The notes: generated from the sequence alone by a model not told the origin. DNA of 64,000 nucleotides from Bacillota bacterium (GCA_012727955.1 JAAYGB010000059.1:1-64000), one strand, 5' to 3'. Counted from the first letter of the stretch, positions 1 to 64,000 are shown. Program-made: numbers and translations.

Positions 1-64
1 CAATTGGTAGAGCATCGGTCTCCAAAACCGAGGGTTGCGGGTTCGAGTCCTGTCTCCCCTGCCA
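1..64 (+). tRNA. tRNA-Trp (CCA anticodon), 5' end cut by the window
   Basis: The window opens inside a tRNA. The anticodon arm has loop CTCCAAA (anticodon CCA, tryptophan), followed by the variable loop, a T-arm containing GGTTCGAGTCC, the 3' acceptor strand and an encoded CCA end at 62-64. The 5' acceptor strand and part of the D-arm lie outside the window. A strong terminator follows three bases later. Confidence 0.95.
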
Positions 65-66
65 AC

Positions 67-103
67 GCCTTCAGAATCTAGGATTCTGAAGGCTTTTTGT
101 TTT
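67..103 (+). terminator. Rho-independent terminator after tRNA-Trp
   Basis: A 12-bp perfect stem (GCCTTCAGAATC with GATTCTGAAGGC), a 3-base loop and a run of T residues directly follow the tRNA CCA end. This is a classical intrinsic terminator for the plus-strand tRNA transcript. Confidence 0.93.
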
Positions 104-134
104 GTCTACGGCAATTAGAGCTGGGACAACAGGT

Positions 135-557
135 TTAGTGGTCATTGCTGAGATTCACCCCGACGATCCCACCGAGAATCCCTACTGCGATAGCAATCCC
201 GATCTGACCTAACCATTCAGGATTGGCTTGAGTCAAGAACTGCAGACTTCCCTCCACCCACCAAGTCAACAGGCAGTAATACAAGAAGGCGAGCAGGCCA
301 CCCATCAACCACCCTGCCCGCCCTACGTATCTCCCCGTATAGGCTGCGCCTAAGCCGATACTAAGGAAGTTAAAAGTTCGGAAAATAATATCGGAACTTA
401 GCTGCAGATGAGCCAATGAGGCCACCAATGAGACCAAAACAGACCCGGTAATTGCCATTAGAGCAGCAACCACCAGACCCCCGCCCAGACCAATAATAAC
501 TCGAAGCAAAGCTGACAATACCCTGCTTGAGAGCGGATATCCCCCAGTCATCCTCAC
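135..557 (-). CDS. Small integral membrane protein, TIGR04086-like
   Basis: A 140-residue, very hydrophobic protein with about four predicted membrane spans (roughly 15-50, 55-72, 80-98 and 115-135) and no soluble domain. Its length, span layout and Gly/Ala-rich helices resemble the TIGR04086 family of small membrane proteins found in spore-forming Firmicutes, whose function is unknown. The frame opens with GTG-AGG-ATG behind a GGAGG-type SD, so either the GTG at 557 or the ATG two codons later could be the start. It stands alone between the tRNA-Trp terminator and the EF-G2 terminator. Family assignment is from overall resemblance only. Confidence 0.7.
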   Translation of the reverse strand: MRMTGGYPLSSRVLSALLRVIIGLGGGLVVAALMAITGSVLVSLVASLAHLQLSSDIIFRTFNFLSIGLGAAYTGRYVGRAGWLMGGLLAFLYYCLLTWWVEGSLQFLTQANPEWLGQIGIAIAVGILGGIVGVNLSNDH

Positions 558-635
558 CTGTCCTCCCCTCCTTGGTCAGGCTTTTAGTACAGGAATATGC
601 TAAGATCTGGGGGTTTAGACCAGGCTAAGACAAGG

Positions 636-670
636 AAAACCCCCGATCGACACCGACCAGGGGCTTTTTT
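636..670 (-). terminator. Terminator of the EF-G2 gene, possibly bidirectional
   Basis: On the minus strand the stem is CCCC-(T)-GGTC with GATC-GGGG around a 6-base loop, followed by GTTTTCC. It lies 20 bp past the stop of the EF-G-like gene. The plus-strand reading also ends in six T residues, so it may stop transcription from both sides. Confidence 0.75.
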
Positions 671-689
671 GATCACAGTAATACTATGG

Positions 690-2762
690 TTATGCCGTTT
701 CCTCTGACTTCTTGCTTTCAGCAATCACCTGCTCTGCGATTTGAGCTGGTACTTCCTCATAGTGGTCAAATTCCATGCTGAAGCTGCCTCTACCTTGAGT
801 CATGGATCTCAGATCGATACCGTAGCTGAACATTTCCGCCAGAGGCGCCTGAGCCCTGATGATCTCCTGTCCGCCTTGGGGTTCCATACCCAGGATCCGG
901 CCTCTACGCTTGTTCATGTCACCGATGACATCACCCATGTAGGCCTCGGGAACGGTAATCTCCACGTTCATAATCGGCTCCAGCAAAATGGGATTGGCGT
1001 CAACGAAGCCCTTCTTGAAGGCCATGGAAGCGGCGATCTTAAAGGCCATTTCCGAAGAGTCCACGCTGTGATAGGAGCCATCATAGAGGGTTACTCGCAC
1101 ATTGACCACGGGATAGCCGGCGATGACTCCCTCTTCCATTGTCTCCAGAACACCCTTCTCAACGGCAGGGATATACTGTCTGGGAACGGCTCCACCAAAG
1201 ATCTTATCCACAAATTCGAAGTTCTCGCCGGTGGTTAAAGGTTCGATTTCTAGCCAGACGTGACCGAATTGGCCTCGGCCGCCACTTTGCTTCTTATGTC
1301 TACCCTCAACTTGTACCTTACCCCGAATCGTCTCCCGATAGGGAACCTTAGGTGTGGACAGTTCCACCTCAGCGCCAAACTTGGACTTCAGACGACTGGT
1401 AAGGATATCCAGGTGCAGTTCGCCCATTCCGGAAATGATGGTTTCTCCCGTTTCGGCGTTCTTTTCCACCCGCAAAGTCGGATCCTCTTCGATTAAGCGG
1501 GACAATCCTGAGCTAATCTTGTCCTCATCGCCCTTTGCCTTGGGAACAGCGGCCATCGAAACCTGTGGCATCGGGAAATCGATGGGGTCTAGAGTGATGG
1601 CTTTACTCTTTGTACCCAAAGTGTCACCGGTCACCGTGGCTTGGAGTTTGGCTACCGCGGCTAAGTCACCGGGGCCCACCTCATCCACGGGAATCTGCTC
1701 TTTACCCTGGAGGATAAATACCTGACCGACCCTTTCATCCAGTCCCTGCGTTACGTTATAGATATGGGAATCGGACTTAAATACGCCGGAATAGACTCTA
1801 AACATCGTCAACTTACCGACGTAGGGGTCAGAGATGGTCTTGTAGACAAAGGCACACAAGGGTTCGTCCTTAGAGGGAGTGATTTCAACGGTTTCGCCCT
1901 TGGCATCCTTGCCCGAGACTGTCGCCATGTCCGGTGAAGGCATACAGGCCACGATGTAGTCAAGGAGAATATCCAATCCCATTTGCTCCTTGGCCGAGCC
2001 CAAGAGGACTGGAACTATGGTGCCAGACTGAGTGCCCACACCAATGGCTGCCTCGATCTCAGCTTGGGTTAGCTCTTCCCCTTCTAGATACTTCATCGCT
2101 AGCTCGTCATCGGTAACCGCGGCGGCATCCATCAGCATTTCGCGATAGTTTTCCACCGCTTCACTCATCTCCGCGGGAATCTCACACTCCTGGGCCTTAC
2201 CGTCAACGAACTTGTAGCCCTTCATTCTCACCAGATCCACTAACCCAGTGAAGTTCTCCGCTTCGCCGATGGGCAAGTGGAGCGGAACTACGTTAGCACC
2301 GTACATCTCCTGCAGTGCATCGAGAACCTTCTGGAAGTTAGCGTTCTCTCGGTCCATCTTGTTGACGAAGAACATGCGGGGAATTTCCATCTCCTCGCAA
2401 TAGCCCCAAGCCTTTTCCGTGCCCACTTCGACACCGGAGGCAGCACACACGGTGATAATAGCGCCATCAGCCACCCGTAGCGTCGCCTTGACCTCACCGA
2501 CGAAGTCGAAATATCCCGGGGTATCCAGCAAGTTGATCTTGTGACCTTCCCACTCCGCGGGCGCTACTGTCGTATTGATACTAACCTGTCGCTTGACTTC
2601 CTCAGGATCGTAATCAAGGATACTAGTACCATTGTCGACACTACCCAGTCTTTTGATAACGCCGGAGCGGAATAGCAAGGCCTCTGCCAACGTCGTCTTT
2701 CCTGTGCCTCCATGGGAGACAAGTGCTACGTTACGCAATTGACTAACAGCGTATTTTTTCAC
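690..2762 (-). CDS. Elongation factor G-like GTPase (EF-G2 type)
   Basis: A 690-residue translational GTPase. The P-loop HGGTGKTT is at 17-24, DTPG at 80-83 and NKMD at 134-137. EF-G domains II-V follow, including the domain IV stretch beginning near 480. The HGGTGKTT P-loop and slightly short length are typical of the EF-G2 paralogue family (bacterial EF-G-like, cd04170 type) rather than the main EF-G. The gene also stands alone, not beside rpsL, rpsG or tuf. EF-G-type proteins act on the ribosome during translocation or recycling; the exact task of this paralogue is not established. GTG start with SD GGAGG nine bases upstream. A second EF-G elsewhere in the genome is expected. Confidence 0.92.
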   Translation of the reverse strand: MKKYAVSQLRNVALVSHGGTGKTTLAEALLFRSGVIKRLGSVDNGTSILDYDPEEVKRQVSINTTVAPAEWEGHKINLLDTPGYFDFVGEVKATLRVADGAIITVCAASGVEVGTEKAWGYCEEMEIPRMFFVNKMDRENANFQKVLDALQEMYGANVVPLHLPIGEAENFTGLVDLVRMKGYKFVDGKAQECEIPAEMSEAVENYREMLMDAAAVTDDELAMKYLEGEELTQAEIEAAIGVGTQSGTIVPVLLGSAKEQMGLDILLDYIVACMPSPDMATVSGKDAKGETVEITPSKDEPLCAFVYKTISDPYVGKLTMFRVYSGVFKSDSHIYNVTQGLDERVGQVFILQGKEQIPVDEVGPGDLAAVAKLQATVTGDTLGTKSKAITLDPIDFPMPQVSMAAVPKAKGDEDKISSGLSRLIEEDPTLRVEKNAETGETIISGMGELHLDILTSRLKSKFGAEVELSTPKVPYRETIRGKVQVEGRHKKQSGGRGQFGHVWLEIEPLTTGENFEFVDKIFGGAVPRQYIPAVEKGVLETMEEGVIAGYPVVNVRVTLYDGSYHSVDSSEMAFKIAASMAFKKGFVDANPILLEPIMNVEITVPEAYMGDVIGDMNKRRGRILGMEPQGGQEIIRAQAPLAEMFSYGIDLRSMTQGRGSFSMEFDHYEEVPAQIAEQVIAESKKSEETA

Positions 2763-3077
2763 CAGTGATCTCCTCCTTCATGCCGGTGACAAACTGAATA
2801 TAGTTTAATGTCGATTACTACTAGTATTACCTGATTTTGTCCCGAAGTACTTGCAAATAAGTATAACTATGCCCTTTCCTGTGACGCCACCGCTGTCCTT
2901 TCCACTCATCCCCCTTGATAACCTACCAAGGGTTAACCGGAATCGGAACATTATGTCAGTGTAGTCTAGTTAGTAGAAGTCGTTAAATTTAAGCTTCGCA
3001 TCAGGAGTTACGATTCCTGCCTACAATTTCCGCATCTTCAGCAAAAGTGCATCAAAGACCGATTTTCTCTGCTAATA
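2763..3077. other. Intergenic region upstream of the EF-G2 gene; no gene seen
   Basis: About 315 bp between the EF-G2 start and the terminator of the next gene. It should contain the EF-G2 promoter, but I find no convincing -35/-10 pair. No small frame with a good SD, tRNA or riboswitch-like fold was recognised. Confidence 0.5.
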
Positions 3078-3120
3078 ACACAAAAGGAGATCCCTGGCAT
3101 CTCACTGCTCAGGACCTCCT
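3078..3120 (-). terminator. Terminator of the VCBS repeat protein gene
   Basis: On the minus strand an imperfect stem (AGGAGGTCCTG with CAGGGATCTCCT, one mismatch and one bulge) surrounds a 13-base loop and runs into TTTTGTGTT. It lies 24 bp past the stop codon. Confidence 0.7.
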
Positions 3121-3143
3121 CATGTTTGATCACTTAATTGCAC

Positions 3144-4544
3144 TTAGGGAATCAGTTCTACTCGGCGAAGTTGTGGTTGCCAGCGCAGAGCGGTGGCAAA
3201 CTCGGCGATCATCTCCAAAGGTAAATACACCACATCATCATCCACGACGGGAGCAACAGTCAACCCAAGTTCTTCTCCATTAACCGTCATTTTGTTGGAA
3301 CCCACTTGACCTAAGACAAACCCCTGATTTCCGATGATAGTAATCCCATTGGAAGCAGCATCCCAAAAAACCATGGGACCCAGAATCTTCGTCACGTCCG
3401 TGGCACTAAGCAACGGTTGGCCCTCAACCCATATTGGCGGCTGGGCCAATTCCATGGACTCTTCGGCCACCACTAGCTCAAAGAAATCCTTGGGAACTGG
3501 TCTAAGACTATGTAACGCCCCAGCAGCATCAAAAAGGATCAGTCTACCGCTGCCTAGCCGCAGCTCCGAAGCCCCAGGAATGAAATCGACATCAGCGATA
3601 ACTTGAATCGAAGCCCTGGTGATCTGCATCACCCGCAAACCACCATCGACTACCGAAATTAACTCATCCTGTCCGTCTCCGTCCAAGTCACCGGCTACTG
3701 CCTCTGAAATCTTTAGCAAGGGATCCGATAAATGATGCTTCAGTTCGAAGGTCGAACCATTCCAGCCGTAGGCATAGAGCATCTCTTGCTTAGTAGTAAT
3801 CACAATATCAAGCACGCCATCGCGATCAACATCCATCAGGGTGACAGCGCTGACGGTACCCCAGGGATAGTTTTCCCAAATGGGAACCAGCTCATCGTCG
3901 AGCCACTGCAGGACAGCTACCTTGCCGGCGGACAACCCATAGATCACTTCATCGACGCCATCGTCGTTCACATCAGCCACGGTAAGCAGGCTGACTCTAC
4001 CTCCGGTACCCTCAAGGCGCCACACACTATCGAATCCCAAGCCATTCCATTGCAGTAAGCGAGCACCGCCGGAGCTGGTTACCGCCAGGATATCTTCCCA
4101 GCCATTGCCGTCTACATCACTGACCAGGATACTGTCTACCGCGGACCAGAGATAGTCGGTTTCGCCCTTGCGGAAAAAGTCCTGGCCATCGAAACCGAAG
4201 ATGATAATCGAACCGGCCTGACCGGTACCAACCAGAAGATCCGGCAGTCCATCGGCATCCACATCGCCCACGGTCAAGCTGGCTACCCCGGCGGCGATAC
4301 CGGGAATCTGCCACCTATCGACAAAACCCGAGCCATCCCACTGCATGATATACACGCTGTTGTTGGAGCCGACAATCAATTCAGGAACGCCGTCATGGGT
4401 CAAATCCGCCACTGCATAGGCCTTCCCGGAAATGTCCTCGACGACAAATTCCTCGATCAAGGCCATCGCAGAGGCGCCGGTTACTGCCAGAGCGCCAAAG
4501 GCGAGCATCATTACAACACAAAGACCTACCACTATCGGACGCAT
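3144..4544 (-). CDS. Secreted FG-GAP/VCBS repeat protein with a C-terminal copper amine oxidase-type stalk domain
   Basis: A 466-residue exported protein. It has an N-terminal signal peptide (about 1-27, ending in ASA-type residues). At least five FG-GAP/VCBS repeats follow, each with a calcium-binding-like acidic loop (DVDADGLPD, DVDGNGWED, DVNDDGVDE, DVDRDGVLD, DLDGDGQDE), predicting a beta-propeller. The last 90 residues resemble the copper amine oxidase N-terminal (stalk) domain common in secreted Firmicutes proteins. There is no sortase motif or S-layer domain. The longest frame starts at a TTG (4565), but an ATG at 4544 has SD GGGAGG seven bases upstream and opens directly into the signal peptide, so I chose it. 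Its ligand is unknown. Confidence 0.85.
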   Translation of the reverse strand: MRPIVVGLCVVMMLAFGALAVTGASAMALIEEFVVEDISGKAYAVADLTHDGVPELIVGSNNSVYIMQWDGSGFVDRWQIPGIAAGVASLTVGDVDADGLPDLLVGTGQAGSIIIFGFDGQDFFRKGETDYLWSAVDSILVSDVDGNGWEDILAVTSSGGARLLQWNGLGFDSVWRLEGTGGRVSLLTVADVNDDGVDEVIYGLSAGKVAVLQWLDDELVPIWENYPWGTVSAVTLMDVDRDGVLDIVITTKQEMLYAYGWNGSTFELKHHLSDPLLKISEAVAGDLDGDGQDELISVVDGGLRVMQITRASIQVIADVDFIPGASELRLGSGRLILFDAAGALHSLRPVPKDFFELVVAEESMELAQPPIWVEGQPLLSATDVTKILGPMVFWDAASNGITIIGNQGFVLGQVGSNKMTVNGEELGLTVAPVVDDDVVYLPLEMIAEFATALRWQPQLRRVELIP

Positions 4545-4613
4545 CGGTTGTCCTCCCTGCTTCAAGCACCTATGATATCACTATTATACCAGGTCCCGAA
4601 ATAATCCCTGCTG

Positions 4614-4657
4614 CAAAAAAAGCGTCTTCCCGAACAGGAGTCGGAAAGACGCTTTGA
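4614..4657 (-). terminator. Strong terminator after tRNA-Pro
   Basis: On the minus strand the stem GCGTCTT-TCCGA with TCGGG-AAGACGC surrounds a 7-base loop and is followed by seven T residues. It starts a few bases beyond the CCA end of tRNA-Pro. Confidence 0.93.
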
Positions 4658-4660
4658 TAC

Positions 4661-4738
4661 TGGTCGGGCTGACAGGATTTGAACCTGCGACCTCTACCAC
4701 CCCAAGGTAGCGCGCTAGCCAAGCTGCGCCACAGCCCG
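4661..4738 (-). tRNA. tRNA-Pro (GGG anticodon)
   Basis: A complete cloverleaf on the minus strand. Acceptor strand CGGGCTG pairs with CAGCCCG, and discriminator A and CCA are encoded. The anticodon stem CTACC/GGTAG encloses loop TTGGGGT, giving anticodon GGG. The T-arm contains GGTTCAAATCC. A strong terminator follows. Confidence 0.95.
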
Positions 4739-4811
4739 TGACCAAGTATTATGATAGCAGGTTTATTTCGAAAATGCAACCCCTTTGTCTAAAGAAATAA
4801 CTTCTAGTTAT

Positions 4812-6032
4812 TCAGGCATCGGAATCCAGCTGAAACTCGCTGTGGATGGCCCTTACAGCCTCTAAAGCTCTAGTCCTTGGGACCAAACAGGACACCTTGA
4901 TCTCTGAAGTCGAAATCGCCAGAATATTAATCCCTGCTTCCGCCAGGGTCCGAAACATAGTTGCAGCTACCCCAGGATTAGTTACCATGCCTGCTCCGAC
5001 GATGGAAACCTTCGCTACCTGATCATCATAGAGAATTCCGTCAATTCCCAGTTCTTCCCCGACGACAGTAATGATCCCCCTGGTACGGGGCAGGTCCGCC
5101 AGGTCAATGGAAAAGAGCATATCACAGGTTTCCCTTTCCTGAGGGGTTTGGACGATCATGTCCACATTAATGCCGGCATCGGCCAAGGCCGTAAAGATCC
5201 TTGCCACCACCCCTGGTCTGTCAGGAACGCCCCGTAGAGTCACCTTCGCAATATCTAGATCATGGGCCACTCCGACCACGACTCGCTCCCGTTCCAACTG
5301 ATTCTCCTCCTTCACCCAAGTCCCAGAATTATTGTTGAAACTCGATCTCACCACCAAGGGTACCCGTTCAAAGGCAGCGCATTCCACCGCCCGTGGCTGC
5401 AGTACCCCTGCGCCCAGTCGTGCCATCTCTAGCATCTCGCCATAGGAGATTTCCGCCAGCTTCCGGGCGGAGGTGACCACCCTGGGGTCTGCGGTGTATA
5501 CCCCATCGACATCGGTGTATATCTCGCACATTTTCGCCTGCAGGGCTGCTGCCAAGGCCACCGCGGTTGTATCGGAACCACCTCGACCCAAAGTGGTGTA
5601 GTCCCCTTGCTCATCTACACCTTGGAAGCCCGCAACGATTACGATCTTACCGGCGGCTAATTCAGATTTTACCCTAGTAGTATCGATGGACTTAATTTTT
5701 GCCTTGGTGTGAAGGGAATCGGTTCTAATCCCCGCTTGCACTCCGGTGAGGGATATGGCCTCGGTGCCCGCGGCATTAATGGCCATAGCCAACAGCGCGC
5801 TGGACATCTGCTCACCGGTGGTCAGCAGCATATCCAGTTCCCGGAGCGGCGGCTCATCGGTAATCTGCAGAGCCCTTTGGATTAGTTCGTCGGTAGTATC
5901 ACCTTGCGCCGACACTACAATTACTACCCCATAACCCTGTTCTTTGGCAGCAATGGCCCGCTTCGCCACCGCCTGCACCCGTTGAGCATCGGCTACTGAA
6001 GTCCCACCATACTTCTGTACGACAATCTCCAT
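4812..6032 (-). CDS. lysC: Aspartate kinase
   Basis: A 406-residue aspartokinase that phosphorylates L-aspartate with ATP in the first step toward lysine, threonine, methionine and diaminopimelate. The family signature KYGGTS is at 7-12 and the GRGGSDTTA substrate-binding segment is near 150. Two C-terminal ACT domains (about 265-400) sense amino-acid effectors. The length matches monofunctional, feedback-regulated class enzymes. The ATG start has an AGAGGGG SD. It appears to be a single-gene unit downstream of HU; lysA lies 21 kb away. I see no lysine riboswitch or T-box in the short upstream gap, so regulation is probably allosteric through the ACT domains. Confidence 0.96.
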
Positions 6033-6150
6033 GCTAAAACCCCTCTTCCCATCAACTCAGCATCCCGCAGGAGACCAGGGCGAGTTAGTTTCTGCTTGTA
6101 CACGCTCACCGAATGATTATACCACAAAGTTGAGGCTTTGCGAGGGCTTC

Positions 6151-6185
6151 AGACAGAAGAAATCCCGGGAGTTATCCCGGGATTT
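6151..6185 (-). terminator. Terminator after the HU gene
   Basis: A perfect 11-bp inverted repeat (AAATCCCGGGA with TCCCGGGATTT, 4-base loop) lies 19 bp past the HU stop codon, followed on the minus strand by a pyrimidine-rich TTCTTCTGTC tail. Confidence 0.75.
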
Positions 6186-6203
6186 GAAGGCGAGATCATA
6201 GAT

Positions 6204-6494
6204 TTAGTGCATCACTTTCTGTTGAGCCACGGCGTCCTTAAGTGCCTTTCCGGCCCTGAAGGCAGGTACTGCCCTAGCTGCAATGGCTATCTCTTCTCCT
6301 GTCTGCGGGTTTCTTCCCTTCCGAGCCGCCCGTTCCCGCACCTCAAAGGTGCCAAAGCCAACTAACTGAACCTTTTCTCCTCGACCTAACGCCTCCCCTA
6401 TGGCTGACAACAACGCATCCACAGCGGTACCGGCATCTCGCTTGCTAATACCGGCCTTCTCTGCCACGGATTCGATTAACTCGGTCTTGGTCAC
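6204..6494 (-). CDS. hup: HU family DNA-binding protein
   Basis: A 96-residue histone-like protein that bends and compacts DNA as a dimer. The conserved core [18 protein letters not shown], which forms the DNA-clasping beta arms, is present, and the length matches HU. The frame can be opened at a GTG at 6506, but that codon overlaps the SD itself. The GTG at 6494 lies ten bases behind AGGAGG and gives the typical start MTKTELI, so I chose it. HU directly behind spoIVA is a common order in spore formers. Here a hairpin terminator separates the two, so HU is probably transcribed separately as well. Confidence 0.94.
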
Positions 6495-6618
6495 TGGGAG
6501 TGCCACCTCCTACATCAGGCTGAATTTCTCCTTATTTGGTAGCCTTCCCACGACCAGACTAATTATGACAGCCATCGCTGCTGCAAGGGCGACAACGGAG
6601 CCTGCGTTGATCGAAGGA

Positions 6619-6694
6619 TTGGGAAAAAGCCGGTGCAGATCAACACCGACTTTACACCAGGAATGACACAAGTACCAAAGGGTGATCTGCACCG
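6619..6694 (-). terminator. Long-loop terminator directly after spoIVA
   Basis: A perfect 12-bp inverted repeat (CGGTGCAGATCA at 6683-6694 on the minus strand with TGATCTGCACCG at 6631-6642) begins at the base after the spoIVA stop codon. It encloses a 40-base loop and is followed by GCTTTTTCCC. The geometry fits an intrinsic terminator with an unusually large loop. Confidence 0.7.
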
Positions 6695-8173
6695 TTATAG
6701 GATGATGCATATTAACCCGCCACTGCCCTCATTGATAATCTTGCTCAAGGTGTCCTGCAGCTTGAGTTGGGCATTTTCCGGCATGCGGTGTAGTTTGCTG
6801 GTAATCCCATCCTGCACCAACTCCTGGAAGGACCGACCGAGGAAGTCGGTATCCCACAGTCGACTGGGATCCTCTTCAAAGACCTGTGACAAGTAGCGGA
6901 CCAGTTCCTCACCTTGTCTTTCGTTCCCAACAAAGGGCGTAACCTCGGTTTCGATGTTGGCCCGCACCAAGTGAATCGATGGTGCACTTGCCTTTAGTCT
7001 GACGCCGAAGTTATGGCCGTGGCGAAATAGTTCCGGTTCGTCAAAGGTGATGTCAGACAACTGTGGATTCACTATCCCATACCCCGTCATCGCCACCTGC
7101 TCTAGGGCATCGGCTACCTTGTCGTATTCCTTCTTGGCCATCGTCAGTTCCCGCATCAGGCGCATCAAGTGATGGTCGCCGCTGACCTCAAAGCCCGTCA
7201 GTTCCTGCAGAACCTGGTAGAACAAACTCCTGGGAGCCTGCACATCGATCAATACCGCTCCCTCTCCCAGATCCATATCCGCTAAGGTGACATGTTCTGA
7301 GATATCTAGGGCTGCTAAATCCTGCACCGCCTGGTCAATATCCCTAATCCGAGTGATTTGATCGGTAACGTCAAAGATTGCTTCTTCAAACTTCTCCCGC
7401 ACCCAGTGCTGAGGATCAAGCTCTTCCACCCACTGAGAGACCCGCACTCCGATTTCACGAATGGGAAATTCAAAGAGCATTTCATGGAGAACGTCTAGTA
7501 GATCCTCCTCGGTGAGATTGAGACAATCCACCGGTACAACGGTCACTTGGTATTTCTCCTCGAGCTCACTGGCTAACTCTTGAGTGGCCTCCGCCTTGGG
7601 GTAGCGGGAGTTAAGCAGCACCATGAAGGGCTTGCCAAGTTCCCGTAACTCGGAAATCACCTGTTCCTCTGCTGCCAGGTAATTTTCCCGGGGCAAATCA
7701 GTGATGGAACCATCGGTCACCACTACTAGACCCAGGGTCGAATGTTCCTCAATTACCTTTCGGGTACCAATTTCCGCCGCTTGTTGAAAGGTAATCTCCT
7801 CGTCAAACCAGGGGGTTCTCACCATTCTCGGACCCGACTCATCTACATAACCCATTGCCCCAGGAACAGTGTACCCCACACAATCGACTAACCGCAGATG
7901 AAACCGCAGATGATCCTCTAAGACCAATTCCACGGGTTCATCGGGAACAAACTTGGGCTCCGTTGTCATGATGGTGCGACCTGACCCACTTTGAGGCAGT
8001 TGGTCCCGAGTGCGCTCTGCTTGATGGGGATCCTTGATACTGGGCATGACAAGCAGGTCCATAAAGCGCTTAATAAACGTGGATTTGCCGGTACGCACTG
8101 GGCCGACAACACCGATATAGATACTGCCCCCGGTGCGCTCGGCAATGTCTTGGAATATATTGTACTTTTCCAA
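6695..8173 (-). CDS. spoIVA: Stage IV sporulation protein A, spore coat morphogenetic ATPase
   Basis: A 492-residue protein matching SpoIVA throughout. SpoIVA is made in the mother cell, is anchored to the outer forespore membrane, and polymerises using ATP to form the base layer of the spore coat; it also helps cortex assembly. The Walker A motif GPVRTGKST is at 24-32 and the DCVGYTVPGAMGY segment is near 97-109. The C-terminal polymerisation and membrane-targeting region ends hydrophobically, as expected. ATG start. A likely sigma-E promoter lies about 110 bp upstream. It is flanked by plsY-der on one side and HU on the other, the usual neighbourhood, although gpsA is absent from between plsY and spoIVA. 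Confidence 0.97.
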   Translation of the reverse strand: MEKYNIFQDIAERTGGSIYIGVVGPVRTGKSTFIKRFMDLLVMPSIKDPHQAERTRDQLPQSGSGRTIMTTEPKFVPDEPVELVLEDHLRFHLRLVDCVGYTVPGAMGYVDESGPRMVRTPWFDEEITFQQAAEIGTRKVIEEHSTLGLVVVTDGSITDLPRENYLAAEEQVISELRELGKPFMVLLNSRYPKAEATQELASELEEKYQVTVVPVDCLNLTEEDLLDVLHEMLFEFPIREIGVRVSQWVEELDPQHWVREKFEEAIFDVTDQITRIRDIDQAVQDLAALDISEHVTLADMDLGEGAVLIDVQAPRSLFYQVLQELTGFEVSGDHHLMRLMRELTMAKKEYDKVADALEQVAMTGYGIVNPQLSDITFDEPELFRHGHNFGVRLKASAPSIHLVRANIETEVTPFVGNERQGEELVRYLSQVFEEDPSRLWDTDFLGRSFQELVQDGITSKLHRMPENAQLKLQDTLSKIINEGSGGLICIIL

Positions 8174-8281
8174 ACCCTTCCCTCCTCGGATAACACTTGC
8201 GAATAGTCCCCGCCCAAACCGGTTGCCGCCATTGTTTGTGCTGCAGGCCTGACGCGTAAGTCTTCGCCAAATACCATTACA

Positions 8282-8310
8282 TTTATATTGTTAGGGGTCT
8301 AGCAATATGA
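8282..8310 (-). promoter_or_regulatory. Putative sigma-E promoter of spoIVA
   Basis: On the minus strand TCATATT (8304-8310) is followed after 14 bases by AATATAAA (8282-8289). This resembles the sigma-E pattern (-35 ATATT, 14-15 base spacer, -10 CATACAAT-like). spoIVA is known to be sigma-E dependent in Bacillus, which makes the placement plausible. Matched by eye only. Confidence 0.4.
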
Positions 8311-8318
8311 CCGAGCTA

Positions 8319-8350
8319 ATAAAAAACCACGCCGGACAACGTCCGACGTG
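8319..8350 (-). terminator. Terminator after plsY
   Basis: On the minus strand a 10-bp stem (CACGTCGGAC with GTCCGGCGTG, 3-base loop) is followed by GTTTTTTATT. It lies about 50 bp past the plsY stop and ends the der-plsY transcript. Confidence 0.92.
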
Positions 8351-8398
8351 ATCACCACTATTCCCAGCCGGGGAAATATATGCAATTTTCGCGACAGT

Positions 8399-9007
8399 TT
8401 AACTCCGCGGTCGGCCCTTTTCGCCGATTTTGTACTCCTGTCCCTTCCATAGACGCTTGATGTTGGCACTGTGGCGAAACACCGCAAAGAAGCTCAATAC
8501 CAGGCCTGCTAACAGGATCCGCAGCGGCATGCGAAAGAGCAATAAGAGAATGGGAAAGATTACAGCCACCGTCACCGAACCTAAGGAAATGTAGCGGGTT
8601 ATCCCTACCACCAGCAGGAATACTCCCAGGAGAATCAACCCGATATGGGGCCACAGGGCAAAGAGCACCCCGGCACTGGTGGCAATCCCTTTACCACCTC
8701 GAAACCCCAAATAGGCTGACCAATTGTGTCCGGCAATGGCTGCGATTCCACAAAGCACTCTGGAAAAATCCTCGCCGACGAGGCCACCTAAGTATACCCC
8801 CACCACTCCCTTGGCAGCGTCCAACAGCAAAACCAAAATCGCCGGAACCACTCCTATCGTCCGCAGGACATTGGTAGCTCCGATATTGCCACTGCCAAAT
8901 TGCCGAATGTCCTCGCCAAGCCACACCCGGGTTACGATCCAGCCCGAAGGCACCGACCCGATCAAATAACTGGCCAGCAGAGCCAAAGTATACCATAGGA
9001 TTGTCAT
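8399..9007 (-). CDS. plsY: Acyl-phosphate:glycerol-3-phosphate acyltransferase PlsY
   Basis: A 202-residue membrane enzyme that moves an acyl group from acyl-phosphate to glycerol-3-phosphate, the first acylation in phospholipid synthesis. The conserved GSGNIGATN motif is at 38-46 and the GGKG motif is near 101. About five membrane spans and the length match the family. The start overlaps the der stop by four bases (ATGA), so translation is probably coupled. The same window encodes PlsC, the next acylation step. Confidence 0.96.
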   Translation of the reverse strand: MTILWYTLALLASYLIGSVPSGWIVTRVWLGEDIRQFGSGNIGATNVLRTIGVVPAILVLLLDAAKGVVGVYLGGLVGEDFSRVLCGIAAIAGHNWSAYLGFRGGKGIATSAGVLFALWPHIGLILLGVFLLVVGITRYISLGSVTVAVIFPILLLLFRMPLRILLAGLVLSFFAVFRHSANIKRLWKGQEYKIGEKGRPRS

Positions 9008-10335
9008 GATCTATCTCCCTTACCCCGTCTTTCCTTGATAATCAATCGGATGGGAGTACCGGCAAACCCGAAATTCTCCCGCAGTTGGTTTTCGATATAC
9101 CGTTTATAGGAAAAGTGAAACAACCGGGCATGATTGACATAAAGCAAGAATACCGGAGGTTTAACACCGGCTTGATGGGCGTAAAAGATCCGCAGCCTAA
9201 CTCCCTTGTCAGAAGGCGGCTCCGTCAAAGTAACGGCCTCCTGAATCACTTCATTGAGTTTGCCGGTGGTCACCCTGAGGCTGTGTTGCTGGGCCACATA
9301 GCGAATAATTTCCAGTAGCTCCGTCAGTCGTTGTCCCGTCAAAGCGGATACAAAGGTCAGGGGCGCATAGGGGATGAAGGCAAACTCGCTGCGAATCCAT
9401 GCCTCGTATTGCTGCATGGTCTTGCTGTCCTTAACCACCAAATCCCACTTGTTTGCGGCCAGAACAATAGCCTTACCGGCCTCGTGGGCATAACCAATAA
9501 TCTTTTTGTCCTGCTCTGCTATTTCCTCCGTAGAGTCCAGTACCAATACCGCCACGTCGCATCGATCTACGGCCCTCAGGGCCCTGACTACGCTGTAGCG
9601 TTCAACGGACTCTTCGATTTTCTTCCTCCGCCGCATGCCCGCGGTATCAATGATGACGAAATTCGTTCCATCCCACGTGAAGGGAGTGTCGATGGCATCT
9701 CGGGTAGTTCCGGGCACGTCACTGACGATCATCCGGTCCTCACCTAGGATGGCATTGACAATTGAAGATTTTCCGACATTGGGTCGCCCAATTACCGCAA
9801 CCTTAATGATATCGGGATCATACTCATCTCCGATATCAGCGGGAAAATGAGAAATAATCTGATCCAGAAGATCACCGACATTGCGGCCGTGTTCCGCGGC
9901 AATTCCAATCACTTCGGAAAAACCCAACTGATAGAATTCATAGATGTTTGCCTCGAAATTTGGACTGTCAATCTTATTGGCTGCCACAATCACCGGACGA
10001 TCCCAGCGCCGCAGCAGTAAGGCAATCTCTTCATCAACAGGGGTTATTCCCTGCCGTCCGTCAACAACAAAAACGATGACATCGGCTTCTTCAATGGCAA
10101 TTTCCGCTTGCTGTTTTGTTTGCACCAAGATGTCATCGGTGGTGTCCAGTTCAATTCCTCCGGTATCCACCACCGTGAAGTGTTTGTCTAACCACTGTGC
10201 CTCGCCATACAAGCGATCCCGGGTTACACCGGGCACACTCTCAACGATGGCACTGCGGGTTCCGACAAATCTATTAAACAAAGTAGACTTACCCACATTG
10301 GGTCTACCAACTATTGCGACAACAGGTCTAGCCAT
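9004..10335 (-). CDS. der: Ribosome assembly GTPase Der (EngA)
   Basis: A 443-residue protein with two consecutive GTPase domains, the hallmark of Der, which is needed for 50S subunit maturation. Both P-loops are visible (GRPNVGKST at 10-18 and GRPNVGKSS near 182), as are both DTxG motifs and the NKID and NKWD specificity motifs. A C-terminal KH-like domain ends in a basic tail. The start overlaps the upstream DUF512 gene by eight bases and the stop overlaps plsY by four, so the three genes form a tight operon. Confidence 0.97.
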   Translation of the reverse strand: MARPVVAIVGRPNVGKSTLFNRFVGTRSAIVESVPGVTRDRLYGEAQWLDKHFTVVDTGGIELDTTDDILVQTKQQAEIAIEEADVIVFVVDGRQGITPVDEEIALLLRRWDRPVIVAANKIDSPNFEANIYEFYQLGFSEVIGIAAEHGRNVGDLLDQIISHFPADIGDEYDPDIIKVAVIGRPNVGKSSIVNAILGEDRMIVSDVPGTTRDAIDTPFTWDGTNFVIIDTAGMRRRKKIEESVERYSVVRALRAVDRCDVAVLVLDSTEEIAEQDKKIIGYAHEAGKAIVLAANKWDLVVKDSKTMQQYEAWIRSEFAFIPYAPLTFVSALTGQRLTELLEIIRYVAQQHSLRVTTGKLNEVIQEAVTLTEPPSDKGVRLRIFYAHQAGVKPPVFLLYVNHARLFHFSYKRYIENQLRENFGFAGTPIRLIIKERRGKGDRS

Positions 10336-11632
10336 TTTGACACATCCTCGCTAACTCTTGACCACTTCCTATTGGCCGAATTACACATTCCACCTGTGAC
10401 TCTAGATCCGACAGCGACAAATCGTCTAAGAACCTATCCTGAGCGTTCAAGGCTGCGCCGGGAATCAGGACGGCATCTAGTCCAGCACAACTTCTCCCCT
10501 GTAACTTGGCCAATATGTCCTGGCCGGTTAACAACCCGGCAACGGTAATTGTTGATCCAAAAAACCGGTTGATGACCACCTCTAGGTCAACGACGATATC
10601 CAGCTCCTCACGCAGATAGGTTAGGATTGGCTCTAGAGCCTTGGCACCCAAGGGGGAGGTGATCACCATAATCCTTTCGAGGGGACACCGTCCGGTAAAA
10701 TTTGCCATTGAGGCGAAAAACTCCTCCCTAAACTTGGCGGTCAATCCAATTCCGTTTTCCAGCTGCCGATATCCTTCATAGGTTTCGGCCGCCGGAATTG
10801 GCTCTTCAGCCAGGAGGTAGAACTCATCGGCCGCCCAGACCAGGCGAGTCCCAAAGCGCTGGAGAAACTCTTTCTGCCGCCTCGTCACCTGCTTCACTAG
10901 GCCTTGAGCCTCAGAAGGGGTCCAGGGCTGAATCTGCGTCAATCCACTGCGAAACTGACTCAAGCCTACGGGCACAATGGCAACGGATTGAACCGTGGGC
11001 CACATGTTCGCCAAATCTGTTAAGGTCTGTTCCAACACCGACCCAGAGTTAACTCCCGGCATGCACACAATTTGACAATGAATCTCAATTCCCGCCCGCT
11101 GCAGGCGCTCTAGCTGCTCCCTGATTTGGCTTGCTCGGGGATTTTGCAGAATCTGCTGTCTTAGTTCAGGGTCGGTGGTATGAACGGAGACATACATCGG
11201 ACTGAGGCGATAGGTCTCTATCCGCTGCCAATCTGCCTCCGTCAAGTTGGTCAAAGTGATGAAATTCCCCGTCAAGAAGGACAATCGATAGTCATCATCC
11301 TTCATATATAGCGTATCCCGCAGTCCCTGGGGCATTTGGTCGACAAAGCAGAAGGCACAGCGATTGGCGCAATGCCTGATCCGATCGAAAATGGGACTGA
11401 CAAATTCAACCCCTAAGGGCTCACTCCAGTCCTTCTCGACTTCAACCTCCCATATCTCGCCATTTTCGCCCTTGGAAAACTCCAGGACCAGTTCTTCATC
11501 GCTGGACAAATACCTGACGTCAATGAGATCCTGCAGGCGTTGTCCATTGATGGATAACAAAATATCTCCTGGCTCCATGCCAGCCTCGTGGGCAATGCTG
11601 CCAGGTTCAACGGTTCGAATAACTGCTGCCAT
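10328..11632 (-). CDS. DUF512 family protein with PDZ and radical-SAM-type CX3CX2C motif
   Basis: A 434-residue protein. An N-terminal PDZ-like domain (about 1-60) is followed by a cysteine motif C-x3-C-x2-C (C88, C92, C95) that could bind the [4Fe-4S] cluster of a radical SAM enzyme. A TIM-barrel-like region and a C-terminal DUF512 domain come next. The family is widespread in anaerobic Firmicutes and usually sits beside der, as here; its reaction is unknown. The longest frame starts at 11638, but the ATG at 11632 is six bases behind GGAGG and gives MAAVIRTVEPGS. The gene overlaps der by eight bases, which suggests coupled translation and perhaps a role connected to ribosome assembly. Confidence 0.9.
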   Translation of the reverse strand: MAAVIRTVEPGSIAHEAGMEPGDILLSINGQRLQDLIDVRYLSSDEELVLEFSKGENGEIWEVEVEKDWSEPLGVEFVSPIFDRIRHCANRCAFCFVDQMPQGLRDTLYMKDDDYRLSFLTGNFITLTNLTEADWQRIETYRLSPMYVSVHTTDPELRQQILQNPRASQIREQLERLQRAGIEIHCQIVCMPGVNSGSVLEQTLTDLANMWPTVQSVAIVPVGLSQFRSGLTQIQPWTPSEAQGLVKQVTRRQKEFLQRFGTRLVWAADEFYLLAEEPIPAAETYEGYRQLENGIGLTAKFREEFFASMANFTGRCPLERIMVITSPLGAKALEPILTYLREELDIVVDLEVVINRFFGSTITVAGLLTGQDILAKLQGRSCAGLDAVLIPGAALNAQDRFLDDLSLSDLESQVECVIRPIGSGQELARMCQNG

Positions 11633-11790
11633 TTTCATCCTCCACTGATAAAACCCCTTCCCGTCGCATTTGGTTTAATTCGGGATGAACCGGTGGGACT
11701 CCTTGTGACCTCAGGGCTTGTGACCAACGGAACAACTCCGCTCCAAGGCACAAGACGGCCGTCCTCAACCGGGTCGGCCGCCTGGCTCAC

Positions 11791-11982
11791 TTAATGTTTC
11801 ACGATCACATGAACACCATTGCCTAAGTCATGGTCCATCCCAAAGGTAATGCGACTTAGATACAAGGTTATCCTCTCAAGCTCCTCCTCATCCCTGGCGT
11901 GAAAGATAGGAGCTCCCCCGGATACCAACTCCGGATTCGTGGTCACAACGGCAACAATCACATCCTTTGGAGAAAACTCCAT
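11791..11982 (-). CDS. Capping complex subunit for YIEGIA (small protein)
   Basis: A 63-residue soluble protein encoded immediately downstream of the YIEGIA gene, with overlapping reading frames. It matches in size, context and sequence character (MEFSPKDVIVAVVTT start, GGAPIF and DEEELE segments) the small proteins annotated as the YIEGIA capping complex subunit in Firmicutes. Its molecular function is not established to my knowledge. The longest frame starts at 11991 with a GTG that overlaps the SD. The ATG at 11982 has SD GAGGAG eight bases upstream and is preferred. The 150 bp beyond its stop hold no recognised element. Confidence 0.75.
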   Translation of the reverse strand: MEFSPKDVIVAVVTTNPELVSGGAPIFHARDEEELERITLYLSRITFGMDHDLGNGVHVIVKH

Positions 11983-11987
11983 TGCCT

Positions 11988-12908
11988 TCACTCCTCGATA
12001 CTTCCGTCGGCCATCTTCCCGGGAAGGGATTCCAAGGGTTTGCGGACCGAGCCCTCCAATACCGGAACTTGGGCCACGGCTTCAATTAATGCAGCTTGGT
12101 TTTTCTCCGCTGGCACTAGGACCAATCCCAAGGCGCCGGTGTTAACATCCTGCCTGACCAAGGGTGTGTACTCCGGTTCGCCGACATCCATCCTGATGCC
12201 CAGCAGCGCCGCGGCATTGTGGGCAATAGCCTGACGTTGGCCGACATTGGCCAAAGTGGCCTTGGCGTTGGCGTCGTGGGGCTTGATCAGTACCGCCAAC
12301 CCATCCTGAAGATACCGCTCTCGAGCCACTTTGCTGCCGACATTCATGATCGGGATATCATCCACCATCAGCATCGGACCATCGAAGGAAATCTTCGCGG
12401 GGACAATCTCGGCCAGTTCCTTTACCTGGGGTCCAAAGCCCGCTCGATACAACAGCAATCCTGTAATCAGCCCTGAGCCTATCTGAATCAGCACCGAATA
12501 CCAAGGGTTTTCGATCTGAAGAAGCAACACAGAGCCAGTAGAAACCACGGCAATGGCACCGGCCAAGTAGTTCCTAGCCTCAAAGACCCGGGCGATGCCC
12601 TCGATATAAGAGCTCCCCCTGGGCACCAGTTCCATCGACTCCATATTTGCCAGGGTATCCCGCTCCATCTTCCGCACATCCCGAAATTGGGTGGCAGCCA
12701 GGCCCAGGAAGGTGGCCGCGGCATAATCCTTATCCAATAGAGCAGGAATAGCCACCGCCCCGAGAAAGGAGGAAATGAGGGCCATGGACACATGGATAAC
12801 GTAGCCCTGGGGGTAGCTGGGATACTGGCGATAGTCGATGTGCAGAAGCAGCAGTCTTCCCAAACACCCAAGAACTACTCCGATTAGAATCACATGGGTC
12901 AGATCCAT
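11988..12908 (-). CDS. YIEGIA family membrane protein
   Basis: A 306-residue protein containing the literal YIEGIA motif at 101-106. Hydrophobic spans lie in the N-terminal half (about 5-22, 38-58 and 62-75) and near 115-155. A soluble C-terminal domain of about 130 residues follows. The family is found in spore-forming Firmicutes and its biochemical role is unknown. It lies 41 bp downstream of spoIIP and overlaps the capping-subunit gene, forming a DUF1614-spoIIP-YIEGIA-capping order. That context points to sporulation, probably in the mother-cell or forespore envelope. This is inference. Confidence 0.85.
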   Translation of the reverse strand: MDLTHVILIGVVLGCLGRLLLLHIDYRQYPSYPQGYVIHVSMALISSFLGAVAIPALLDKDYAAATFLGLAATQFRDVRKMERDTLANMESMELVPRGSSYIEGIARVFEARNYLAGAIAVVSTGSVLLLQIENPWYSVLIQIGSGLITGLLLYRAGFGPQVKELAEIVPAKISFDGPMLMVDDIPIMNVGSKVARERYLQDGLAVLIKPHDANAKATLANVGQRQAIAHNAAALLGIRMDVGEPEYTPLVRQDVNTGALGLVLVPAEKNQAALIEAVAQVPVLEGSVRKPLESLPGKMADGSIEE

Positions 12909-12949
12909 CCTCTCACTTCCCTACTGGCTTTACCCAAGCTCCCCTGAGG

Positions 12950-14146
12950 TTACACCCCATCGCTGCCGTCACCTTCGGTGCTGTCCTCAGGGCCTGCGTC
13001 GGAGAATTCCTTGGAGACAAACCCCTTGACATGTTTGGCCCTGGTGTTATTGAGGACAATCAGCCCCACCGCTAAGGCAACTCCTACGCCCAGCATCCAC
13101 CAAAGACTAGAACCTGCAGACCGATCTTCGTCCCTTTGCACGCTGGACTGGGTACTACGTCCACCGGAAAATCCCGCGGCTGCCGGCAGGACTCGAGCCA
13201 TTAATCGGGCTGCGGCCTCAGCCTTGTCCTTTGACGTTAAGTGAGTGCCAAACTCCATCAAGATCGCCTTCGGTGACAGGTCTTGATTGTAGTTTCCTTG
13301 GGCGTGAAGAATTCCGTCTACGAGGCCGGGAAACTGCTTGTCGGCTACGGACTTGATCCGCTTGGCATATTCCATAATAGCTTCCCGATTCTGATTCTGC
13401 TTTCCCACCACAAGCCTAACCTTTACCATCTCTTTACCGTTCACAGTGGTCTCGTATACCTCCGCAGGCACGGCGTCTCGATGCACATCGATGATGGTAT
13501 CGGGTTGATACTGCTGTAACAGCTGTGAGGCGGTTCTTCGGGACCGGAGGTAAACTTCACCGTCCCGGGGCAGGTGGGAGTTATCCGAGATCTGAACGGT
13601 ATACCCCAAATCCTCCAGGGCCTTACCCAGGGCTTTGGCTACGTCCAAGATGTCGCCCTCTTCCTCGGAAGCGGTGCCGCTGGTGGGAACATAGGACTCA
13701 TCGGAATGGGTGGCGTAAATGGCAACCTTGGTGTCCCGATTGTCACTATCCCCTTTGCCCCTACCTTGACTCTGCACCAGGTCAGCGGCCAACTGCCGGG
13801 CCCTTATCCACCAGCGAGCAAGAAGCGTACCCTGAGTAGAGGCCTGTGCTTCCAACTCCACTTCCGGCAGCTCAATGGTTTCCTTAAACTTAGTGATTAT
13901 CTTGTCGCCATCGATACGTTCCACGACGTAGTAGCGATTGTCGGCCGCGATGTAGCCATCGCCGACGCCCAGAATCCGGCCGGTCCTGGTTAGAATGTTA
14001 CCTGCTTCATCAAAGAGCTCAAAAAACCCATCTTCTCGCTCGTCCTGCTGGGCCTTGGCGAAGACCACCCCGCCCGTCCCGCTGAGGAATCCAGAACAAA
14101 CAACGGCAATCAATGCTATTAGCCAAATCCGTCGGCAGACTTGCAT
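12950..14146 (-). CDS. spoIIP: Stage II sporulation protein P (SpoIIP), C-terminally anchored form
   Basis: A 398-residue SpoIIP-type peptidoglycan amidase/endopeptidase, needed with SpoIID and SpoIIM for septal thinning and engulfment. The metal- and catalysis-associated motifs are visible: THSDE near the domain start, DVHRD, and LMEFGTH toward the end. The layout differs from Bacillus SpoIIP. A cleavable-looking signal peptide (1-32, VFAKA) starts the protein, and a single membrane helix (about 346-366) with an acidic tail ends it. The longest frame runs back to 14368 inside DUF1614. The ATG at 14146, nine bases behind GGAGG and one base past the DUF1614 stop, is clearly the start. Confidence 0.93.
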   Translation of the reverse strand: MQVCRRIWLIALIAVVCSGFLSGTGGVVFAKAQQDEREDGFFELFDEAGNILTRTGRILGVGDGYIAADNRYYVVERIDGDKIITKFKETIELPEVELEAQASTQGTLLARWWIRARQLAADLVQSQGRGKGDSDNRDTKVAIYATHSDESYVPTSGTASEEEGDILDVAKALGKALEDLGYTVQISDNSHLPRDGEVYLRSRRTASQLLQQYQPDTIIDVHRDAVPAEVYETTVNGKEMVKVRLVVGKQNQNREAIMEYAKRIKSVADKQFPGLVDGILHAQGNYNQDLSPKAILMEFGTHLTSKDKAEAAARLMARVLPAAAGFSGGRSTQSSVQRDEDRSAGSSLWWMLGVGVALAVGLIVLNNTRAKHVKGFVSKEFSDAGPEDSTEGDGSDGV

Positions 14147-14147
14147 C

Positions 14148-14876
14148 TTATCGTTCCTCCTCATCGGAAGTTGAAGCCGAAGGGTCAATATGCCCCAATT
14201 CATCACCAAACTCCTCCCGGCGAAACTCTTCGTTATCAAGGGCGATGGATCGATCCTTATCATGGATTGGTCCTCCCTGCAACCGTTCCCGGGTCTCGCC
14301 CACCAATTCTGCCAAGATGACGGCCACCAACCCCGCCAGAACGATGGCATCATAAATCCCGGCACCACCGATGACTATATCGGTACGAAGTCCACCGGCA
14401 TAGGCCCTCACTGCCTCAATGACATCGTTGATAATCAAACCCAGTACTCCGCCGACAAAGGCTGCCCGCCGGGAGCGACCAAAGAGGTAGCCCACCACTC
14501 CCGCAATCAGAGCAAAGGCCCATAGGGGATCGATGAAGGTTTGGCCCGGTTTAAACTGGGTTAGCTGGGCTAAGCCAAAGGTCACCGCCGCGGTAATGGC
14601 AGCGGCCATTAGCCCACGAAACACCTCGGCTGCGCTGGCGTTGACCAACAGGTAGATCACCAAAGCTAGGGGGACTAGAGCACCGCCGACGTTGATTGAA
14701 ACAGCCGTCTCACCACGCAAGATCGGTATTTCTGGAAGAAAGCTTCCGGCGATCATGGCGGCGATAAAGGCCAAGGCTCCTGCATCGGAAAGGTTCAATC
14801 GGTCTAAGACCCTTTGGGCTAAACCTAAGAAAACCATGATGGTAACTGCAATCAGCAAAATCAGTCCTAAGGACAC
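14148..14876 (-). CDS. DUF1614 membrane protein
   Basis: A 242-residue integral membrane protein with about six to seven spans in the first 200 residues and a charged, soluble 40-residue C-terminus. The N-terminal segment (RLNLSDAGALAFI) and overall layout match DUF1614, a family of unknown function common in clostridial spore formers. GTG start with SD AGGAGG eight bases upstream. It immediately precedes spoIIP (one base between stop and start), so the two are translationally linked. A sporulation role is therefore likely but unproven. Confidence 0.85.
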   Translation of the reverse strand: MSLGLILLIAVTIMVFLGLAQRVLDRLNLSDAGALAFIAAMIAGSFLPEIPILRGETAVSINVGGALVPLALVIYLLVNASAAEVFRGLMAAAITAAVTFGLAQLTQFKPGQTFIDPLWAFALIAGVVGYLFGRSRRAAFVGGVLGLIINDVIEAVRAYAGGLRTDIVIGGAGIYDAIVLAGLVAVILAELVGETRERLQGGPIHDKDRSIALDNEEFRREEFGDELGHIDPSASTSDEEER

Positions 14877-14945
14877 TAATCATCCCTCCTACAATCCCAA
14901 TCTCTCGAGGGTAGAGTGCCCTTTCTCAGCCATTTTTATGGCAGA

Positions 14946-14979
14946 CGAAAAAAACCCGCCATCGTTACCGATGGCGGGT
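14946..14979 (-). terminator. Terminator after ispH-rpsA
   Basis: On the minus strand ACCCGCCATCG pairs with CGATGGCGGGT around a 4-base loop and is followed by seven T residues. It lies about 20 bp past the ispH-rpsA stop and separates this operon from DUF1614-spoIIP. Confidence 0.95.
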
Positions 14980-14999
14980 ATACCCCTTCAGGTTATTAT

Positions 15000-17195
15000 T
15001 TACTTGTCATCCTCAAAGAGGGCCCGGAGGTCGTCTCCCACCAGTTCGCCAATGTTGGCCAAGCCGCCGGTATCTTCCTCTACCGGAGCTGGCTCGTAGG
15101 TGGAAGTTGGTTCTTCCTTAGCCCTGCTTTCCTTCTTGGCAGCAGGACGATCCTGAGCTTCCTTAATGCTCAATCCGATTCGTCTCTGTTCCTCATCGAT
15201 GTTAAGTACCTTCACCAAGACTTCTTGTCCAGGAGAGACAACGTCCGAGGCATTAACAACATGATGATCTGCCAATTGGGAGATATGGACTAGACCCTCT
15301 ACTCCATCCTCCAACTTGACAAAGGCCCCAAAGTCGACAACTCTGGTGACCTCACCCATTACCTTGTCGCCTTCGCGGTACTTCTCGGTGATGTTGTCCC
15401 AGGGATCCGGTAGAGTCTGCTTCAGACCTAGGGAAATTCTCTCCCGCTCCCGATCGACACGGAGGACCATTACCTTGATCTCATCGCCTTCACTAAGGAC
15501 GCTGGAGGGATGATCAACGCGGCTATAGGCCATCTCTGAGACGTGGAGCAAGCCCTCAACACCGGAGCCGATGTCGACAAAGGCACCAAAATCCGTCAAC
15601 CGGCGCACGACACCGTCGACAATATCACCTTCTTGCAGGTTCTCAAAGGTTTCGGCCTTGGCCCTTTCATATTCTTCCTCCAGGACTTCCTTGCGGGATA
15701 GAACTACATTGTTCCGAGCCCGATCCAACTCGATAATCCGAACCCGGAAGGTCTGTCCCACGTATTGCTCCAAGTCCTCAACGTAGTGACGGTCAACATG
15801 GGAAGCAGGTACAAAACCCCGCACTCCAACGTCGATCAACAAGCCACCCTTGACGCGCTCGGTAACTTCGGCCTCGATAATACCCTTTTCTTCGTAGATC
15901 TTTTCTAGCTCTTCCCAGGCACTTTCCTGATCTGCGCGCCGCTTGGAGAGCAATACCGTTCCTTCGCTATCCTCTACTCGCATCACATAGACCTTTATCT
16001 CATCACCGATTGCAACGATGTCAGCCGGAGTTTGGTCAGCCTTTAGTCCCAGCTCATTGCGGGGAATCCGTCCCTCGGATTTGCCGCCGACGTGAACCAA
16101 CACTTCCTCATCGTTGACCTGGACTACTTTGCCAACCACAATATCCCCTTGTTCTGGGGTATTGAATGTCTCATCGTACTGCTCCATGGTAGGAGCCTCT
16201 ATGGACTCCTCCTCGGTCTCCGATGTCTCGGTTACCGGTGAAGTCTCTTCCGGGATATCAGCTTCAGCCTCCGGTGCCCTTTCAGGGGTCACCTCAGTCT
16301 CCTCCACCGTTTCATCCCGAACTTCTTGCTCTTGTTTCTTTTCGTTAAGTTCAGCCATCCGTTCCACGACCTCCTCAATTAACCAGTTCGGCGTAGAAGC
16401 TCCTGCTGTTATTCCGACGAGTAAGTCGTGATCAACTCCAATGTTAAACCACCCTGGATCGATCTCGTCTTTCGTCTCAATATGATAAGTAAGAGCTCCA
16501 GCCTCCCTACAAATTTCTGCCAACCGCGTAGTATTGGCACTATTGCGCCCTCCAACAACCAACATCACATCGGCCTTGGCTGCTAATTCCCGGGCCTCTT
16601 GCTGACGCTCGGTTGTGGCGGTACAAATCGAATCAAAAACCTTAAGTTCCTTGCAGCGGTTACGAAGCGCCTCAATACAGGCTTGGTAGTGGGCCCGTGA
16701 CTGAGTTGTCTGGGCGACAACTCCTAACCGCTCGCTAAAAGGAACTTTCTCGGCTTCTGATGGTGAGTTGACTACTACCGCTGTATCCTCAGTATATGCC
16801 CTCACCGCAATCACTTCTGGATGCTGGCAGTCGCCAACAATCACAACCTGAAATCCATCGTCGTATAGCTCCCTAGCCCACCGCATAGCTCTGTGGACAA
16901 AGGGACAAGTAGCATTAACAACCTGGAGTCCTCGATTGCCAGCCTCAGTGATAACTGCAGGAGGCACGCCGTGCGAACGGATGATTACTACACCTTCCCG
17001 TATTTCATCAAGACTATCAACTACACGGACACCGGCTGATTGCAGCGCTTCTACCGTTTGCGGATTATGAATTAATGGACCAAGAGTGCAAACATCTGTG
17101 TCGCCTGCTTTATTATCCGCTACCTCAAAGGTTAAATCGATAGCTCGCTGAACCCCAAAACAAAATCCAGCCCGCTCCGCTAGGACAATTCGCAC
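15000..17195 (-). CDS. ispH: Bifunctional HMBPP reductase (IspH) / ribosomal protein S1 fusion
   Basis: A 731-residue fusion. Residues 1-285 are IspH, which reduces HMBPP to isopentenyl and dimethylallyl diphosphate, the last step of the MEP isoprenoid pathway. The three [4Fe-4S] cysteines C12, C97 and C191 are present, as is the conserved CTATTERQQEA segment. A Glu/Thr-rich linker (about 286-345) leads to four S1 RNA-binding repeats starting near 349, 430, 520 and 605, giving a ribosomal protein S1-like half. Such fusions are known in Clostridia. GTG start with SD AAAGGTG. It is downstream of cmk and plsC, a conserved order. Confidence 0.96.
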   Translation of the reverse strand: MRIVLAERAGFCFGVQRAIDLTFEVADNKAGDTDVCTLGPLIHNPQTVEALQSAGVRVVDSLDEIREGVVIIRSHGVPPAVITEAGNRGLQVVNATCPFVHRAMRWARELYDDGFQVVIVGDCQHPEVIAVRAYTEDTAVVVNSPSEAEKVPFSERLGVVAQTTQSRAHYQACIEALRNRCKELKVFDSICTATTERQQEARELAAKADVMLVVGGRNSANTTRLAEICREAGALTYHIETKDEIDPGWFNIGVDHDLLVGITAGASTPNWLIEEVVERMAELNEKKQEQEVRDETVEETEVTPERAPEAEADIPEETSPVTETSETEEESIEAPTMEQYDETFNTPEQGDIVVGKVVQVNDEEVLVHVGGKSEGRIPRNELGLKADQTPADIVAIGDEIKVYVMRVEDSEGTVLLSKRRADQESAWEELEKIYEEKGIIEAEVTERVKGGLLIDVGVRGFVPASHVDRHYVEDLEQYVGQTFRVRIIELDRARNNVVLSRKEVLEEEYERAKAETFENLQEGDIVDGVVRRLTDFGAFVDIGSGVEGLLHVSEMAYSRVDHPSSVLSEGDEIKVMVLRVDRERERISLGLKQTLPDPWDNITEKYREGDKVMGEVTRVVDFGAFVKLEDGVEGLVHISQLADHHVVNASDVVSPGQEVLVKVLNIDEEQRRIGLSIKEAQDRPAAKKESRAKEEPTSTYEPAPVEEDTGGLANIGELVGDDLRALFEDDK

Positions 17196-17325
17196 AAAAA
17201 GACACCTTTCTCTCCGGTAGTATACACAAGGCCTGAATTAACAAACCACAGATCTCCTGCTTTATTCTTCCCCCTATTGGGAAAATCCTTCTTCGTTACT
17301 GGGAAAACCTCCGGCTTTCCCACAA

Positions 17326-17952
17326 TTAGAGCCGGTACAGTTCCAGTTCCCGCAGATTGTGACGAATTTGGCGCATCACCTGAACGCTGACCTCTGCCAC
17401 GGTATTCTTGTCTACCCGGCCTTCGTACTGGCTAACCTCCATGGGTTTACCAAACTTGACGTAGATTTTCGGCGGAATAGGGATGAAGCCAAATAACTTA
17501 TCGACTCTGTTGGTCCCATAGACTGCCGTCGGCACAATGACCGCATTGGACTTGATAGCCAGCAAGGCTACACCGTGCTGAGGACTAAGCATCTCACCGG
17601 TCCTGCTGCGGGTCCCTTCAGGAAACAGTCCCACAACGCCACCCTGTTTCAAGATCTCCAGTGCCGTCCTGATCGCTGTCCGATCGGCTTTTCCCCTTCG
17701 GACAGGAAAGGCCTTCAATTTAGCTAGAAACCAGCGAAAGATCGGCCTTTCAAAGAGCTCAGCCTTGGCCATGTAACTAATCTCCCGCCGCACCGCGCAC
17801 CCCACCACCGGTGGGTCCAACAAGCTGATATGATTGGCTGCCACCAATACGGGGCCCGATTCTGGGATATTATCTGCGCCGATGACTTTCCAGCGAAAAA
17901 CCACTCGGAAAATCAATCGAAGCAATAGCCGAACCAGCCTATAAAGCGCCAT
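17326..17952 (-). CDS. plsC: 1-acyl-sn-glycerol-3-phosphate acyltransferase
   Basis: A 208-residue acyltransferase that makes phosphatidic acid from lysophosphatidic acid. The catalytic HX4D motif appears as NHISLLD, and the substrate-binding FPEGTRSR block is present. One N-terminal hydrophobic segment probably places it on the inner membrane face. The longest frame starts at 17976, inside cmk. The ATG at 17952 has SD GGAGGGA six bases upstream and begins one base after the cmk stop, so it is the start. The cmk-plsC-ispH-rpsA order is typical for Clostridia. Confidence 0.95.
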   Translation of the reverse strand: MALYRLVRLLLRLIFRVVFRWKVIGADNIPESGPVLVAANHISLLDPPVVGCAVRREISYMAKAELFERPIFRWFLAKLKAFPVRRGKADRTAIRTALEILKQGGVVGLFPEGTRSRTGEMLSPQHGVALLAIKSNAVIVPTAVYGTNRVDKLFGFIPIPPKIYVKFGKPMEVSQYEGRVDKNTVAEVSVQVMRQIRHNLRELELYRL

Positions 17953-17953
17953 C

Positions 17954-18637
17954 TTATCCCTCCATTGCCTGCTCAATATGGGCTATCATCAATTCTACAA
18001 CCTCGTCGATGGTAAGGGCGGTGGTATCGATTTCGATAGCGTCTTCGGCTTGGGCCAAAGGCGCCGTCTGGCGGGCTGCATCCTGGGCATCTCGGCGAGC
18101 AATGGAATCTTCGATCTCCTCTAGGGGGATAATCTGACCCTTCTTTTCCAGTTCAGCTTGACGTCGCAGCGCTCGCTCCCGCAGGCCAGCGACCAGGAAA
18201 AACTTCACCTCGGCGTTGGGCATAATGACAGTACCAATGTCCCGACCGTCCATGATTACCCCAGGCCTTTGGGCCCATTGCTTCTGCTGTGCCAAGAGAA
18301 ACTCTCGCACACATTGATATTGCGCCACAACGGTAACGGCATTACTCACTTGGGCAGTCCTAATTGCCTCCGTTACATCCTCGCCATTGACATGAACAGC
18401 GAGAGTATCGCCATCGAATTTCATATCCAGAGAAAACTGCAATTCCCTCAGCCACTGAGACACCGCAGCTTCGCTGTCGATGGCAACTCCATTTCGAATC
18501 GCCAATAGCGTCAGACTCCGATACATTGCGCCGGTATCTACATAGGTGTAACCCAATCTTTTGGCCAGAATCTTGGCAACGGTACTCTTGCCGGCACCGG
18601 CCGGACCATCGATCGCTATTCGCAATAGTTGTGCCAT
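17954..18637 (-). CDS. cmk: Cytidylate kinase
   Basis: A 227-residue (d)CMP kinase that supplies CDP/dCDP for nucleic acid and phospholipid precursors. The P-loop GPAGAGKST is at 11-19, the YVDTGAMYR substrate motif is near 33, and the GRDIGTVIMP segment lies mid-protein. The length matches the family. The stop is one base from the plsC start, so the two are in one operon. Confidence 0.97.
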   Translation of the reverse strand: MAQLLRIAIDGPAGAGKSTVAKILAKRLGYTYVDTGAMYRSLTLLAIRNGVAIDSEAAVSQWLRELQFSLDMKFDGDTLAVHVNGEDVTEAIRTAQVSNAVTVVAQYQCVREFLLAQQKQWAQRPGVIMDGRDIGTVIMPNAEVKFFLVAGLRERALRRQAELEKKGQIIPLEEIEDSIARRDAQDAARQTAPLAQAEDAIEIDTTALTIDEVVELMIAHIEQAMEG

Positions 18638-18676
18638 CTCCTACTCCTTTCTATCGCCCCGCCTGTCGCCCTTTTA

Positions 18677-19777
18677 TTATGTCGTTGCCAGCACATCGGC
18701 CAAAGCCGCAACAAACCTGGTGTTTTGCTCTTCGGTGCCGACGGTGACCCGAATCTTGGTGGGGTAACCAAAGGAAGCACCGGCCCTGATGATCACACCC
18801 TTGGCCAAGAGCTCCTCAAATACCCGAAGGCAGTCACGACCAACGTCAACCAAAATGAAATTGGTATGGGAGGGAACATATTCAAGCCCCATATCCTCAA
18901 AGGCTCGATACAGGTAGGCTTTGCCCCGCTCATTGACTGCAAGGGACTCATCGACGTGGGCTTGGTCCTCAAGGCTGGCCAGGGCTGCAATCTGGGCCAT
19001 AGCATTGGTATTGAAGGGTTCCCGAACTCGTTCCAGCAGCTGAACCGTCTCAGAGTCGGAGATGCCATAACCAATTCTTAAACCAGCTAATCCATATACC
19101 TTAGAAAAGGTACGCAAGATGATGACAGTATGATCCTCCCCGATTAGGTCCAAGGAGCCCCGATAGCTCTCGTCCTTGACATATTCATAGTAGGCTTCGT
19201 CAAGAACAACTACTGCCGTAGAAGGGATGTCCCGAAGAAAGGATTTTAGCTGGGATTGGGACACTATCGTGCCCGTTGGATTATTGGGGTTACAGATAAA
19301 AACCGCCTTAGTTTGATCGGTGATGGCTTGCGCCATAGCCCAAAGATTGTGGGTATGGTTCTGCAAGGGTACTTCCACCGGCCTGGCGCCCATCAGGTCC
19401 GCCACCGCGCGATAGACACTAAAGGTGGGTGTGGCCATCACCACCTCGTCTTCGGGGCAAAAATAGGTCTCTGCGATCATCCGGATGACTTCATCGGACC
19501 CATTGCCAAAGACCAACTGCTCCTCCTCAACCTGAAGGTGCCCGGCGAGGGCCTGTCGCAACTCATAGGCATAACCATCAGGATATAAGTGCAACTGATC
19601 AACAGACTCTCGCAGGGCTTGCTGCACCAGGGGCGAGGGACCCAGTGGATTTTCGTTGGAAGCCATCTTCAACACATCGGAAATCCCCAACTCCCGCTTC
19701 ACCTCGGAGATGGGTTTGCCGGGAACATAGGGAGCTATATTCCTCACTGCATCTCGATAACTAGGCTTGCTGGCCAT
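18677..19777 (-). CDS. hisC: Histidinol-phosphate aminotransferase (class I/II PLP enzyme)
   Basis: A 366-residue PLP-dependent aminotransferase of the HisC family. The PLP-lysine segment TFSKVYGLAGLRIGYG, the NPNNPTGT motif and the FGNGSDE phosphate-binding stretch are visible. HisC converts imidazole acetol-phosphate to histidinol-phosphate, and some members act on aromatic amino acids. No his or aro gene is adjacent, so the substrate is not fixed by context. The longest frame starts at 19852. The ATG at 19777, six bases behind AAGGTG and giving MASKPSYRD, fits the family better. It sits between a BaiN-type flavoprotein and cmk. Confidence 0.9.
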   Translation of the reverse strand: MASKPSYRDAVRNIAPYVPGKPISEVKRELGISDVLKMASNENPLGPSPLVQQALRESVDQLHLYPDGYAYELRQALAGHLQVEEEQLVFGNGSDEVIRMIAETYFCPEDEVVMATPTFSVYRAVADLMGARPVEVPLQNHTHNLWAMAQAITDQTKAVFICNPNNPTGTIVSQSQLKSFLRDIPSTAVVVLDEAYYEYVKDESYRGSLDLIGEDHTVIILRTFSKVYGLAGLRIGYGISDSETVQLLERVREPFNTNAMAQIAALASLEDQAHVDESLAVNERGKAYLYRAFEDMGLEYVPSHTNFILVDVGRDCLRVFEELLAKGVIIRAGASFGYPTKIRVTVGTEEQNTRFVAALADVLATT

Positions 19778-19905
19778 ACTTGTCACCTTTTCCCTCCCAA
19801 GACTGCCGGAGACATTCCCTGAGCCTAGTGGGAGCTTGTTGATATTTTCCAATATATTACCACAGGCCTAGTACCCTGTAAAGCGACACTCCCCGCCCCA
19901 ATGGC

Positions 19906-21168
19906 TTAGTAGCGGAGGGACTCCGCCGCCACCCTTCCGGTGCTAAAGGCCGCTTGCAGGTTGTATCCACCCGTCACCCCATCGATATCCAATACCTCGC
20001 CGGCAAAGAACAAACCCTGGACCAACTTCGACTCCATGGTCTGGGGACTGACCTCCTTCAGGCTAACCCCACCCGCGGTGACGATGGCTGCGGCAAGGCC
20101 GAGGGTGTCGGTCACTGTCATTTCCAGTCCCGTGAGGGTGTCCACTAGACGAGTGCGCTGTTCCTTCGTGATCTGATTAACCGGTTGGTTGGGCTCTATT
20201 CCCGCCTCGGCGATAACCGGATCAATCAGCGCCTTGGGCAGCAAATCTACAAGACCGTTGTGAAGCTGCTTACGGGAGTATTTCTGAAAATCCCGTTGGA
20301 GCCGATTATCCAATTGCTTCTCATCTAGAGCGGGCTTTAGGTTAAGCCGCAATTTCACCTCGGCTCCTTGCCGAAGAGCGATGGCAGCGGCTCGGCTGAG
20401 GGTCAAGATAATGGGGCCACTAACGCCAAAGCTTGTAAAGAGCATCTCTCCAAATTCCCGAGAGACTACCTTACCGTTGACCAGCAAGGTTGCAGTCACA
20501 TTCCTCAGGGACAATCCCTGCAGGTCTCGCGCCCACTGCTCCTGAATTCTCAAGGGAACCAGGGCCGGGAACAGCTCTTCAATGCAATGCCCCAAACGGG
20601 CAGCTAATTCATATCCGTCGCCGGAAGAACCCGTTCCTGGATAGGACTTGCCTCCGGTAGTAATCACAACATTGTTAGTTGTTAGCTGCCGGCCGTCGGC
20701 CAGTTTCACGCCATAGACCCGGGGTTTTTCGGCAGGAGCGGCCCGGGTGAGCACCTCAACTACCTTGGCATTTAGCTGAACCTGCGCCCCACTGGTCAGG
20801 ACAAATCGCCTCAGCGCTGATACTACAGTATCGGCTCGGTCGGAACAGGGAAAAACCCTGCCTCCTCGCTCTACCTTCGTCGGCACACCCAGATCCTCGA
20901 AAAAATGAATTACATCGGTGTTGCTAAAGCGATGTAAGGGCCCCCGAAGAAACTTGGCTCCCCCAGGATAACACTCCAAGAGATCACTAACGGGCCGAGA
21001 GTTGGTGATGTTACACCGGCCCTTCCCAGTAATTAAGAGCTTTTTTCCTAAAAGGTCAGTTTTCTCCAGCAGCAGTACCTTGGCTCCCAACCTAGCGGCA
21101 TGGCCAGCAGCCATCATCCCGGCGGCACCACCACCAACTACGATTGCATCTGCGTTCACCAGCTTCAC
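19906..21168 (-). CDS. BaiN/YhiN-type FAD-dependent oxidoreductase (HI0933 family)
   Basis: A 420-residue flavoprotein. An N-terminal dinucleotide-binding motif GGGAAGMMAAGHAA is at about 12-25, and the characteristic KKLLITGKGRCNITN segment is near 41. The C-terminal GGYNLQAAFSTGRVA completes FAD binding. The family (HI0933, YhiN, BaiN) includes a clostridial bile-acid-inducible member, but the general substrate is unknown. It often lies next to cmk in Firmicutes, as here. The start could be the GTG at 21168 or the GTG three codons later; both have SD-like AAGG upstream. It follows rluB by two bases. Confidence 0.92.
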   Translation of the reverse strand: MKLVNADAIVVGGGAAGMMAAGHAARLGAKVLLLEKTDLLGKKLLITGKGRCNITNSRPVSDLLECYPGGAKFLRGPLHRFSNTDVIHFFEDLGVPTKVERGGRVFPCSDRADTVVSALRRFVLTSGAQVQLNAKVVEVLTRAAPAEKPRVYGVKLADGRQLTTNNVVITTGGKSYPGTGSSGDGYELAARLGHCIEELFPALVPLRIQEQWARDLQGLSLRNVTATLLVNGKVVSREFGEMLFTSFGVSGPIILTLSRAAAIALRQGAEVKLRLNLKPALDEKQLDNRLQRDFQKYSRKQLHNGLVDLLPKALIDPVIAEAGIEPNQPVNQITKEQRTRLVDTLTGLEMTVTDTLGLAAAIVTAGGVSLKEVSPQTMESKLVQGLFFAGEVLDIDGVTGGYNLQAAFSTGRVAAESLRY

Positions 21169-21170
21169 CT

Positions 21171-21911
21171 TTACCTTATCCTTTTACCATTATCCTTCTC
21201 GCTGGGGACAAGCTGCCTCAGGGCCGCTACCTCTTTGGGCTGCAGCGGCCGATGGGCTCCCACCGGCAATCTTCCCAACATGATTGGACCCATCTGCACC
21301 CTTTTTAGTTTTGTCACCCGGTGCCCGATCCTTTCACACATCCGACGAATTTGTCGATTGCGTCCCTCGTGAATCCCCATCTCTATTAGGGCACCATTGC
21401 CATGGGCTGACAGCAGCTTCACCTCCGCGGGAGCTGTGATGCCATCCTCTAACATCACGCCCTGGGCCAATGACTGTAAATCTCGGGCAGAAGGCCTGCC
21501 TTCAACCTCCACCAGGTAGCGCTTGGTTACCCTTTGACTGGGGTGGGTCAAGGCCCAAGCCACTTCACCGTCGTTGGTCAACAACAGCAATCCTTCGCTG
21601 TCAAAGTCCAATCTCCCCACGGGATAGACCCTTTCGGGGACATCAACCAGTGACAGGACCGTGGGACGCCCTTGAGGATCCTTGACCGTAGAGACATACC
21701 CCACGGGCTTATGCAGCATGTAGTACGCCTTACCTTCCAGGGCGGTAATCAATTTACCGTCAACTCGCACCTCGTCCTTGCCGGGAACCACCTTCGTTCC
21801 CAGTTCAGTGACGGTCTGGGAGTTGACCTGAACCCGACCGGCCTGAATCAGTTCCTCGCTGGCTCGGCGGGAGGCAACGCCGGCATGGGCCAGAAACTTT
21901 TGCAGCCGCAT
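21171..21911 (-). CDS. rluB: 23S rRNA pseudouridine synthase, RluB type
   Basis: A 246-residue pseudouridine synthase. An S4 RNA-binding domain (about 1-60, MRLQKFLAHAGVASRR) is followed by the catalytic domain, whose catalytic aspartate lies in GRLDFDSEGLLLLTNDG. RluB-type enzymes modify 23S rRNA; in Firmicutes this member typically acts near the peptidyl transferase centre. The longest frame runs back to 22235 into the carboxypeptidase gene. I chose the ATG at 21911, nine bases behind AAGGGG, because it gives the usual family start; the ATG at 21953 is the alternative. It is in a run of closely spaced genes with the D,D-carboxypeptidase upstream. Confidence 0.92.
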   Translation of the reverse strand: MRLQKFLAHAGVASRRASEELIQAGRVQVNSQTVTELGTKVVPGKDEVRVDGKLITALEGKAYYMLHKPVGYVSTVKDPQGRPTVLSLVDVPERVYPVGRLDFDSEGLLLLTNDGEVAWALTHPSQRVTKRYLVEVEGRPSARDLQSLAQGVMLEDGITAPAEVKLLSAHGNGALIEMGIHEGRNRQIRRMCERIGHRVTKLKRVQMGPIMLGRLPVGAHRPLQPKEVAALRQLVPSEKDNGKRIR

Positions 21912-22101
21912 CGGAGCAATCCCCTTTGCCTGTGGTTGATGTCTAGTGGTCATTTCCCTGGCCCTCCTCCTAGTTACCTTCTGTCTCGGACAAAAATAGT
22001 CCCCATGCAGCCCAAACACCATAACTGGGTAGGCGACGCTGAGGACTAATCCTATCCCACCAAAGTATATCTCACGGTGGCAAGGAAGGCAATAAAACAG
22101 T

Positions 22102-23301
22102 TTAATTGTGGTCGGTTTGATGGACAAATCCAGCGGTAACCTTCTCCCAAAGTTGAGTTGACCAGGGCTTTCTTGCCACTTCCTGTGCAGCCACCAGCGA
22201 TATGATGCGGTCTGCCTGCCCCGGATAGGAAACAACTAGATGCCCCGCCGGTTGCATTGCTCGCACCGGCGCCTGCAAATCCGCAGCTAGCTTTACCTGG
22301 ATCTGAGCCTCCCTGGGAGCATTAGCCTTAACGGTAAGGATATAATCCTCTGTGGCTAGGGCCTGCACCTGGCCGACTGTACCGCCGATTACATCCACGG
22401 CGCCATAGGCCTCGCCCTTAGTGACCAGCACAACATTCTCATAGGCTTGAAACCCATAGTCCAACAAAGCGGTCACATCGGTCCACATATCGGGAGCATT
22501 GAGCACCACCGCCACCAACTGGCGATCATTTTTCGTAGCCGAGGCCACTAGGCAGCGGCCCGCAGCCCGAGTATATCCCGTCTTCACCCCGTCGGCGCCA
22601 TAATCCCACAGCAGTCGATTCTTGTTGCGAATCGGCCAGGTTCCATGGGAGGGACGAAAAATCGTGGTTTCCTTGCAGGCTGCCACTTCAGCAAACCTGG
22701 GGTTGTGTAGGGCATATCGGGTCAAAACCGCCATATCGTAGGCGGTGGAATAGTGGTGGTTGTCAGGTAAGCCGTGGGGGTTGGTAAACTGAGTTTGAGT
22801 CATCCCCAGCTGCGCGGCCCTTTGGTTCATCAACTTGGCGAACTCACTGACACTGCCAGCGACGCTTTGAGCCAAGGCCACCGCGGCATCATTACCGGAA
22901 CGGAGCATTAATCCATACAACAGATCCCGAACGGAGTATACTTCTCCAGGTTTTACGTACAGGGAGGACCCTTCGGTATTGGCGCTGGTCCAGTCGATAG
23001 CAACTTGACTTTGCAGATCCATCTGCTCCAAAACCAAGACCGCTGTCATGATCTTGGTTGTCGACGCCATCGGTCGCTGCTGATAAGCGTTTTTTTCAAA
23101 GAGAATGGCGCCAGTGGTGACATCCATCAGTATTGCTGAAGCTGCACTGACTCTGGGAGGAGTGGGCGAGGCGGCTGCAACGATAGGCCAATTTCCTAAC
23201 AACAAGACCAACAGCGCCAACATCCAAAGAGGGCCAAATTTCGCCCAAGGCCGGTTCACACCGACCTTGGGCACCCAGTCCTTCTCCTTTTCACGTGTCA
23301 T
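22102..23301 (-). CDS. Serine-type D-alanyl-D-alanine carboxypeptidase (DacF/DacB type)
   Basis: A 399-residue penicillin-binding protein 5 family D,D-carboxypeptidase. A signal peptide or anchor comes first (about 20-45). The three active-site motifs are S-x-x-K (S80-K83 in ASTTK), SGN in LMLRSGNDAA, and KTG in GVKTGYT. It trims the terminal D-Ala from peptidoglycan stem peptides. Its place next to ytfJ and scpAB matches the sporulation-associated DacF/DacB of clostridia, which adjusts cortex cross-linking. The ATG at 23301, behind TAGGAGAACG, is preferred over 23334. In many relatives spmA-spmB follow; here they do not. Confidence 0.93.
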   Translation of the reverse strand: MTREKEKDWVPKVGVNRPWAKFGPLWMLALLVLLLGNWPIVAAASPTPPRVSAASAILMDVTTGAILFEKNAYQQRPMASTTKIMTAVLVLEQMDLQSQVAIDWTSANTEGSSLYVKPGEVYSVRDLLYGLMLRSGNDAAVALAQSVAGSVSEFAKLMNQRAAQLGMTQTQFTNPHGLPDNHHYSTAYDMAVLTRYALHNPRFAEVAACKETTIFRPSHGTWPIRNKNRLLWDYGADGVKTGYTRAAGRCLVASATKNDRQLVAVVLNAPDMWTDVTALLDYGFQAYENVVLVTKGEAYGAVDVIGGTVGQVQALATEDYILTVKANAPREAQIQVKLAADLQAPVRAMQPAGHLVVSYPGQADRIISLVAAQEVARKPWSTQLWEKVTAGFVHQTDHN

Positions 23302-23308
23302 CGTTCTC

Positions 23309-23761
23309 CTACACCCTTTGCGTAACTCCATCATTGTGGACCCAACTGGGTTGTCTTTCGCTCTTGGACCTCATTGCTTGCAGTTGATCCACCAGTTTAG
23401 GAGCTAAATCAATTAACCGATCATAGATGGCAGTGCGGTCCACTGGCATCAACCGGATTTGCCCCTGCCCCACCACCAAGAAAGCCACAGGATGAAGGGA
23501 CATACCGGCTCCACTGCCGCCGCCAAAGGGGTATGAGCTGTTGCTTCCCTCTTGTCTATTACGATCTTCGGAGGCTTGGTATTCCGTCCCCCCCGCCGCA
23601 AAACCGAAGGAGACTGTGGATACCGGCAGAATTACATTTCCGTCAGGTGTTTCAACGGGGTCCCCCAAGATGGTGTTAACATCGACCATCTCCTGTAAGC
23701 TCTGCATGGTGGTTTGCATTAAACCTTCAATGGGATGATGACGTCCGTTTTTGCTGTCCAA
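23309..23761 (-). CDS. ytfJ: GerW family sporulation protein YtfJ
   Basis: A 150-residue protein matching YtfJ/GerW: an IEGLM start region, the DVNTILGDPVETPDGNVILP segment, and a Gly-rich stretch (YPFGGGSGAG) before a hydrophobic FLVV strand. The family is conserved in spore formers and is linked to spore germination in Bacillus, with unknown biochemistry. The frame can open at 23791, but a TTG at 23761, nine bases behind AAGGGGG, gives a protein aligned with the family start. It overlaps the end of the DUF2953 gene by about 35 bases. Confidence 0.92.
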   Translation of the reverse strand: MDSKNGRHHPIEGLMQTTMQSLQEMVDVNTILGDPVETPDGNVILPVSTVSFGFAAGGTEYQASEDRNRQEGSNSSYPFGGGSGAGMSLHPVAFLVVGQGQIRLMPVDRTAIYDRLIDLAPKLVDQLQAMRSKSERQPSWVHNDGVTQRV

Positions 23762-24461
23762 CGATCCTAACCCCCTTCGCGCTGGCTGCATTAATCACAC
23801 TACGCAGTCCGACAATGATAGCATGACCGATGCGGATCCGGAATATGCAATGGAGGAAAGTCTGAAGTCCCGAGGCGGCAAAGTCCGGCGTGACCTGAAT
23901 CTGGGGAGGATGGCTAAATTCCACGTGACCAGCCACCAGGGCCATTAGACTCCCTTTTAGCCCCCACAGGCTCCCGGCAGCTATGGCGGTCCCAGCAGCT
24001 CCTCCCGTTCCCAGCTTGGTGTTCCACTGGAATTCCTCGCAGTATCGAATCCTTCCAAGCCCGGCAGTGGCCAGTGCAGCCCAAGGGGGCAAGCCTCCGT
24101 CTCCATGGCCCAACTCCCCCTGGAGAAAGCGACGCATAAGGTCTACAGCCCAGTTGAAGCTGGCGATGATATCCTCTACACCGGATCCTGCATCCCGAGG
24201 CTGATGGGTTTGCCCTGGGGCCTTTTCCTGGGATCCTTCAGCGGGACCGTGAAGGACAAAGGTAGCCCTTAGCCGGCGAGACAGTTTGCCCAGCCATCCA
24301 TCAATAACTTGGTTCCTGCCGGTGACTTTGCCCGCGGGCCATAGTTGCAGAATCAGCTTGAGCTCATCCTGGCTGCCGTCTTTGCTGTACTGAAATCCAA
24401 TCCAAATTGGCACAAAAAAAGCCAGCAAGATTAATCCCGCTAATCCTATCAACCATGGCAT
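23727..24461 (-). CDS. DUF2953 domain protein
   Basis: A 244-residue protein with one N-terminal membrane helix (about 3-22) and a conserved C-terminal DUF2953 region (WNTKLGTGGAAGTAIAAGSLWGLKG onward, split here only for description). The family has no known function and almost always lies between scpB and ytfJ in spore-forming Firmicutes, the same order as here. The context suggests a membrane-linked sporulation role; no catalytic motif is recognisable. ATG start behind AAAGGAGAG. Confidence 0.88.
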   Translation of the reverse strand: MPWLIGLAGLILLAFFVPIWIGFQYSKDGSQDELKLILQLWPAGKVTGRNQVIDGWLGKLSRRLRATFVLHGPAEGSQEKAPGQTHQPRDAGSGVEDIIASFNWAVDLMRRFLQGELGHGDGGLPPWAALATAGLGRIRYCEEFQWNTKLGTGGAAGTAIAAGSLWGLKGSLMALVAGHVEFSHPPQIQVTPDFAASGLQTFLHCIFRIRIGHAIIVGLRSVINAASAKGVRIVGQQKRTSSSH

Positions 24462-24523
24462 ATGCCATCTCTCCTTTGTTTGACAGGATGCCCCCTTGCT
24501 GGCACATTATTCAAATTAATTGT

Positions 24524-25084
24524 CTACTCCTCACCGGTGGCTGCCGCCTCAATCTCCTCTAGCTGAAGGAGGGTTTTCTCGGGAAGCTGTGGCAGATCAT
24601 CGAGATGGTTAATCCCAAAGGACACCAAGAACTCCTCGGTGGTCCCATATAAGATCGGACGACCAGGAGCATCTTTGCGGCCCACCTCGGTGATCAATTC
24701 TCGACTGAGGAGGGAATTCACCGCCGAGTCGACATTCACGCCCCGAATCATTTCAATGTCGGTCTTGGTGCAGGGTTGCTTGTAAGCGATTACCGCTAGG
24801 GTTTCCAGTGCAGCTTGGGATAATCCCCCTCGAATCACCGGCTCGTGAAGATGCCGCACATACCGACTGTATTCCGGCTTCGTCCCTAAGACATATCCGC
24901 CGGCCAGGGTATACAACTGGATGCCGTGGTGTTCCTGCCGATACTGCTGGGCCAGCTGGTCAAGCAAACCCTCCACGGTACCCACTTCTATATCCAGTGT
25001 TTCAGCCAATTGCTGGGCTGACAGCGGTCGCGATAAAGAAAAGAGCATCGCTTCCAGAGCCGCCTTCGCTTCTTCCAATGTCAT
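24524..25084 (-). CDS. scpB: SMC-ScpAB complex subunit ScpB
   Basis: A 186-residue winged-helix protein that dimerises and binds the ScpA kleisin to regulate the SMC condensin. The characteristic segments are visible: LEAMLFSLSRPLSAQQLAE near the start, ETLAVIAYKQPCTKTDIE in the middle, and GRPILYGTTEEFL toward the end. The longest frame starts at a GTG inside the SD (25093). The ATG at 25084, five bases behind AGGGGTGG, is the better start. It directly follows scpA (15 bp). Confidence 0.96.
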   Translation of the reverse strand: MTLEEAKAALEAMLFSLSRPLSAQQLAETLDIEVGTVEGLLDQLAQQYRQEHHGIQLYTLAGGYVLGTKPEYSRYVRHLHEPVIRGGLSQAALETLAVIAYKQPCTKTDIEMIRGVNVDSAVNSLLSRELITEVGRKDAPGRPILYGTTEEFLVSFGINHLDDLPQLPEKTLLQLEEIEAAATGEE

Positions 25085-25099
25085 AATCGCCACCCCTGA

Positions 25100-25819
25100 C
25101 TAGTTGACTTGGCATAACTGCAAGTGAATGTCGGTAAAGTTACCGTACTGTTGAGCCACCAATCTGCCCAGCCGCATCAATTCTAACACTGCAAGGAAGT
25201 GAACCACCAGCTCCGCTGTAGTCGGCTGCGGCGGCAGCATTTGGCTAAAGGTCCTGGGTCCCTGGGCCAAACACCCCTCGATTTTCTCCATCGTCTGCTG
25301 CAGATCGATTTCCCGTCGCTGCACTTGCCGAACTCGGAGCAAATCCGCCCGATCAGCCACCATTTGCTGAAAACACTTCCAGAGAGTATCTACGGTACTG
25401 TTACCCACGGGATTTGCGTACTTGGGTTTTAGCTGTTGCTGGGCAATAGGGCGAAACCTAATCTGGTTCCAGTACTGCGCCCTTTCACCCAACACCCCGG
25501 CAATTTCCTTGAAGGCCCGATACTCCAATAACCGCATCGTCAGCTCTTCAATGGGGTCCAGATCGTCATCATATTCATCTATCAGGGATGTGCCTGGCAA
25601 GAGGGTTCGGGCCTTGAGCTGCATCAGGGTAGCAGCCATCACCAAGAACTCTCCCCCCACTGCCAAGTCTAACTCCTGCATGGTACGAAGATAAGCTAAG
25701 TATTGCTCAGTGATCCGCACTATGGGAATGTCCCAAATGTCAACTTCCTCTCGCTCCAGCAGATGCAGTAGCAAATCTAGAGGACCTTCAAAAACCGGGA
25801 GTCGCACCTCGTAGGACAT
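25100..25819 (-). CDS. scpA: SMC-ScpAB complex subunit ScpA (kleisin)
   Basis: A 239-residue kleisin that bridges SMC heads and ScpB for chromosome condensation and segregation. The N-terminal helix motif VFEGPLDLLLHLLE (about 9-22) and the MAATLMQLKARTLLP segment are diagnostic. The C-terminal winged-helix region that contacts the SMC cap is present. ATG start eight bases behind GGGAGG. It is the first of the scpA-scpB-DUF2953-ytfJ-carboxypeptidase run. Confidence 0.96.
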   Translation of the reverse strand: MSYEVRLPVFEGPLDLLLHLLEREEVDIWDIPIVRITEQYLAYLRTMQELDLAVGGEFLVMAATLMQLKARTLLPGTSLIDEYDDDLDPIEELTMRLLEYRAFKEIAGVLGERAQYWNQIRFRPIAQQQLKPKYANPVGNSTVDTLWKCFQQMVADRADLLRVRQVQRREIDLQQTMEKIEGCLAQGPRTFSQMLPPQPTTAELVVHFLAVLELMRLGRLVAQQYGNFTDIHLQLCQVN

Positions 25820-25844
25820 TTTCCATTCCTCCCGACGTTACCTC

Positions 25845-26387
25845 TCAGTTCATTTCATCACACCGCCGCAGAATGTCCAACAGGAGAGGATTGTTACCAG
25901 GGTAACAATCCTCGTGATGATACAGAACCAGCTCCAGCAACTCCCTTTCCGCGCCCACATCAGCCAGCCAGCGGGCTCCCCTTGCCGGGTGCTGGAAATG
26001 CACGTAACAAGCCCATAGAAAGGAGCCTGCCTGTTGATTGGCTCCATAGGCTGCCAATCGCCGAACCAAACCCTCGGAGCAAGCCAATAACATCGTAATA
26101 ATCGATCGAGACCATACCCCTAAGTCACCGGCAGCCTTGCCAACATCGTGCAGCAGACAGCTGCGAAGAAGGAGCCGAAACTCCTCTGAATCCAAGGACT
26201 TTGCAGCCTCCTGGCCCAGCGCGGATTTAGCGGTGTCCAGACAATGGCGTTGATCCGCTGGGGCCATGCGAAAAAACAGGGCCTGCTCCCCTTCGTTGAG
26301 ATACTCCACTAAAAGCCCGTAATCCTCCGGCACCAATCGAACCCGCCAGCTGCGGAAAAATTGTCTTACCCGATAAAAAATGCGCAC
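25845..26387 (-). CDS. HD-domain protein (putative phosphohydrolase)
   Basis: A 180-residue protein with an HD metal-binding motif (LLHDVGKA, near 87-94). A basic, aromatic N-terminus (RIFYRVRQFFRSWRVRLV) is followed by further conserved acidic/His segments (VLYHHEDC). HD domains usually hydrolyse phosphate esters, and small stand-alone members like this occur beside scpA in clostridial relatives. The substrate is unknown. The frame opens at 26402, but the GTG at 26387 has SD GGGAG eight bases upstream. It lies between the site-2 protease and scpA with short gaps. Confidence 0.82.
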   Translation of the reverse strand: MRIFYRVRQFFRSWRVRLVPEDYGLLVEYLNEGEQALFFRMAPADQRHCLDTAKSALGQEAAKSLDSEEFRLLLRSCLLHDVGKAAGDLGVWSRSIITMLLACSEGLVRRLAAYGANQQAGSFLWACYVHFQHPARGARWLADVGAERELLELVLYHHEDCYPGNNPLLLDILRRCDEMN

Positions 26388-26410
26388 AGGCACATCTCCC
26401 ACCGATCCAC

Positions 26411-27034
26411 CTAAGTCAGATAAAACAAGAGGCGTTGGAGAAGGCTGACAATCGGGAGAAATAGCCGTCCCACCATGCCCGTCACCAACAGCAAGAGCAA
26501 GACGAAAAACCCGTATTGCTCAAGCCAAACAGCAACGGGATAGAACCTACGGGGGAGAAATCCAAAGAGGATTTTAGAGCCATCTAAAGGAGGGATTGGA
26601 ATCAAGTTGAAGGCCGCTAAGCTCAGATTGTAGATGACGTTGATCTGCAGAAACGTGACGGCAACCATCGACACGTTAAAGGGGAACAACATTGTGGGCC
26701 AATGGCGCCACAGTAGGGTACAAACCCAGGCGGTGATAAAATTAGCCGCCGGTCCCGCAATCCCCACCAACAGCATCCCCTTCTTTGGTCCCGGTCTTAA
26801 GTTGTAGGGATTGACCATTACGGGCTTAGCCCATCCAAAGCGAAACAAAATAAACATCAGTGCACCCATAATATCCAGATGGGCCAAGGGATTGAGAGTC
26901 AACCGCCCCTGTACCCGTGGGGTAGGATCTCCTAACCAGGTGGCAGCCAAGCCATGTCCAAACTCATGGATGGAAATCGCAAATAGGACAGCAGGAACAG
27001 CTAGAATCAGGGTCCTAAAATCCGCGGAGAACAT
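26411..27034 (-). CDS. Site-2 protease family membrane metalloprotease (M50)
   Basis: A 207-residue multi-span membrane protein with the zinc motif HEFGH (about 23-27) in the first long helix. The third-ligand region is in NLIPIPPLDGSKIL (about 141-154). About five to six spans are predicted, with no PDZ or CBS domain, which places it in the short M50 group common in Firmicutes next to lysA/scpA. Related proteases cut membrane-embedded substrates; the target here is unknown. ATG at 27034 follows a GGGAG/AGAGG SD. It is four to seven bases after lysA, so probably cotranscribed. Confidence 0.93.
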   Translation of the reverse strand: MFSADFRTLILAVPAVLFAISIHEFGHGLAATWLGDPTPRVQGRLTLNPLAHLDIMGALMFILFRFGWAKPVMVNPYNLRPGPKKGMLLVGIAGPAANFITAWVCTLLWRHWPTMLFPFNVSMVAVTFLQINVIYNLSLAAFNLIPIPPLDGSKILFGFLPRRFYPVAVWLEQYGFFVLLLLLVTGMVGRLFLPIVSLLQRLLFYLT

Positions 27035-27040
27035 CAACCT

Positions 27041-28384
27041 CTACTCCCTTCCGGTAGTGACAGCCGAGTCCTTCTGGAGCCGCTGAGGAATCAGATCCAA
27101 CCGGATCAAATCCTCATAGGTCTCTCGTTTGACGATCAGGTCGGCTTGCCCGTTACTGACCAAGACCACCGCCGGGCGCGGGAGACGGTTGTAGTTTGAG
27201 GCCATGGAATAATTGTAAGCTCCGGTGGAAAAAACCGCCAAGATATCGCCGGGGTGTAGGTGGGGAAGTTCGATGTCGTGGATCAACATGTCCCCGGACT
27301 CACAGCACTTGCCGGCAATGGACACCGTCGCCTCCTTGGCTGCATGCATCCGATTGGCCACAACGGCTTCATATCTGGCCTGGTAGAGAGCCACCCGGGG
27401 GTTGTCGTTCATTCCCCCATCGACGGCCACATAGCGTCGGATTCCGGGAATGTCCTTAATGGAGCCCACTGTATATAGGGTTAGTCCTGCTTCCCCTACA
27501 ATAGAACGCCCCGGTTCCACAATCAATGTGGGCCTGGGGATACCCAAGTCACTACTAACTCGATCTACTTCCGTTGCAATCAGTTGAGCCAAAGCCTCAG
27601 GACCTACGGGAGTGTCACCTTGCTGATACCGAATTCCCAAACCTCCCCCCAGGTCCACCTCGGAAACTGGATAGTTAAATGTCTGCGCGATGTCCTTCAC
27701 TAGGCCCAGCATCCGCTCCACCGTGGGAACAAAGGAGCTGATATCAAAGATCTGGGAGCCAATGTGACAATGAATCCCTTTGAGGTTGAGGTGTGAAGAC
27801 TTTAGGGCCAGCTCAACGGCCTTGAGGGCCACATCGTGGGCAATGGCAAAACCGAACTTTGAGTCCAGCTGTCCCGTTTGAATATAGGAGTGAGTATGGG
27901 CTTCCACCCCTGGACTAATCCGAAGCAACACATCGACAACTTGATCTCGGTCCGCGGCCAACTGGGCTAACAACTGTAGTTCATAGAAGTTATCAACAAC
28001 GATGCGGCCCACACGATGATCTAGAGCCAAGGCAAGCTCATCGGTGGACTTGTTGTTGCCGTGAAAGAGAATTTTCTCCATGGGAAAATCTGCTTTAATC
28101 GCGGTATACAACTCTCCCCCGGACACCACATCGAGATAGAGTCCTTCCGACTCAATGATTTTACAGATCGCCAAGGTCAGCATCGCCTTGCCGGCATAGG
28201 CAACCTTGGTATCAGGGTAGTAATTGTTGAAACTGCTTCTATAACGCCGGGCCATCTGGCGCAACCGGGCTTCGTCAATCACATATAACGGAGTGCCAAA
28301 CTCAGCAGCTAGTTCTACAGTATCGCATCCGCCGACCACCAGATGACCATTAGTATCTACCTGTATCGTACCCTGCAACTGCAT
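27041..28384 (-). CDS. lysA: Diaminopimelate decarboxylase
   Basis: A 447-residue PLP enzyme of the alanine racemase fold that converts meso-diaminopimelate to L-lysine. The PLP lysine lies in AYAGKAML, and HCHIGSQI, EPGRSIVGEAG and the partner-site CCESGDML are all present. The longest frame starts at 28414. The ATG at 28384 is seven bases behind GAGGGG and is preferred over the ATG two codons earlier. It heads the run lysA-protease-HD-scpA. With lysC in the same window it covers the first and last lysine steps, but the two genes are far apart. Confidence 0.95.
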   Translation of the reverse strand: MQLQGTIQVDTNGHLVVGGCDTVELAAEFGTPLYVIDEARLRQMARRYRSSFNNYYPDTKVAYAGKAMLTLAICKIIESEGLYLDVVSGGELYTAIKADFPMEKILFHGNNKSTDELALALDHRVGRIVVDNFYELQLLAQLAADRDQVVDVLLRISPGVEAHTHSYIQTGQLDSKFGFAIAHDVALKAVELALKSSHLNLKGIHCHIGSQIFDISSFVPTVERMLGLVKDIAQTFNYPVSEVDLGGGLGIRYQQGDTPVGPEALAQLIATEVDRVSSDLGIPRPTLIVEPGRSIVGEAGLTLYTVGSIKDIPGIRRYVAVDGGMNDNPRVALYQARYEAVVANRMHAAKEATVSIAGKCCESGDMLIHDIELPHLHPGDILAVFSTGAYNYSMASNYNRLPRPAVVLVSNGQADLIVKRETYEDLIRLDLIPQRLQKDSAVTTGRE

Positions 28385-28463
28385 GGTCATTCCCCTCTCA
28401 CGAGCAAGCCTCAATGTATTCTATGATATCATAGGCACTTTGAGGCGGTCAACGAGGGGCAAC

Positions 28464-29450
28464 CTAGCGGGCAATGGGAAGTTCCTGCTTCGTTGATTCC
28501 CATTTGCCACATTTCGAACCCCAGGTTGCTACCGGGTCACCGTCCATCAACACCACCACAACTTCACAGGCATTGGCGCAATCCTGACATTCAAAGCTGC
28601 GGGATTCATAACGGTGTTCCACTGCATCAAAAACCCGAAATCTTGTCCTTGTCTGAGTCTTTCTCACCTCTTCCTTAGCCAGTAGGGCTGCTCCCAAAGC
28701 TCCCATCACATCGAAGTGTTCGGGGACTACCACTTCTTGACCTAGGGCTCGCTCAAAGGCATACCGCATCCCAATGTTGGCCGCAACCCCACCTTGAAAG
28801 GCGATTACTGGACGCAGGTCTTTGCCCTTACCAACACTATTGAGGTAATTGCGCACCATGGCATCGCACAGCCCGGCGATGATATCTTCAATACTGTGTC
28901 CTGTCTGCTGCTTATGAATCATGTCTGATTCCGCAAATACCGTGCACCGGCCGGCAATGCGGACAGGAGCCTTTGCCTTGAGCGCCAGGGCACCAAACTC
29001 AGAAATGGGAATTCCCAGCCTGGCAGCCTGTTGGTCGAGAAAGGAACCTGTTCCCGCGGCACATACGGTATTCATCGCAAAGTCCCGAATCACTCCATTT
29101 TCCAAGAGGATAATCTTCGAGTCCTGTCCCCCGATTTCAAGCACTGTCTTCACTCCGGGAACACTCATCGATGTGGCCACCGCGTGGGCAGTAATTTCGT
29201 TCTTGACGACATCGGCCCCCACAATAATCCCCGCCAGGCGGCGCCCACTACCCGTTGTCCCCACACCCTTGATTTGAGCATTGTCAAAGCTGCTCCCAAT
29301 GGCACTCAGTCCCTCTCGGATAGCCTTAATGGGCTGACCTTGGGTGCGGAGGTATTTTTTCGCCAGCAACTTGCCTGCTTCGTTTATCACAACCACATTG
29401 GTACTTACCGAACCCACATCCAATCCTAGATATAGCGCCTCTGACCTCAT
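28464..29450 (-). CDS. 2-hydroxyacyl-CoA dehydratase activase-type ATPase (BcrAD/BadFG/HgdC family)
   Basis: A 328-residue ASKHA-fold ATPase. GLDVGSVSTN (9-18) and GVGTTGSGR (62-70) form the nucleotide site. C130 (in VCAAGTGSFLDQ) and C169 (in CTVFAESDM) match the two cysteines that hold the [4Fe-4S] cluster between HgdC subunits. Such activases push an electron into a dehydratase or double-cubane protein by hydrolysing ATP. Unusually, about 60 extra C-terminal residues carry four more cysteines (CQDCANAC and one in GSKCGK), perhaps a second cluster. It overlaps the next gene upstream by four bases. No classical dehydratase alpha/beta pair is adjacent. Confidence 0.88.
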   Translation of the reverse strand: MRSEALYLGLDVGSVSTNVVVINEAGKLLAKKYLRTQGQPIKAIREGLSAIGSSFDNAQIKGVGTTGSGRRLAGIIVGADVVKNEITAHAVATSMSVPGVKTVLEIGGQDSKIILLENGVIRDFAMNTVCAAGTGSFLDQQAARLGIPISEFGALALKAKAPVRIAGRCTVFAESDMIHKQQTGHSIEDIIAGLCDAMVRNYLNSVGKGKDLRPVIAFQGGVAANIGMRYAFERALGQEVVVPEHFDVMGALGAALLAKEEVRKTQTRTRFRVFDAVEHRYESRSFECQDCANACEVVVVLMDGDPVATWGSKCGKWESTKQELPIAR

Positions 29451-30547
29451 CGCGCTGCCACCCCCGGTTCCCCTTGCTGTCGTCGAGACAGCAGATCTAA
29501 AAATGCTTCGATGCGAGTATGAAAACCGGCCTCTCCCGTCTGCTCGTCCAAAACCAAGGTCATAATGGGAAGACCGAGATCCTTGCTAACCTGGGCCAAG
29601 GCACTCTGGGCTACAATCTCAGGCATGCAGGTGAAGGGTAACAGATGCAGGATTCCATCAACGCCTTGGCGGGCAAACTCCAGGGCATGGGCTACAGACT
29701 CCAAGCCATGGCCCCCAACGGGACCGGACAAGTAACCCTTGGCGATCCGAGCCATCTGGTTCTGCTGCCTTGGCTGCAGGGGGGCTAGTAGTAAGTGGTG
29801 TTTGACCCAATCTCCGATCTGCACCTTTTTTTCAACCAATACCCGATGACGCCCCAGCAGCTTTTCCACATCCAAATTGACAAAGGGCTCCAGCAGGGTG
29901 TAAATTTCCCCCACCAAGGCAATCCTCAGTCGAGGTTTTCGTCCTGGCACCTTTAGGCCAGTTATCCTGTCTACCCCTAGGGCCACTGCCTCCTTTACCT
30001 TGGCCACTGTTTGGGCTTGATCGAGGCGCTGCAGAGCCCGGGAGAGGGCTGCGTCCACTTGCCGAGGATTCGCAGCCACTGGACGGGCCTGTCGGGCCGC
30101 AGTCTCTAGTACATCAAGGGCCTGAAACTTGTGCCAGCTAATTCGCAGCGCCCGAGCCACCGCCGACCAGGGTTGGTCTCGACGCACAAGCTGCACCTGG
30201 CGCCAAAACCTGTTCCAGTCCCCCTGTGGTGGTTCCAGGATAATCACGTCGAGGTCAATATTCAGATCCCGCAGGATTTCCCTTTGCACTTGGCCATAAA
30301 AACCGAAGCGACAGGGACCAACACCTCCGGCCATGATGGCGACTTCAGCCCCCAGTCGCTGTGCTTCGATGAAATTGCCGACGGGCACCTTGAGGGGCAG
30401 ACAAGCGGTCTCCGGAGCCAAGGCTACCCCGATGTTCAGAGTTTCCTCTGTGCAAGGGGGAGGAACTATCACCTCATATCCCAACTCCTGCAACAAAGCC
30501 TTGATGGGAATGTAGATATTACCCATGTGCGGAAAAGTGCATTTCAC
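29447..30547 (-). CDS. Dehydratase/CoA-activase-related protein (COG3581-like)
   Basis: A 366-residue protein resembling the large-protein C-terminal modules linked to BcrAD-type activases (DUF2229/COG3581-like). These are distant relatives of 2-hydroxyacyl-CoA dehydratase subunits. Cysteines that could bind an iron-sulfur cluster occur in PPPCTEE, ETACLPLK, GPCRFGFYG and TFTCMPEIV-like contexts. The N-terminus KCTFPHMGNIYIP is typical. GTG start six bases behind AAGG. It overlaps the preceding gene by 29 bases and the activase by four, so the three form one unit. The reaction is unknown; assignment is by motif and context. Confidence 0.8.
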   Translation of the reverse strand: MKCTFPHMGNIYIPIKALLQELGYEVIVPPPCTEETLNIGVALAPETACLPLKVPVGNFIEAQRLGAEVAIMAGGVGPCRFGFYGQVQREILRDLNIDLDVIILEPPQGDWNRFWRQVQLVRRDQPWSAVARALRISWHKFQALDVLETAARQARPVAANPRQVDAALSRALQRLDQAQTVAKVKEAVALGVDRITGLKVPGRKPRLRIALVGEIYTLLEPFVNLDVEKLLGRHRVLVEKKVQIGDWVKHHLLLAPLQPRQQNQMARIAKGYLSGPVGGHGLESVAHALEFARQGVDGILHLLPFTCMPEIVAQSALAQVSKDLGLPIMTLVLDEQTGEAGFHTRIEAFLDLLSRRQQGEPGVAAR

Positions 30548-31508
30548 CGGTATCCTTCCTCCATCGAATTAAGTCCACAAAGGCCTCCAACCGGGTGATC
30601 ATTCCCGCTTCCCCGGTATGTTCATCGAGGTTAACCGCTAGAAAGGGCATTTCCCTGCGCCGCATTTCCCGTTCTACTAGTTCCCCGATAATCGAGTCCG
30701 TACCACAACTAAAGGCTGCTATGTAGATCACCCCGTTCACGGGGACGGGCTTGGCATCTAAGAAAGCTCTAGCACTGCCAAAGGCAATTCGTCCGGCACG
30801 CCAATACATTTCCTTCGGCCAGCTTTTGGCCTTGACATCAATCAGATCTTGGGGCAACCGATCACCAATGATAGGATTGACGCCCATGGCCCTCAGCTTA
30901 GTCACTAGATCCATGCTGAGATACCCGTCCTCAATGAGATAACGGTGCCCGATGATTCCAATGGATAAAGACCCTTTCGCGAGACTATTGGCCTCCTGAT
31001 CCCTGGGCTCTAACCTATCCCGTCCCTCAAGGTAGGCAGCTAAAGCCCTTTGATATCCGGCGATGGCCTGCATCGGGTTTACTCCTAGGCTGCGAGCCAT
31101 CCTGGCTATCTCCAGAAGGGTGCCCCAACTGCCGGTGCGCAAATCGATTTTCGGGGCCAATATTCTTGGTCCTTTACCCTTGCCTGTGACTCCGTGTCGA
31201 GCCAAATCCGGCAACCCCATGAATTTCGGACAGATAAATTCCCGCCTTCTCACTCCAATGATGCGGGGAACGAAAATCCAATCCAAGTCGGACCTGCTGG
31301 CCAGATAAGCTGTATGACCGTAGAAGGTCTTGACCGGCAGACAGGTACCGTCGGTGGCCAACCTCACCCCGATATCGACGATGCTCCGATTGGTCGGCGG
31401 TGAAATCACCGCCTGGATATTTAGCTCTGCAAAGAACTGCATCCACAATGAGCCATAATCATAGAAGGCAAGGGCCCGGGGAATACCGACTCGAACCACT
31501 GATCTCAT
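30519..31508 (-). CDS. Dehydratase/CoA-activase-related protein (COG3580-like)
   Basis: A 329-residue paralogue-like partner of the next gene. The start VRVGIPRALAFYDYG is typical of DUF2229/COG3580-type proteins. Candidate cluster cysteines are in DGTCLPVKTFYGH, EFICPKFMG and AFSCGTDSIIG. The ATG at 31508, five bases behind AAAGG, is preferred over the GTG at 31514. The start lies only about 10 bp after the spoVAF stop, so this trio appears to be the tail of the spoVA operon. In many anaerobes the same modules are fused into one protein of about 1,400 residues; here they are separate genes. Confidence 0.8.
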   Translation of the reverse strand: MRSVVRVGIPRALAFYDYGSLWMQFFAELNIQAVISPPTNRSIVDIGVRLATDGTCLPVKTFYGHTAYLASRSDLDWIFVPRIIGVRRREFICPKFMGLPDLARHGVTGKGKGPRILAPKIDLRTGSWGTLLEIARMARSLGVNPMQAIAGYQRALAAYLEGRDRLEPRDQEANSLAKGSLSIGIIGHRYLIEDGYLSMDLVTKLRAMGVNPIIGDRLPQDLIDVKAKSWPKEMYWRAGRIAFGSARAFLDAKPVPVNGVIYIAAFSCGTDSIIGELVEREMRRREMPFLAVNLDEHTGEAGMITRLEAFVDLIRWRKDTGEMHFSAHG

Positions 31509-31519
31509 CGCCACCTTTC

Positions 31520-32971
31520 TCAGGCTAGGTCCTCATCCTGGGTCTTGAGCCGCTTAGGACGTCTGGTCACCTCAGGAATGGGATATCGAAGAATGAGACG
31601 CTTCAGTGCAACCCAATCAAAGGGAATTAAGGGCCACAAATAGGGCAGGTCCAAGGATCGGGTTGCCCCCATCACCGCCAAGGTGAACCCAATTCCTCCT
31701 AGAAAGCCATATAAGCCGAAAAACCCGGTGAGAATTAGCGTCAGGATTTTGAAGATCCGAAGGGCCAAGGAGAACTCATAGTTTGGCAGGGCAAAAAAGC
31801 CGATTGCACTGGTGGCTTGATACAATATGGCCTCAGGAACAAACAACCCCACCTGTACGGCGAAATCCCCCAACAAAATGGCCGCCACCAACCCTAGGGA
31901 ACTGGCCAGAGCCGAAGGCGTATGGATAAAGGCCATGCGGGTTAGATCGATGGCAAGCTCGAGAATCACCAGCTGTAGGAACAGCGGGATTTCACTTCCT
32001 GTCCGAGGGCCCAGCCACTGCAACCACTCTGGACGCAGTTGGGGGTTAGCGGCCAGCAAGAACCAGAGCGGAGTCATTAGAAAGGCCACCAAAATAGCAA
32101 GAAAACGGACCCACTTGAGATAGGTTCCCACCGTGGGATTCTGGAAATACTCCTCCGCGTGTTGAGTAAAGTGCCAGGCACTGGCGGGGAAGAGCATCGC
32201 CGTAGGCGTGGTATCGGTCAACAGGACAATGTGCCCCTCGAGAAGATGGGCCACCACCACGTCAGGCCGTTCGGTATAACGTACCGTGGGAAAGGGATTC
32301 AGTTTGCTTCTGACCAAGTATCCTTCTAAGGTCTTGGCCCCCATGGTCAGGGAGACAGTATCGATGCTTTGCAAAAGCTCTCGGGTGTGGTTGACCCATT
32401 CTAGGTTGGCAATGTCATTAACATAACCAATAAACACATCGGTCTTGGAGCGCCGCCCAACCCTAACGGCTTCAAAACGCAACCCTGGATCCCGCAGTCT
32501 CCGGCGAATCATGTTGACATTGAATAGGGCGGTCTCCACAAATCCATCATGGGAGCCCCGGGTGACCCGCTCTAAGTCCGGCTCGTCGATACTTCGATTT
32601 GGATACTGGCGAAGATCTATGGCGATGGCGCGGGTGCAGCCATCGAGCAACAAGACAGCTTGTCCTGCCAACACCTCATCGACGCAGCTTTCCAGATTGT
32701 CTATGGTGGCTACTTCAAAATAGGGAATATGGGATTGGATGAGCTTTTCGATAGGGTTGGGGAGGATATCCTCGCGGGTCAGCTTCATCAGGTGCTCCAA
32801 CACCCTTGAGGTGACCTGGCTTTGGATAAAACCATCCAAGTACAGCATAGCCGCGGGAGTTTGACCGATAAGAAACTCTCTCAGCATCACATCAAAGCTG
32901 CTGTCAATTCCCAGCTTTGGTCTGAGGAGCTCCAGATTTTCCTTGAGTGTCCGTTGAATTTCCATCGTCAT
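31520..32971 (-). CDS. spoVAF: Stage V sporulation protein AF (GerA-type germination protein family)
   Basis: A 483-residue protein. An N-terminal soluble domain (about 1-285) is followed by about five membrane helices in the C-terminal half, the same layout as GerAA-type spore germinant receptor A subunits and SpoVAF. Its position at the end of the spoVA genes identifies it as SpoVAF, which lies in the inner spore membrane and supports germination. The start overlaps the spoVAEa stop by four bases; an ATG two codons downstream is better spaced from GGGG. The activase-related trio follows within about 10 bp. Confidence 0.95.
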   Translation of the reverse strand: MTMEIQRTLKENLELLRPKLGIDSSFDVMLREFLIGQTPAAMLYLDGFIQSQVTSRVLEHLMKLTREDILPNPIEKLIQSHIPYFEVATIDNLESCVDEVLAGQAVLLLDGCTRAIAIDLRQYPNRSIDEPDLERVTRGSHDGFVETALFNVNMIRRRLRDPGLRFEAVRVGRRSKTDVFIGYVNDIANLEWVNHTRELLQSIDTVSLTMGAKTLEGYLVRSKLNPFPTVRYTERPDVVVAHLLEGHIVLLTDTTPTAMLFPASAWHFTQHAEEYFQNPTVGTYLKWVRFLAILVAFLMTPLWFLLAANPQLRPEWLQWLGPRTGSEIPLFLQLVILELAIDLTRMAFIHTPSALASSLGLVAAILLGDFAVQVGLFVPEAILYQATSAIGFFALPNYEFSLALRIFKILTLILTGFFGLYGFLGGIGFTLAVMGATRSLDLPYLWPLIPFDWVALKRLILRYPIPEVTRRPKRLKTQDEDLA

Positions 32972-33531
32972 TCCCCATTACGGCGCAGAATTTCCTGTAG
33001 GGCAACGGTAGTTGCCGGGGCTCCGGTGGCGGCAGCATCGGCAAATTGCATTTTCCCAGGGTCACCCAAACCCACAATGATAGGAATATCCAGTTTTCGC
33101 AAGACATCGACGGTATCTCCCTTGATCAGTGGGCTCTCAACGGGATGTCCCTCCTTGTTAACACCACCAGCGACGATGTCTCCATCCTTGGTGACAGAAA
33201 AATCCGGCTCTACACCCCGGACCCCCTCTGTATTCGAAGCCACCGCGATGGCTCCCAGTACCTCAATATCAGGATCAGATACAACTCGGGCCAAGAGTTG
33301 CTCTCCCTTTCCAAGACCTTCCTCACCTTGATCATCGAACATAACTACTACGGGATCCCCAGCCGCGGACTTGATCATGGCCAACAACTCCTTGGCATCG
33401 GGAGCGAAGTTATCAATGGCCGATGCACTGATGCACCGGCCACCGATGTTTTGTGCTGCCACTTCCATTGCTTCCTGCGCGGTTCTGTCTCCATCGGTTA
33501 CCAAAATCACTCTCACCTTGCTCCGATGCAT
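32968..33531 (-). CDS. spoVAEa: Stage V sporulation protein AE, soluble form (SpoVAEa)
   Basis: A 187-residue soluble protein whose N-terminus (VRVILVTDGDRTAQEA) and overall sequence match the soluble SpoVAEa subunit, which has no membrane span and supports calcium-dipicolinate movement or germination. The longest frame starts at 33630. The ATG at 33531, ten bases behind GGGGAGG, gives the normal family start. It overlaps spoVAF by four bases. Between it and spoVAEb sits an extra membrane gene. Confidence 0.93.
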   Translation of the reverse strand: MHRSKVRVILVTDGDRTAQEAMEVAAQNIGGRCISASAIDNFAPDAKELLAMIKSAAGDPVVVMFDDQGEEGLGKGEQLLARVVSDPDIEVLGAIAVASNTEGVRGVEPDFSVTKDGDIVAGGVNKEGHPVESPLIKGDTVDVLRKLDIPIIVGLGDPGKMQFADAAATGAPATTVALQEILRRNGE

Positions 33532-33583
33532 TAGCCTACAACCTCCCCTTCCTACCAAGACCTTCTCTTGAAGACTCGAATCC

Positions 33584-33916
33584 TCAGCGAATACTGGTGG
33601 GGACAAACAAGTCGATGATTCCAATGACAAAGGCAGCCAGCAAAGCTCCGAGAATGCTCACCGACATGTCCGGTACGACGTACTGGGCGGCCCAGATAAT
33701 GATGGCCGAAACCAGAAATCCAACTATCCCCCGGCTATACGGGGAAATATTCTTGCCCATAGTCGCCTCAACGACCCATCCAACCGCGGCAATAACTGCG
33801 GCGGCCAGAAGGGCGTTCCAGAATCCCAAGGGCTCAAAGCCCGGCAAGATGGCTCCTACGAACATTAATACAAGTGCAGACACAACGAGTCTGACTAGCG
33901 CTCCAACCCATTCCAT
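33584..33916 (-). CDS. YvlD-like small membrane protein (phage-holin-4 superfamily)
   Basis: A 110-residue, four-span membrane protein of the Phage_holin_4_2/YvlD type, recognised by its size, span pattern and the central GRIVGF-like turn (YSRGIVGFLVS). The holin name is only a family label; chromosomal members are not known to lyse cells. ATG start behind GGGAGG. It lies in the same direction inside the spoVA cluster, between spoVAEb and spoVAEa, so it may be made in the forespore. Its role is unknown. Confidence 0.82.
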   Translation of the reverse strand: MEWVGALVRLVVSALVLMFVGAILPGFEPLGFWNALLAAAVIAAVGWVVEATMGKNISPYSRGIVGFLVSAIIIWAAQYVVPDMSVSILGALLAAFVIGIIDLFVPTSIR

Positions 33917-33994
33917 CTCTCGATGACCTCCCTAATGACACTAACCACAAATTTTGCAAGCGCTTTTAGTATCGACCATGTTCCCTTTTCTATA

Positions 33995-34345
33995 CTATCC
34001 CTTAGGTTTGAAAATCACCGCCGCGGCGAATCCAAAAAGCATCGTGGCCGCAATGGCCGCCCCGGCAAACTCGAAGACACCGGAAAGCAGTCCATACCAT
34101 CCATCTCGTTCTAGGTGGGTCAGTATTCCCTTAGTCAACACAAAGCCAAAGTTAGATACCGGGGTAGTAGCTCCAGCCCCGGCGATGCGAACCAAATTGT
34201 CATAGATGCCTAAGCCGGTCAGCACCGAACCCGCCACCACGAATAACACCATGATATGGGCCATTGTTAACTTCGTAGTGTCAAAGAGTACCTGGCCCAA
34301 GGCACAGATTGCTCCGCCGACGAGAAAAGCCATCAGATAGTCCAC
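33995..34345 (-). CDS. spoVAEb: Stage V sporulation protein AE, membrane form (SpoVAEb)
   Basis: A 116-residue membrane protein with the SpoVAC/AEb pattern: FLVGGAICALGQ in the first helix, GAGATTPVSNFGF in the middle, and about four spans. With SpoVAC it is thought to form part of the calcium-dipicolinate channel in the inner spore membrane. The frame can open at a TTG (34354) that abuts the SD. The GTG at 34345, nine bases behind AGGAGG, gives MDYLMAFLVGG, the usual start. It follows spoVAD by six bases. Confidence 0.94.
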   Translation of the reverse strand: MDYLMAFLVGGAICALGQVLFDTTKLTMAHIMVLFVVAGSVLTGLGIYDNLVRIAGAGATTPVSNFGFVLTKGILTHLERDGWYGLLSGVFEFAGAAIAATMLFGFAAAVIFKPKG

Positions 34346-34350
34346 TTCCT

Positions 34351-35373
34351 TCAACCTCCTATAACCTCGACCCCAATGGCATGGGCAATTGCCGGAATGC
34401 TTTCACTTTGCTTAACTCGAACGGGGCTGTGGAGGGCACCGGTGGCCACCAAGAGGACTTTTTTCCACCGGCCTTGACGAAACTGCTTAACGATGTAGGA
34501 ATTGAACACCGCGGCAGCACATCCCAAGCCACTACCGCCGGAATGCACGTCCTGCCGCTCCCGATCGTAGATCATCACCCCACAATCATCGAGCCCTCTA
34601 CCGATGGAGATTCCACGGCGTGTCAGCAATTCCCGAAGCACCGTCAAGCCAACGTGGCCTAAATCGCCGGTTAGGATTAGGTCGTAGTAATCTGCGGTTA
34701 GGTCAAAGTCCCGGAGGTGGGCTTGGATGGTATCGGCCGCCGCCGGTGCCATGGCTGAACCCATATTGTACGCATCCCTAACCCCATAGTCCACCACCCG
34801 GCCGATGGTAGCCCTCACCACCCGCAGGGAGTCCCGGGCAGGAAATTCCAGAAAGGCAGCCCCAGCCCCGGTAACGGTCCACTGGGCCCAAAGCGGGCGC
34901 TGAACACCTAACTCGGTGGGAAACCGATACTGCCGCTCAGCTGCGTCGTGGTGACTGGAAACGGCAACAACGGCGTTCTTGGCAAAACCGCCCGTCAGTG
35001 CCATACCAGCCACTATTACCCCTTCGACAAATCCAGCGCAAGCCGAGTAGACGCCTAGGTGATTAATTGGGATTTCCCGTACCGCATAGTTCGATGCCGT
35101 TAGCTGGTCAAGCAGGTCCGAGGTCACCAGCAGGTCAACATCCTCCAGTGGGACTAGAGCATTATTTATCACCGTCTGAAAAGCCTCTTTGAGCATCTTG
35201 CTCTCTGTGCCTTCCCAACAGTTCTCGCCGTATCTGGTGTCGGGCAAGACGTGATCAAAGTACTGTCCCAATGGACCGGCCGCTTCCATCGGACCAACCA
35301 CGGTGACTGTAGCTTTGATTCCCACTCCCTCACCGAAACTAATGCTCTGCTTGCCCACTTTCCCCTGTTGCAC
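34351..35373 (-). CDS. spoVAD: Stage V sporulation protein AD
   Basis: A 340-residue protein with the thiolase-like fold of SpoVAD, which binds dipicolinic acid on the outer face of the inner spore membrane and is needed for its uptake into the forespore. Family segments seen are SACAGFVEGVI (thiolase-like cysteine region), DLGHVGL and SGLGCAAAVFNSYI. GTG start with AGGTGA SD. It lies between spoVAC and spoVAEb, the minimal AC-AD-AE set found in clostridia. Confidence 0.96.
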   Translation of the reverse strand: MQQGKVGKQSISFGEGVGIKATVTVVGPMEAAGPLGQYFDHVLPDTRYGENCWEGTESKMLKEAFQTVINNALVPLEDVDLLVTSDLLDQLTASNYAVREIPINHLGVYSACAGFVEGVIVAGMALTGGFAKNAVVAVSSHHDAAERQYRFPTELGVQRPLWAQWTVTGAGAAFLEFPARDSLRVVRATIGRVVDYGVRDAYNMGSAMAPAAADTIQAHLRDFDLTADYYDLILTGDLGHVGLTVLRELLTRRGISIGRGLDDCGVMIYDRERQDVHSGGSGLGCAAAVFNSYIVKQFRQGRWKKVLLVATGALHSPVRVKQSESIPAIAHAIGVEVIGG

Positions 35374-35397
35374 TTTATCACCTACCGCTTACCTGAT

Positions 35398-35877
35398 CTA
35401 GAAACCGAACATGTGTTTGATTCCGGCGGAGATAACTGCAGAGAGCACTCCATAGACCAACACCGGCCCAGAAATAGTAAAGAGCTGGGCGGACATGCCC
35501 AACACGTACCCTTCCCGGGAAAACTCCATTGCTGGAGCTACCACCGTGTTGGCAAATCCCGTGATGGGAACTGCAGAACCAGCTCCCCCAAATCTAGCCA
35601 ACTGATCGTACACCCCAAGCCCCGTCAGGAGTGCACCGATGAAAATTAGAATTACGGCAGTGCGTCCTCCCGCCTGGGTCTGATTGAGCCCGAGAGACAA
35701 CATGAAGTTCATGATTGCCTGAGCGCCCATACAAATGGCACCACCGACGAGATAGGCTCGCAGTAGGTTCTGCAGCAAGTTGGGCTTTGGCCGCATTTCC
35801 GTGACGACATAATCAAAGTCCATTTGATTCTGGACCCTGACGGGATCGGAAGAAACACTCTGGGCTAGACGAGACAT
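35398..35877 (-). CDS. spoVAC: Stage V sporulation protein AC
   Basis: A 159-residue membrane protein with the SpoVAC signature (AYLVGGAICMGAQ, GAGSAVPITGFANTVV and about four spans). In Bacillus it is a mechanosensitive component of the calcium-dipicolinate channel. The longest frame starts at 35898. The ATG at 35877, nine bases behind GGAGG and giving MSRLAQSV, is the likely start. It is the first spoVA gene here; spoVAA and spoVAB are absent, as in many clostridia. Confidence 0.95.
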   Translation of the reverse strand: MSRLAQSVSSDPVRVQNQMDFDYVVTEMRPKPNLLQNLLRAYLVGGAICMGAQAIMNFMLSLGLNQTQAGGRTAVILIFIGALLTGLGVYDQLARFGGAGSAVPITGFANTVVAPAMEFSREGYVLGMSAQLFTISGPVLVYGVLSAVISAGIKHMFGF

Positions 35878-35924
35878 CGGCTTTTTCCTCCAGTTCACTG
35901 AATTTACTGGTGCACCGTGACCAT

Positions 35925-35948
35925 CCGGTGCCGGGCCTCCGGCACCGG
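35925..35948 (-). other. Perfect GC-rich stem-loop between dodecin and spoVAC
   Basis: CCGGTGCCGG pairs perfectly with CCGGCACCGG around a 4-base loop, in the gap between the dodecin stop and the spoVAC start. No T-run follows, so it is not a standard intrinsic terminator. It could slow or partly end transcription, or act as an RNA processing or stability element. Confidence 0.6.
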
Positions 35949-35967
35949 TAACCTCAAGCTCATCCTT

Positions 35968-36183
35968 TTAATCATCGGTACCATCGACAAGAAAGGCGAT
36001 TTCGATGTCCGCTTTGTATTCCACGATCTCGCCGGCATCATTGACATTTCCCGTCATATTGAGTACGTGGACACCGGTAATGTTGCGAATCGTTCGTGAA
36101 GCAGTCTTGACGGCACATCTGACTGCGTCTTCCCAACCCACCTTCGATTCACCAACCAGCTCCACTATCTTGGTGACTGCCAA
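35968..36183 (-). CDS. Dodecin family protein
   Basis: A 71-residue protein matching dodecin, a small dodecameric flavin-binding or flavin-storage protein. The conserved KIVELVGESKVGWEDAV start and the VLNMTGNVNDAGEIVEYKADIEIAF strands (described in parts) are typical, with the flavin-stacking tryptophan in GWEDA. TTG start seven bases behind a GGGGGG SD. It lies just upstream of spoVAC in the same direction, separated by a strong hairpin, so expression with the spoVA genes is possible but not certain. Confidence 0.92.
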   Translation of the reverse strand: MAVTKIVELVGESKVGWEDAVRCAVKTASRTIRNITGVHVLNMTGNVNDAGEIVEYKADIEIAFLVDGTDD

Positions 36184-36244
36184 AAGTCATCCCCCCTCAC
36201 TTGACTCAAACTACGTCTATTGTGTCCCTTCGGTACTGTTCCTA

Positions 36245-36281
36245 AAACAGAAAGACCCAGCCAACCTTTGGCTGGGTCTTG
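36245..36281 (-). terminator. Terminator after the M19 dipeptidase gene
   Basis: AAGACCCAGCCA pairs with TGGCTGGGTCTT around a short loop, followed on the minus strand by TCTGTTTTAGG. It lies about 15 bp past the dipeptidase stop and just before the dodecin gene region. Confidence 0.9.
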
Positions 36282-36295
36282 TTGATTAAATCTGT

Positions 36296-37234
36296 CTAAT
36301 CCGGAAGAATTTCCGTCAACACTCGCTGCAGGTTCCGATGCGTGATCAACTCCATCTCCGCCGAGCTAAACTCCTTGCTGAGGACCTCTAGGATCTGAGG
36401 AAAACCAAGAACATCCTGAATTCCCTCGGGAAGCTGACTGATTCCATCAAAATCAGATCCAAATCCCAGGCAATGAACTCCGGCATTTTCAGCAATGTGT
36501 ACCGCATGGCGGCGAATGCTATCGACAGAGGCTATACCGGCGTCATCGAGAAAGGCCGGCAGGAAATTAATCCCGATAAACCCATTTCGCTCACCGATGG
36601 CCTGAAGCTGGGCATCGGTGAGATTACGGGGGTGGTTACACAATGCCTTGGCATTGGAATGACTGGCAACCACTGGGCCTTGGGCCGTATCCATCACATC
36701 CCAGAAGCCCGCCTCAGACAAATGGCTAACATCGACGATCATGCCCAGCTCTTCCATGCGGGCAACAACCTGGCGACCAAAACCGGTGAGCCCGCCTGCA
36801 GCCTGGGGATCACCCACCCCATCACCGAGCTCATTGCGGTGGCTCCAGGTAAGGGTCAGCCCCCGCACACCAAGGGCAAAGAGGATGTCCAGCATTGCCA
36901 GATCCCCTGCCAGAGCTCCGCCACCTTCCACTGACAAAACCGCCGTCAGTTTGTCGGCAGCCAAGTTCCTTACCTGGTCTGCGGTTTCAGCGTGAACCAC
37001 CCGGTCTTCATTGAGGGCAAATTGCTGCCGGGCATAGGCGATCTGCCGAAGAATTTCCTGCAGTTGTACCGACCGATTTGCCACCGGTCGCGTAAAGAGG
37101 GCACAGATTTGCAGCCTCACCCCAGCCTCTAACAGCCGAGGCAAATCTACGTGGCTTTGAGAATTCCGCACACCAAATTCTAAGTGATTATGTAGCAAGA
37201 AAGACATTGTATCTATGTGGGCATCAGCTATCAC
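36296..37234 (-). CDS. Membrane-dipeptidase family zinc hydrolase (peptidase M19)
   Basis: A 312-residue amidohydrolase-fold enzyme of the renal dipeptidase family. The zinc ligands H6 and D8 occur in DAHIDT, and the bridging glutamate is in SVEGG. Further family motifs are DVSHLSE, SHSNAKALCNHPRN and GFGSDFDGI. Family members cleave dipeptides, often with a C-terminal D-amino acid. The bacterial member has no signal peptide, so it is probably cytoplasmic. GTG start behind GGGGAGGAG. It is flanked by spoVS and the spoVA region but has its own terminator. Confidence 0.95.
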   Translation of the reverse strand: MIADAHIDTMSFLLHNHLEFGVRNSQSHVDLPRLLEAGVRLQICALFTRPVANRSVQLQEILRQIAYARQQFALNEDRVVHAETADQVRNLAADKLTAVLSVEGGGALAGDLAMLDILFALGVRGLTLTWSHRNELGDGVGDPQAAGGLTGFGRQVVARMEELGMIVDVSHLSEAGFWDVMDTAQGPVVASHSNAKALCNHPRNLTDAQLQAIGERNGFIGINFLPAFLDDAGIASVDSIRRHAVHIAENAGVHCLGFGSDFDGISQLPEGIQDVLGFPQILEVLSKEFSSAEMELITHRNLQRVLTEILPD

Positions 37235-37265
37235 TGTAACTCCTCCCCTTTATGTGAGCCTACAT

Positions 37266-37300
37266 GAAAAAAACCTGTCTACTCACGGGGAATAGACAGG
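37266..37300 (-). terminator. Terminator after spoVS
   Basis: On the minus strand CCTGTCTA pairs with TAGACAGG around an 11-base loop and is followed by seven T residues, 35 bp past the spoVS stop. Confidence 0.93.
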
Positions 37301-37335
37301 AACTCCAACTTAAGTTACAACTAGGTACAACGTGC

Positions 37336-37596
37336 TTAGCGCGGTTGCACAATGAGTTTGATCGCTGTTCGCTCTTCTCCATCGATCAAAATGTCGGTAA
37401 AAGCTGGAATGCAGATCAAATCTACTCCGCTGGGAGCGACGAATCCTCGGGCTATGGCTACCGCCTTCACTGCCTGGTTAAGTGCTCCGGCACCTATGGC
37501 TTGCATTTCGGCGGTGCCCTTCTCCCGTAGTACCCCTGCTAGCGCTCCAGCAACAGAATTTGGATTTGACTTGGAGGAAACCTTTAGTACTTCCAT
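37336..37596 (-). CDS. spoVS: Stage V sporulation protein S
   Basis: An 86-residue Alba-like protein highly similar to SpoVS (EVLKVSSKSNPNSVAGALAG start, AIGAGALNQAVKAVAIARG middle). It affects septation and spore coat development in Bacillus and probably binds nucleic acid. ATG start behind GGGAGG. It often lies near rny in clostridia, as here. It has its own terminator, and transcription upstream is separated from rny by a hairpin. Confidence 0.97.
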   Translation of the reverse strand: MEVLKVSSKSNPNSVAGALAGVLREKGTAEMQAIGAGALNQAVKAVAIARGFVAPSGVDLICIPAFTDILIDGEERTAIKLIVQPR

Positions 37597-37745
37597 GTCT
37601 TGTCAACCTCCCTCGATGTGTTTGGACATGTTCGTGTGCAATCCCTGATACTACTATACCAATATATTGATGCAAGGAGAGAGGATTCCTTTTTTTAATG
37701 GATAATTTTCACAATTTTTCTCGAATTCATCGCGGGGGTATACAA

Positions 37746-37770
37746 CGAGACACCCGTCAGGGTGTCTCGT
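37746..37770 (-). terminator. Hairpin terminator after rny
   Basis: A perfect 10-bp stem (CGAGACACCC with GGGTGTCTCG, 4-base loop) lies 25 bp beyond the rny stop. The tail TTGTATA is only moderately T-rich, so termination strength is uncertain. Confidence 0.75.
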
Positions 37771-37794
37771 AGGCAATAGCCAGGCCACAAATTC

Positions 37795-39357
37795 CTAGCG
37801 GGCATACTCTACGGCTCGGGTTTCCCGAATCACCGTAACTTTGATCTGACCTGGATACTCTAATTCCGATTCGATTCTCTTTACAATATCTCGGGCAATC
37901 TGGGCAGACATCTGATCGCCTACCCGATCGGGTTTCACCATAATCCGAATCTCACGACCGGCCTGGATGGCAAAGGCCTTTTCCACACCTTCAAAGGAAT
38001 CGGCAATGGCCTCTAGGCTCTCCAGTCGCTTGATATAGGCTTCTAGCGTCTCCCGGCGAGCTCCAGGACGGGCTGCCGAAATGGAATCAGCCGCCGCCAC
38101 TAAGACAGCTTCTACGGATTCCACTTCAGTGTCGCCATGGTGACAAGCTACGGCGTGGATGACAGCCTCGGATTCTCCGTATTTGCGCAACAGGTCTACC
38201 CCGATCTGTACGTGGGTACCTTCCACCTCGTGATCGATGGCTTTACCAATATCGTGCAGCAATCCCGCCCGCTTGGCGACCTTTTCATCGGCATGCAATT
38301 CTGCTGCCATAATCCCGGCCAAGTGAGCAACTTCTATCGAGTGATTGAGCACATTTTGTCCATAGCTGGTTCTAAAGCGCAAACGACCCAGCAGTTTCAC
38401 CAGTTCAGGATGCAACCCATGTACCTTGGTGGCAAAGGTAGCCTGCTCGCCCTCTTCCCGGATAACCGAGTCAACTTCCTTCTTGGCCTTCTCAACCATT
38501 TCCTCGATCCGAGCCGGATGAATTCGACCATCGGCAATCAACCGCTCTAAGGCGATGCGAGCGATTTCCCGCCGTACCGGATCAAAGCCAGACAGAATCA
38601 CTGCTTCCGGCGTGTCATCGATAATCAAATCGATTCCGGTAAGGGTTTCCAGAGCTCTAATATTTCGTCCCTCACGACCGATGATTCTGCCCTTCATCTC
38701 ATCATTGGGCAAATTGACTACAGACACCGTTGTCTCCGCGGCATGGTCTGCAGCACAGCGTTGAATCGCTTGGGCGATGACATTGCGAGCTCTTTTTTCC
38801 GCCTCCTCCTTAGCCTGGGTTTCGATTTCCTTGATCATTTTTGCTGTTTCGTGTTTGACCTCTTCTCTGACTTGAGTCAGAATCAGGTCCTTCGCATCTT
38901 CTGTGGTTAGACCGGAGATACGCTCCAACTCGGCGCGCTGCTTATTGAGGGTTTCCTCTAACTCCTGCTGCATCGATTCCAGTTGGGTCCTTTGTCGAGC
39001 GATCTGCTCCTCTCTCCGCTCTACACCTTCAAGTTTCCGATCGAGAACCTCTTCCTTCTGCACCAGTCGCCGCTCTTGCTGCGACAGCTCGTTACGCCGT
39101 TCTCGATTTTCTCTATCCTGTTCAGCCCGAAGGCGGTGGATCTCTTCCTTGGCCTCTAGCAAAGCTTCCCGTTTCTTAGCTTCGCCTTCCTTCTCGGCTT
39201 CCAGGAGAATCCTCTTCGCGGCCTCCTCAGCTGAGGTTATCTTAGCCTCGGCAATGAACTTCCTCACTAGGTAGCCAATGCCAAGGGATACAGCTGCTAC
39301 AAGTACATAATATAAAGCGGTAATGCGATTCACCTCCAAATCCCGATCTATTTTCAT
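37795..39357 (-). CDS. rny: Ribonuclease Y
   Basis: A 520-residue membrane-anchored endoribonuclease that starts mRNA decay. An N-terminal membrane helix (about 12-30) is followed by a long coiled coil (about 35-200). A KH domain ([13 protein letters not shown]) comes next, then an HD domain with LLHDIGKA and ACHHGDTE. The length is standard. The frame opens at an ATG (39357) with a weak SD. A strong SD-like GGAGGTG lies inside the frame with an ATT codon six bases after it, so the true start may be further in. spoVS is downstream. Confidence 0.96.
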
Positions 39358-39413
39358 TTCCTAGGTCAGGCTAGCAAGAGCACATTCTTGTACAACATGT
39401 CAGACAGCTTAGA

Positions 39414-39442
39414 TGAAGGAAAGCCGAGTATCACACTCGGCT
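39414..39442 (-). terminator. Terminator after recX
   Basis: AGCCGAGT pairs with ACTCGGCT around a 5-base loop and is followed on the minus strand by TTCCTTCATCT. It lies about 130 bp past the recX stop and ends the recA-recX transcript. Confidence 0.75.
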
Positions 39443-39569
39443 CCCAACAGATACCACTCTAAGTTGCTGCCAGCCATCTTCGTCCTGCAATCTATAGCAA
39501 ATTCGTCTAACACAAAGCCCGCTCGTCTAATTTTATCCCTTTGGGGAATACACTGTCAAGCTATGACTC

Positions 39570-40256
39570 TCAGTCACAGTTTGATTCCTGTAGTACCTCT
39601 GCCACCGCGTGCTTGATGGCGCTGTACTCAAAACCACGCCGCTGCAAAAAGGCGGTTAGCTTACGCCTGACAGTCAGTGAATCAGCGTCTTTGTACTTGC
39701 GAAGCTGCTTATTGGCCAGTTGCAGGGCCATAGCAGACTCATCCAGAAGATGGCTAACTTCATCAAGGGTCTCTTCGATTAAATTCTTGTCTACTCCCTT
39801 TTGCCTGAGCTCTAAGAACAATCGTCGTCGACCCATGGGGTTAGTGGCTAGGCGATGCTGAACCCAACGAACTACAAACTCGCGATCATCAACTAGTCCC
39901 TGCTGTTTCAGCCAGCCGATCACCTCATCAATGCAATCGGCGTCTATTGGTAATCCCTGTAAATAGCGGCGAATCTCCTCTTCCGTCCGCTGCCGATAGG
40001 ATAGGAAGTTGATCACCCGCTGCTTACACCACTTCACTACATGGGCATTGATCGTTTGCTGTAATTGGACATCGGTGATCTGAGTCCCCTCTGTCCAACT
40101 TTGTTGGTAGAAAATCTCAGCATCGAGGTTGATTACGTACTTGCCATCCAACTCCATCTCGATATCTTGACCGAGAAACCGATATGCCGTTAGCTGCCAG
40201 GGACCACCCTCCTTGGGAACCTGGGGCAGGGATGGTCCTTTGCTGCCTCGACTCAT
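39570..40256 (-). CDS. recX: Regulatory protein RecX
   Basis: A 228-residue RecX-type protein that modulates RecA filaments. A basic N-terminal extension of about 70 residues is followed by three-helix RecX repeats ([41 protein letters not shown]-type segments). The length is at the long end of the family, as in many Firmicutes. It overlaps the recA stop by four bases, so the pair is translationally coupled. Confidence 0.94.
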
Positions 40257-41287
40257 TGAGCCTGTCTCTCCTGAGCTTCTTGCTCTTCAGGCAGAATCAA
40301 AAGAGGCAACCCGGCCTTCTCACGGATCTTGTTTTCAATTTCACGGGCCAAGTCAGGATTTTCCTTCAAGAACTGCTTTGAGTTTTCCCGGCCTTGACCT
40401 AACCTGATATCCCCATAGGAGTACCAAGCTCCACTCTTGGAGACGATGTCCATATCTGCACCAACGTCTAGAATGTCGCCCTCCCGAGAGATACCCTCTC
40501 CGTACATGATATCAAATTGAGCTTCCTTGAAGGGGGGCGCAACTTTGTTCTTCACCACTCGAACCCGGGTGCGGTTGCCCACAACCTCGGTCCCCTGCTT
40601 GATAGAATCGATTCGACGAATATCCATGCGAATAGAGGAGTAGAATTTCAGGGCTCGTCCACCGGGAGTGGTTTCCGGAGACCCAAACATTACCCCCACC
40701 TTTTCTCGAATCTGGTTGGTAAACAGGACCGTAGTTCGAGATTTGCTAATGGCACCGGTCAATTTCCTCAGCGCCTGACTCATCAACCGGGCCTGCAGTC
40801 CGACATGGGCATCGCCCATCTCCCCTTCGATCTCTGCCCGAGGAACTAAGGCCGCTACGGAGTCCACAATAATGACATCCACCGCGCCACTTCGCACCAA
40901 GGCTTCGGCAATTTCCAGGGCCTGTTCGGCCATATCCGGTTGCGAAATGAGCAAATTGTCGATGTCAACCCCCAAACTCTTGGCATAGGCGGGATCCTGC
41001 GCGTGTTCAACGTCAATGAAAGCGGCAATTCCTCCGGCTTTCTGCGCCTCGGCAATTAGATGCAGAGCCAACGTGGTCTTACCCGATGACTCTGGCCCAT
41101 AAATTTCCGCAATCCTTCCCCTAGGAATCCCCCCGACTCCTAAAGCTATGTCTAGAGCCAAAGACCCGGTAGAAATTACCGACACATCTACAGGGGTAGC
41201 CTCTCCCAGTCTCATAATCGAACCTTTTCCAAATTGGCGCTCTATCTGACTCAAAGCCACTTCCAGTGCTTTCTGACGCTCGGACAA
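40253..41287 (-). CDS. recA: Recombinase RecA
   Basis: A 344-residue RecA that forms ATP-dependent filaments on single-stranded DNA for strand exchange and triggers LexA self-cleavage. The Walker A motif GPESSGKTT is at 64-72. The [22 protein letters not shown] region holds Walker B and the L1 region, and [22 protein letters not shown] the L2 loop (described in parts). A TTG start lies ten bases behind GGGAGG. A likely LexA box and an extended -10 promoter lie upstream. recX overlaps its stop. Confidence 0.98.
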
Positions 41288-41330
41288 GATCTATTTTCCT
41301 CCCTTTTCGACCAAGAATCCACACTCTTGG

Positions 41331-41358
41331 CAAACACCTGTTCTTCCCCTTCATTATA
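41331..41358 (-). promoter_or_regulatory. recA promoter (extended -10) with putative LexA/DinR box
   Basis: On the minus strand an extended -10 TGATATAAT places TATAAT at 41353-41358. Nine bases downstream lies AGAACAGGTGTTTG (41331-41344), which matches the Gram-positive SOS pattern GAAC-N4-GTTC at seven of eight half-site bases. The box would span the transcription start of recA, a normal LexA-blocking position. Confidence 0.6.
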
Positions 41359-41469
41359 TCATATCAGCCATATCCTGACTAGCTACAACCCCCGAGGGCA
41401 ACAGCCGGTGATAGGAAGTCCTTCGGCACCGGTCAGGTAAATCCTTGGCAAGCCCGGACTGCCAGCCAT

Positions 41470-42753
41470 CTACTGCAAAGAGAGGATGTACAGCCGCAGC
41501 ATGTTAATCACATTGGAGGCGGTTCTGTGCTTGATCATTTCCCGATCGCCATAGAAGCGAAACTCCCTCCACTGGGTCTGGCCAGGGCCAGCTACAGCAG
41601 CGTATACCAAACCAACGGGCTTTTCAGGGGTTCCCCCGCCTGGTCCAGCAATCCCGGTGACACCCACCCCAAAATCCGTCTGGGCCCATCTTTTCACCCC
41701 TTCAGCCATCGCAACAGCAGTCTGCCAACTAACGGCCCCATGCTGGTTCAAGACATCCCTGGGCACCCCTAGAACCTCTTCCTTCGCCTCATTGCTGTAA
41801 GTGATTGCCCCTCGCATATAGAAAGCAGAGCTGCCGGGGATATTAGTGAGACGATGGGAAACCAGACCCCCGGTACAGGACTCGGCCACCGCCAAGGTAT
41901 ATCCTCCCTCGGTCAACAGCCGCGCGGTAGCCCCTTCCAGATTATCATCTCCGTAACCATAGGCATATTCACCAACCCGATCTTTAATCGCTGCTTCAAC
42001 GGGATCGATTAACGCCTCAGCCTCCTCGGTGGTGGCCGCAAAGGCGGTCACCCGAATCCGCACCTCGCCGGAACCGGCATAGAGAGCGATGGTGGGATTG
42101 GTCTGAGCCTGAAGAATATCGGCAAGCTCCTCTTCTAGACTGGATTCGCCGATACCAAAAAAGCGAATCGTTCGGGAGTGAATCACTCCACCCTTACCGG
42201 AAAGCCGACTTTGGAGATAGGGCACCACGGTCTTTGTGGTCATCCCCTCCAATTCCACCGGCACTCCCGGCAGGCAAATCACTGTGCAGCCCTGGAACTC
42301 ACAGATGATTCCCGGCGCGGTACCCCATTCGTTGGGAATCAATTTGGCGCCTTCGGGGATTTTGGCTTGCCTTTGATTGTTGGAAGACATTCGACTGTGG
42401 CGATGGGCGAACTTCTCTGATACCATCGCCGCCGCCTCTGAACTGAAGACTAGCTTGCGCCCCAAGGCCAAAGCCACTGCCTCCTTGGTCAAGTCATCGC
42501 TGGTGGGCCCCAACCCGCCGCTGGTGATCACCAAGTCTGTCCGACCGATGGCTTGCTTGATGGCCGCTACCATTCGCTGGAGATTGTCCCCAACGGTGGA
42601 TTTATAGTAGACACCAATGCCACACGCGGCCAACACCCGAGACAAAAAGGCCGCATTTGTATCAACGATCTCCCCCAGAAGTAACTCTGTTCCAATGGTC
42701 AAGATTTCTGCCTTCAATATGCGTAGTCGCCCCCCAAGATTCTGAGGAGCCAC
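41470..42753 (-). CDS. cinA: CinA family protein (competence/damage-inducible, NMN deamidase domain)
   Basis: A 427-residue CinA. An N-terminal MoaB/MogA-like domain (KAEILTIGTELLLGEIVDTN) is followed by a C-terminal NMN amidohydrolase-like domain (LAVAESCTGGLVSHRLTN, GVTGIAGPGGGTPEKPVG; described in parts). CinA-type proteins take part in pyridine-nucleotide recycling and often lie next to recA, as here. The start could be the GTG at 42753, behind GGGGGG, or the TTG at 42717, which begins exactly at the family MKAEIL. Confidence 0.94.
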   Translation of the reverse strand: MAPQNLGGRLRILKAEILTIGTELLLGEIVDTNAAFLSRVLAACGIGVYYKSTVGDNLQRMVAAIKQAIGRTDLVITSGGLGPTSDDLTKEAVALALGRKLVFSSEAAAMVSEKFAHRHSRMSSNNQRQAKIPEGAKLIPNEWGTAPGIICEFQGCTVICLPGVPVELEGMTTKTVVPYLQSRLSGKGGVIHSRTIRFFGIGESSLEEELADILQAQTNPTIALYAGSGEVRIRVTAFAATTEEAEALIDPVEAAIKDRVGEYAYGYGDDNLEGATARLLTEGGYTLAVAESCTGGLVSHRLTNIPGSSAFYMRGAITYSNEAKEEVLGVPRDVLNQHGAVSWQTAVAMAEGVKRWAQTDFGVGVTGIAGPGGGTPEKPVGLVYAAVAGPGQTQWREFRFYGDREMIKHRTASNVINMLRLYILSLQ

Positions 42754-42948
42754 CTTCCCCCCTCAAAAAGAAACTATATTCCATTGATTCGTGGCTTCCC
42801 TTACTATTTCCCGCCACCACCTGGATGAAATTTCAAGCCGGCAAGGGGCTGCACCCTCGTTTCCTGAGCTGGGCCTTGCCTGGCATAATTATCTTCTTGG
42901 GTAATTATCCACTTAGGTAAATTGTTTGTAAACCCTCTTATATAGGCA

Positions 42949-42976
42949 TTGACCGACCTCAGCCCGGTGGTATAAT
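42949..42976 (+). promoter_or_regulatory. Housekeeping-type promoter of the cysteine-rich mini-protein island
   Basis: TTGACC at 42949-42954 and a perfect TATAAT at 42971-42976 are separated by 16 bases and lie about 50 bp upstream of the first plus-strand mini-gene. This is a good sigma-A-type match. Confidence 0.75.
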
Positions 42977-43027
42977 GATTTTAATAAACTGGAACAATAT
43001 ACAGATTCTGAGATTGGAGGCATACAG

Positions 43028-43210
43028 GTGAGGTGTCCGGAACGCCGGTGGAAAATTGGCCCCAGTCGCTGTCTAAGTTGCGACCATTTCGGCGGATATC
43101 ACAACCGGGGAGTTCTATGTTACCGCGCCAATCGCAGAATTCAGTTCAGCTACAACAATGAACCAGCAACTGCACTTACGGGAAGCAACGGAAAAAGTAG
43201 AAAATCCTAA
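43028..43210 (+). CDS. Cysteine-rich mini-protein, 60 residues, unknown function
   Basis: A 60-residue basic protein with four cysteines at positions 3, 15, 18 and 31 (C-x11-C-x2-C-x12-C), a possible zinc-ribbon or metal-knuckle arrangement. The first half (RCLSCDHFGGYHNRGVLCY) is the conserved-looking part, and the C-terminal 25 residues are low in complexity. Support for a real gene is the GTG start seven bases behind GGAGG, a strong promoter 50 bp upstream and a hairpin terminator 40 bp past the stop. I do not recognise the family. It is on the plus strand between two minus-strand genes. Confidence 0.65.
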   Translation: MRCPERRWKIGPSRCLSCDHFGGYHNRGVLCYRANRRIQFSYNNEPATALTGSNGKSRKS

Positions 43211-43251
43211 TAACTGGTGCTGCTTCATGGCTGTCACTGCAAGGGGATCGC

Positions 43252-43292
43252 AAAACTCACCACCGGCAGAGAAATCCGATGGTGAGTTTTTG
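43252..43292 (+). terminator. Terminator or attenuator between the two mini-protein genes
   Basis: AAAACTCACCA pairs perfectly with TGGTGAGTTTT (11 bp) around a 17-base loop, with further T residues in the 3' arm. It lies between the two plus-strand mini-genes. No separate promoter for the second gene is evident, so partial read-through or attenuation is possible. Confidence 0.8.
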
Positions 43293-43345
43293 CTGTACTT
43301 GGTCATACTAAGGGCAGATAGCAGCCAAGAAAGGAGCACCTGGTT

Positions 43346-43564
43346 GTGCATGATGGGACCAACTACGACTATCAGACGGATTTGAAGCTGATTGCCAGTC
43401 ACTGCAGCGAGTATGAGTCTGTCGCCGAAGCTCAAGGCTACGGATATTCCTGGTTAAATACCGAACAAGATGATACCGAGGCTTCCTGTGACGATTGCCT
43501 CTACTGGGCAATGGGCCAGTGTGCGATCTATACAGGACGTATGGCCTCTCGGCGAAGCTACTAG
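43346..43564 (+). CDS. Cysteine-containing mini-protein, 72 residues, unknown function
   Basis: A 72-residue acidic protein with four cysteines (20, 48, 51, 59), including C-x2-C-x7-C in SCDDCLYWAMGQC, which could bind a metal. Aromatic residues are frequent. Its GTG start is nine bases behind AAGGAG, a good SD, which supports a real gene. It is the second gene of the island, after a hairpin. The next gene, on the opposite strand, ends 50 bp further on. No known family was recognised; a small metal-binding protein is a guess. Confidence 0.62.
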   Translation: MHDGTNYDYQTDLKLIASHCSEYESVAEAQGYGYSWLNTEQDDTEASCDDCLYWAMGQCAIYTGRMASRRSY

Positions 43565-43614
43565 CCAGGACCTAATGGTGAAACCAGCTTTCTCTGGGAG
43601 TCACTCTTTGCGGG

Positions 43615-45105
43615 CTAGGCGGCCTTGCCGGCAAGGGCCTCGGCAATTTCCGAGCCATCCAACCGTTCCTGTGCCTGCAACTGAGCTGCCAGCCGCTGGG
43701 CTACGGCTTCGTTCTCCCGCAAGAGGTCGACTACCCGCTGGTATTGCTGAGTCACAATCTTACCGATATTGTTTTGCAGCTCCTGGCCCGAAAGGTCCCG
43801 GGGGCTGACAATTCCCAAGGGGGACATCCCAGAAAGTACCATCCGCTTTGCGATTTGCGTTGCTTGCTCAAAATCGCCTACGGAGCCGGTACTCTTGCTG
43901 CCAAAAAACAGTTCCTCAGCGGCAGCACCCGCCAAAGCGATAGCGATTTGGTTCTCTAACTCCCCTTCCGTGTACAAATACCGGTCATCCTGGGGATTTT
44001 GCCGCATATAACCGAGAGCAGAACCCCGGGATGTAATCGTCACCGAGGAGACCGAGCCTGGCTGCAGCAACTCGCTAATCAAAGCGTGACCAATCTCGTG
44101 ATGAGCTATTCTCTTCAGTTCACTAGGGCGTGGACGACGGGGCAGCTTCTCACCGAGCATCACCTTCTCGATGGCGTCTTTAATGTGCTCGGCGGTGATG
44201 ACCTCCATATTCCTTCTCATTGCTCCAATCGCTGCTTCGTTGAGCAAACTCTCTAGGTGAGCTCCCGAAAAGCCAAAGGTCTCAGCGGCGATGTCATCCA
44301 ATGAAACCTCGGGACTTAAGGGTTTACCCCGGGCGTGAATTTGGAGAATGTGTTTTCTCGCCGCCTTGTCGGGAAGGTCAACTTTGACAATGCGATCAAA
44401 TCGACCGGGTCGCAGCAAAGCGTCATCCATCAGATCCGCCCGGTTAGTGGCAGCGATGACTAAGATCCTAACTTCATCCTCGGAATTGATCCCATCCATG
44501 CAGACCAACAGTTGATTTAGAGTCTGATCGTATTCTAGATGGCTGGAGTTACTTCCCCGCTTACCACCTAACACTTCGATTTCATCAATAAAGATAATCG
44601 CGCTGGCCAGGCCCTGCTTTTTGGCTTGTTCCTTGGCCCTTTGAAAGAGCTGGCGCACCCTGGATGCCCCCACACCGGCATACATCTCAACGAAATTCGA
44701 ACCACTGGCGGCGATAAATGTAGAATTGGTGTAGTTAGCCGCGGCCTTAGCTAATAGGGTCTTTCCTGTACCCGGCGGTCCGGTCAACAGTATCCCTTTG
44801 ATGGGACGAATCCCCAGGGCGCGACACTTGGCGGCATCGGTAACAAACTCCAAGGCTTCCATCAACTCCCGCTTGGCTACCTCTTGGCCACCGATATCGG
44901 CGAAGGTAGTTGGCGGAGAATTCTTAGCCACCTTGCTCACCGTCTCCAACTGATTTTGCCCCAGCCTTCCGTCGGCCATGAGCTTAAAGGCGACGGCAAT
45001 CCCGCTCAGGACTACTAAGGGCGTGATGTCAACGCCGGCAATAGCCAAAGTTACCATTAACCCTAGGGCTGTTCCGATCAGTACTTCTTTGAATGGACTC
45101 CTCAT
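43615..45105 (-). CDS. Compact FtsH-like AAA+ zinc metalloprotease
   Basis: A 496-residue FtsH relative. An N-terminal hydrophobic hairpin (about 8-42) replaces the usual two spans plus extracytoplasmic domain. The AAA+ module has Walker A GPPGTGKT near 109, Walker B IIFIDEIE and the arginine-finger segment RPGRFDR. The M41 protease motif appears as HHEIGH (zinc ligands and catalytic Glu), with a later GDFEQAT holding the likely third ligand. It is about 110-150 residues shorter than true FtsH. Membrane-bound ATP-dependent proteolysis is likely; targets are unknown. ATG start behind GGGAGG. Confidence 0.9.
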   Translation of the reverse strand: MRSPFKEVLIGTALGLMVTLAIAGVDITPLVVLSGIAVAFKLMADGRLGQNQLETVSKVAKNSPPTTFADIGGQEVAKRELMEALEFVTDAAKCRALGIRPIKGILLTGPPGTGKTLLAKAAANYTNSTFIAASGSNFVEMYAGVGASRVRQLFQRAKEQAKKQGLASAIIFIDEIEVLGGKRGSNSSHLEYDQTLNQLLVCMDGINSEDEVRILVIAATNRADLMDDALLRPGRFDRIVKVDLPDKAARKHILQIHARGKPLSPEVSLDDIAAETFGFSGAHLESLLNEAAIGAMRRNMEVITAEHIKDAIEKVMLGEKLPRRPRPSELKRIAHHEIGHALISELLQPGSVSSVTITSRGSALGYMRQNPQDDRYLYTEGELENQIAIALAGAAAEELFFGSKSTGSVGDFEQATQIAKRMVLSGMSPLGIVSPRDLSGQELQNNIGKIVTQQYQRVVDLLRENEAVAQRLAAQLQAQERLDGSEIAEALAGKAA

Positions 45106-45159
45106 AAACTACCAATCCCTCCCCATATCTTGCTACGTCCCGTGTTGTTAGGTGCTTGA

Positions 45160-45666
45160 CTATGCCCTAGGAAAAACGGAGTAGAGGTAATTTTCTCCCT
45201 GACCTATCTGGAGATAGACATTGTCACTATCTACGGCTAGCTTATAGTTGGAGATCCCTTCATTAACCATCACCTGTGCAACGGAATCGTTCATCACGGT
45301 AAATCGCCCGGTGGCGATCCCTTCCTGAATCACAAAATGGACCCTATGCAGAACTTCCTCTAGGGTCGGACTGGATTGATCCAAAATTTCGATCTCCCCA
45401 CCATCGCTGCCTAGGACTTCCCGAGCAGTGGCCTGCAACTGGCGATAAAGCCGAGGCAAATCAACATCCTTGGCCACTGCAACCACCAGCTCCTGTCCAC
45501 CGGGAACCTCCAGCAATTCAAAGGATTCGACTCCGGTGATAGCCAAAAATCTCTCCTTCAGAGGGCGCTCCACCTTCTGCATATACAGTAGTCTCTGCCC
45601 AGCCACGCCCAGTAGTGTGACGATTACCAATGTTATGACAATAATGGATATACGTGTCTTGTTCAT
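45160..45666 (-). CDS. Hypothetical protein with one N-terminal membrane anchor
   Basis: A 168-residue protein with a single N-terminal hydrophobic helix (about 7-25), then a soluble domain of mixed alpha/beta character probably facing outward. I recognise no family and see no catalytic motif, cysteine or lipobox. ATG start nine bases behind GGGGAGGG. It precedes the FtsH-like protease gene by 54 bp in the same direction, so the two may be cotranscribed and the protein might be an adaptor or substrate. That is only inference. Confidence 0.75.
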   Translation of the reverse strand: MNKTRISIIVITLVIVTLLGVAGQRLLYMQKVERPLKERFLAITGVESFELLEVPGGQELVVAVAKDVDLPRLYRQLQATAREVLGSDGGEIEILDQSSPTLEEVLHRVHFVIQEGIATGRFTVMNDSVAQVMVNEGISNYKLAVDSDNVYLQIGQGENYLYSVFPRA

Positions 45667-45711
45667 TTTGTGTAGCCCTCCCCTGCCTGACCATTATAAC
45701 ATGGAATCAAC

Positions 45712-45741
45712 GAAAAAAAGCCGCTCCATCCAAGGAGCGGC
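45712..45741 (-). terminator. Terminator after pgsA
   Basis: On the minus strand GCCGCTCC pairs with GGAGCGGC around a 6-base loop, followed by seven T residues. It lies about 65 bp past the pgsA stop and ends the rimO-pgsA transcript. Confidence 0.95.
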
Positions 45742-45805
45742 CAAGCAACATTTGTCCATCCTACCAATGAAAGACAACCAAACCAAGGTTTCCTCGACAG
45801 TCTGG

Positions 45806-46330
45806 TTACTTGGAGGAATCAAGATTGAGGAATTTCCCGGCCCGGGCAAAGTAATCCACCGCTGAGACGATGGTGATCAAAGCGGCTAACCACAAAAGGA
45901 ACAGAGCGCCGGGAAGCTGAAGTAAAATCGCAACGATAGCTACGATCTGGGTGATGGTCTTAATCTTTCCCAACTTGCTGGCTGCAATCACAATTCCTTC
46001 CGTCACCGCCACCATTCGCAGGCCTGAGACAGCAAATTCCCGCCCAATAATAATCATCGCTACCCAAGCCGAGACCAAATTCATCTGAACCAAACTGACC
46101 AAAGCCCCGGAGATCAGGAGCTTGTCAGCAATGGGATCCAATAACTGACCCAGCTTAGTAACTTGATTGCGACTGCGGGCAATATACCCATCCAAACCAT
46201 CGGTGATGGCGGCCAAGATAAAAACCAGGGCGGCAAAATAGGCCCCGTAGGGAATTTTCACCAAGACCAGTGCCATAAACACCGGAACCAGTACAATCCT
46301 AACGATGGTCAAAGTCGTTGGTAAGTTCAC
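45806..46330 (-). CDS. pgsA: CDP-diacylglycerol-glycerol-3-phosphate 3-phosphatidyltransferase
   Basis: A 174-residue membrane enzyme that makes phosphatidylglycerol-phosphate. The CDP-alcohol phosphotransferase signature D-G-x2-D/A-R-x8-G-x3-D-x3-D is visible in DGLDGYIARSR and the following GQLLDPIADK. About four to five spans and the length fit the family. GTG start seven bases behind GGAGG, overlapping the rimO stop by four bases. The rimO-pgsA(-cinA-recA-rny) order is conserved in Firmicutes. Confidence 0.97.
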   Translation of the reverse strand: MNLPTTLTIVRIVLVPVFMALVLVKIPYGAYFAALVFILAAITDGLDGYIARSRNQVTKLGQLLDPIADKLLISGALVSLVQMNLVSAWVAMIIIGREFAVSGLRMVAVTEGIVIAASKLGKIKTITQIVAIVAILLQLPGALFLLWLAALITIVSAVDYFARAGKFLNLDSSK

Positions 46331-47664
46331 CCTTCGTCCTCCTCAACCTGACCGACAAGGTCATAGGCATACGCTTCTGTAATTCTTACCGGAACAATGT
46401 CCCCCACCTTCAGGCTGGGATCACCGATATATATCACACCATCAACCTCTGGAGCCTGGAAGGGACCCCTGCCCTGCATCACCAAGTCAGATTCCTGGGA
46501 AGTACCCTCGATCAACACGGGATAGATTTTGTCCACCCGCTGTCGATTTTTCCGCCATGAAATACCCTGCTGGATCTGCATCAGCTTATCCCTGCGCTGC
46601 AGCTTAACCTCTTCATCGACTTGACCTTCCATATCATAGGCCTCCGTTCCCTCTTCCCGGGAATAGGGGAAAACTCCCACATGATCAAACTCAATCTCAG
46701 AGACAAACTGACAGAGCTCGGCAAAGGCGGCTTCTGTCTCTCCAGGGAACCCCACGATCAAGGTAGTGCGCAGGGTAATATCGGGAATCCTGCGGCGAAT
46801 TTTTTCAATCAGTTCCTTAATTCTCAGTTGATCGGCGGGACGGCGCATCCGACGAAGGATATTCCCATTGGCGTGCTGGAGGGGAATATCCAGGTACTTG
46901 CAAACCTTAGGCTCCGTCGCCATCACTTCGAGGAGCTCATCGGTGAGATTAGCTGGATAGGTATACAGGACCCGAATCCACTCTATCCCTTCTATCTGCG
47001 CCAGCCGGCGCAGCAGTTCCGGCAGCTGAGGCTTGCCGTATAGATCTATTCCGTAGGCCGAGGTATCTTGGGCGATGAGGTTGATTTCCTTGGTGCCCTG
47101 AACCGCCATCCCCATAACCTCTGTAACGATGGATTCAAGGGAACGACTTCTAAACCTACCCCGCAAACTGGGAATAACACAGAAGGCACAGCGATGATCA
47201 CAGCCCTCCGCGATCTTAACGTAGGCACTGTAGCCGCCGGTAGACAGCATTCTCGGTAGCTCTTTTTCATAAGAGATATTCTTGTCCCCGATCTGAGTGG
47301 TGCGTCGACCTTCCAGGGCAGAATTCAAGATATTGACAATCTGGTCGAAGTCACCGGTTCCCACTACGGCGTCGACCTCCGGCATTTCCTCCATCAATTC
47401 CTCGCCATAGCGTTGACTCAAACAGCCGGTAACGATGAGGGCCCGACAGTTGCCCTGGGATTTATATTCAGCCATCTCCAAGATAGTATCAATTGACTCT
47501 TCCTTGGCGGGACCGATAAAGGAACAGGTATTTACGATAATGGCGTCAGCTTCCTGGGAATCGCTGGTAATCTCATATCCCGCGTCCCGTAACATCCCTA
47601 ACATTATTTCGCTGTCAACCAAGTTTTTGGCGCATCCCAGCGAAACCATTCCAACCTTTTTCAC
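46327..47664 (-). CDS. rimO: Ribosomal protein S12 methylthiotransferase RimO
   Basis: A 445-residue radical SAM methylthiotransferase that modifies the conserved aspartate of ribosomal protein S12. The N-terminal UPF0004 cysteines are C11 (LGCAKN), C47 (NTCSF) and the one in TGCLSQR. The radical SAM motif CDHRCAFC follows, and a C-terminal TRAM domain ends the protein. The GCAKNLVDSE start distinguishes RimO from MiaB. GTG start with a GGGGGAAG SD. pgsA overlaps its stop. Confidence 0.97.
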   Translation of the reverse strand: MKKVGMVSLGCAKNLVDSEIMLGMLRDAGYEITSDSQEADAIIVNTCSFIGPAKEESIDTILEMAEYKSQGNCRALIVTGCLSQRYGEELMEEMPEVDAVVGTGDFDQIVNILNSALEGRRTTQIGDKNISYEKELPRMLSTGGYSAYVKIAEGCDHRCAFCVIPSLRGRFRSRSLESIVTEVMGMAVQGTKEINLIAQDTSAYGIDLYGKPQLPELLRRLAQIEGIEWIRVLYTYPANLTDELLEVMATEPKVCKYLDIPLQHANGNILRRMRRPADQLRIKELIEKIRRRIPDITLRTTLIVGFPGETEAAFAELCQFVSEIEFDHVGVFPYSREEGTEAYDMEGQVDEEVKLQRRDKLMQIQQGISWRKNRQRVDKIYPVLIEGTSQESDLVMQGRGPFQAPEVDGVIYIGDPSLKVGDIVPVRITEAYAYDLVGQVEEDEG

Positions 47665-47703
47665 TAATTTGCTTCCCCCTAGCTAGACTAAAAACCTCAA
47701 TCA

Positions 47704-47712
47704 ATTATATCA
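47704..47712 (-). promoter_or_regulatory. Putative extended -10 promoter of rimO
   Basis: On the minus strand TGATATAAT, an extended -10 element, lies 40 bp upstream of the rimO start. No clear -35 hexamer is seen at 17 bases. The same extended -10 sequence occurs upstream of recA in this window. Confidence 0.5.
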
Positions 47713-47823
47713 GAATATATCGGAAACCTACCCCTGCCAACAATGCCTGGCTGATAATGCCAGGAAACAGTATCCCTCGCGGAGAATACAGAGGTATCCT
47801 GTGCTGTGGAAAGGAGCTTGCCG

Positions 47824-48249
47824 GTGCCACCTTATTATATAGACCAACCCCTTGTCTGGCTAGTCCTGTTGGCAGCAGCCTATATACTTCTATTGGTGGC
47901 TGCCGTGGCTAAAAGGCTTCGAGCCAAGTACCCACGGGAACCTCTTCTGGGCGAAGGCCCAACGGCGGAGGAGTTTTTCGGCTATCAAGTGAAACGATGT
48001 CACCAGCTCTTGACCATAATTGGAGCTGGTTTGGTGACCTGGGACGGGATCGCCTCTGGTATTTTGCTTACCGGAGCGAAATGGTTATCCCAAGCCCTTT
48101 ATCGGCTGCATCGGTATAGCGACAGGATCTTTGCTTGGCCCTGGAACCTAGTGGGCGGTGCCATCACTACCTTGGGCGAAGCAGTGCAGACTCTATTTGC
48201 CCTTGGCAAAGGCAGGGAGGATACCAATGATACAACTCATTCTCTTTAG
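47824..48249 (+). CDS. Small membrane protein, partner of an antiporter-like subunit
   Basis: A 141-residue protein with one clear N-terminal membrane helix (about 8-28) and weaker hydrophobic segments near 60-80 and 105-120. The C-terminal part (SDRIFAWPWNLVGGAITTLGEAV) recalls the lateral-helix end of NuoL-type subunits, a weak resemblance. The GTG at 47824 is seven bases behind GGAG and preferred over 47806. It overlaps the following membrane gene by 23 bases, so the two are a unit. It reads divergently from rimO. Confidence 0.65.
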   Translation: MPPYYIDQPLVWLVLLAAAYILLLVAAVAKRLRAKYPREPLLGEGPTAEEFFGYQVKRCHQLLTIIGAGLVTWDGIASGILLTGAKWLSQALYRLHRYSDRIFAWPWNLVGGAITTLGEAVQTLFALGKGREDTNDTTHSL

Positions 48250-49645
48250 TACTATTTTCATCGCGCTTGCCATCCTGGTGGTGCCACAAAGGCTAGCCCC
48301 GCTGCTACCCTGGCTCGCCTCCTTGGGGCACTCTTTGCCATATCTCGGGCTGGGAAGGATCACCGCACAACTGGAAGCAGGGATGACACCCAGTGTTTTC
48401 TACTCAATCAACCTTTTTGAGTCCACACTGGACTTTTCCTTCGCATTTAGCCGTGAAGCTGGCATTCTCCTGCTAGCCCTGCTCCCCTTCTTCATTCTCA
48501 TCAGTGTAGGTGACGGGCAAGCCCCGGAAAAGACAGATACCAGAAACAGACGACGGCGCCTCGTGGGCACTTTGCTTACCCACCTTGGTCTAATTGGTCT
48601 TGTTACCTCCACCTCAGTGATGGCACTGGTCATCACCTGGCCGCTGTTTCTTCTCGGTAACTACCTGCTGGTATTCTGGGATCAGCGATTGGCGTCCAAA
48701 GGGGGAGCTGGATTCCGTCATGCTGTCTTTGCTGCCATGCTCCTCAGTACTCTGCTGCTCACTTGGAGCCTGGTCACCCTGGCCAGTGCCGCTGGCACCT
48801 TTGACTTCGCGGCCATTATCCCAGCGGCCCAGGAGTCCATCCTTCCCACAACTCAGTGGTGGATTCTGTTGGGAGTATTCCTAGCAGTGGCCGTCGTTCT
48901 GCCGACCTTTCCCCTACATGGATGGCTTTCTAGTTCCGGGAAGCTGTCGGCAGTCACTGCTGCATTGCTGGTGGGTCTTGTGAGTAAGGGTGCTTTACTG
49001 ATTCTGATTACTGCCGGCCTTAGGCTGCTTCCCGATGCAGCGCCTTCCTTTGGCTTTGCTTTGGTGATCGTTGGCTTGCTGACCATGGCATACGGTGCTC
49101 TCGCAGCCTTTGGGACCACAGGCTCGACGTCAACGGCCTACCATGGGATGATCTACAATGGAATCTTGTTGATCCTGGCTGGCTTTGGTACCGAGGCTTC
49201 CCTGTTGGCCTTTGCCTTTGGGCTGGTCTTAGCCCCCTACTTGCTGTACTTCCGCTACCTTTTGGCGGACTGGGCCTCTGCCATTGATTCCGATAAGGCA
49301 AGGGTTGACAAGCCCCACTGGGCAGTGGGGCTGGGCTTTGGAATTGCCTTAGTTTTAGTAGCCTTCCTTCCCGGTAGTCCCGGTCTGCCGTGGTTGGTGC
49401 TCACACTATCGGCGCTGCGGATTTCATGGATCACCGCAGCAGGGATCTTGGTTTTTGCGGTGTGCCACGCTGGCCACCTGATCGCTAACAGAGCAACCCT
49501 TGAGGAAAGTATCAGTGCCTTGATCTCCCGGCGGCATTACCTGGCCGCGGTTCTCGCCGGTCTTCTGATCCTGGTGGGTCTCTTTCCCGGTGCTCTGACC
49601 CGGTGGCTCCTCCCCGTCAGTAAAATTCTTAGCTTTATCCCGTAG
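48227..49645 (+). CDS. Proton-conducting transporter-like membrane protein (NuoL/M/N-Mrp superfamily, divergent)
   Basis: A 472-residue protein with about 12-14 membrane spans. The segment FPLHGWLSSSGKLSAV followed by ALLVGLVSKGALL resembles the core of complex I/Mrp antiporter-type subunits, where HxWLP-like turns precede a helix with a conserved lysine. The region that should carry the helix-5 glutamate (FWEL-type in relatives) reads ITWPLFLL, so that residue seems absent. No other complex I, hydrogenase, Mrp or DabA gene is nearby. ATG start six bases behind GGGAGG; longer frames are not needed. Confidence 0.7.
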   Translation: MIQLILFSTIFIALAILVVPQRLAPLLPWLASLGHSLPYLGLGRITAQLEAGMTPSVFYSINLFESTLDFSFAFSREAGILLLALLPFFILISVGDGQAPEKTDTRNRRRRLVGTLLTHLGLIGLVTSTSVMALVITWPLFLLGNYLLVFWDQRLASKGGAGFRHAVFAAMLLSTLLLTWSLVTLASAAGTFDFAAIIPAAQESILPTTQWWILLGVFLAVAVVLPTFPLHGWLSSSGKLSAVTAALLVGLVSKGALLILITAGLRLLPDAAPSFGFALVIVGLLTMAYGALAAFGTTGSTSTAYHGMIYNGILLILAGFGTEASLLAFAFGLVLAPYLLYFRYLLADWASAIDSDKARVDKPHWAVGLGFGIALVLVAFLPGSPGLPWLVLTLSALRISWITAAGILVFAVCHAGHLIANRATLEESISALISRRHYLAAVLAGLLILVGLFPGALTRWLLPVSKILSFIP

Positions 49646-49651
49646 TTCATC

Positions 49652-49680
49652 TAGACAGCAGGAATAGGTTGCGGTATAAT
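49652..49680 (+). promoter_or_regulatory. Promoter of tRNA-Ala
   Basis: TAGACA at 49652-49657 and a perfect TATAAT at 49675-49680 with a 17-base spacer, 20 bp upstream of the tRNA. Confidence 0.7.
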
Positions 49681-49700
49681 AGCTCTGGATTTGATTTTCC

Positions 49701-49776
49701 GGGCTCGTAGCTCAGTTGGGAGAGCGCCGCGTTCGCAACGCGGAGGCCGAGGGTTCGAATCCCTTCGAGTCCACCA
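49701..49776 (+). tRNA. tRNA-Ala (CGC anticodon)
   Basis: A complete cloverleaf: acceptor GGGCTCG pairs with CGAGTCC (one G-U), and CCA is encoded. The D-arm contains GCTCAGTTGGGAGAGC, the anticodon stem CCGCG/CGCGG encloses loop TTCGCAA (anticodon CGC, reading GCG), and the T-arm contains GGTTCGAATCC. A terminator follows immediately. Confidence 0.96.
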
Positions 49777-49818
49777 AAACCCCTACCCGGGAATCGACCG
49801 GTAGGGGTTTTTTCTTTT
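49777..49818 (+). terminator. Terminator after tRNA-Ala
   Basis: ACCCCTACC pairs with GGTAGGGGT around a 12-base loop, followed by TTTTTCTTTT, immediately after the tRNA CCA end. Confidence 0.95.
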
Positions 49819-49855
49819 CCCGCCATTGTCTGGACCGGAAGGGGGTAGGAGATGC

Positions 49856-50686
49856 ATGCCTGGCAAGACACAGCAGCAGGACTTTTCAACTAGTGATGAT
49901 CGGGGCCAGCTTAGACCTCCCCTTAAGTGGGCCGGCGGTAAACGCTGGTTGGTGCCCCATTTAAGAAGCTTGTGGGCCGAACATCGGCACAGACGCCTGG
50001 TGGAACCCTTCTGTGGCGGCCTGGCAGTATCTCTAGGGCTTCTGCCCCAGCGGGCTCTTCTTAACGACATCAATGTCCACCTGATCAACTTCTACACCTG
50101 GTTGCAAAATGGGCTGGTGGCTTCTTTGCCGATGAAAAACGATGAAGAGTTGTACTATACCCACCGGGACCGATTCAACCGCCTGATTGATGCCAACCAG
50201 GCTCACTCCAAAACAGCCGCGGAGCTTTTTTATTACCTGAACCGCACCGGCTACAACGGGCTCTGTAGATTTAACCGCAAGGGCCACTTCAACGTCCCCT
50301 TCGGCCGCTACACTAGGATCAATTACATCAAAGATTTCACTCCGTACCAGAAGGTGCTGGCCCACTGGCAATTCTCCTCTGTGGATTTTGCTCGGCTGCA
50401 GCTAAAGGCCGATGATTTCATCTATGCCGACCCTCCCTATGACGTCGAGTTCACCAGCTATGCCGCAAGGGACTTTGATTGGTCGGATCAGGTCCGATTG
50501 GCTAGATGGTTATCCCGCCATCCTGGACCGGTGGTTCTGTCTAACCAGGCCACGGGCCGGATCATCGAACTCTATCGCAGTCTCGGCTTTGAGCTCCACT
50601 TCCTCTATGGTCCCCGCAGAATTTCCTGCGATGGCGACCGCACTCCCGCTAAGGAAGTCCTCGCCACCAAGAACCTCCAGGGGTAG
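49856..50686 (+). CDS. Solitary DNA adenine methylase (Dam/D12 class N6)
   Basis: A 276-residue adenine-N6 methyltransferase of the Dam/D12 class. The SAM-binding motif is PPLKWAGGKR (near 22-31), followed by the EPFCGG segment, and the catalytic motif IV is DPPYD. Dam-type enzymes usually methylate GATC; specificity here is not proven. No restriction endonuclease is adjacent, so it looks like an orphan. The open frame extends back to a TTG at 49826, but the ATG at 49856, behind AGGAG, is a better start. It lies directly after the tRNA-Ala terminator, 77 bp before the SNF2 helicase gene. Confidence 0.9.
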   Translation: MPGKTQQQDFSTSDDRGQLRPPLKWAGGKRWLVPHLRSLWAEHRHRRLVEPFCGGLAVSLGLLPQRALLNDINVHLINFYTWLQNGLVASLPMKNDEELYYTHRDRFNRLIDANQAHSKTAAELFYYLNRTGYNGLCRFNRKGHFNVPFGRYTRINYIKDFTPYQKVLAHWQFSSVDFARLQLKADDFIYADPPYDVEFTSYAARDFDWSDQVRLARWLSRHPGPVVLSNQATGRIIELYRSLGFELHFLYGPRRISCDGDRTPAKEVLATKNLQG

Positions 50687-50762
50687 TTGGGCTGCCGTTA
50701 TAACCTTGCCCGGGTCAGTAAACACTACAATAGTGGACACCCTGCAAGAAAGGAGGCAGCCC

Positions 50763-52607
50763 ATGGAAATCATCATCACTGTACCTCTGCTTCGGGGTAA
50801 CCTGGGGGAAGGTTTTGGGCAACAGGCAAAACCTGAGACCTTTTTTCCCCCTCGTACCGTCGACGGTCTCTTCGATGTCCTCCTTTCCCGAAGCGAATTC
50901 GCCACTCTCCAAAAACAAATTCGCCGCAAACAATTCGATAGTTGGACTTGGCACCAGTTGGCTAGAACGGGGTATCATCTCAGCTGCCAGAAGGACTGGC
51001 AACAGCTGTTGTGTCCCCGACATCTGGCCGACCGTTGGCGGAAGGAAAATGTCGTTGCCTATCCCCATCAGCTAGATACATTGCACCGAGTGGTGAACAT
51101 CATGCGGGGCCGGGCAATTCTCGCCGATGAAGTTGGCCTAGGCAAGACCATCGAAGCCGGGATGATCCTCAAGGAATATATTCTGCGAGGCTTGGTGCAA
51201 CGGGTGCTGATCCTCACTCCTTCTTCATTGTGCTGGCAATGGTATGAGGAGCTCCGGGATAAATTCGGCATCATCACCCAGATCCAGCGCCACCAATTTG
51301 ACTGGGAACATTCCCCCCAGATCATTGCCTCCATCGATACCGCCAAACGTCAACCCCATCGGGATATTGTCTTGGGCATTGACTGGGATATGGTTATCGT
51401 CGATGAAGCCCATCGCTTGAAGAATTCACGTACTGCCAATTGGCAGTTTGTCAACCAACTGTCAAAAAAATACTTTCTCTTGCTCACTGCCACTCCGGTG
51501 CAAAACGACCTTCGAGAGTTGTACAACCTGATTACTCTGCTCAAACCAGGACAACTGGGTTCCTACAAGGACTTCCAACGTCGTTACGTTGCCGACAAAC
51601 GGACGCCCAATAACACAGCAGAGCTTCGCCGTCTGTTGAGCCAAGTGATGGTACGCAATCGCCGAGGTCAAGACACTGTCCAATTTACCAAGCGTAACGT
51701 CCAGGCGGTGCCCATCAAGGGCTACCCTGAAGAAATCGCATTCTATCGAGCGGTGACTGATTTTGTGCAAGAAGAGTATCACAGGTCTACCAACCTGGGG
51801 CAAAATCGGTTAGCCCTAATCACTCTCCAGAGAGAAGCCTGCAGCAGTCCCTGGGCCGCGGCGGTCACTTTGGACAAGATGCGGCAAGTGGCAGCGGATC
51901 CTGCCGTCGTTGCCCGCCTGAACCAATTAATTGATCAAGCCATGGCCATCGAGACCACCGCGAAGCTGGACAAAGTAGTGGAGTTGGCCCAAACCATCGG
52001 AGAAAAGGTGCTGGTCTTCACCGAATACCGAGCCTCCTTAACCCATATTCGCCAACACCTGGAAGCTGCAGGATTGGCCACTTTAGGCTTTGATGGTTCC
52101 TTGTCCAAGGGGCGAAAGGAATGGTCTAAGTTCCTATTTCAGCAATACGGTGATGTGCTGGTTAGTACCGAATCCGGCGGTGAGGGACTGAACTTCCAGT
52201 TCTGCCATCACCTGATCAACTTTGATCTGCCCTGGAACCCGATGCGAGTGGAGCAAAGGATCGGTCGGGTCCATCGCCTTGGGCAAACCCATGATGTGGA
52301 GATCTACAACTTCGCTACCTTGGGTACCATCGAGGAACATATCGTCTACTTACTGCAGGAAAAGATCAACATGTTTGAGATGGTGATCGGCGAACTGGAT
52401 GCCATTCTCCATCGGCTCGATGGTGACCACTCTTTGGAGACGAGAATTATGAACATTCTGTCCAATGCCAGGGATGAAGAGGATCTAGCCCAACAAATTG
52501 ATTCCTTGGGAGACCAAATTCTCAAGGCAAAAAGCCAGTTGCCCCCCAGTATTATCGATACCATTCTGCTGCAACAACCATCTCAAGGAGTGAAATTAAA
52601 TGCATAG
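50763..52607 (+). CDS. SNF2-family helicase, YqhH-like
   Basis: A 614-residue Swi2/SNF2 ATPase. Motif I is DEVGLGKT, motif II DEAH, motif III LLTATPVQN, and the C-terminal RecA-like domain ends with the QRIGRVHRLGQ motif VI. Sequence and partner gene match Bacillus YqhH rather than RapA: it is shorter and lacks the RapA-specific domains. It may move along double-stranded DNA or remodel protein-DNA complexes; the true function of YqhH is unknown. The long open frame starts at 50412 inside the methylase. The ATG at 50763, eight bases behind AAAGGAGG, is clearly the start. It overlaps the next gene by eight bases. Confidence 0.92.
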   Translation: MEIIITVPLLRGNLGEGFGQQAKPETFFPPRTVDGLFDVLLSRSEFATLQKQIRRKQFDSWTWHQLARTGYHLSCQKDWQQLLCPRHLADRWRKENVVAYPHQLDTLHRVVNIMRGRAILADEVGLGKTIEAGMILKEYILRGLVQRVLILTPSSLCWQWYEELRDKFGIITQIQRHQFDWEHSPQIIASIDTAKRQPHRDIVLGIDWDMVIVDEAHRLKNSRTANWQFVNQLSKKYFLLLTATPVQNDLRELYNLITLLKPGQLGSYKDFQRRYVADKRTPNNTAELRRLLSQVMVRNRRGQDTVQFTKRNVQAVPIKGYPEEIAFYRAVTDFVQEEYHRSTNLGQNRLALITLQREACSSPWAAAVTLDKMRQVAADPAVVARLNQLIDQAMAIETTAKLDKVVELAQTIGEKVLVFTEYRASLTHIRQHLEAAGLATLGFDGSLSKGRKEWSKFLFQQYGDVLVSTESGGEGLNFQFCHHLINFDLPWNPMRVEQRIGRVHRLGQTHDVEIYNFATLGTIEEHIVYLLQEKINMFEMVIGELDAILHRLDGDHSLETRIMNILSNARDEEDLAQQIDSLGDQILKAKSQLPPSIIDTILLQQPSQGVKLNA

Positions 52608-53472
52608 CCTGCCGACGGCACAGAATTTGCAGACTCCGGTCCAATGGAGTAAGCAGCAAACCCAGCTAGCGCGATTTGTTGTCGAGTATCTCAATGCACT
52701 GGGGGCTTCCCATCACTGGGATGGAGATATCCTGGTGGCAGAACTTGACGAAGACCAGGCCAGGGTGCTCACGGGGCTGATGGCACCGGCCCAAACCCTG
52801 AAACTAGCCTTTCATCCTGAACTGCTGACAGACCCTAGCATTGAATTGATCTGTCCCGGCAGCTTTCGTCTGGAGCAAATCCTTGATTCCATCGCCCGAC
52901 GCAGCAAGATCACATGCCAGTTCGGTTACACCGAGGCAGACCGGTGGGGAATGGCCCCGGTAACCTTTGTTCCCTTTCTCTTTATGGTCCTGCACCTTGG
53001 TTACCTAAGTCCCAGCCGGCAGGAGGAAAATTGCATCGAAGTGGGGTGTAATCTGGTAACGGGGCAAGTGATTGCCAATCCCTATCGGTATCTTGTCTCC
53101 CTGTACCGCAGCACCCTACCTCCCTTCCCCGCTCAACGCTACAAGCGGCGGATTTCCTTCCTGCAGGCCTATCGCGACTGCATTGGACAATACATCGTTG
53201 ATCTCCTCAAGCAGGAAGATCGCAAATGGGCTGAAGAAGCTTCAGCCCATTTGCAGCAAGAGTCTCAAGAAATAGCAGAATATTTCACACGCCTCGATTT
53301 CCTCAATGCTACCGACGACAAAGCCGAGGAAAGAGCCTCAGAAAAGGAGCTCCGGCTCAAGGAGGCCCAACTTCGCAATCAACCGCGAGTGGTGGTCCGT
53401 CCCTTAACCAGTGCACTCCTTTACTTATCAGAATCAGCCTTGGCCCTCAATTCGGTGCCGCTGTCGAGATAG
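52600..53472 (+). CDS. YqhG-like partner of the SNF2 helicase
   Basis: A 290-residue soluble protein with no catalytic motif that I can name. A charged coiled-coil-like region lies near 205-260. Its length, its eight-base overlap with the helicase gene, and the LKLAFHPE- and PGSFRLEQIL-type segments fit the YqhG family, the usual partner of YqhH in Bacilli. The function of YqhG is unknown; a helicase cofactor is a reasonable guess. ATG start nine bases behind AAGGAG. Its last 52 bases overlap the convergent carbonic-anhydrase gene. Confidence 0.75.
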   Translation: MHSLPTAQNLQTPVQWSKQQTQLARFVVEYLNALGASHHWDGDILVAELDEDQARVLTGLMAPAQTLKLAFHPELLTDPSIELICPGSFRLEQILDSIARRSKITCQFGYTEADRWGMAPVTFVPFLFMVLHLGYLSPSRQEENCIEVGCNLVTGQVIANPYRYLVSLYRSTLPPFPAQRYKRRISFLQAYRDCIGQYIVDLLKQEDRKWAEEASAHLQQESQEIAEYFTRLDFLNATDDKAEERASEKELRLKEAQLRNQPRVVVRPLTSALLYLSESALALNSVPLSR

Positions 53473-53975
53473 GCCTCGGTCAAACGCAGGTAGCCCTCGA
53501 GGTTGGCTTTGACAAAGGCTAACTGCTCATCGGTCATGTCAGTGCGAATCACCTTGGCCGGGACACCCACTGCCAAACTGCGGGGAGGAATCTCCTTCCC
53601 CTCCCCCACCAAAGCACCGGCTCCTACGATGGCCTTTTCCCCAACGACAGCGCCGTTGAGAACAATCGCCCCCATCCCAATCAAGGCATCGTCTTTGATG
53701 GTAGCCCCATGGATCACGGCATTATGACCAATGGTCACATGGCGGCCAACCACCGTCGGATAGTCGTAATCCACATGAACGGTGGAGTTATCCTGGATGT
53801 TGGACCCTTCACCGATTTCAATGGAGTTGATATCCGCTCGCAGTACGGTATTAAACCAGACACTGACGTTGGGATGCAAAGTCACATCACCAATCAGGCG
53901 GGCGCCCTCGGCGATAAAGACATTATCCGCAATCTGCGGCTCCTTGCCGTTAAACTTCATCATCGTTTTTTGCAT
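53421..53975 (-). CDS. Gamma-type carbonic anhydrase family protein (left-handed beta-helix)
   Basis: A 184-residue hexapeptide-repeat protein that forms a trimeric left-handed beta-helix. Typical segments are NVSVWFNTVLRAD, STVHVDYDYP and GHNAVIHGATI, with the histidines that bind the metal between subunits. The family includes true gamma-carbonic anhydrases and many YrdA-like proteins of unproven activity. ATG start with an AAAGGAG SD. The stop lies 52 bases inside the end of the convergent YqhG-like gene. Confidence 0.94.
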   Translation of the reverse strand: MQKTMMKFNGKEPQIADNVFIAEGARLIGDVTLHPNVSVWFNTVLRADINSIEIGEGSNIQDNSTVHVDYDYPTVVGRHVTIGHNAVIHGATIKDDALIGMGAIVLNGAVVGEKAIVGAGALVGEGKEIPPRSLAVGVPAKVIRTDMTDEQLAFVKANLEGYLRLTEAYLDSGTELRAKADSDK

Positions 53976-53980
53976 TATGA

Positions 53981-56431
53981 CTACTCCTTTAGCCTTTGAA
54001 CTTGCTTGCGGATCCGAAGCTCGACTCTCTCCGGAAGGGGTTTGCTCACCGGTCTCACCACTTCCTGGGTGGCGGCCACCTGGTCCTCGGCGGACCAGGA
54101 AGGTACAGGCCGCAGGGGGATATAGGGTTCCTTCCCCAACAAATCGTGCAGAATCACCAGGGCTGCTTCCTTGTCGGGAATTCGCCCCTTGCTATCGGCC
54201 TCGGGGTCCAATTGTGCATAGGGCGGCAGCGGAGCCCCTACACAGGAAGGACAGCCATCGAGACAGCTACATCCTTCAATGAGCTGCAAACAGGCTTCCA
54301 AGATCTCCTCCATCTTCTCATAGGCCTTCTGGGCATAGCCAATACCGCCGGGATAACGGTCGAAGAGAAACACCGTTGGGACACCGGTGTTACTGGACTC
54401 AACTACAGAACCGATATCCATCGGATCACACATCGCAAACAAAGGTACAACCTCTGTAGCAACGTTGGCCAGTCCCAAGAGTCCATCGACGGGATTTCGC
54501 CCGTACTCCCGAACACGATGGAGGGTGTTAAGTGGCGGAATCAGCCAAACGCCACAGGTATCCAGGGCTGTAGGCGGCAAGTCAACTTTGCCAAAGCCAA
54601 TACTGTCCCGGTCTTCAAACTTGATTTTCTTAAACATATAGGTGATGTAAGTCACTTCTACTTCGCCAAAGGCGACGGTTGCCTCACCCATGGACCGGCG
54701 GATTTCCTCGGTTTCCACCTGCAGGCGACGATCGGAGATTGCCTGGGTGTAATAGTCCAATTCAGCCCGATGGACGTAGGCCACCTTTTCCGTGGTATCC
54801 AGCTTTGAGACAAAGTAAGAGTCTCCGTCATGCATGTATACCGCTTCAGTATGGAGTTGAACAAAGGCACTGAGCTCATCGGTGGAGCCGATCACCTGGG
54901 GCTCTCCGGTAATATCAACGATGGTATAGGTGTTCTCGGAGATGTTGCGAAGGTTGACGTCTTCTGCCGGGTATCCGCTGCCCACCCAAAACCAGCGGTT
55001 ACCACGATACACTACCTGGCGGTCTTCACCGAGAATATCCAGAATCGCCGGTGCATACTGGCCAAAATCCGATTCCTCCTGCACCTGAATCGGCAATTCA
55101 TGGGCCGCAGCCCGCAGGTGCCCAACGACAACGTAGGGATTGTCGCCGTCAACCACAGCATGTTCCGGACTTTGCTCAAAGAAGTACTGGGGATGGGCCA
55201 TCAGATATTGATCAATGGGCGTGTTATGGGCCAGGAGAAACACCAGGGAATCGGTGCCACTTCTACCGGCTCGCCCTGCCTGCTGCCAAGTACTGGCAAT
55301 GGTCCCCGGAAAACCAACGATCAGCGCGGCATCCAAACCGCCAATGTCAATCCCCAGCTCCAGGGCGTTGGTACTGACCACCCCTAACAGCTCACCGGAA
55401 AAGAGTTGTTGCTCGATGAGCCGCCTTTCCTTGGGCAAGTAGCCACCCCGGTAAGCCCTGATGGCATTGGCCATGGCCGCCCCATCACGGGACAGCACCT
55501 CCCGCACGTAACGATAGAGCAATTCTGCAGAGACCCGGGCCCTGGTGAAAGTGATGGTCTGAACTCTAGATTTGAGCAGTCGGACCAACAATTCCTTGGC
55601 TTCACTGTTAGTACTGCGTCTTTTCGTGGTCCCCTCAAGAAAGGGAGGATTCCACAGGACAAAGGTCTTCTTCCCCTTAGGTGAGCCATCGTTGGTCACC
55701 GCAGTGACAGTATCTCCGATCAAATTGGCAGCCAGTTCCCTTGGATTGGCAATGGTGGCACTACAGAGAATGAACTGGGGGTCGCTGCCGTAGTGGCGAC
55801 AGATGCGCCGCAGCCTGCGAATTACATTCACCACATTGGAGCCGAAGATCCCCCGATAGGTATGAATCTCATCGATGACGATGAACTTCAGCCGAGCGAA
55901 AAACTTGCCCCAACTACTGTGATTGGGCAAAATGGCACCGTGGAGCATGTCGGGATTCGTCAAAATGCAGTTTCCCTCATCCCTTAGCTTGCGCCGTTCG
56001 TTACGAGGAGTGTCGCCATCATAGGTCCCCGACACCAAAGGCAACCCGGGAATTAGCGATTGCCACCGGGCAAGTCCCCGTTGTTGGTCCTGGGCCAATG
56101 CCTTGGTGGGAAAGATATACAGTGCCGTAGTATCGGGGTGGTAAATTAGCTGCTCCAGCACCGGTAGATTATAGCATAGGGTCTTCCCGCTGGCCGTCGA
56201 AGTAACCACCACTACATTCTTACCCCTGCGGGCTAAGGTAATGGCCTCGGCTTGATGGGAGTACAGCCGGGAAATTCCCATTTCTTTCAGGGCCGAAGTT
56301 AGTACCACCGGTAACGGGTCCTCTAGTTTCCCGTACACTGCCTCTCTTGCCGGTATTTCCTGGATATCCACTATCTGACCCTGATAATCAGGATCGCTGG
56401 TAAGTGCCTCTAAGAATCTCTTTACGTCCAC
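53981..56431 (-). CDS. DEAD/DEAH-box helicase with DUF1998 (MrfA/YprA-like)
   Basis: An 816-residue superfamily 2 helicase. Motif I is TSTASGKT (near 77-84), motif II lies in IDEIHTY, motif VI in QQAGRAGRSG, and a C-terminal DUF1998 zinc module has CSCLDGCPSCVG. It matches MrfA (YprA), which in Bacillus works with the nuclease MrfB in repair of mitomycin-C damage. No MrfB-type exonuclease gene is next to it here. GTG start ten bases behind GGGGAG. The carbonic-anhydrase gene follows within six bases and the GNAT gene precedes within four, so it is in an operon. Confidence 0.94.
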   Translation of the reverse strand: MDVKRFLEALTSDPDYQGQIVDIQEIPAREAVYGKLEDPLPVVLTSALKEMGISRLYSHQAEAITLARRGKNVVVVTSTASGKTLCYNLPVLEQLIYHPDTTALYIFPTKALAQDQQRGLARWQSLIPGLPLVSGTYDGDTPRNERRKLRDEGNCILTNPDMLHGAILPNHSSWGKFFARLKFIVIDEIHTYRGIFGSNVVNVIRRLRRICRHYGSDPQFILCSATIANPRELAANLIGDTVTAVTNDGSPKGKKTFVLWNPPFLEGTTKRRSTNSEAKELLVRLLKSRVQTITFTRARVSAELLYRYVREVLSRDGAAMANAIRAYRGGYLPKERRLIEQQLFSGELLGVVSTNALELGIDIGGLDAALIVGFPGTIASTWQQAGRAGRSGTDSLVFLLAHNTPIDQYLMAHPQYFFEQSPEHAVVDGDNPYVVVGHLRAAAHELPIQVQEESDFGQYAPAILDILGEDRQVVYRGNRWFWVGSGYPAEDVNLRNISENTYTIVDITGEPQVIGSTDELSAFVQLHTEAVYMHDGDSYFVSKLDTTEKVAYVHRAELDYYTQAISDRRLQVETEEIRRSMGEATVAFGEVEVTYITYMFKKIKFEDRDSIGFGKVDLPPTALDTCGVWLIPPLNTLHRVREYGRNPVDGLLGLANVATEVVPLFAMCDPMDIGSVVESSNTGVPTVFLFDRYPGGIGYAQKAYEKMEEILEACLQLIEGCSCLDGCPSCVGAPLPPYAQLDPEADSKGRIPDKEAALVILHDLLGKEPYIPLRPVPSWSAEDQVAATQEVVRPVSKPLPERVELRIRKQVQRLKE

Positions 56432-56434
56432 CTT

Positions 56435-56869
56435 TTAGTCTCTCCCCTGCAGCAGCTTCTCCACGGGAAAGTGGACAATTCCCGCCTCGAGAAAGGCCTC
56501 TCCGGTTACTTGATACCCCAGTCGTTGGTAGAACTTGAGGGCATGGTCCTGGGCATGAAGCCGCAACCGAACAAGCCCCTGCTCCCGAGCCGCAGCCTCC
56601 ACCTTCCGCAAAAGGGCTGAACCGATCCCACGGCCCCGAAAGGGGGAAAGCACACTCATCCTGCCCACCTTGCCTTCATCGCCATGGACCACAAGGCGTG
56701 CCGCCCCCACTGCTTGTCCATTCACCAGGGCCAAGAAGTGGATAGCTGAATCATCTTCTGCATCCTTCTCCAACTCCGGAGGAACCTGTTGCTCTCGGAC
56801 AAACACTTCCTCCCGAATGGCCATCACCTGCTGCAGTTCCTCAGGAGTTTGAGCAATTTTCGTCTCCAA
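56435..56869 (-). CDS. GNAT family N-acetyltransferase
   Basis: A 144-residue acetyltransferase. The acetyl-CoA pyrophosphate-binding motif is RGRGIGSALL (motif A), and the later KFYQRLGYQVTGEAF is typical of motif B. The start EELQQVMAIREEVFVREQQVP matches the ElaA/YjcF-like subgroup. The substrate is unknown. TTG start ten bases behind GGAGG, one base after the murC stop, so translation is probably linked to murC. No specific function can be given. Confidence 0.9.
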   Translation of the reverse strand: METKIAQTPEELQQVMAIREEVFVREQQVPPELEKDAEDDSAIHFLALVNGQAVGAARLVVHGDEGKVGRMSVLSPFRGRGIGSALLRKVEAAAREQGLVRLRLHAQDHALKFYQRLGYQVTGEAFLEAGIVHFPVEKLLQGRD

Positions 56870-56870
56870 A

Positions 56871-58241
56871 TTAATCCAACCTCCGTGCTAGGGCCTGACC
56901 CACTAGCCCAATATTGCCGGCCCCCAAGGTGATTACTAAATCCCCGGAGCGAAGGTTATCGGCCAACCAATCAGTGACACTTCCCAGGTCGGAAAAGGCC
57001 TCAACAGGCTTTCTTTCCACGGCAAGAATCGCCTCAGCCAGTTTTTCCGAGCTGACGCCGGGAATAGGGGTTTCCGGTGGCGGCGCATAGATAGGTGCCA
57101 CAGCTACCACATCGGCATCGGAAAAGGAGTTAGCAAACTCATCAAAAAGAAACTGGGTCCGGTTGAACCGATGGGGCTGGAAGACAGCAACAACTCGGCG
57201 TCCGAAAATCTCCTTGGCTGCCCGCAACGCTGCTCTTAACTCCGTCGGATGATGACCGTAATCGTCGATGATGAGAATGTCCCTTTCCCGGTTGTGCTGG
57301 ACCAATTGAAACCGCCGCTTGATCCCTTGAAACTGGGCCAAACCCTCTTTGATCTGAGAAAACTCCAATCCCAATTCCAAACAGGCTGCCGACGCAGCCA
57401 GGGCATTTTCGAGATTATGGGCTCCCGGCATCTTCAACTCCAAGGTTCCCATCACCCTGCCCCGGCGGCTCACTTCCAGTTGGGAATCAAATCCCTCGAG
57501 CCGGAGGATCCGACCGGTGTAGTCGCAGTCGGGATCATCTAACCCGTAGGTTACTGCTGACGGCAACTGACCCTGCAGCATCCGCGCAGCCTGGGCTCCT
57601 ACTACCGCCACGCCCCCGGGTTTTAGCTGCCCCAAGAAGGCCTGGTAGGCTTTAATCAGATTAGTAAAGGATCCGCCGTAGTTTTCCAGATGATCCGCTT
57701 CGATGCTGGTAACCACCGCTAAGAAGGGATGATACTTGAGGAAGGAGCCGTCACTTTCATCGGCTTCCGCCACCACGTAGGGCCCCATCCCGTACTTGGC
57801 ATGAAACCCCGTCCCTACTAGCTCTCCCCCAACTAATACCGATGGGTCCAACCTTGCCATCTCCAGGATGGTAGCGATCATTCCGGTGATGGTGGTCTTA
57901 CCATGGGCTCCCGACACCGCTATTCCCCTGTTCTCGTTCAAGAGCATCGCGAGAATCTCCGAGCGGTGCAGGACCGGCAGTCCCTTGCTCCTGGCCTCCT
58001 GAATTTCCGGATTATCATCGGGTATCGCACTAGAACGAATTACAATTTCTGCACCATTCACATTGGCTGCATTGTGGCCTAAATAAATCCGAGCTCCCAA
58101 GCTCTCTAACTCTGCCGTCAAAGTAGAGGAGGACATATCTGAACCGCTAACCTTTAGTCCCTTTTGAATCAGGACTTTGGCGATGGCGCTCATACCCACT
58201 CCGCCAACTCCCACAAAATGTACCTGCTTTGCCTGAATCAA
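56871..58241 (-). CDS. murC: UDP-N-acetylmuramate-L-alanine ligase
   Basis: A 456-residue Mur ligase that adds L-alanine to UDP-MurNAc in cytoplasmic peptidoglycan synthesis. HFVGVGGVGMSAIA (about 8-21) binds the nucleotide sugar, GAHGKTTITG (near 111) is the ATP loop, and EADESDGSF and DDYGHHPTE are further signatures. TTG start six bases behind GGGGGT. It is alone of the mur/dcw cluster in this window and is followed by the GNAT gene with one base between. Confidence 0.97.
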   Translation of the reverse strand: MIQAKQVHFVGVGGVGMSAIAKVLIQKGLKVSGSDMSSSTLTAELESLGARIYLGHNAANVNGAEIVIRSSAIPDDNPEIQEARSKGLPVLHRSEILAMLLNENRGIAVSGAHGKTTITGMIATILEMARLDPSVLVGGELVGTGFHAKYGMGPYVVAEADESDGSFLKYHPFLAVVTSIEADHLENYGGSFTNLIKAYQAFLGQLKPGGVAVVGAQAARMLQGQLPSAVTYGLDDPDCDYTGRILRLEGFDSQLEVSRRGRVMGTLELKMPGAHNLENALAASAACLELGLEFSQIKEGLAQFQGIKRRFQLVQHNRERDILIIDDYGHHPTELRAALRAAKEIFGRRVVAVFQPHRFNRTQFLFDEFANSFSDADVVAVAPIYAPPPETPIPGVSSEKLAEAILAVERKPVEAFSDLGSVTDWLADNLRSGDLVITLGAGNIGLVGQALARRLD

Positions 58242-58366
58242 TTGTGCACCCCCAGAAAGGGAATCTTCCTTCTAATATTTCCCATGAACTCTATCCCTAT
58301 GAGTGTTCTACTTCGACTAGGCCTCTTCCTACTGGAGACCCTTTCCAGTGGGTATAATACCTGCGG

Positions 58367-58400
58367 ACAAAAAAGAAGGCCTGCCGGAAAGTGGCAAGCC
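58367..58400 (-). terminator. Terminator after the second spoIIP gene
   Basis: On the minus strand GGCTTGCC pairs with GGCAGGCC (one G-U) around a 7-base loop, followed by TTCTTTTTTG, 20 bp past the stop of the spoIIP-like gene. Confidence 0.88.
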
Positions 58401-58420
58401 GCAAACTTCCTTTGCCGTTG

Positions 58421-59251
58421 TTATGGCGTAACTACCGGTGCCAGCGTTGGTTGAGCCTCGGATAACACCGCGTCAAGGGCCTCAGCTAAAGGCTCTACTG
58501 CCGCTTCTGCTTCCGCCAGACTGTTGCCATGATAGTCACCTATGTAGACCGTCAAGGTATTGGGATGGAGATTTCCATTCAAGTTGCGATGCTGTACCTT
58601 AATCCCCCGCATGATGCCACTGTACGCCTTATCTAGGTAATCCTTCATCGCCTGGGCAATTTCTACGTTGGCTTGAAGATTGGGATTGCTTACATCCCCC
58701 GCCACAAACAGCAACTTTGCCGTCGGCGTACCGTTGATGTTAGCTGTGGTGTAACCCTCCTCCCGAGACTTTGGCAACCCATCGCGATGAATATCGACCA
58801 CCGCGACCACAGAGTCCGATTGCACTACCCGTGACAGTTTCGTTGCGGCGGCACCGAAGGCTCCGCTAAAGTCCGGCACATCGAAATTGTCGGCGTGATA
58901 GTCCACGGTATATCCCTTGGCCTCCAAGGCCGCCTTTAGCTTCTGAGCCACCTTGCCAATGTCCCCGACATTACCGTCTCGAGCATGGGTAGGATTCGGC
59001 GAGTAGTTCTCCGTAGAGTGCGCATGGTACAACACGATGGTGCCGCTGCTGGCGGGCTGCTCGACAATCACCTGGGGAGCCGGAATCTCCTGTCGCACAA
59101 CATTTGTTGTCGTGGAAATCGGCTCGAAAGTAGCCCTTGGAGTTAGACCCATGAATCTAGCTCCCGCTGCGGCAACTACCACCAACGCCACCAAAATAAA
59201 CAATAGGCCCGGACCGTTTCTTTGAGGTCTTCTAAATCTTGTTCTTGCCAA
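58421..59251 (-). CDS. Second, divergent SpoIIP-family protein
   Basis: A 276-residue protein with an N-terminal membrane anchor (about 15-36) and a SpoIIP-type amidase domain. HAHSTENY and DIHRDGLP carry the conserved histidines. The C-terminal position that holds a glutamate in SpoIIP (LLEVG/LMEFG) reads TVYIGDY, so a catalytic residue may be missing. The longest frame begins at 59281. The TTG at 59251, nine bases behind AGGGGGG, gives MARTRFRRPQ, a normal positive-inside anchor. Its SD lies inside a strong hairpin. It follows the UPF0182 gene and ends with a terminator. Confidence 0.82.
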   Translation of the reverse strand: MARTRFRRPQRNGPGLLFILVALVVVAAAGARFMGLTPRATFEPISTTTNVVRQEIPAPQVIVEQPASSGTIVLYHAHSTENYSPNPTHARDGNVGDIGKVAQKLKAALEAKGYTVDYHADNFDVPDFSGAFGAAATKLSRVVQSDSVVAVVDIHRDGLPKSREEGYTTANINGTPTAKLLFVAGDVSNPNLQANVEIAQAMKDYLDKAYSGIMRGIKVQHRNLNGNLHPNTLTVYIGDYHGNSLAEAEAAVEPLAEALDAVLSEAQPTLAPVVTP

Positions 59252-59260
59252 CCCGGTCAA

Positions 59261-59297
59261 CCCCCCTCCGCAAGACATCATATTCCGCGAAGGGGGG
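59261..59297 (-). promoter_or_regulatory. Hairpin that buries the ribosome-binding site of the second spoIIP
   Basis: On the minus strand CCCCCCTTCGC (59287-59297) pairs with GCGGAGGGGGG (59261-59271), an 11-bp stem with one G-U and a 15-base loop. The 3' arm is the SD of the spoIIP-like gene, which starts nine bases later. No T-run follows, so it is not a terminator. Confidence 0.6.
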
Positions 59298-59314
59298 CAT
59301 TATGACTTTGTTAT

Positions 59315-62092
59315 TTATTCAAGTCCCAGGTTTTCTTCCATCAGGATCGATTCCACCAACTCCCCTTGGGATACTTCCTCCAATTGCCGCAATAGGGTCT
59401 CCAGTTCCTCCATCGCCTGGCCATAGCCTGCCCAATCCAGAGCCCGCAGCCGCTCCTGGGCCCGATCAAAGCTGGCAATGGCCCGGTGAACTAATCCTCG
59501 ATACTCCTGCTGCCCCTCAAATTCCGGTCCCTCAGGCAAGCTTGGTTCCACAGGAACCATCCGGGCCTCTTCCCCCTGGGGATCGCCATCGGCCAACAAT
59601 CGCTGCAAAGCCTGCCCCAGGGTAGCGCCGGTAGCTATCCTGGTACCGGTACCTGCGATCACCATTTTCATCTCTGGCATCTGACTTTGCTCGGCCTGCA
59701 AATACACCGGTTCCACGTAGAGGATCTTGTCCTGGAGGGGAATCACCAAGAGGTTGCCCCGAAACACCGTTGACCCCTGTTGGCTCCACAGCGTCAACAG
59801 TTGGGAAATGTCCCGATCCTGGTCCACCCTGGCCTCCACCTGCATCGGTCCATAGGTCAGCTCGTTTTTCGGAAAACTATAGACCAACAGCTCACCGTAC
59901 CTGTCTCCGTCCATTCGCGCCGCCATCCAAGCCACCATATTGTTCTTGCGGACGGGAGTGAAGGGTTGCATCAGCACCATCTCTGGTTCCTGGGAGTTAG
60001 GCAGGCGAGTAATGATGTAGTAGGGACTGACTGGGGCTGGAGTCTCCCCGACAATCTCCTCTGGAATACTCCACAGATCCTCTCGATTGTAAAACACCGT
60101 AGGATTGCTCATGTGATAGGCTGCATAGACGTTGGTCTGTAGGGTAAACAATCCCTCAGGGTACCGCAAGTGTTGGCGCAGGTCTGGGTCCATGGCAGCA
60201 ATATCCTGGATCAGATCGGGGAAAATCCGCCGATAGGCAGCAACAATCGGTTCCTTGGGATCCATCGCGAAAAACTCCACACTGCCATGGTAGGCGTCAA
60301 CAACCACCTTAATGGAGTTGCGCACATAATTGCCCCACCCCCGCACCGGTGTTGCCAGGGGATAGTTCTGACTGGTGGTATATCCATCGATAATCCAGAA
60401 CAATCTTCCCTGGGAAATGACTAGATAAGGATCATCTTCATAGCGGAAAAAGGGGGCAATCAGCTGGACCCTGTTCAGCACAGTCCGATGGAACATAATG
60501 CGACTTTGGTCGGTAATCTCACCGGAGATCAATATCCGGGGATCGGCCATCCGCACCGCAAAGGCCAATCGCCTTAAGGGATGGGATAAGCGCACCCCGC
60601 CCCGACCCTGATACCGTGTCTGGGCATTCTCATCGCCCCGGGGATAGTCAAATTCAGGGGTGCGGGAATTGACAATCACATAATCATCGGCCACTTCGCC
60701 ATAATAGATTTCGGGGCGAATTATCTCCAGTGCCTGGTACTTTGACTCCGGGGGAATGTTCTTTACCCACAGGCTGGGCAAGCCCTCGGGAGTTACTTCA
60801 TCGACGGGACTAACCACTACCCCATAACCATGGGTATATTGCAGCCTTTGATTGATCCACGTTGGGTTTTGCACCTGCCTGGGATCCAGTTCCCTGGCCG
60901 CCAGCATCACCTGGCGGTACTCACCATCTAGCCAGTAGCGATCGACATCAACCTCTTTAAAATCGTAGTAAAGGCGCATCTCCTGTAGTTGACCATAGGT
61001 TTGCAGCAATGGTCGCCAATCCCACAGGCGAATGTTCTTGATGATCTCCTCGTGGGCCTTGAGATCCGCAAGGGTGAGGTGACTGTCCTGGGCGACATCG
61101 AACTCCTGCTGCTGGACTTGATCCAGGCCAAAGCCCCGGCGGGTCATCTGAATGTTATTCACCAGATAGGGGCTTTCTCTGATCAGCTCATTGGGTTCAA
61201 CCACAAACCTTTGCATCAGTCGAGGAAAGACGTCGCCAACCAAAAGCGAGGCAAGTAGAAGAACCACAACACTGGCAGCGGTCCACCGCAGTCCCGGTCG
61301 GAAGATATTCACCAATAGCGAAAGAGCCGCAATTACCGCGATCACCGCTAGGACTTTCAAGCCGGGAATCAGGGCATGGACATCGGTATACCCAACTCCG
61401 TAGATAGCACCATCGCTGGAATATACTCGTTGGTACATCTTCAATAAGTAACCACCGGCCTTGAGGACAAACAGCCCAGCCAACAACACTGAAATATGGG
61501 CTTTGGCTCTTGTGCGAATCTGAACCCCTTCTGTGAAGGACACTGCTCCAGAGATCAGATAGACGATGCCGGAGGCGATGATGGATGTCCAAAGCACCCC
61601 CTGCAAACTGATATATAGCAGGTGATAGAAGGGCAAGTCGAAGATGTAAAAGCCAATATCCCGACTAAAAACAGGGTCAGTATACCCAAAACTGCCGCCC
61701 TTGAGCCACAGGACAATGTCATGCCAGCTATCCCCGATACCGGTGCTGAAGAAGAAACCTAAGACAAGACTGATTACTGCAGCCACCGGCAGATACCAGC
61801 TTGTCGAGAAGGAGTGTTCCTGTGTTTCCCCTTCCCCATCTACGATGGAAAGCCGAGGCGCTGACGACGGGCGTGCGATCAACAGGTTGACAAACACCAC
61901 CAGAGCGAAGACGCCTCCGGCGATGATGGGAATCAACCACTGCCACGCCAGTCGGGTCCAAAAAACCGCTCCAAATCCCAGATTGGCAAACCACAGGTAA
62001 TCGGTGTACAGCGTCGCTCCCCAAATAACTGCACCAATCACCACCGCGATGGCCACAACCAAGGTTACCAGGATCCTGCGCACCACGTTCAA
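59315..62092 (-). CDS. UPF0182 family membrane protein
   Basis: A 925-residue protein with about seven membrane spans in the first 300 residues. A large domain (about 310-850) follows, probably extracytoplasmic, with segments such as YGVVVSPVDEVTPEGLP, FDYPRGDENAQTRYQGRGG and SIKVVVDAYHGSVEF. A Glu/Leu-rich C-terminal tail ends it. Length and layout match UPF0182, a family of unknown function found in Clostridia, Actinobacteria and cyanobacteria. TTG start behind GGAGG. It lies between hslO and the second spoIIP in the same direction. Confidence 0.94.
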   Translation of the reverse strand: MNVVRRILVTLVVAIAVVIGAVIWGATLYTDYLWFANLGFGAVFWTRLAWQWLIPIIAGGVFALVVFVNLLIARPSSAPRLSIVDGEGETQEHSFSTSWYLPVAAVISLVLGFFFSTGIGDSWHDIVLWLKGGSFGYTDPVFSRDIGFYIFDLPFYHLLYISLQGVLWTSIIASGIVYLISGAVSFTEGVQIRTRAKAHISVLLAGLFVLKAGGYLLKMYQRVYSSDGAIYGVGYTDVHALIPGLKVLAVIAVIAALSLLVNIFRPGLRWTAASVVVLLLASLLVGDVFPRLMQRFVVEPNELIRESPYLVNNIQMTRRGFGLDQVQQQEFDVAQDSHLTLADLKAHEEIIKNIRLWDWRPLLQTYGQLQEMRLYYDFKEVDVDRYWLDGEYRQVMLAARELDPRQVQNPTWINQRLQYTHGYGVVVSPVDEVTPEGLPSLWVKNIPPESKYQALEIIRPEIYYGEVADDYVIVNSRTPEFDYPRGDENAQTRYQGRGGVRLSHPLRRLAFAVRMADPRILISGEITDQSRIMFHRTVLNRVQLIAPFFRYEDDPYLVISQGRLFWIIDGYTTSQNYPLATPVRGWGNYVRNSIKVVVDAYHGSVEFFAMDPKEPIVAAYRRIFPDLIQDIAAMDPDLRQHLRYPEGLFTLQTNVYAAYHMSNPTVFYNREDLWSIPEEIVGETPAPVSPYYIITRLPNSQEPEMVLMQPFTPVRKNNMVAWMAARMDGDRYGELLVYSFPKNELTYGPMQVEARVDQDRDISQLLTLWSQQGSTVFRGNLLVIPLQDKILYVEPVYLQAEQSQMPEMKMVIAGTGTRIATGATLGQALQRLLADGDPQGEEARMVPVEPSLPEGPEFEGQQEYRGLVHRAIASFDRAQERLRALDWAGYGQAMEELETLLRQLEEVSQGELVESILMEENLGLE

Positions 62093-62130
62093 ACCCTCTC
62101 CTCCTCCCCCTTGCCTTGTCTCACCCCTAG

Positions 62131-63021
62131 TTACCGCTGTTTAGCAATTTCCACCAGCCGTTCCACATCCTGGCGAGAAAAGAGATACTTTGCCCCACAA
62201 AACTGACAAACGGTCTCCGCCTGCCCCTGATCGGCCAACAGGGACTCCAACTCCTCCCGTCCCAAACTAAGCAGTGCACGCTCAAAGCGATCACGGGTAC
62301 AGTCGCAGACAAAGCTCACCGGTGTCGTCTCCAAAAACTCCAGTCCCAACTCCCCGAAATTTTCGGTCAGGATTTCCTCTGGCGTGTGTCCGGCGTCGAT
62401 ACTCCGACTAACTCCCGCCAAGTTCTGGGCCTTGGATTCAACAAAGCTGATAATTTCTTCGCTGGCCCCAGGCATCACTTGGAGAATATACCCACCTGCA
62501 GCCCGGACAGAGTTGTCGGTCTCTACCAAAACGCCCAGAGACACCACCGACGGAACTTGCTCGGAACGGGCGAAATAATAGGCCAAATCATCACCGATCT
62601 CACCGGTTAGCAGGGGAACATTTCCCAGGTAGGGCTCGCCGTCTCCAATTTGCCGGGTTACGGTCAGCCGACCTTGACCAATGGCCCGAGCCACATCCAG
62701 TTTTCCCTCGTCATTCAGGGGAAAATGCACGTGGGGTTCACCTACATATCCCTTGACGTGACCATGGCCATCGGTAACGGCCACAATCTCCCGTAGGGGC
62801 CCATCGCCCCGAACCTGCAGCATCATCCGTTGATCATCCTTGAGCAGCATCGCACCCATCATAATTGCTCCGGTCAACAACCGACCCAGGGCGGCGGTGG
62901 CAATGGGCCACGTCCCATGCCGCTTAGCTGCTTCGTTGCAGGTATTGGTGGTGATGGCTCCGTTCACCCGCAACATACCATCCGCGGCTATACCTCGAAC
63001 CAGATAATCCTGTTTCACCAT
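62131..63021 (-). CDS. hslO: Redox-regulated chaperone Hsp33
   Basis: A 296-residue Hsp33, a chaperone that is switched on when its zinc-bound cysteines are oxidised. The redox switch is visible as C-x-C (CDCTRDR) and C-x2-C (CQFCGAKY) in the C-terminal 60 residues. The N-terminal domain carries the usual ATAALGRLLTGA and GYVGEPHV segments. ATG start seven bases behind GGAGG. It lies 32 bp after the ftsK-type gene, probably in one operon. Confidence 0.97.
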   Translation of the reverse strand: MVKQDYLVRGIAADGMLRVNGAITTNTCNEAAKRHGTWPIATAALGRLLTGAIMMGAMLLKDDQRMMLQVRGDGPLREIVAVTDGHGHVKGYVGEPHVHFPLNDEGKLDVARAIGQGRLTVTRQIGDGEPYLGNVPLLTGEIGDDLAYYFARSEQVPSVVSLGVLVETDNSVRAAGGYILQVMPGASEEIISFVESKAQNLAGVSRSIDAGHTPEEILTENFGELGLEFLETTPVSFVCDCTRDRFERALLSLGREELESLLADQGQAETVCQFCGAKYLFSRQDVERLVEIAKQR

Positions 63022-63053
63022 CTAGTACCCTCCTGAACCTCACCGTTGTCTGC

Positions 63054-64000
63054 TTAATTCATTGCTGTATCGGATTCCTCTTCATCCTGACTGTCAGCTG
63101 AATCGATAGCCAGCTCCTGGTCATCCTCAGGATAGCTATCGATGAGTACCTCCCGGGGTTTGCTTCCTTGATGCTCGCCGACAATTCCCTTCAACTCCAT
63201 AGCATCGATTAGGCGAGTTGCTCGGGAGTAGCCGATGCGAAATCGGCGTTGGAGCATCGAGACCGATGCTTGCCCGGTATCGACTACCAGTCGAACGGCA
63301 TCATCGAATAACTCGTCCTCCGGCTCCGGCGCCCTTTCTACCGCCGCAGCCGTCTCCGCCACTACATCGATCTCAGACACCTCATAGGTCTGCTGCTTCC
63401 AAAAGTCCACCAAGTTGTTGACATCCTGATCAAGGATCCAAGCCCCTTGGGCCCTGGTGGCCTTCGCTGCTCCAATGGGAAAGTAGAGCATGTCACCTTT
63501 GCCCAACAGCTTCTCGGCTCCCGACATGTCCAAGATCGTTCGGGAATCGGCCTGGGAAGACACCGCAAAGGCTATCCGAGACGGGATGTTGGCCTTAATT
63601 AGTCCTGTGATCACATCCACCGAGGGACGCTGCGTCGCGATGATCAGGAACATGCCCGCGGCCCGGGCCATCTGCGCCAAGCGACAGATGGCATCCTCCA
63701 CATCATTGGAGGCAACTAACATCAAGTCCGCCAACTCATCGACGATGATCACGATGTAGGGCAAGGGCTCCAACCCTTGCTCGTCGCCTGCCTTGTCGGA
63801 ACTTCTCGCCAAGTCATTATAGCCGTCGATATTACGGACCCCGGTGTCGGCGAACAACTCATATCGCCGCTCCATCTCGCCCACCGCCCACCGCAAAGCA
63901 GTGGCAGCCTTCTTGGGGTCCTGCACCACCGGCGAGATTAAGTGGGGAATACCGTTGTAATTAACCAATTCCACTCGCTTGGGGTCGATCATCAGCAGTC
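63054..64000 (-). CDS. FtsK/SpoIIIE family DNA translocase, C-terminal part (cut by the window edge)
   Basis: The visible 315 or so residues are the C-terminal half of an FtsK/SpoIIIE motor that pumps chromosomal DNA through the division or sporulation septum. [11 protein letters not shown] opens the visible part, [12 protein letters not shown] is the Walker B region, and [13 protein letters not shown] and [20 protein letters not shown] follow (described in parts). The C-terminal winged-helix gamma domain ([24 protein letters not shown]) reads oriented DNA motifs. Walker A and the membrane part lie beyond base 64000. FtsK or SpoIIIE cannot be decided from this fragment. Confidence 0.95.

Follow-up and report, generated by a model that had tools for sequence, protein, structure and literature searches.

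Related enzyme systems

Among the described systems closest to the genes studied here are the 2-hydroxyacyl-CoA dehydratases (HADs) HadBC with the activator HadI and HgdAB with HgdC, in which an HgdC/HadI-type ATPase with two bridging-cluster cysteines accompanies a heterodimer of HGD-D fold that holds a catalytic [4Fe-4S] cluster on three cysteines. The three genes that we describe (COG3580, COG3581 and COG1924, the trio in what follows) are predicted to be alike in both respects, but sequence identity is very low (11-14% in Foldseek), the activase carries an extra C-terminus with four cysteines, the genes are located in the spoVA operon and no CoA substrate is known for them. The double-cubane cluster protein (DCCP) with its partner DCCP-R has the same fold, and DCCP is reduced in an ATP-dependent manner by this COG1924 partner, but it is a homodimer with a six-cysteine cluster of the [8Fe-9S] type, whereas the trio subunits have three invariant cysteines each. 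The class I benzoyl-CoA reductases (BCRs) BzdNOPQ and MbdONPQ also combine a heterodimeric catalytic part with an ATPase, and BzdO shares the three-cysteine pattern; they differ in that their activase part is made of two subunits and one catalytic subunit carries [8Fe-9S], whereas the trio has a single activase gene and neither of its catalytic subunits has the six cysteines. The [8Fe-9S] cluster of BzdN is ligated by six cysteines and DCCP has the same cluster type, while BzdO has a [4Fe-4S] cluster with a water ligand ([4Fe-4S]-OH2) on three cysteines, Cys95/128/380 (PMC11971306). Finally, the fused DUF2229 proteins of anaerobes (about 1000-1450 aa) have the DUF2229 domain in common with the trio, and those of ~1440 aa match the COG1924 profile twice per chain, but they are single polypeptides, showed no spoVA linkage here and are uncharacterised.

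In Bacillus subtilis the spoVA operon runs from spoVAA to spoVAF and is followed by lysA. The order spoVAC-AF plus lysA is the same at our locus, and the position of the trio is empty in the Bacillus-like family f79, where three loci (L040, L041 and L043) have no trio between spoVAF and lysA.

Gene order at the locus

The sequence analysed (the window) was a stretch of 64,000 nt from a Bacillota bacterium (GCA_012727955.1 JAAYGB010000059.1:1-64000). All the genes considered are on the minus strand, beginning with a dodecin gene (35968..36183, NF043052 E=1.6e-12) located directly upstream of spoVAC (35398..35898, TIGR02838 E=6e-47). Then come spoVAD (34351..35373) and spoVAEb (33995..34354), above the cut-offs of TIGR02845 and TIGR02839 respectively, a 4-TM holin-like membrane protein within the spoVA cluster (33584..33916, PF04020 E=9e-17), spoVAEa (32968..33630, PF14097 E=8e-66) and spoVAF, of the GerA family (31520..32971, PF03323 E=2e-143). 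The trio is directly downstream of spoVAF and consists of COG3580 (30519..31514, Pfam DUF2229 E=1.7e-41), COG3581 (29447..30547, Pfam DUF2229 plus weak HGD-D), these two being predicted HGD-D-type [4Fe-4S] subunits, and COG1924, an acyl-CoA dehydratase-type activase of the ASKHA ATPases (28464..29450, TIGR00241 E=1.3e-53). The next gene is lysA (27041..28414, TIGR01048 E=1e-152). A dodecin-like ORF was seen at a comparable position in 26 of the surveyed loci.

The initial annotation had placed the trio about 10 bp behind spoVAF, with its genes overlapping each other, and this was confirmed. COG3580 starts either at the GTG at 31514 or at the ATG at 31508, leaving a gap of 5 or 11 bp; COG3580 and COG3581 overlap by 29 bp, COG3581 and COG1924 by 4 bp (ATGA).

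The COG1924 activase

In a profile search against the PDB, the COG1924 protein matched MbdQ (the nearest, E=7e-51), HgdC and HadI over residues 1-266 only. C130 and C169, the bridging-cluster pair of the activase family, were invariant (50/50), giving the protein the two inter-subunit [4Fe-4S] cysteines that mark an ATPase of the BadF/BcrA/HgdC type. The C-terminal C288, C291, C295 and C314 were also invariant (50/50), in a stretch covered by no solved activator. These are the four extra cysteines pointed out in the initial annotation; they are real and conserved but not specific to spores. We rejected them as a spore adaptation, as they are shared by the non-spoVA paralogues and mark the whole trio family.

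This genome encodes no other COG1924 activase or HGD-D protein; a further PF01869 gene is GlcNAc-kinase-like, lies beside murQ and was discarded as an activase. Ten surveyed genomes have no activase in an otherwise complete cluster, and in 10/10 a full-length one was found elsewhere, which rules out loss of the activase in these lineages; we conclude that the three proteins are retained together as a functional unit. In four of the ten the relocated activase is beside a second DUF2229 pair, forming a second trio, and the other neighbours were an aminotransferase, a PRPP synthetase and an ABC ATPase.

COG3580 and COG3581 as the predicted partner of the activase

The three genes had all been taken for activases, with no iron-sulfur partner adjacent. 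Neither reading holds: COG1924 alone is an activase, and Foldseek identifies the two DUF2229 proteins as HGD-D-type subunits. Their AlphaFold (AF2) models had pLDDT values of 90.6 (COG3580) and 90.1 (COG3581). The top matches of COG3580 were HadC (3o3n_B, E=1.6e-8) and DCCP (7yyl, E=2.6e-8), its first 16 matches all being HAD, DCCP or BCR chains, and the best match of COG3581 was DCCP (7yyl, E=9e-10), with all 15 of its matches below 1e-3 belonging to the same three groups. Compared with the chains of HadBC, DCCP, BzdNO and MbdON, both models gave E values from 1e-9 to 1e-5. The Pfam HGD-D score of both proteins was below the cut-off.

Exactly three cysteines are invariant in COG3580 (C58, C95 and C270, 61/61) and exactly three in COG3581 (C49, C79 and C307, 62/62). 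In both subunits they are spaced like Cys95/128/380 of BzdO, making them candidate cluster ligands. The pair has thus the two features of the superfamily (BCR I / HAD / DCCP), the HGD-D fold and three candidate cluster cysteines per subunit. Membership of the DCCP group was rejected, because three invariant cysteines per subunit fall short of the six needed for an [8Fe-9S] cluster. From the modelled folds and these cysteines, COG3580 and COG3581 appear to form a heterodimer, each subunit having a three-cysteine site of its own. No HGD-D protein besides them is encoded in this genome, and the fold matches are to HAD, DCCP and BCR chains; the pair itself is the partner that had seemed to be missing.

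A reading of the DUF2229 pair as a NifEN-like cluster-assembly or scaffold device, not a reductase, is the least probable of those that we considered, as NifEN does appear in the COG3580 Foldseek list but far down (E about 2e-3), with HAD, DCCP and BCR chains better by orders of magnitude, and an ATP-driven HgdC-type activase speaks for electron transfer.

Linkage of the trio to spoVA

We drew 299 genomes from the phylum, 79 of them with SpoVAEa, and added 3 more from the class. Up to 20 kb were fetched per SpoVAEa locus and mapped with profiles made from the window proteins; 81 loci were counted, leaving out one genome with a split SpoVAEa gene. In 58 of the 81 loci and in 30 of 40 families the COG3580-COG3581 pair followed spoVAF or spoVAEa on the same strand at a distance under 400 bp, an adjacency whose recurrence excludes chance. 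COG3580 was 0.7-7 kb away in 5 further loci, and 18 had no COG3580, some of them at contig ends. In five loci (families f24 and f103) the order is spoVAEa-trio-spoVAF. Gene order differs among the loci while the linkage of trio and spoVA is kept. Families f42 and f74 have the trio 7-40 kb from spoVA, so that cotranscription is not universal. Among relatives of the same order and class the spoVAF-trio arrangement is retained, with lysA as the next gene in 3/4.

A second, independent search, using COG3581 alone and named genomes, gave 80 loci. COG3581 was directly behind spoVA genes in 61 of them, including those of Desulfofundulus thermosubterraneus, Pelotomaculum propionicicum, Heliobacterium mobile, Carboxydocella thermautotrophica, Carboxydothermus islandicus and Orenia metallireducens; among the rest, 2 were a few kb from spoVA, 7 had no upstream sequence and 10 were unlinked. 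In 14 of the 61 linked loci COG3581 is directly behind spoVAEb, AEa and AF being absent. Furthermore, among the 102 genomes with the best COG3581 and SpoVAD positions both among the matches listed, at least 71 are linked, and so are at least 50 of the 62 in this set that have no SpoVAEa.

The operon-like link to spoVA proposed initially is thus upheld, and the survey of relatives for a trio behind spoVAF, suggested at the same time as a check, showed a widespread linkage, decisively against the possibility that relatives never have the trio near spoVA genes. The best explanation is that the trio belongs ancestrally to the spoVA operon of anaerobic spore-formers, by which dipicolinic acid (DPA) is transported into the spore.

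The surveyed loci also contained unassigned ORFs that, from reading their sequences, we take to be dacF, spoIIAA, spoIIAB and sigF upstream and a TrpB-like gene, trpS, scpA and scpB downstream, as parts of a wider block.

Distribution across genomes and paralogues

Counts of SpoVAD, COG3581 and COX1 were taken by hand from the match tables, with a strong COG3581 match set at E below 1e-60 and an aa3-type oxidase taken here as a full-length COX1 with E below 1e-140. Strong COG3581 matches were present in 206/256 genomes with SpoVAD versus 7/43 without it (Fisher 4e-16, ignoring phylogeny and with paralogues counted in). None of the 16 SpoVAD-positive genomes with an aa3-type COX1 had COG3581, versus 206 of the other 240 (Fisher 5e-13, again ignoring phylogeny), and the best reading is that the trio was lost in aerobic spore-formers. 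About 34 SpoVAD-positive genomes without aa3-type oxidase were also without strong COG3581, indicating that sporulation can proceed without the trio.

In a tree of 102 COG3581 proteins, the non-spoVA paralogues and the trios of 4 of the 7 SpoVAD-negative genomes formed one separate clade (support 100/100), and the protein of the window clustered, at 96/86, with relatives from its order and class that are linked to spoVA. The trio family is therefore also found outside sporulation, in this clade and in SpoVAD-negative genomes. The genes found next to these paralogue trios are mixed (M20 peptidase, Dus, fumarase-like lyase, metallo-beta-lactamase, HpcH aldolase and Ku) and have no function in common. 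The "unlinked" entries outside the paralogue clade were mostly displaced copies nested among linked relatives.

Promoters and terminators

A promoter or terminator between spoVAF and the trio would have separated the two, and scans for both found none in this gap. A terminator-like hairpin (36280-36252) is found at the end of a dipeptidase gene, upstream of the dodecin gene. Between the trio and lysA there is a sigma-70-like site (28452-28423, 10 of 12), and lysA may have its own vegetative promoter there, apart from the spoVA-trio unit; this is only suggestive, because the scan gave fewer sigma-70-like sites in total than the shuffled sequences (5 versus 9.1). A sigma-G consensus scan revealed no convincing promoter upstream of spoVAC or the dodecin gene (best 8/11), the result upstream of spoVAC being at or below background. 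The genome has a sigma-G gene on the same contig. In C. difficile, where the spoVA operon is CD0773-CD0775 with spoVAC-D-E only, spoVA is sigma-G dependent (PMC3789822). From its position in the operon we infer that the trio is expressed in the forespore, and the same position makes a role in the forespore or spore likely, as had been suggested.

Proposed function and alternatives

We consider it probable that the trio is a complete ATP-driven low-potential electron-transfer enzyme system, ancestral in the spoVA operon of anaerobes and acting in the forespore or the spore core. Of the initial interpretation, the operon-like link, the likely forespore or spore role and electron transfer stand, and the absence of a partner does not. 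The ATP-driven electron transfer is supported by homology, and both this coupling and the cluster content are taken by analogy from what is known of the family. COG1924 would be an ATPase that acts as a homodimer bridged by a [4Fe-4S] cluster, and a second cluster would probably sit on its C-terminal four-cysteine region as the point of electron entry. Reduced ferredoxin or flavodoxin would give electrons to the activase, perhaps through this region, and ATP binding and hydrolysis would push them, at very low potential, into the clusters of the COG3580/COG3581 heterodimer, one [4Fe-4S] per subunit held by three cysteines. In the forespore or spore core, the heterodimer would then reduce its substrate or convert it into a radical.

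The strongest alternative, which we nevertheless regard as unlikely, is a vegetative housekeeping redox system that happens to lie within a conserved block (sigF-spoVA-lysA-scpAB), with read-through to or from its neighbours and no role in the spore. Non-sporulation genes (lysA, scpA, scpB and trpS) do share the block in many loci and trio paralogues occur without sporulation genes, but the trio keeps to the side of the spoVA genes, from which only short gaps part it, is enclosed by spoVAEa and spoVAF in five loci, stays directly behind spoVAEb where AEa and AF have been lost and co-occurs with SpoVAD. The sigma-70-like site, which could also be counted in its favour, comes after the trio and before lysA.

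Very unlikely is a division into two pieces, with COG1924 activating another enzyme (for example a 2-hydroxyacyl-CoA dehydratase encoded elsewhere) and the DUF2229 pair unrelated to it in function. Activases can serve proteins encoded elsewhere, and pair and activase are unlinked in some genomes; however, no HGD-D protein besides the pair is encoded in the window genome for it to serve, both DUF2229 proteins have the HAD/DCCP fold with three invariant cysteines, and all ten genomes without a linked activase keep one elsewhere.

Returning to an electron-transfer system of the spore, its substrate could be the aromatic ring of dipicolinic acid (DPA) or its reduced precursor, with a spore-core reductase acting in a Birch-like manner as the benzoyl-CoA reductases do. 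As an aromatic acid DPA is a candidate, because the reduction of aromatic rings is known from BCR relatives, but we give this highly speculative proposal very little probability. If true, it would tie DPA transport (spoVA) to dihydrodipicolinate/lysine metabolism (lysA) in anaerobes; the proximity of lysA and spoVA is no evidence for it, because lysA follows spoVA also in Bacillus-like genomes without the trio.

Novelty and implications

In the open PMC full texts we found no paper linking the trio to sporulation, and the texts of Galperin 2012 and those on the C. difficile sigma regulons, the C. perfringens SM101 transcriptome and C. sporogenes spoVA2 have no mention of an activase. The kind of enzyme is known and the trio subfamily is uncharacterised; its link to spoVA across anaerobes appears to be new.

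Knowledge of sporulation has been built largely on Bacillus, which is without this module. If our reading is true, the spores of most of the surveyed anaerobic lineages would hold a low-potential enzyme, driven by ATP and sensitive to oxygen, whose genes lie with those of the DPA transporter and which is beyond the reach of any study of Bacillus. The uncharacterised DUF2229 proteins would gain a mechanism based on structure and a place in physiology, and the redox chemistry of the anaerobic forespore or germinating spore would become a testable question.

DUF2229 pairs, the COG1924 activase and the gene neighbourhood

Four of the surveyed genomes (G118, G012, G265 and G145) carry two DUF2229 pairs, one at spoVA and the other elsewhere (loci L248, L252, L253 and L254), and in these genomes a single full-length standalone COG1924 activase appears to be common to both pairs. 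At four other loci (L190, L191, L195 and L198) the COG3580-COG3581 pair is followed downstream by lysA or M50-scpAB, while no spoVA genes were recognised within ~9 kb upstream of it, as if the pair had been kept in place and spoVA relocated.

Additional genes were found in and around the cluster. In the window, a gene for the flavin-binding protein dodecin (35968-36183, minus strand) lies directly upstream of spoVAC, and a dodecin-like ORF was found at a comparable position in 26 surveyed loci. The window's dodecin gene is followed by a GC-rich, 10-bp perfect hairpin without a T-run. Between spoVAEb and spoVAEa there is a holin-like gene with four transmembrane segments (33584-33916, minus strand), on the same strand as the spoVA cluster in the window but on the opposite one in four relatives (L064, L067, L085 and L102). 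At the other end, the interval between activase and lysA is occupied at locus L129 by a putative TrpB-like gene, so named from its sequence (L129:12154-13533). It was found at comparable positions in 43 loci, and many loci of Desulfotomaculum/Pelotomaculum type have this insertion.

COX1-family match in the genome of the window

The genome of the window contains a COX1-family match of 584 aa (G000:C36:120833-122080, E=2e-47) that scores weaker than the aa3-type oxidases. Depending on the type of this protein, the organism may have some oxygen tolerance or may reduce NO.
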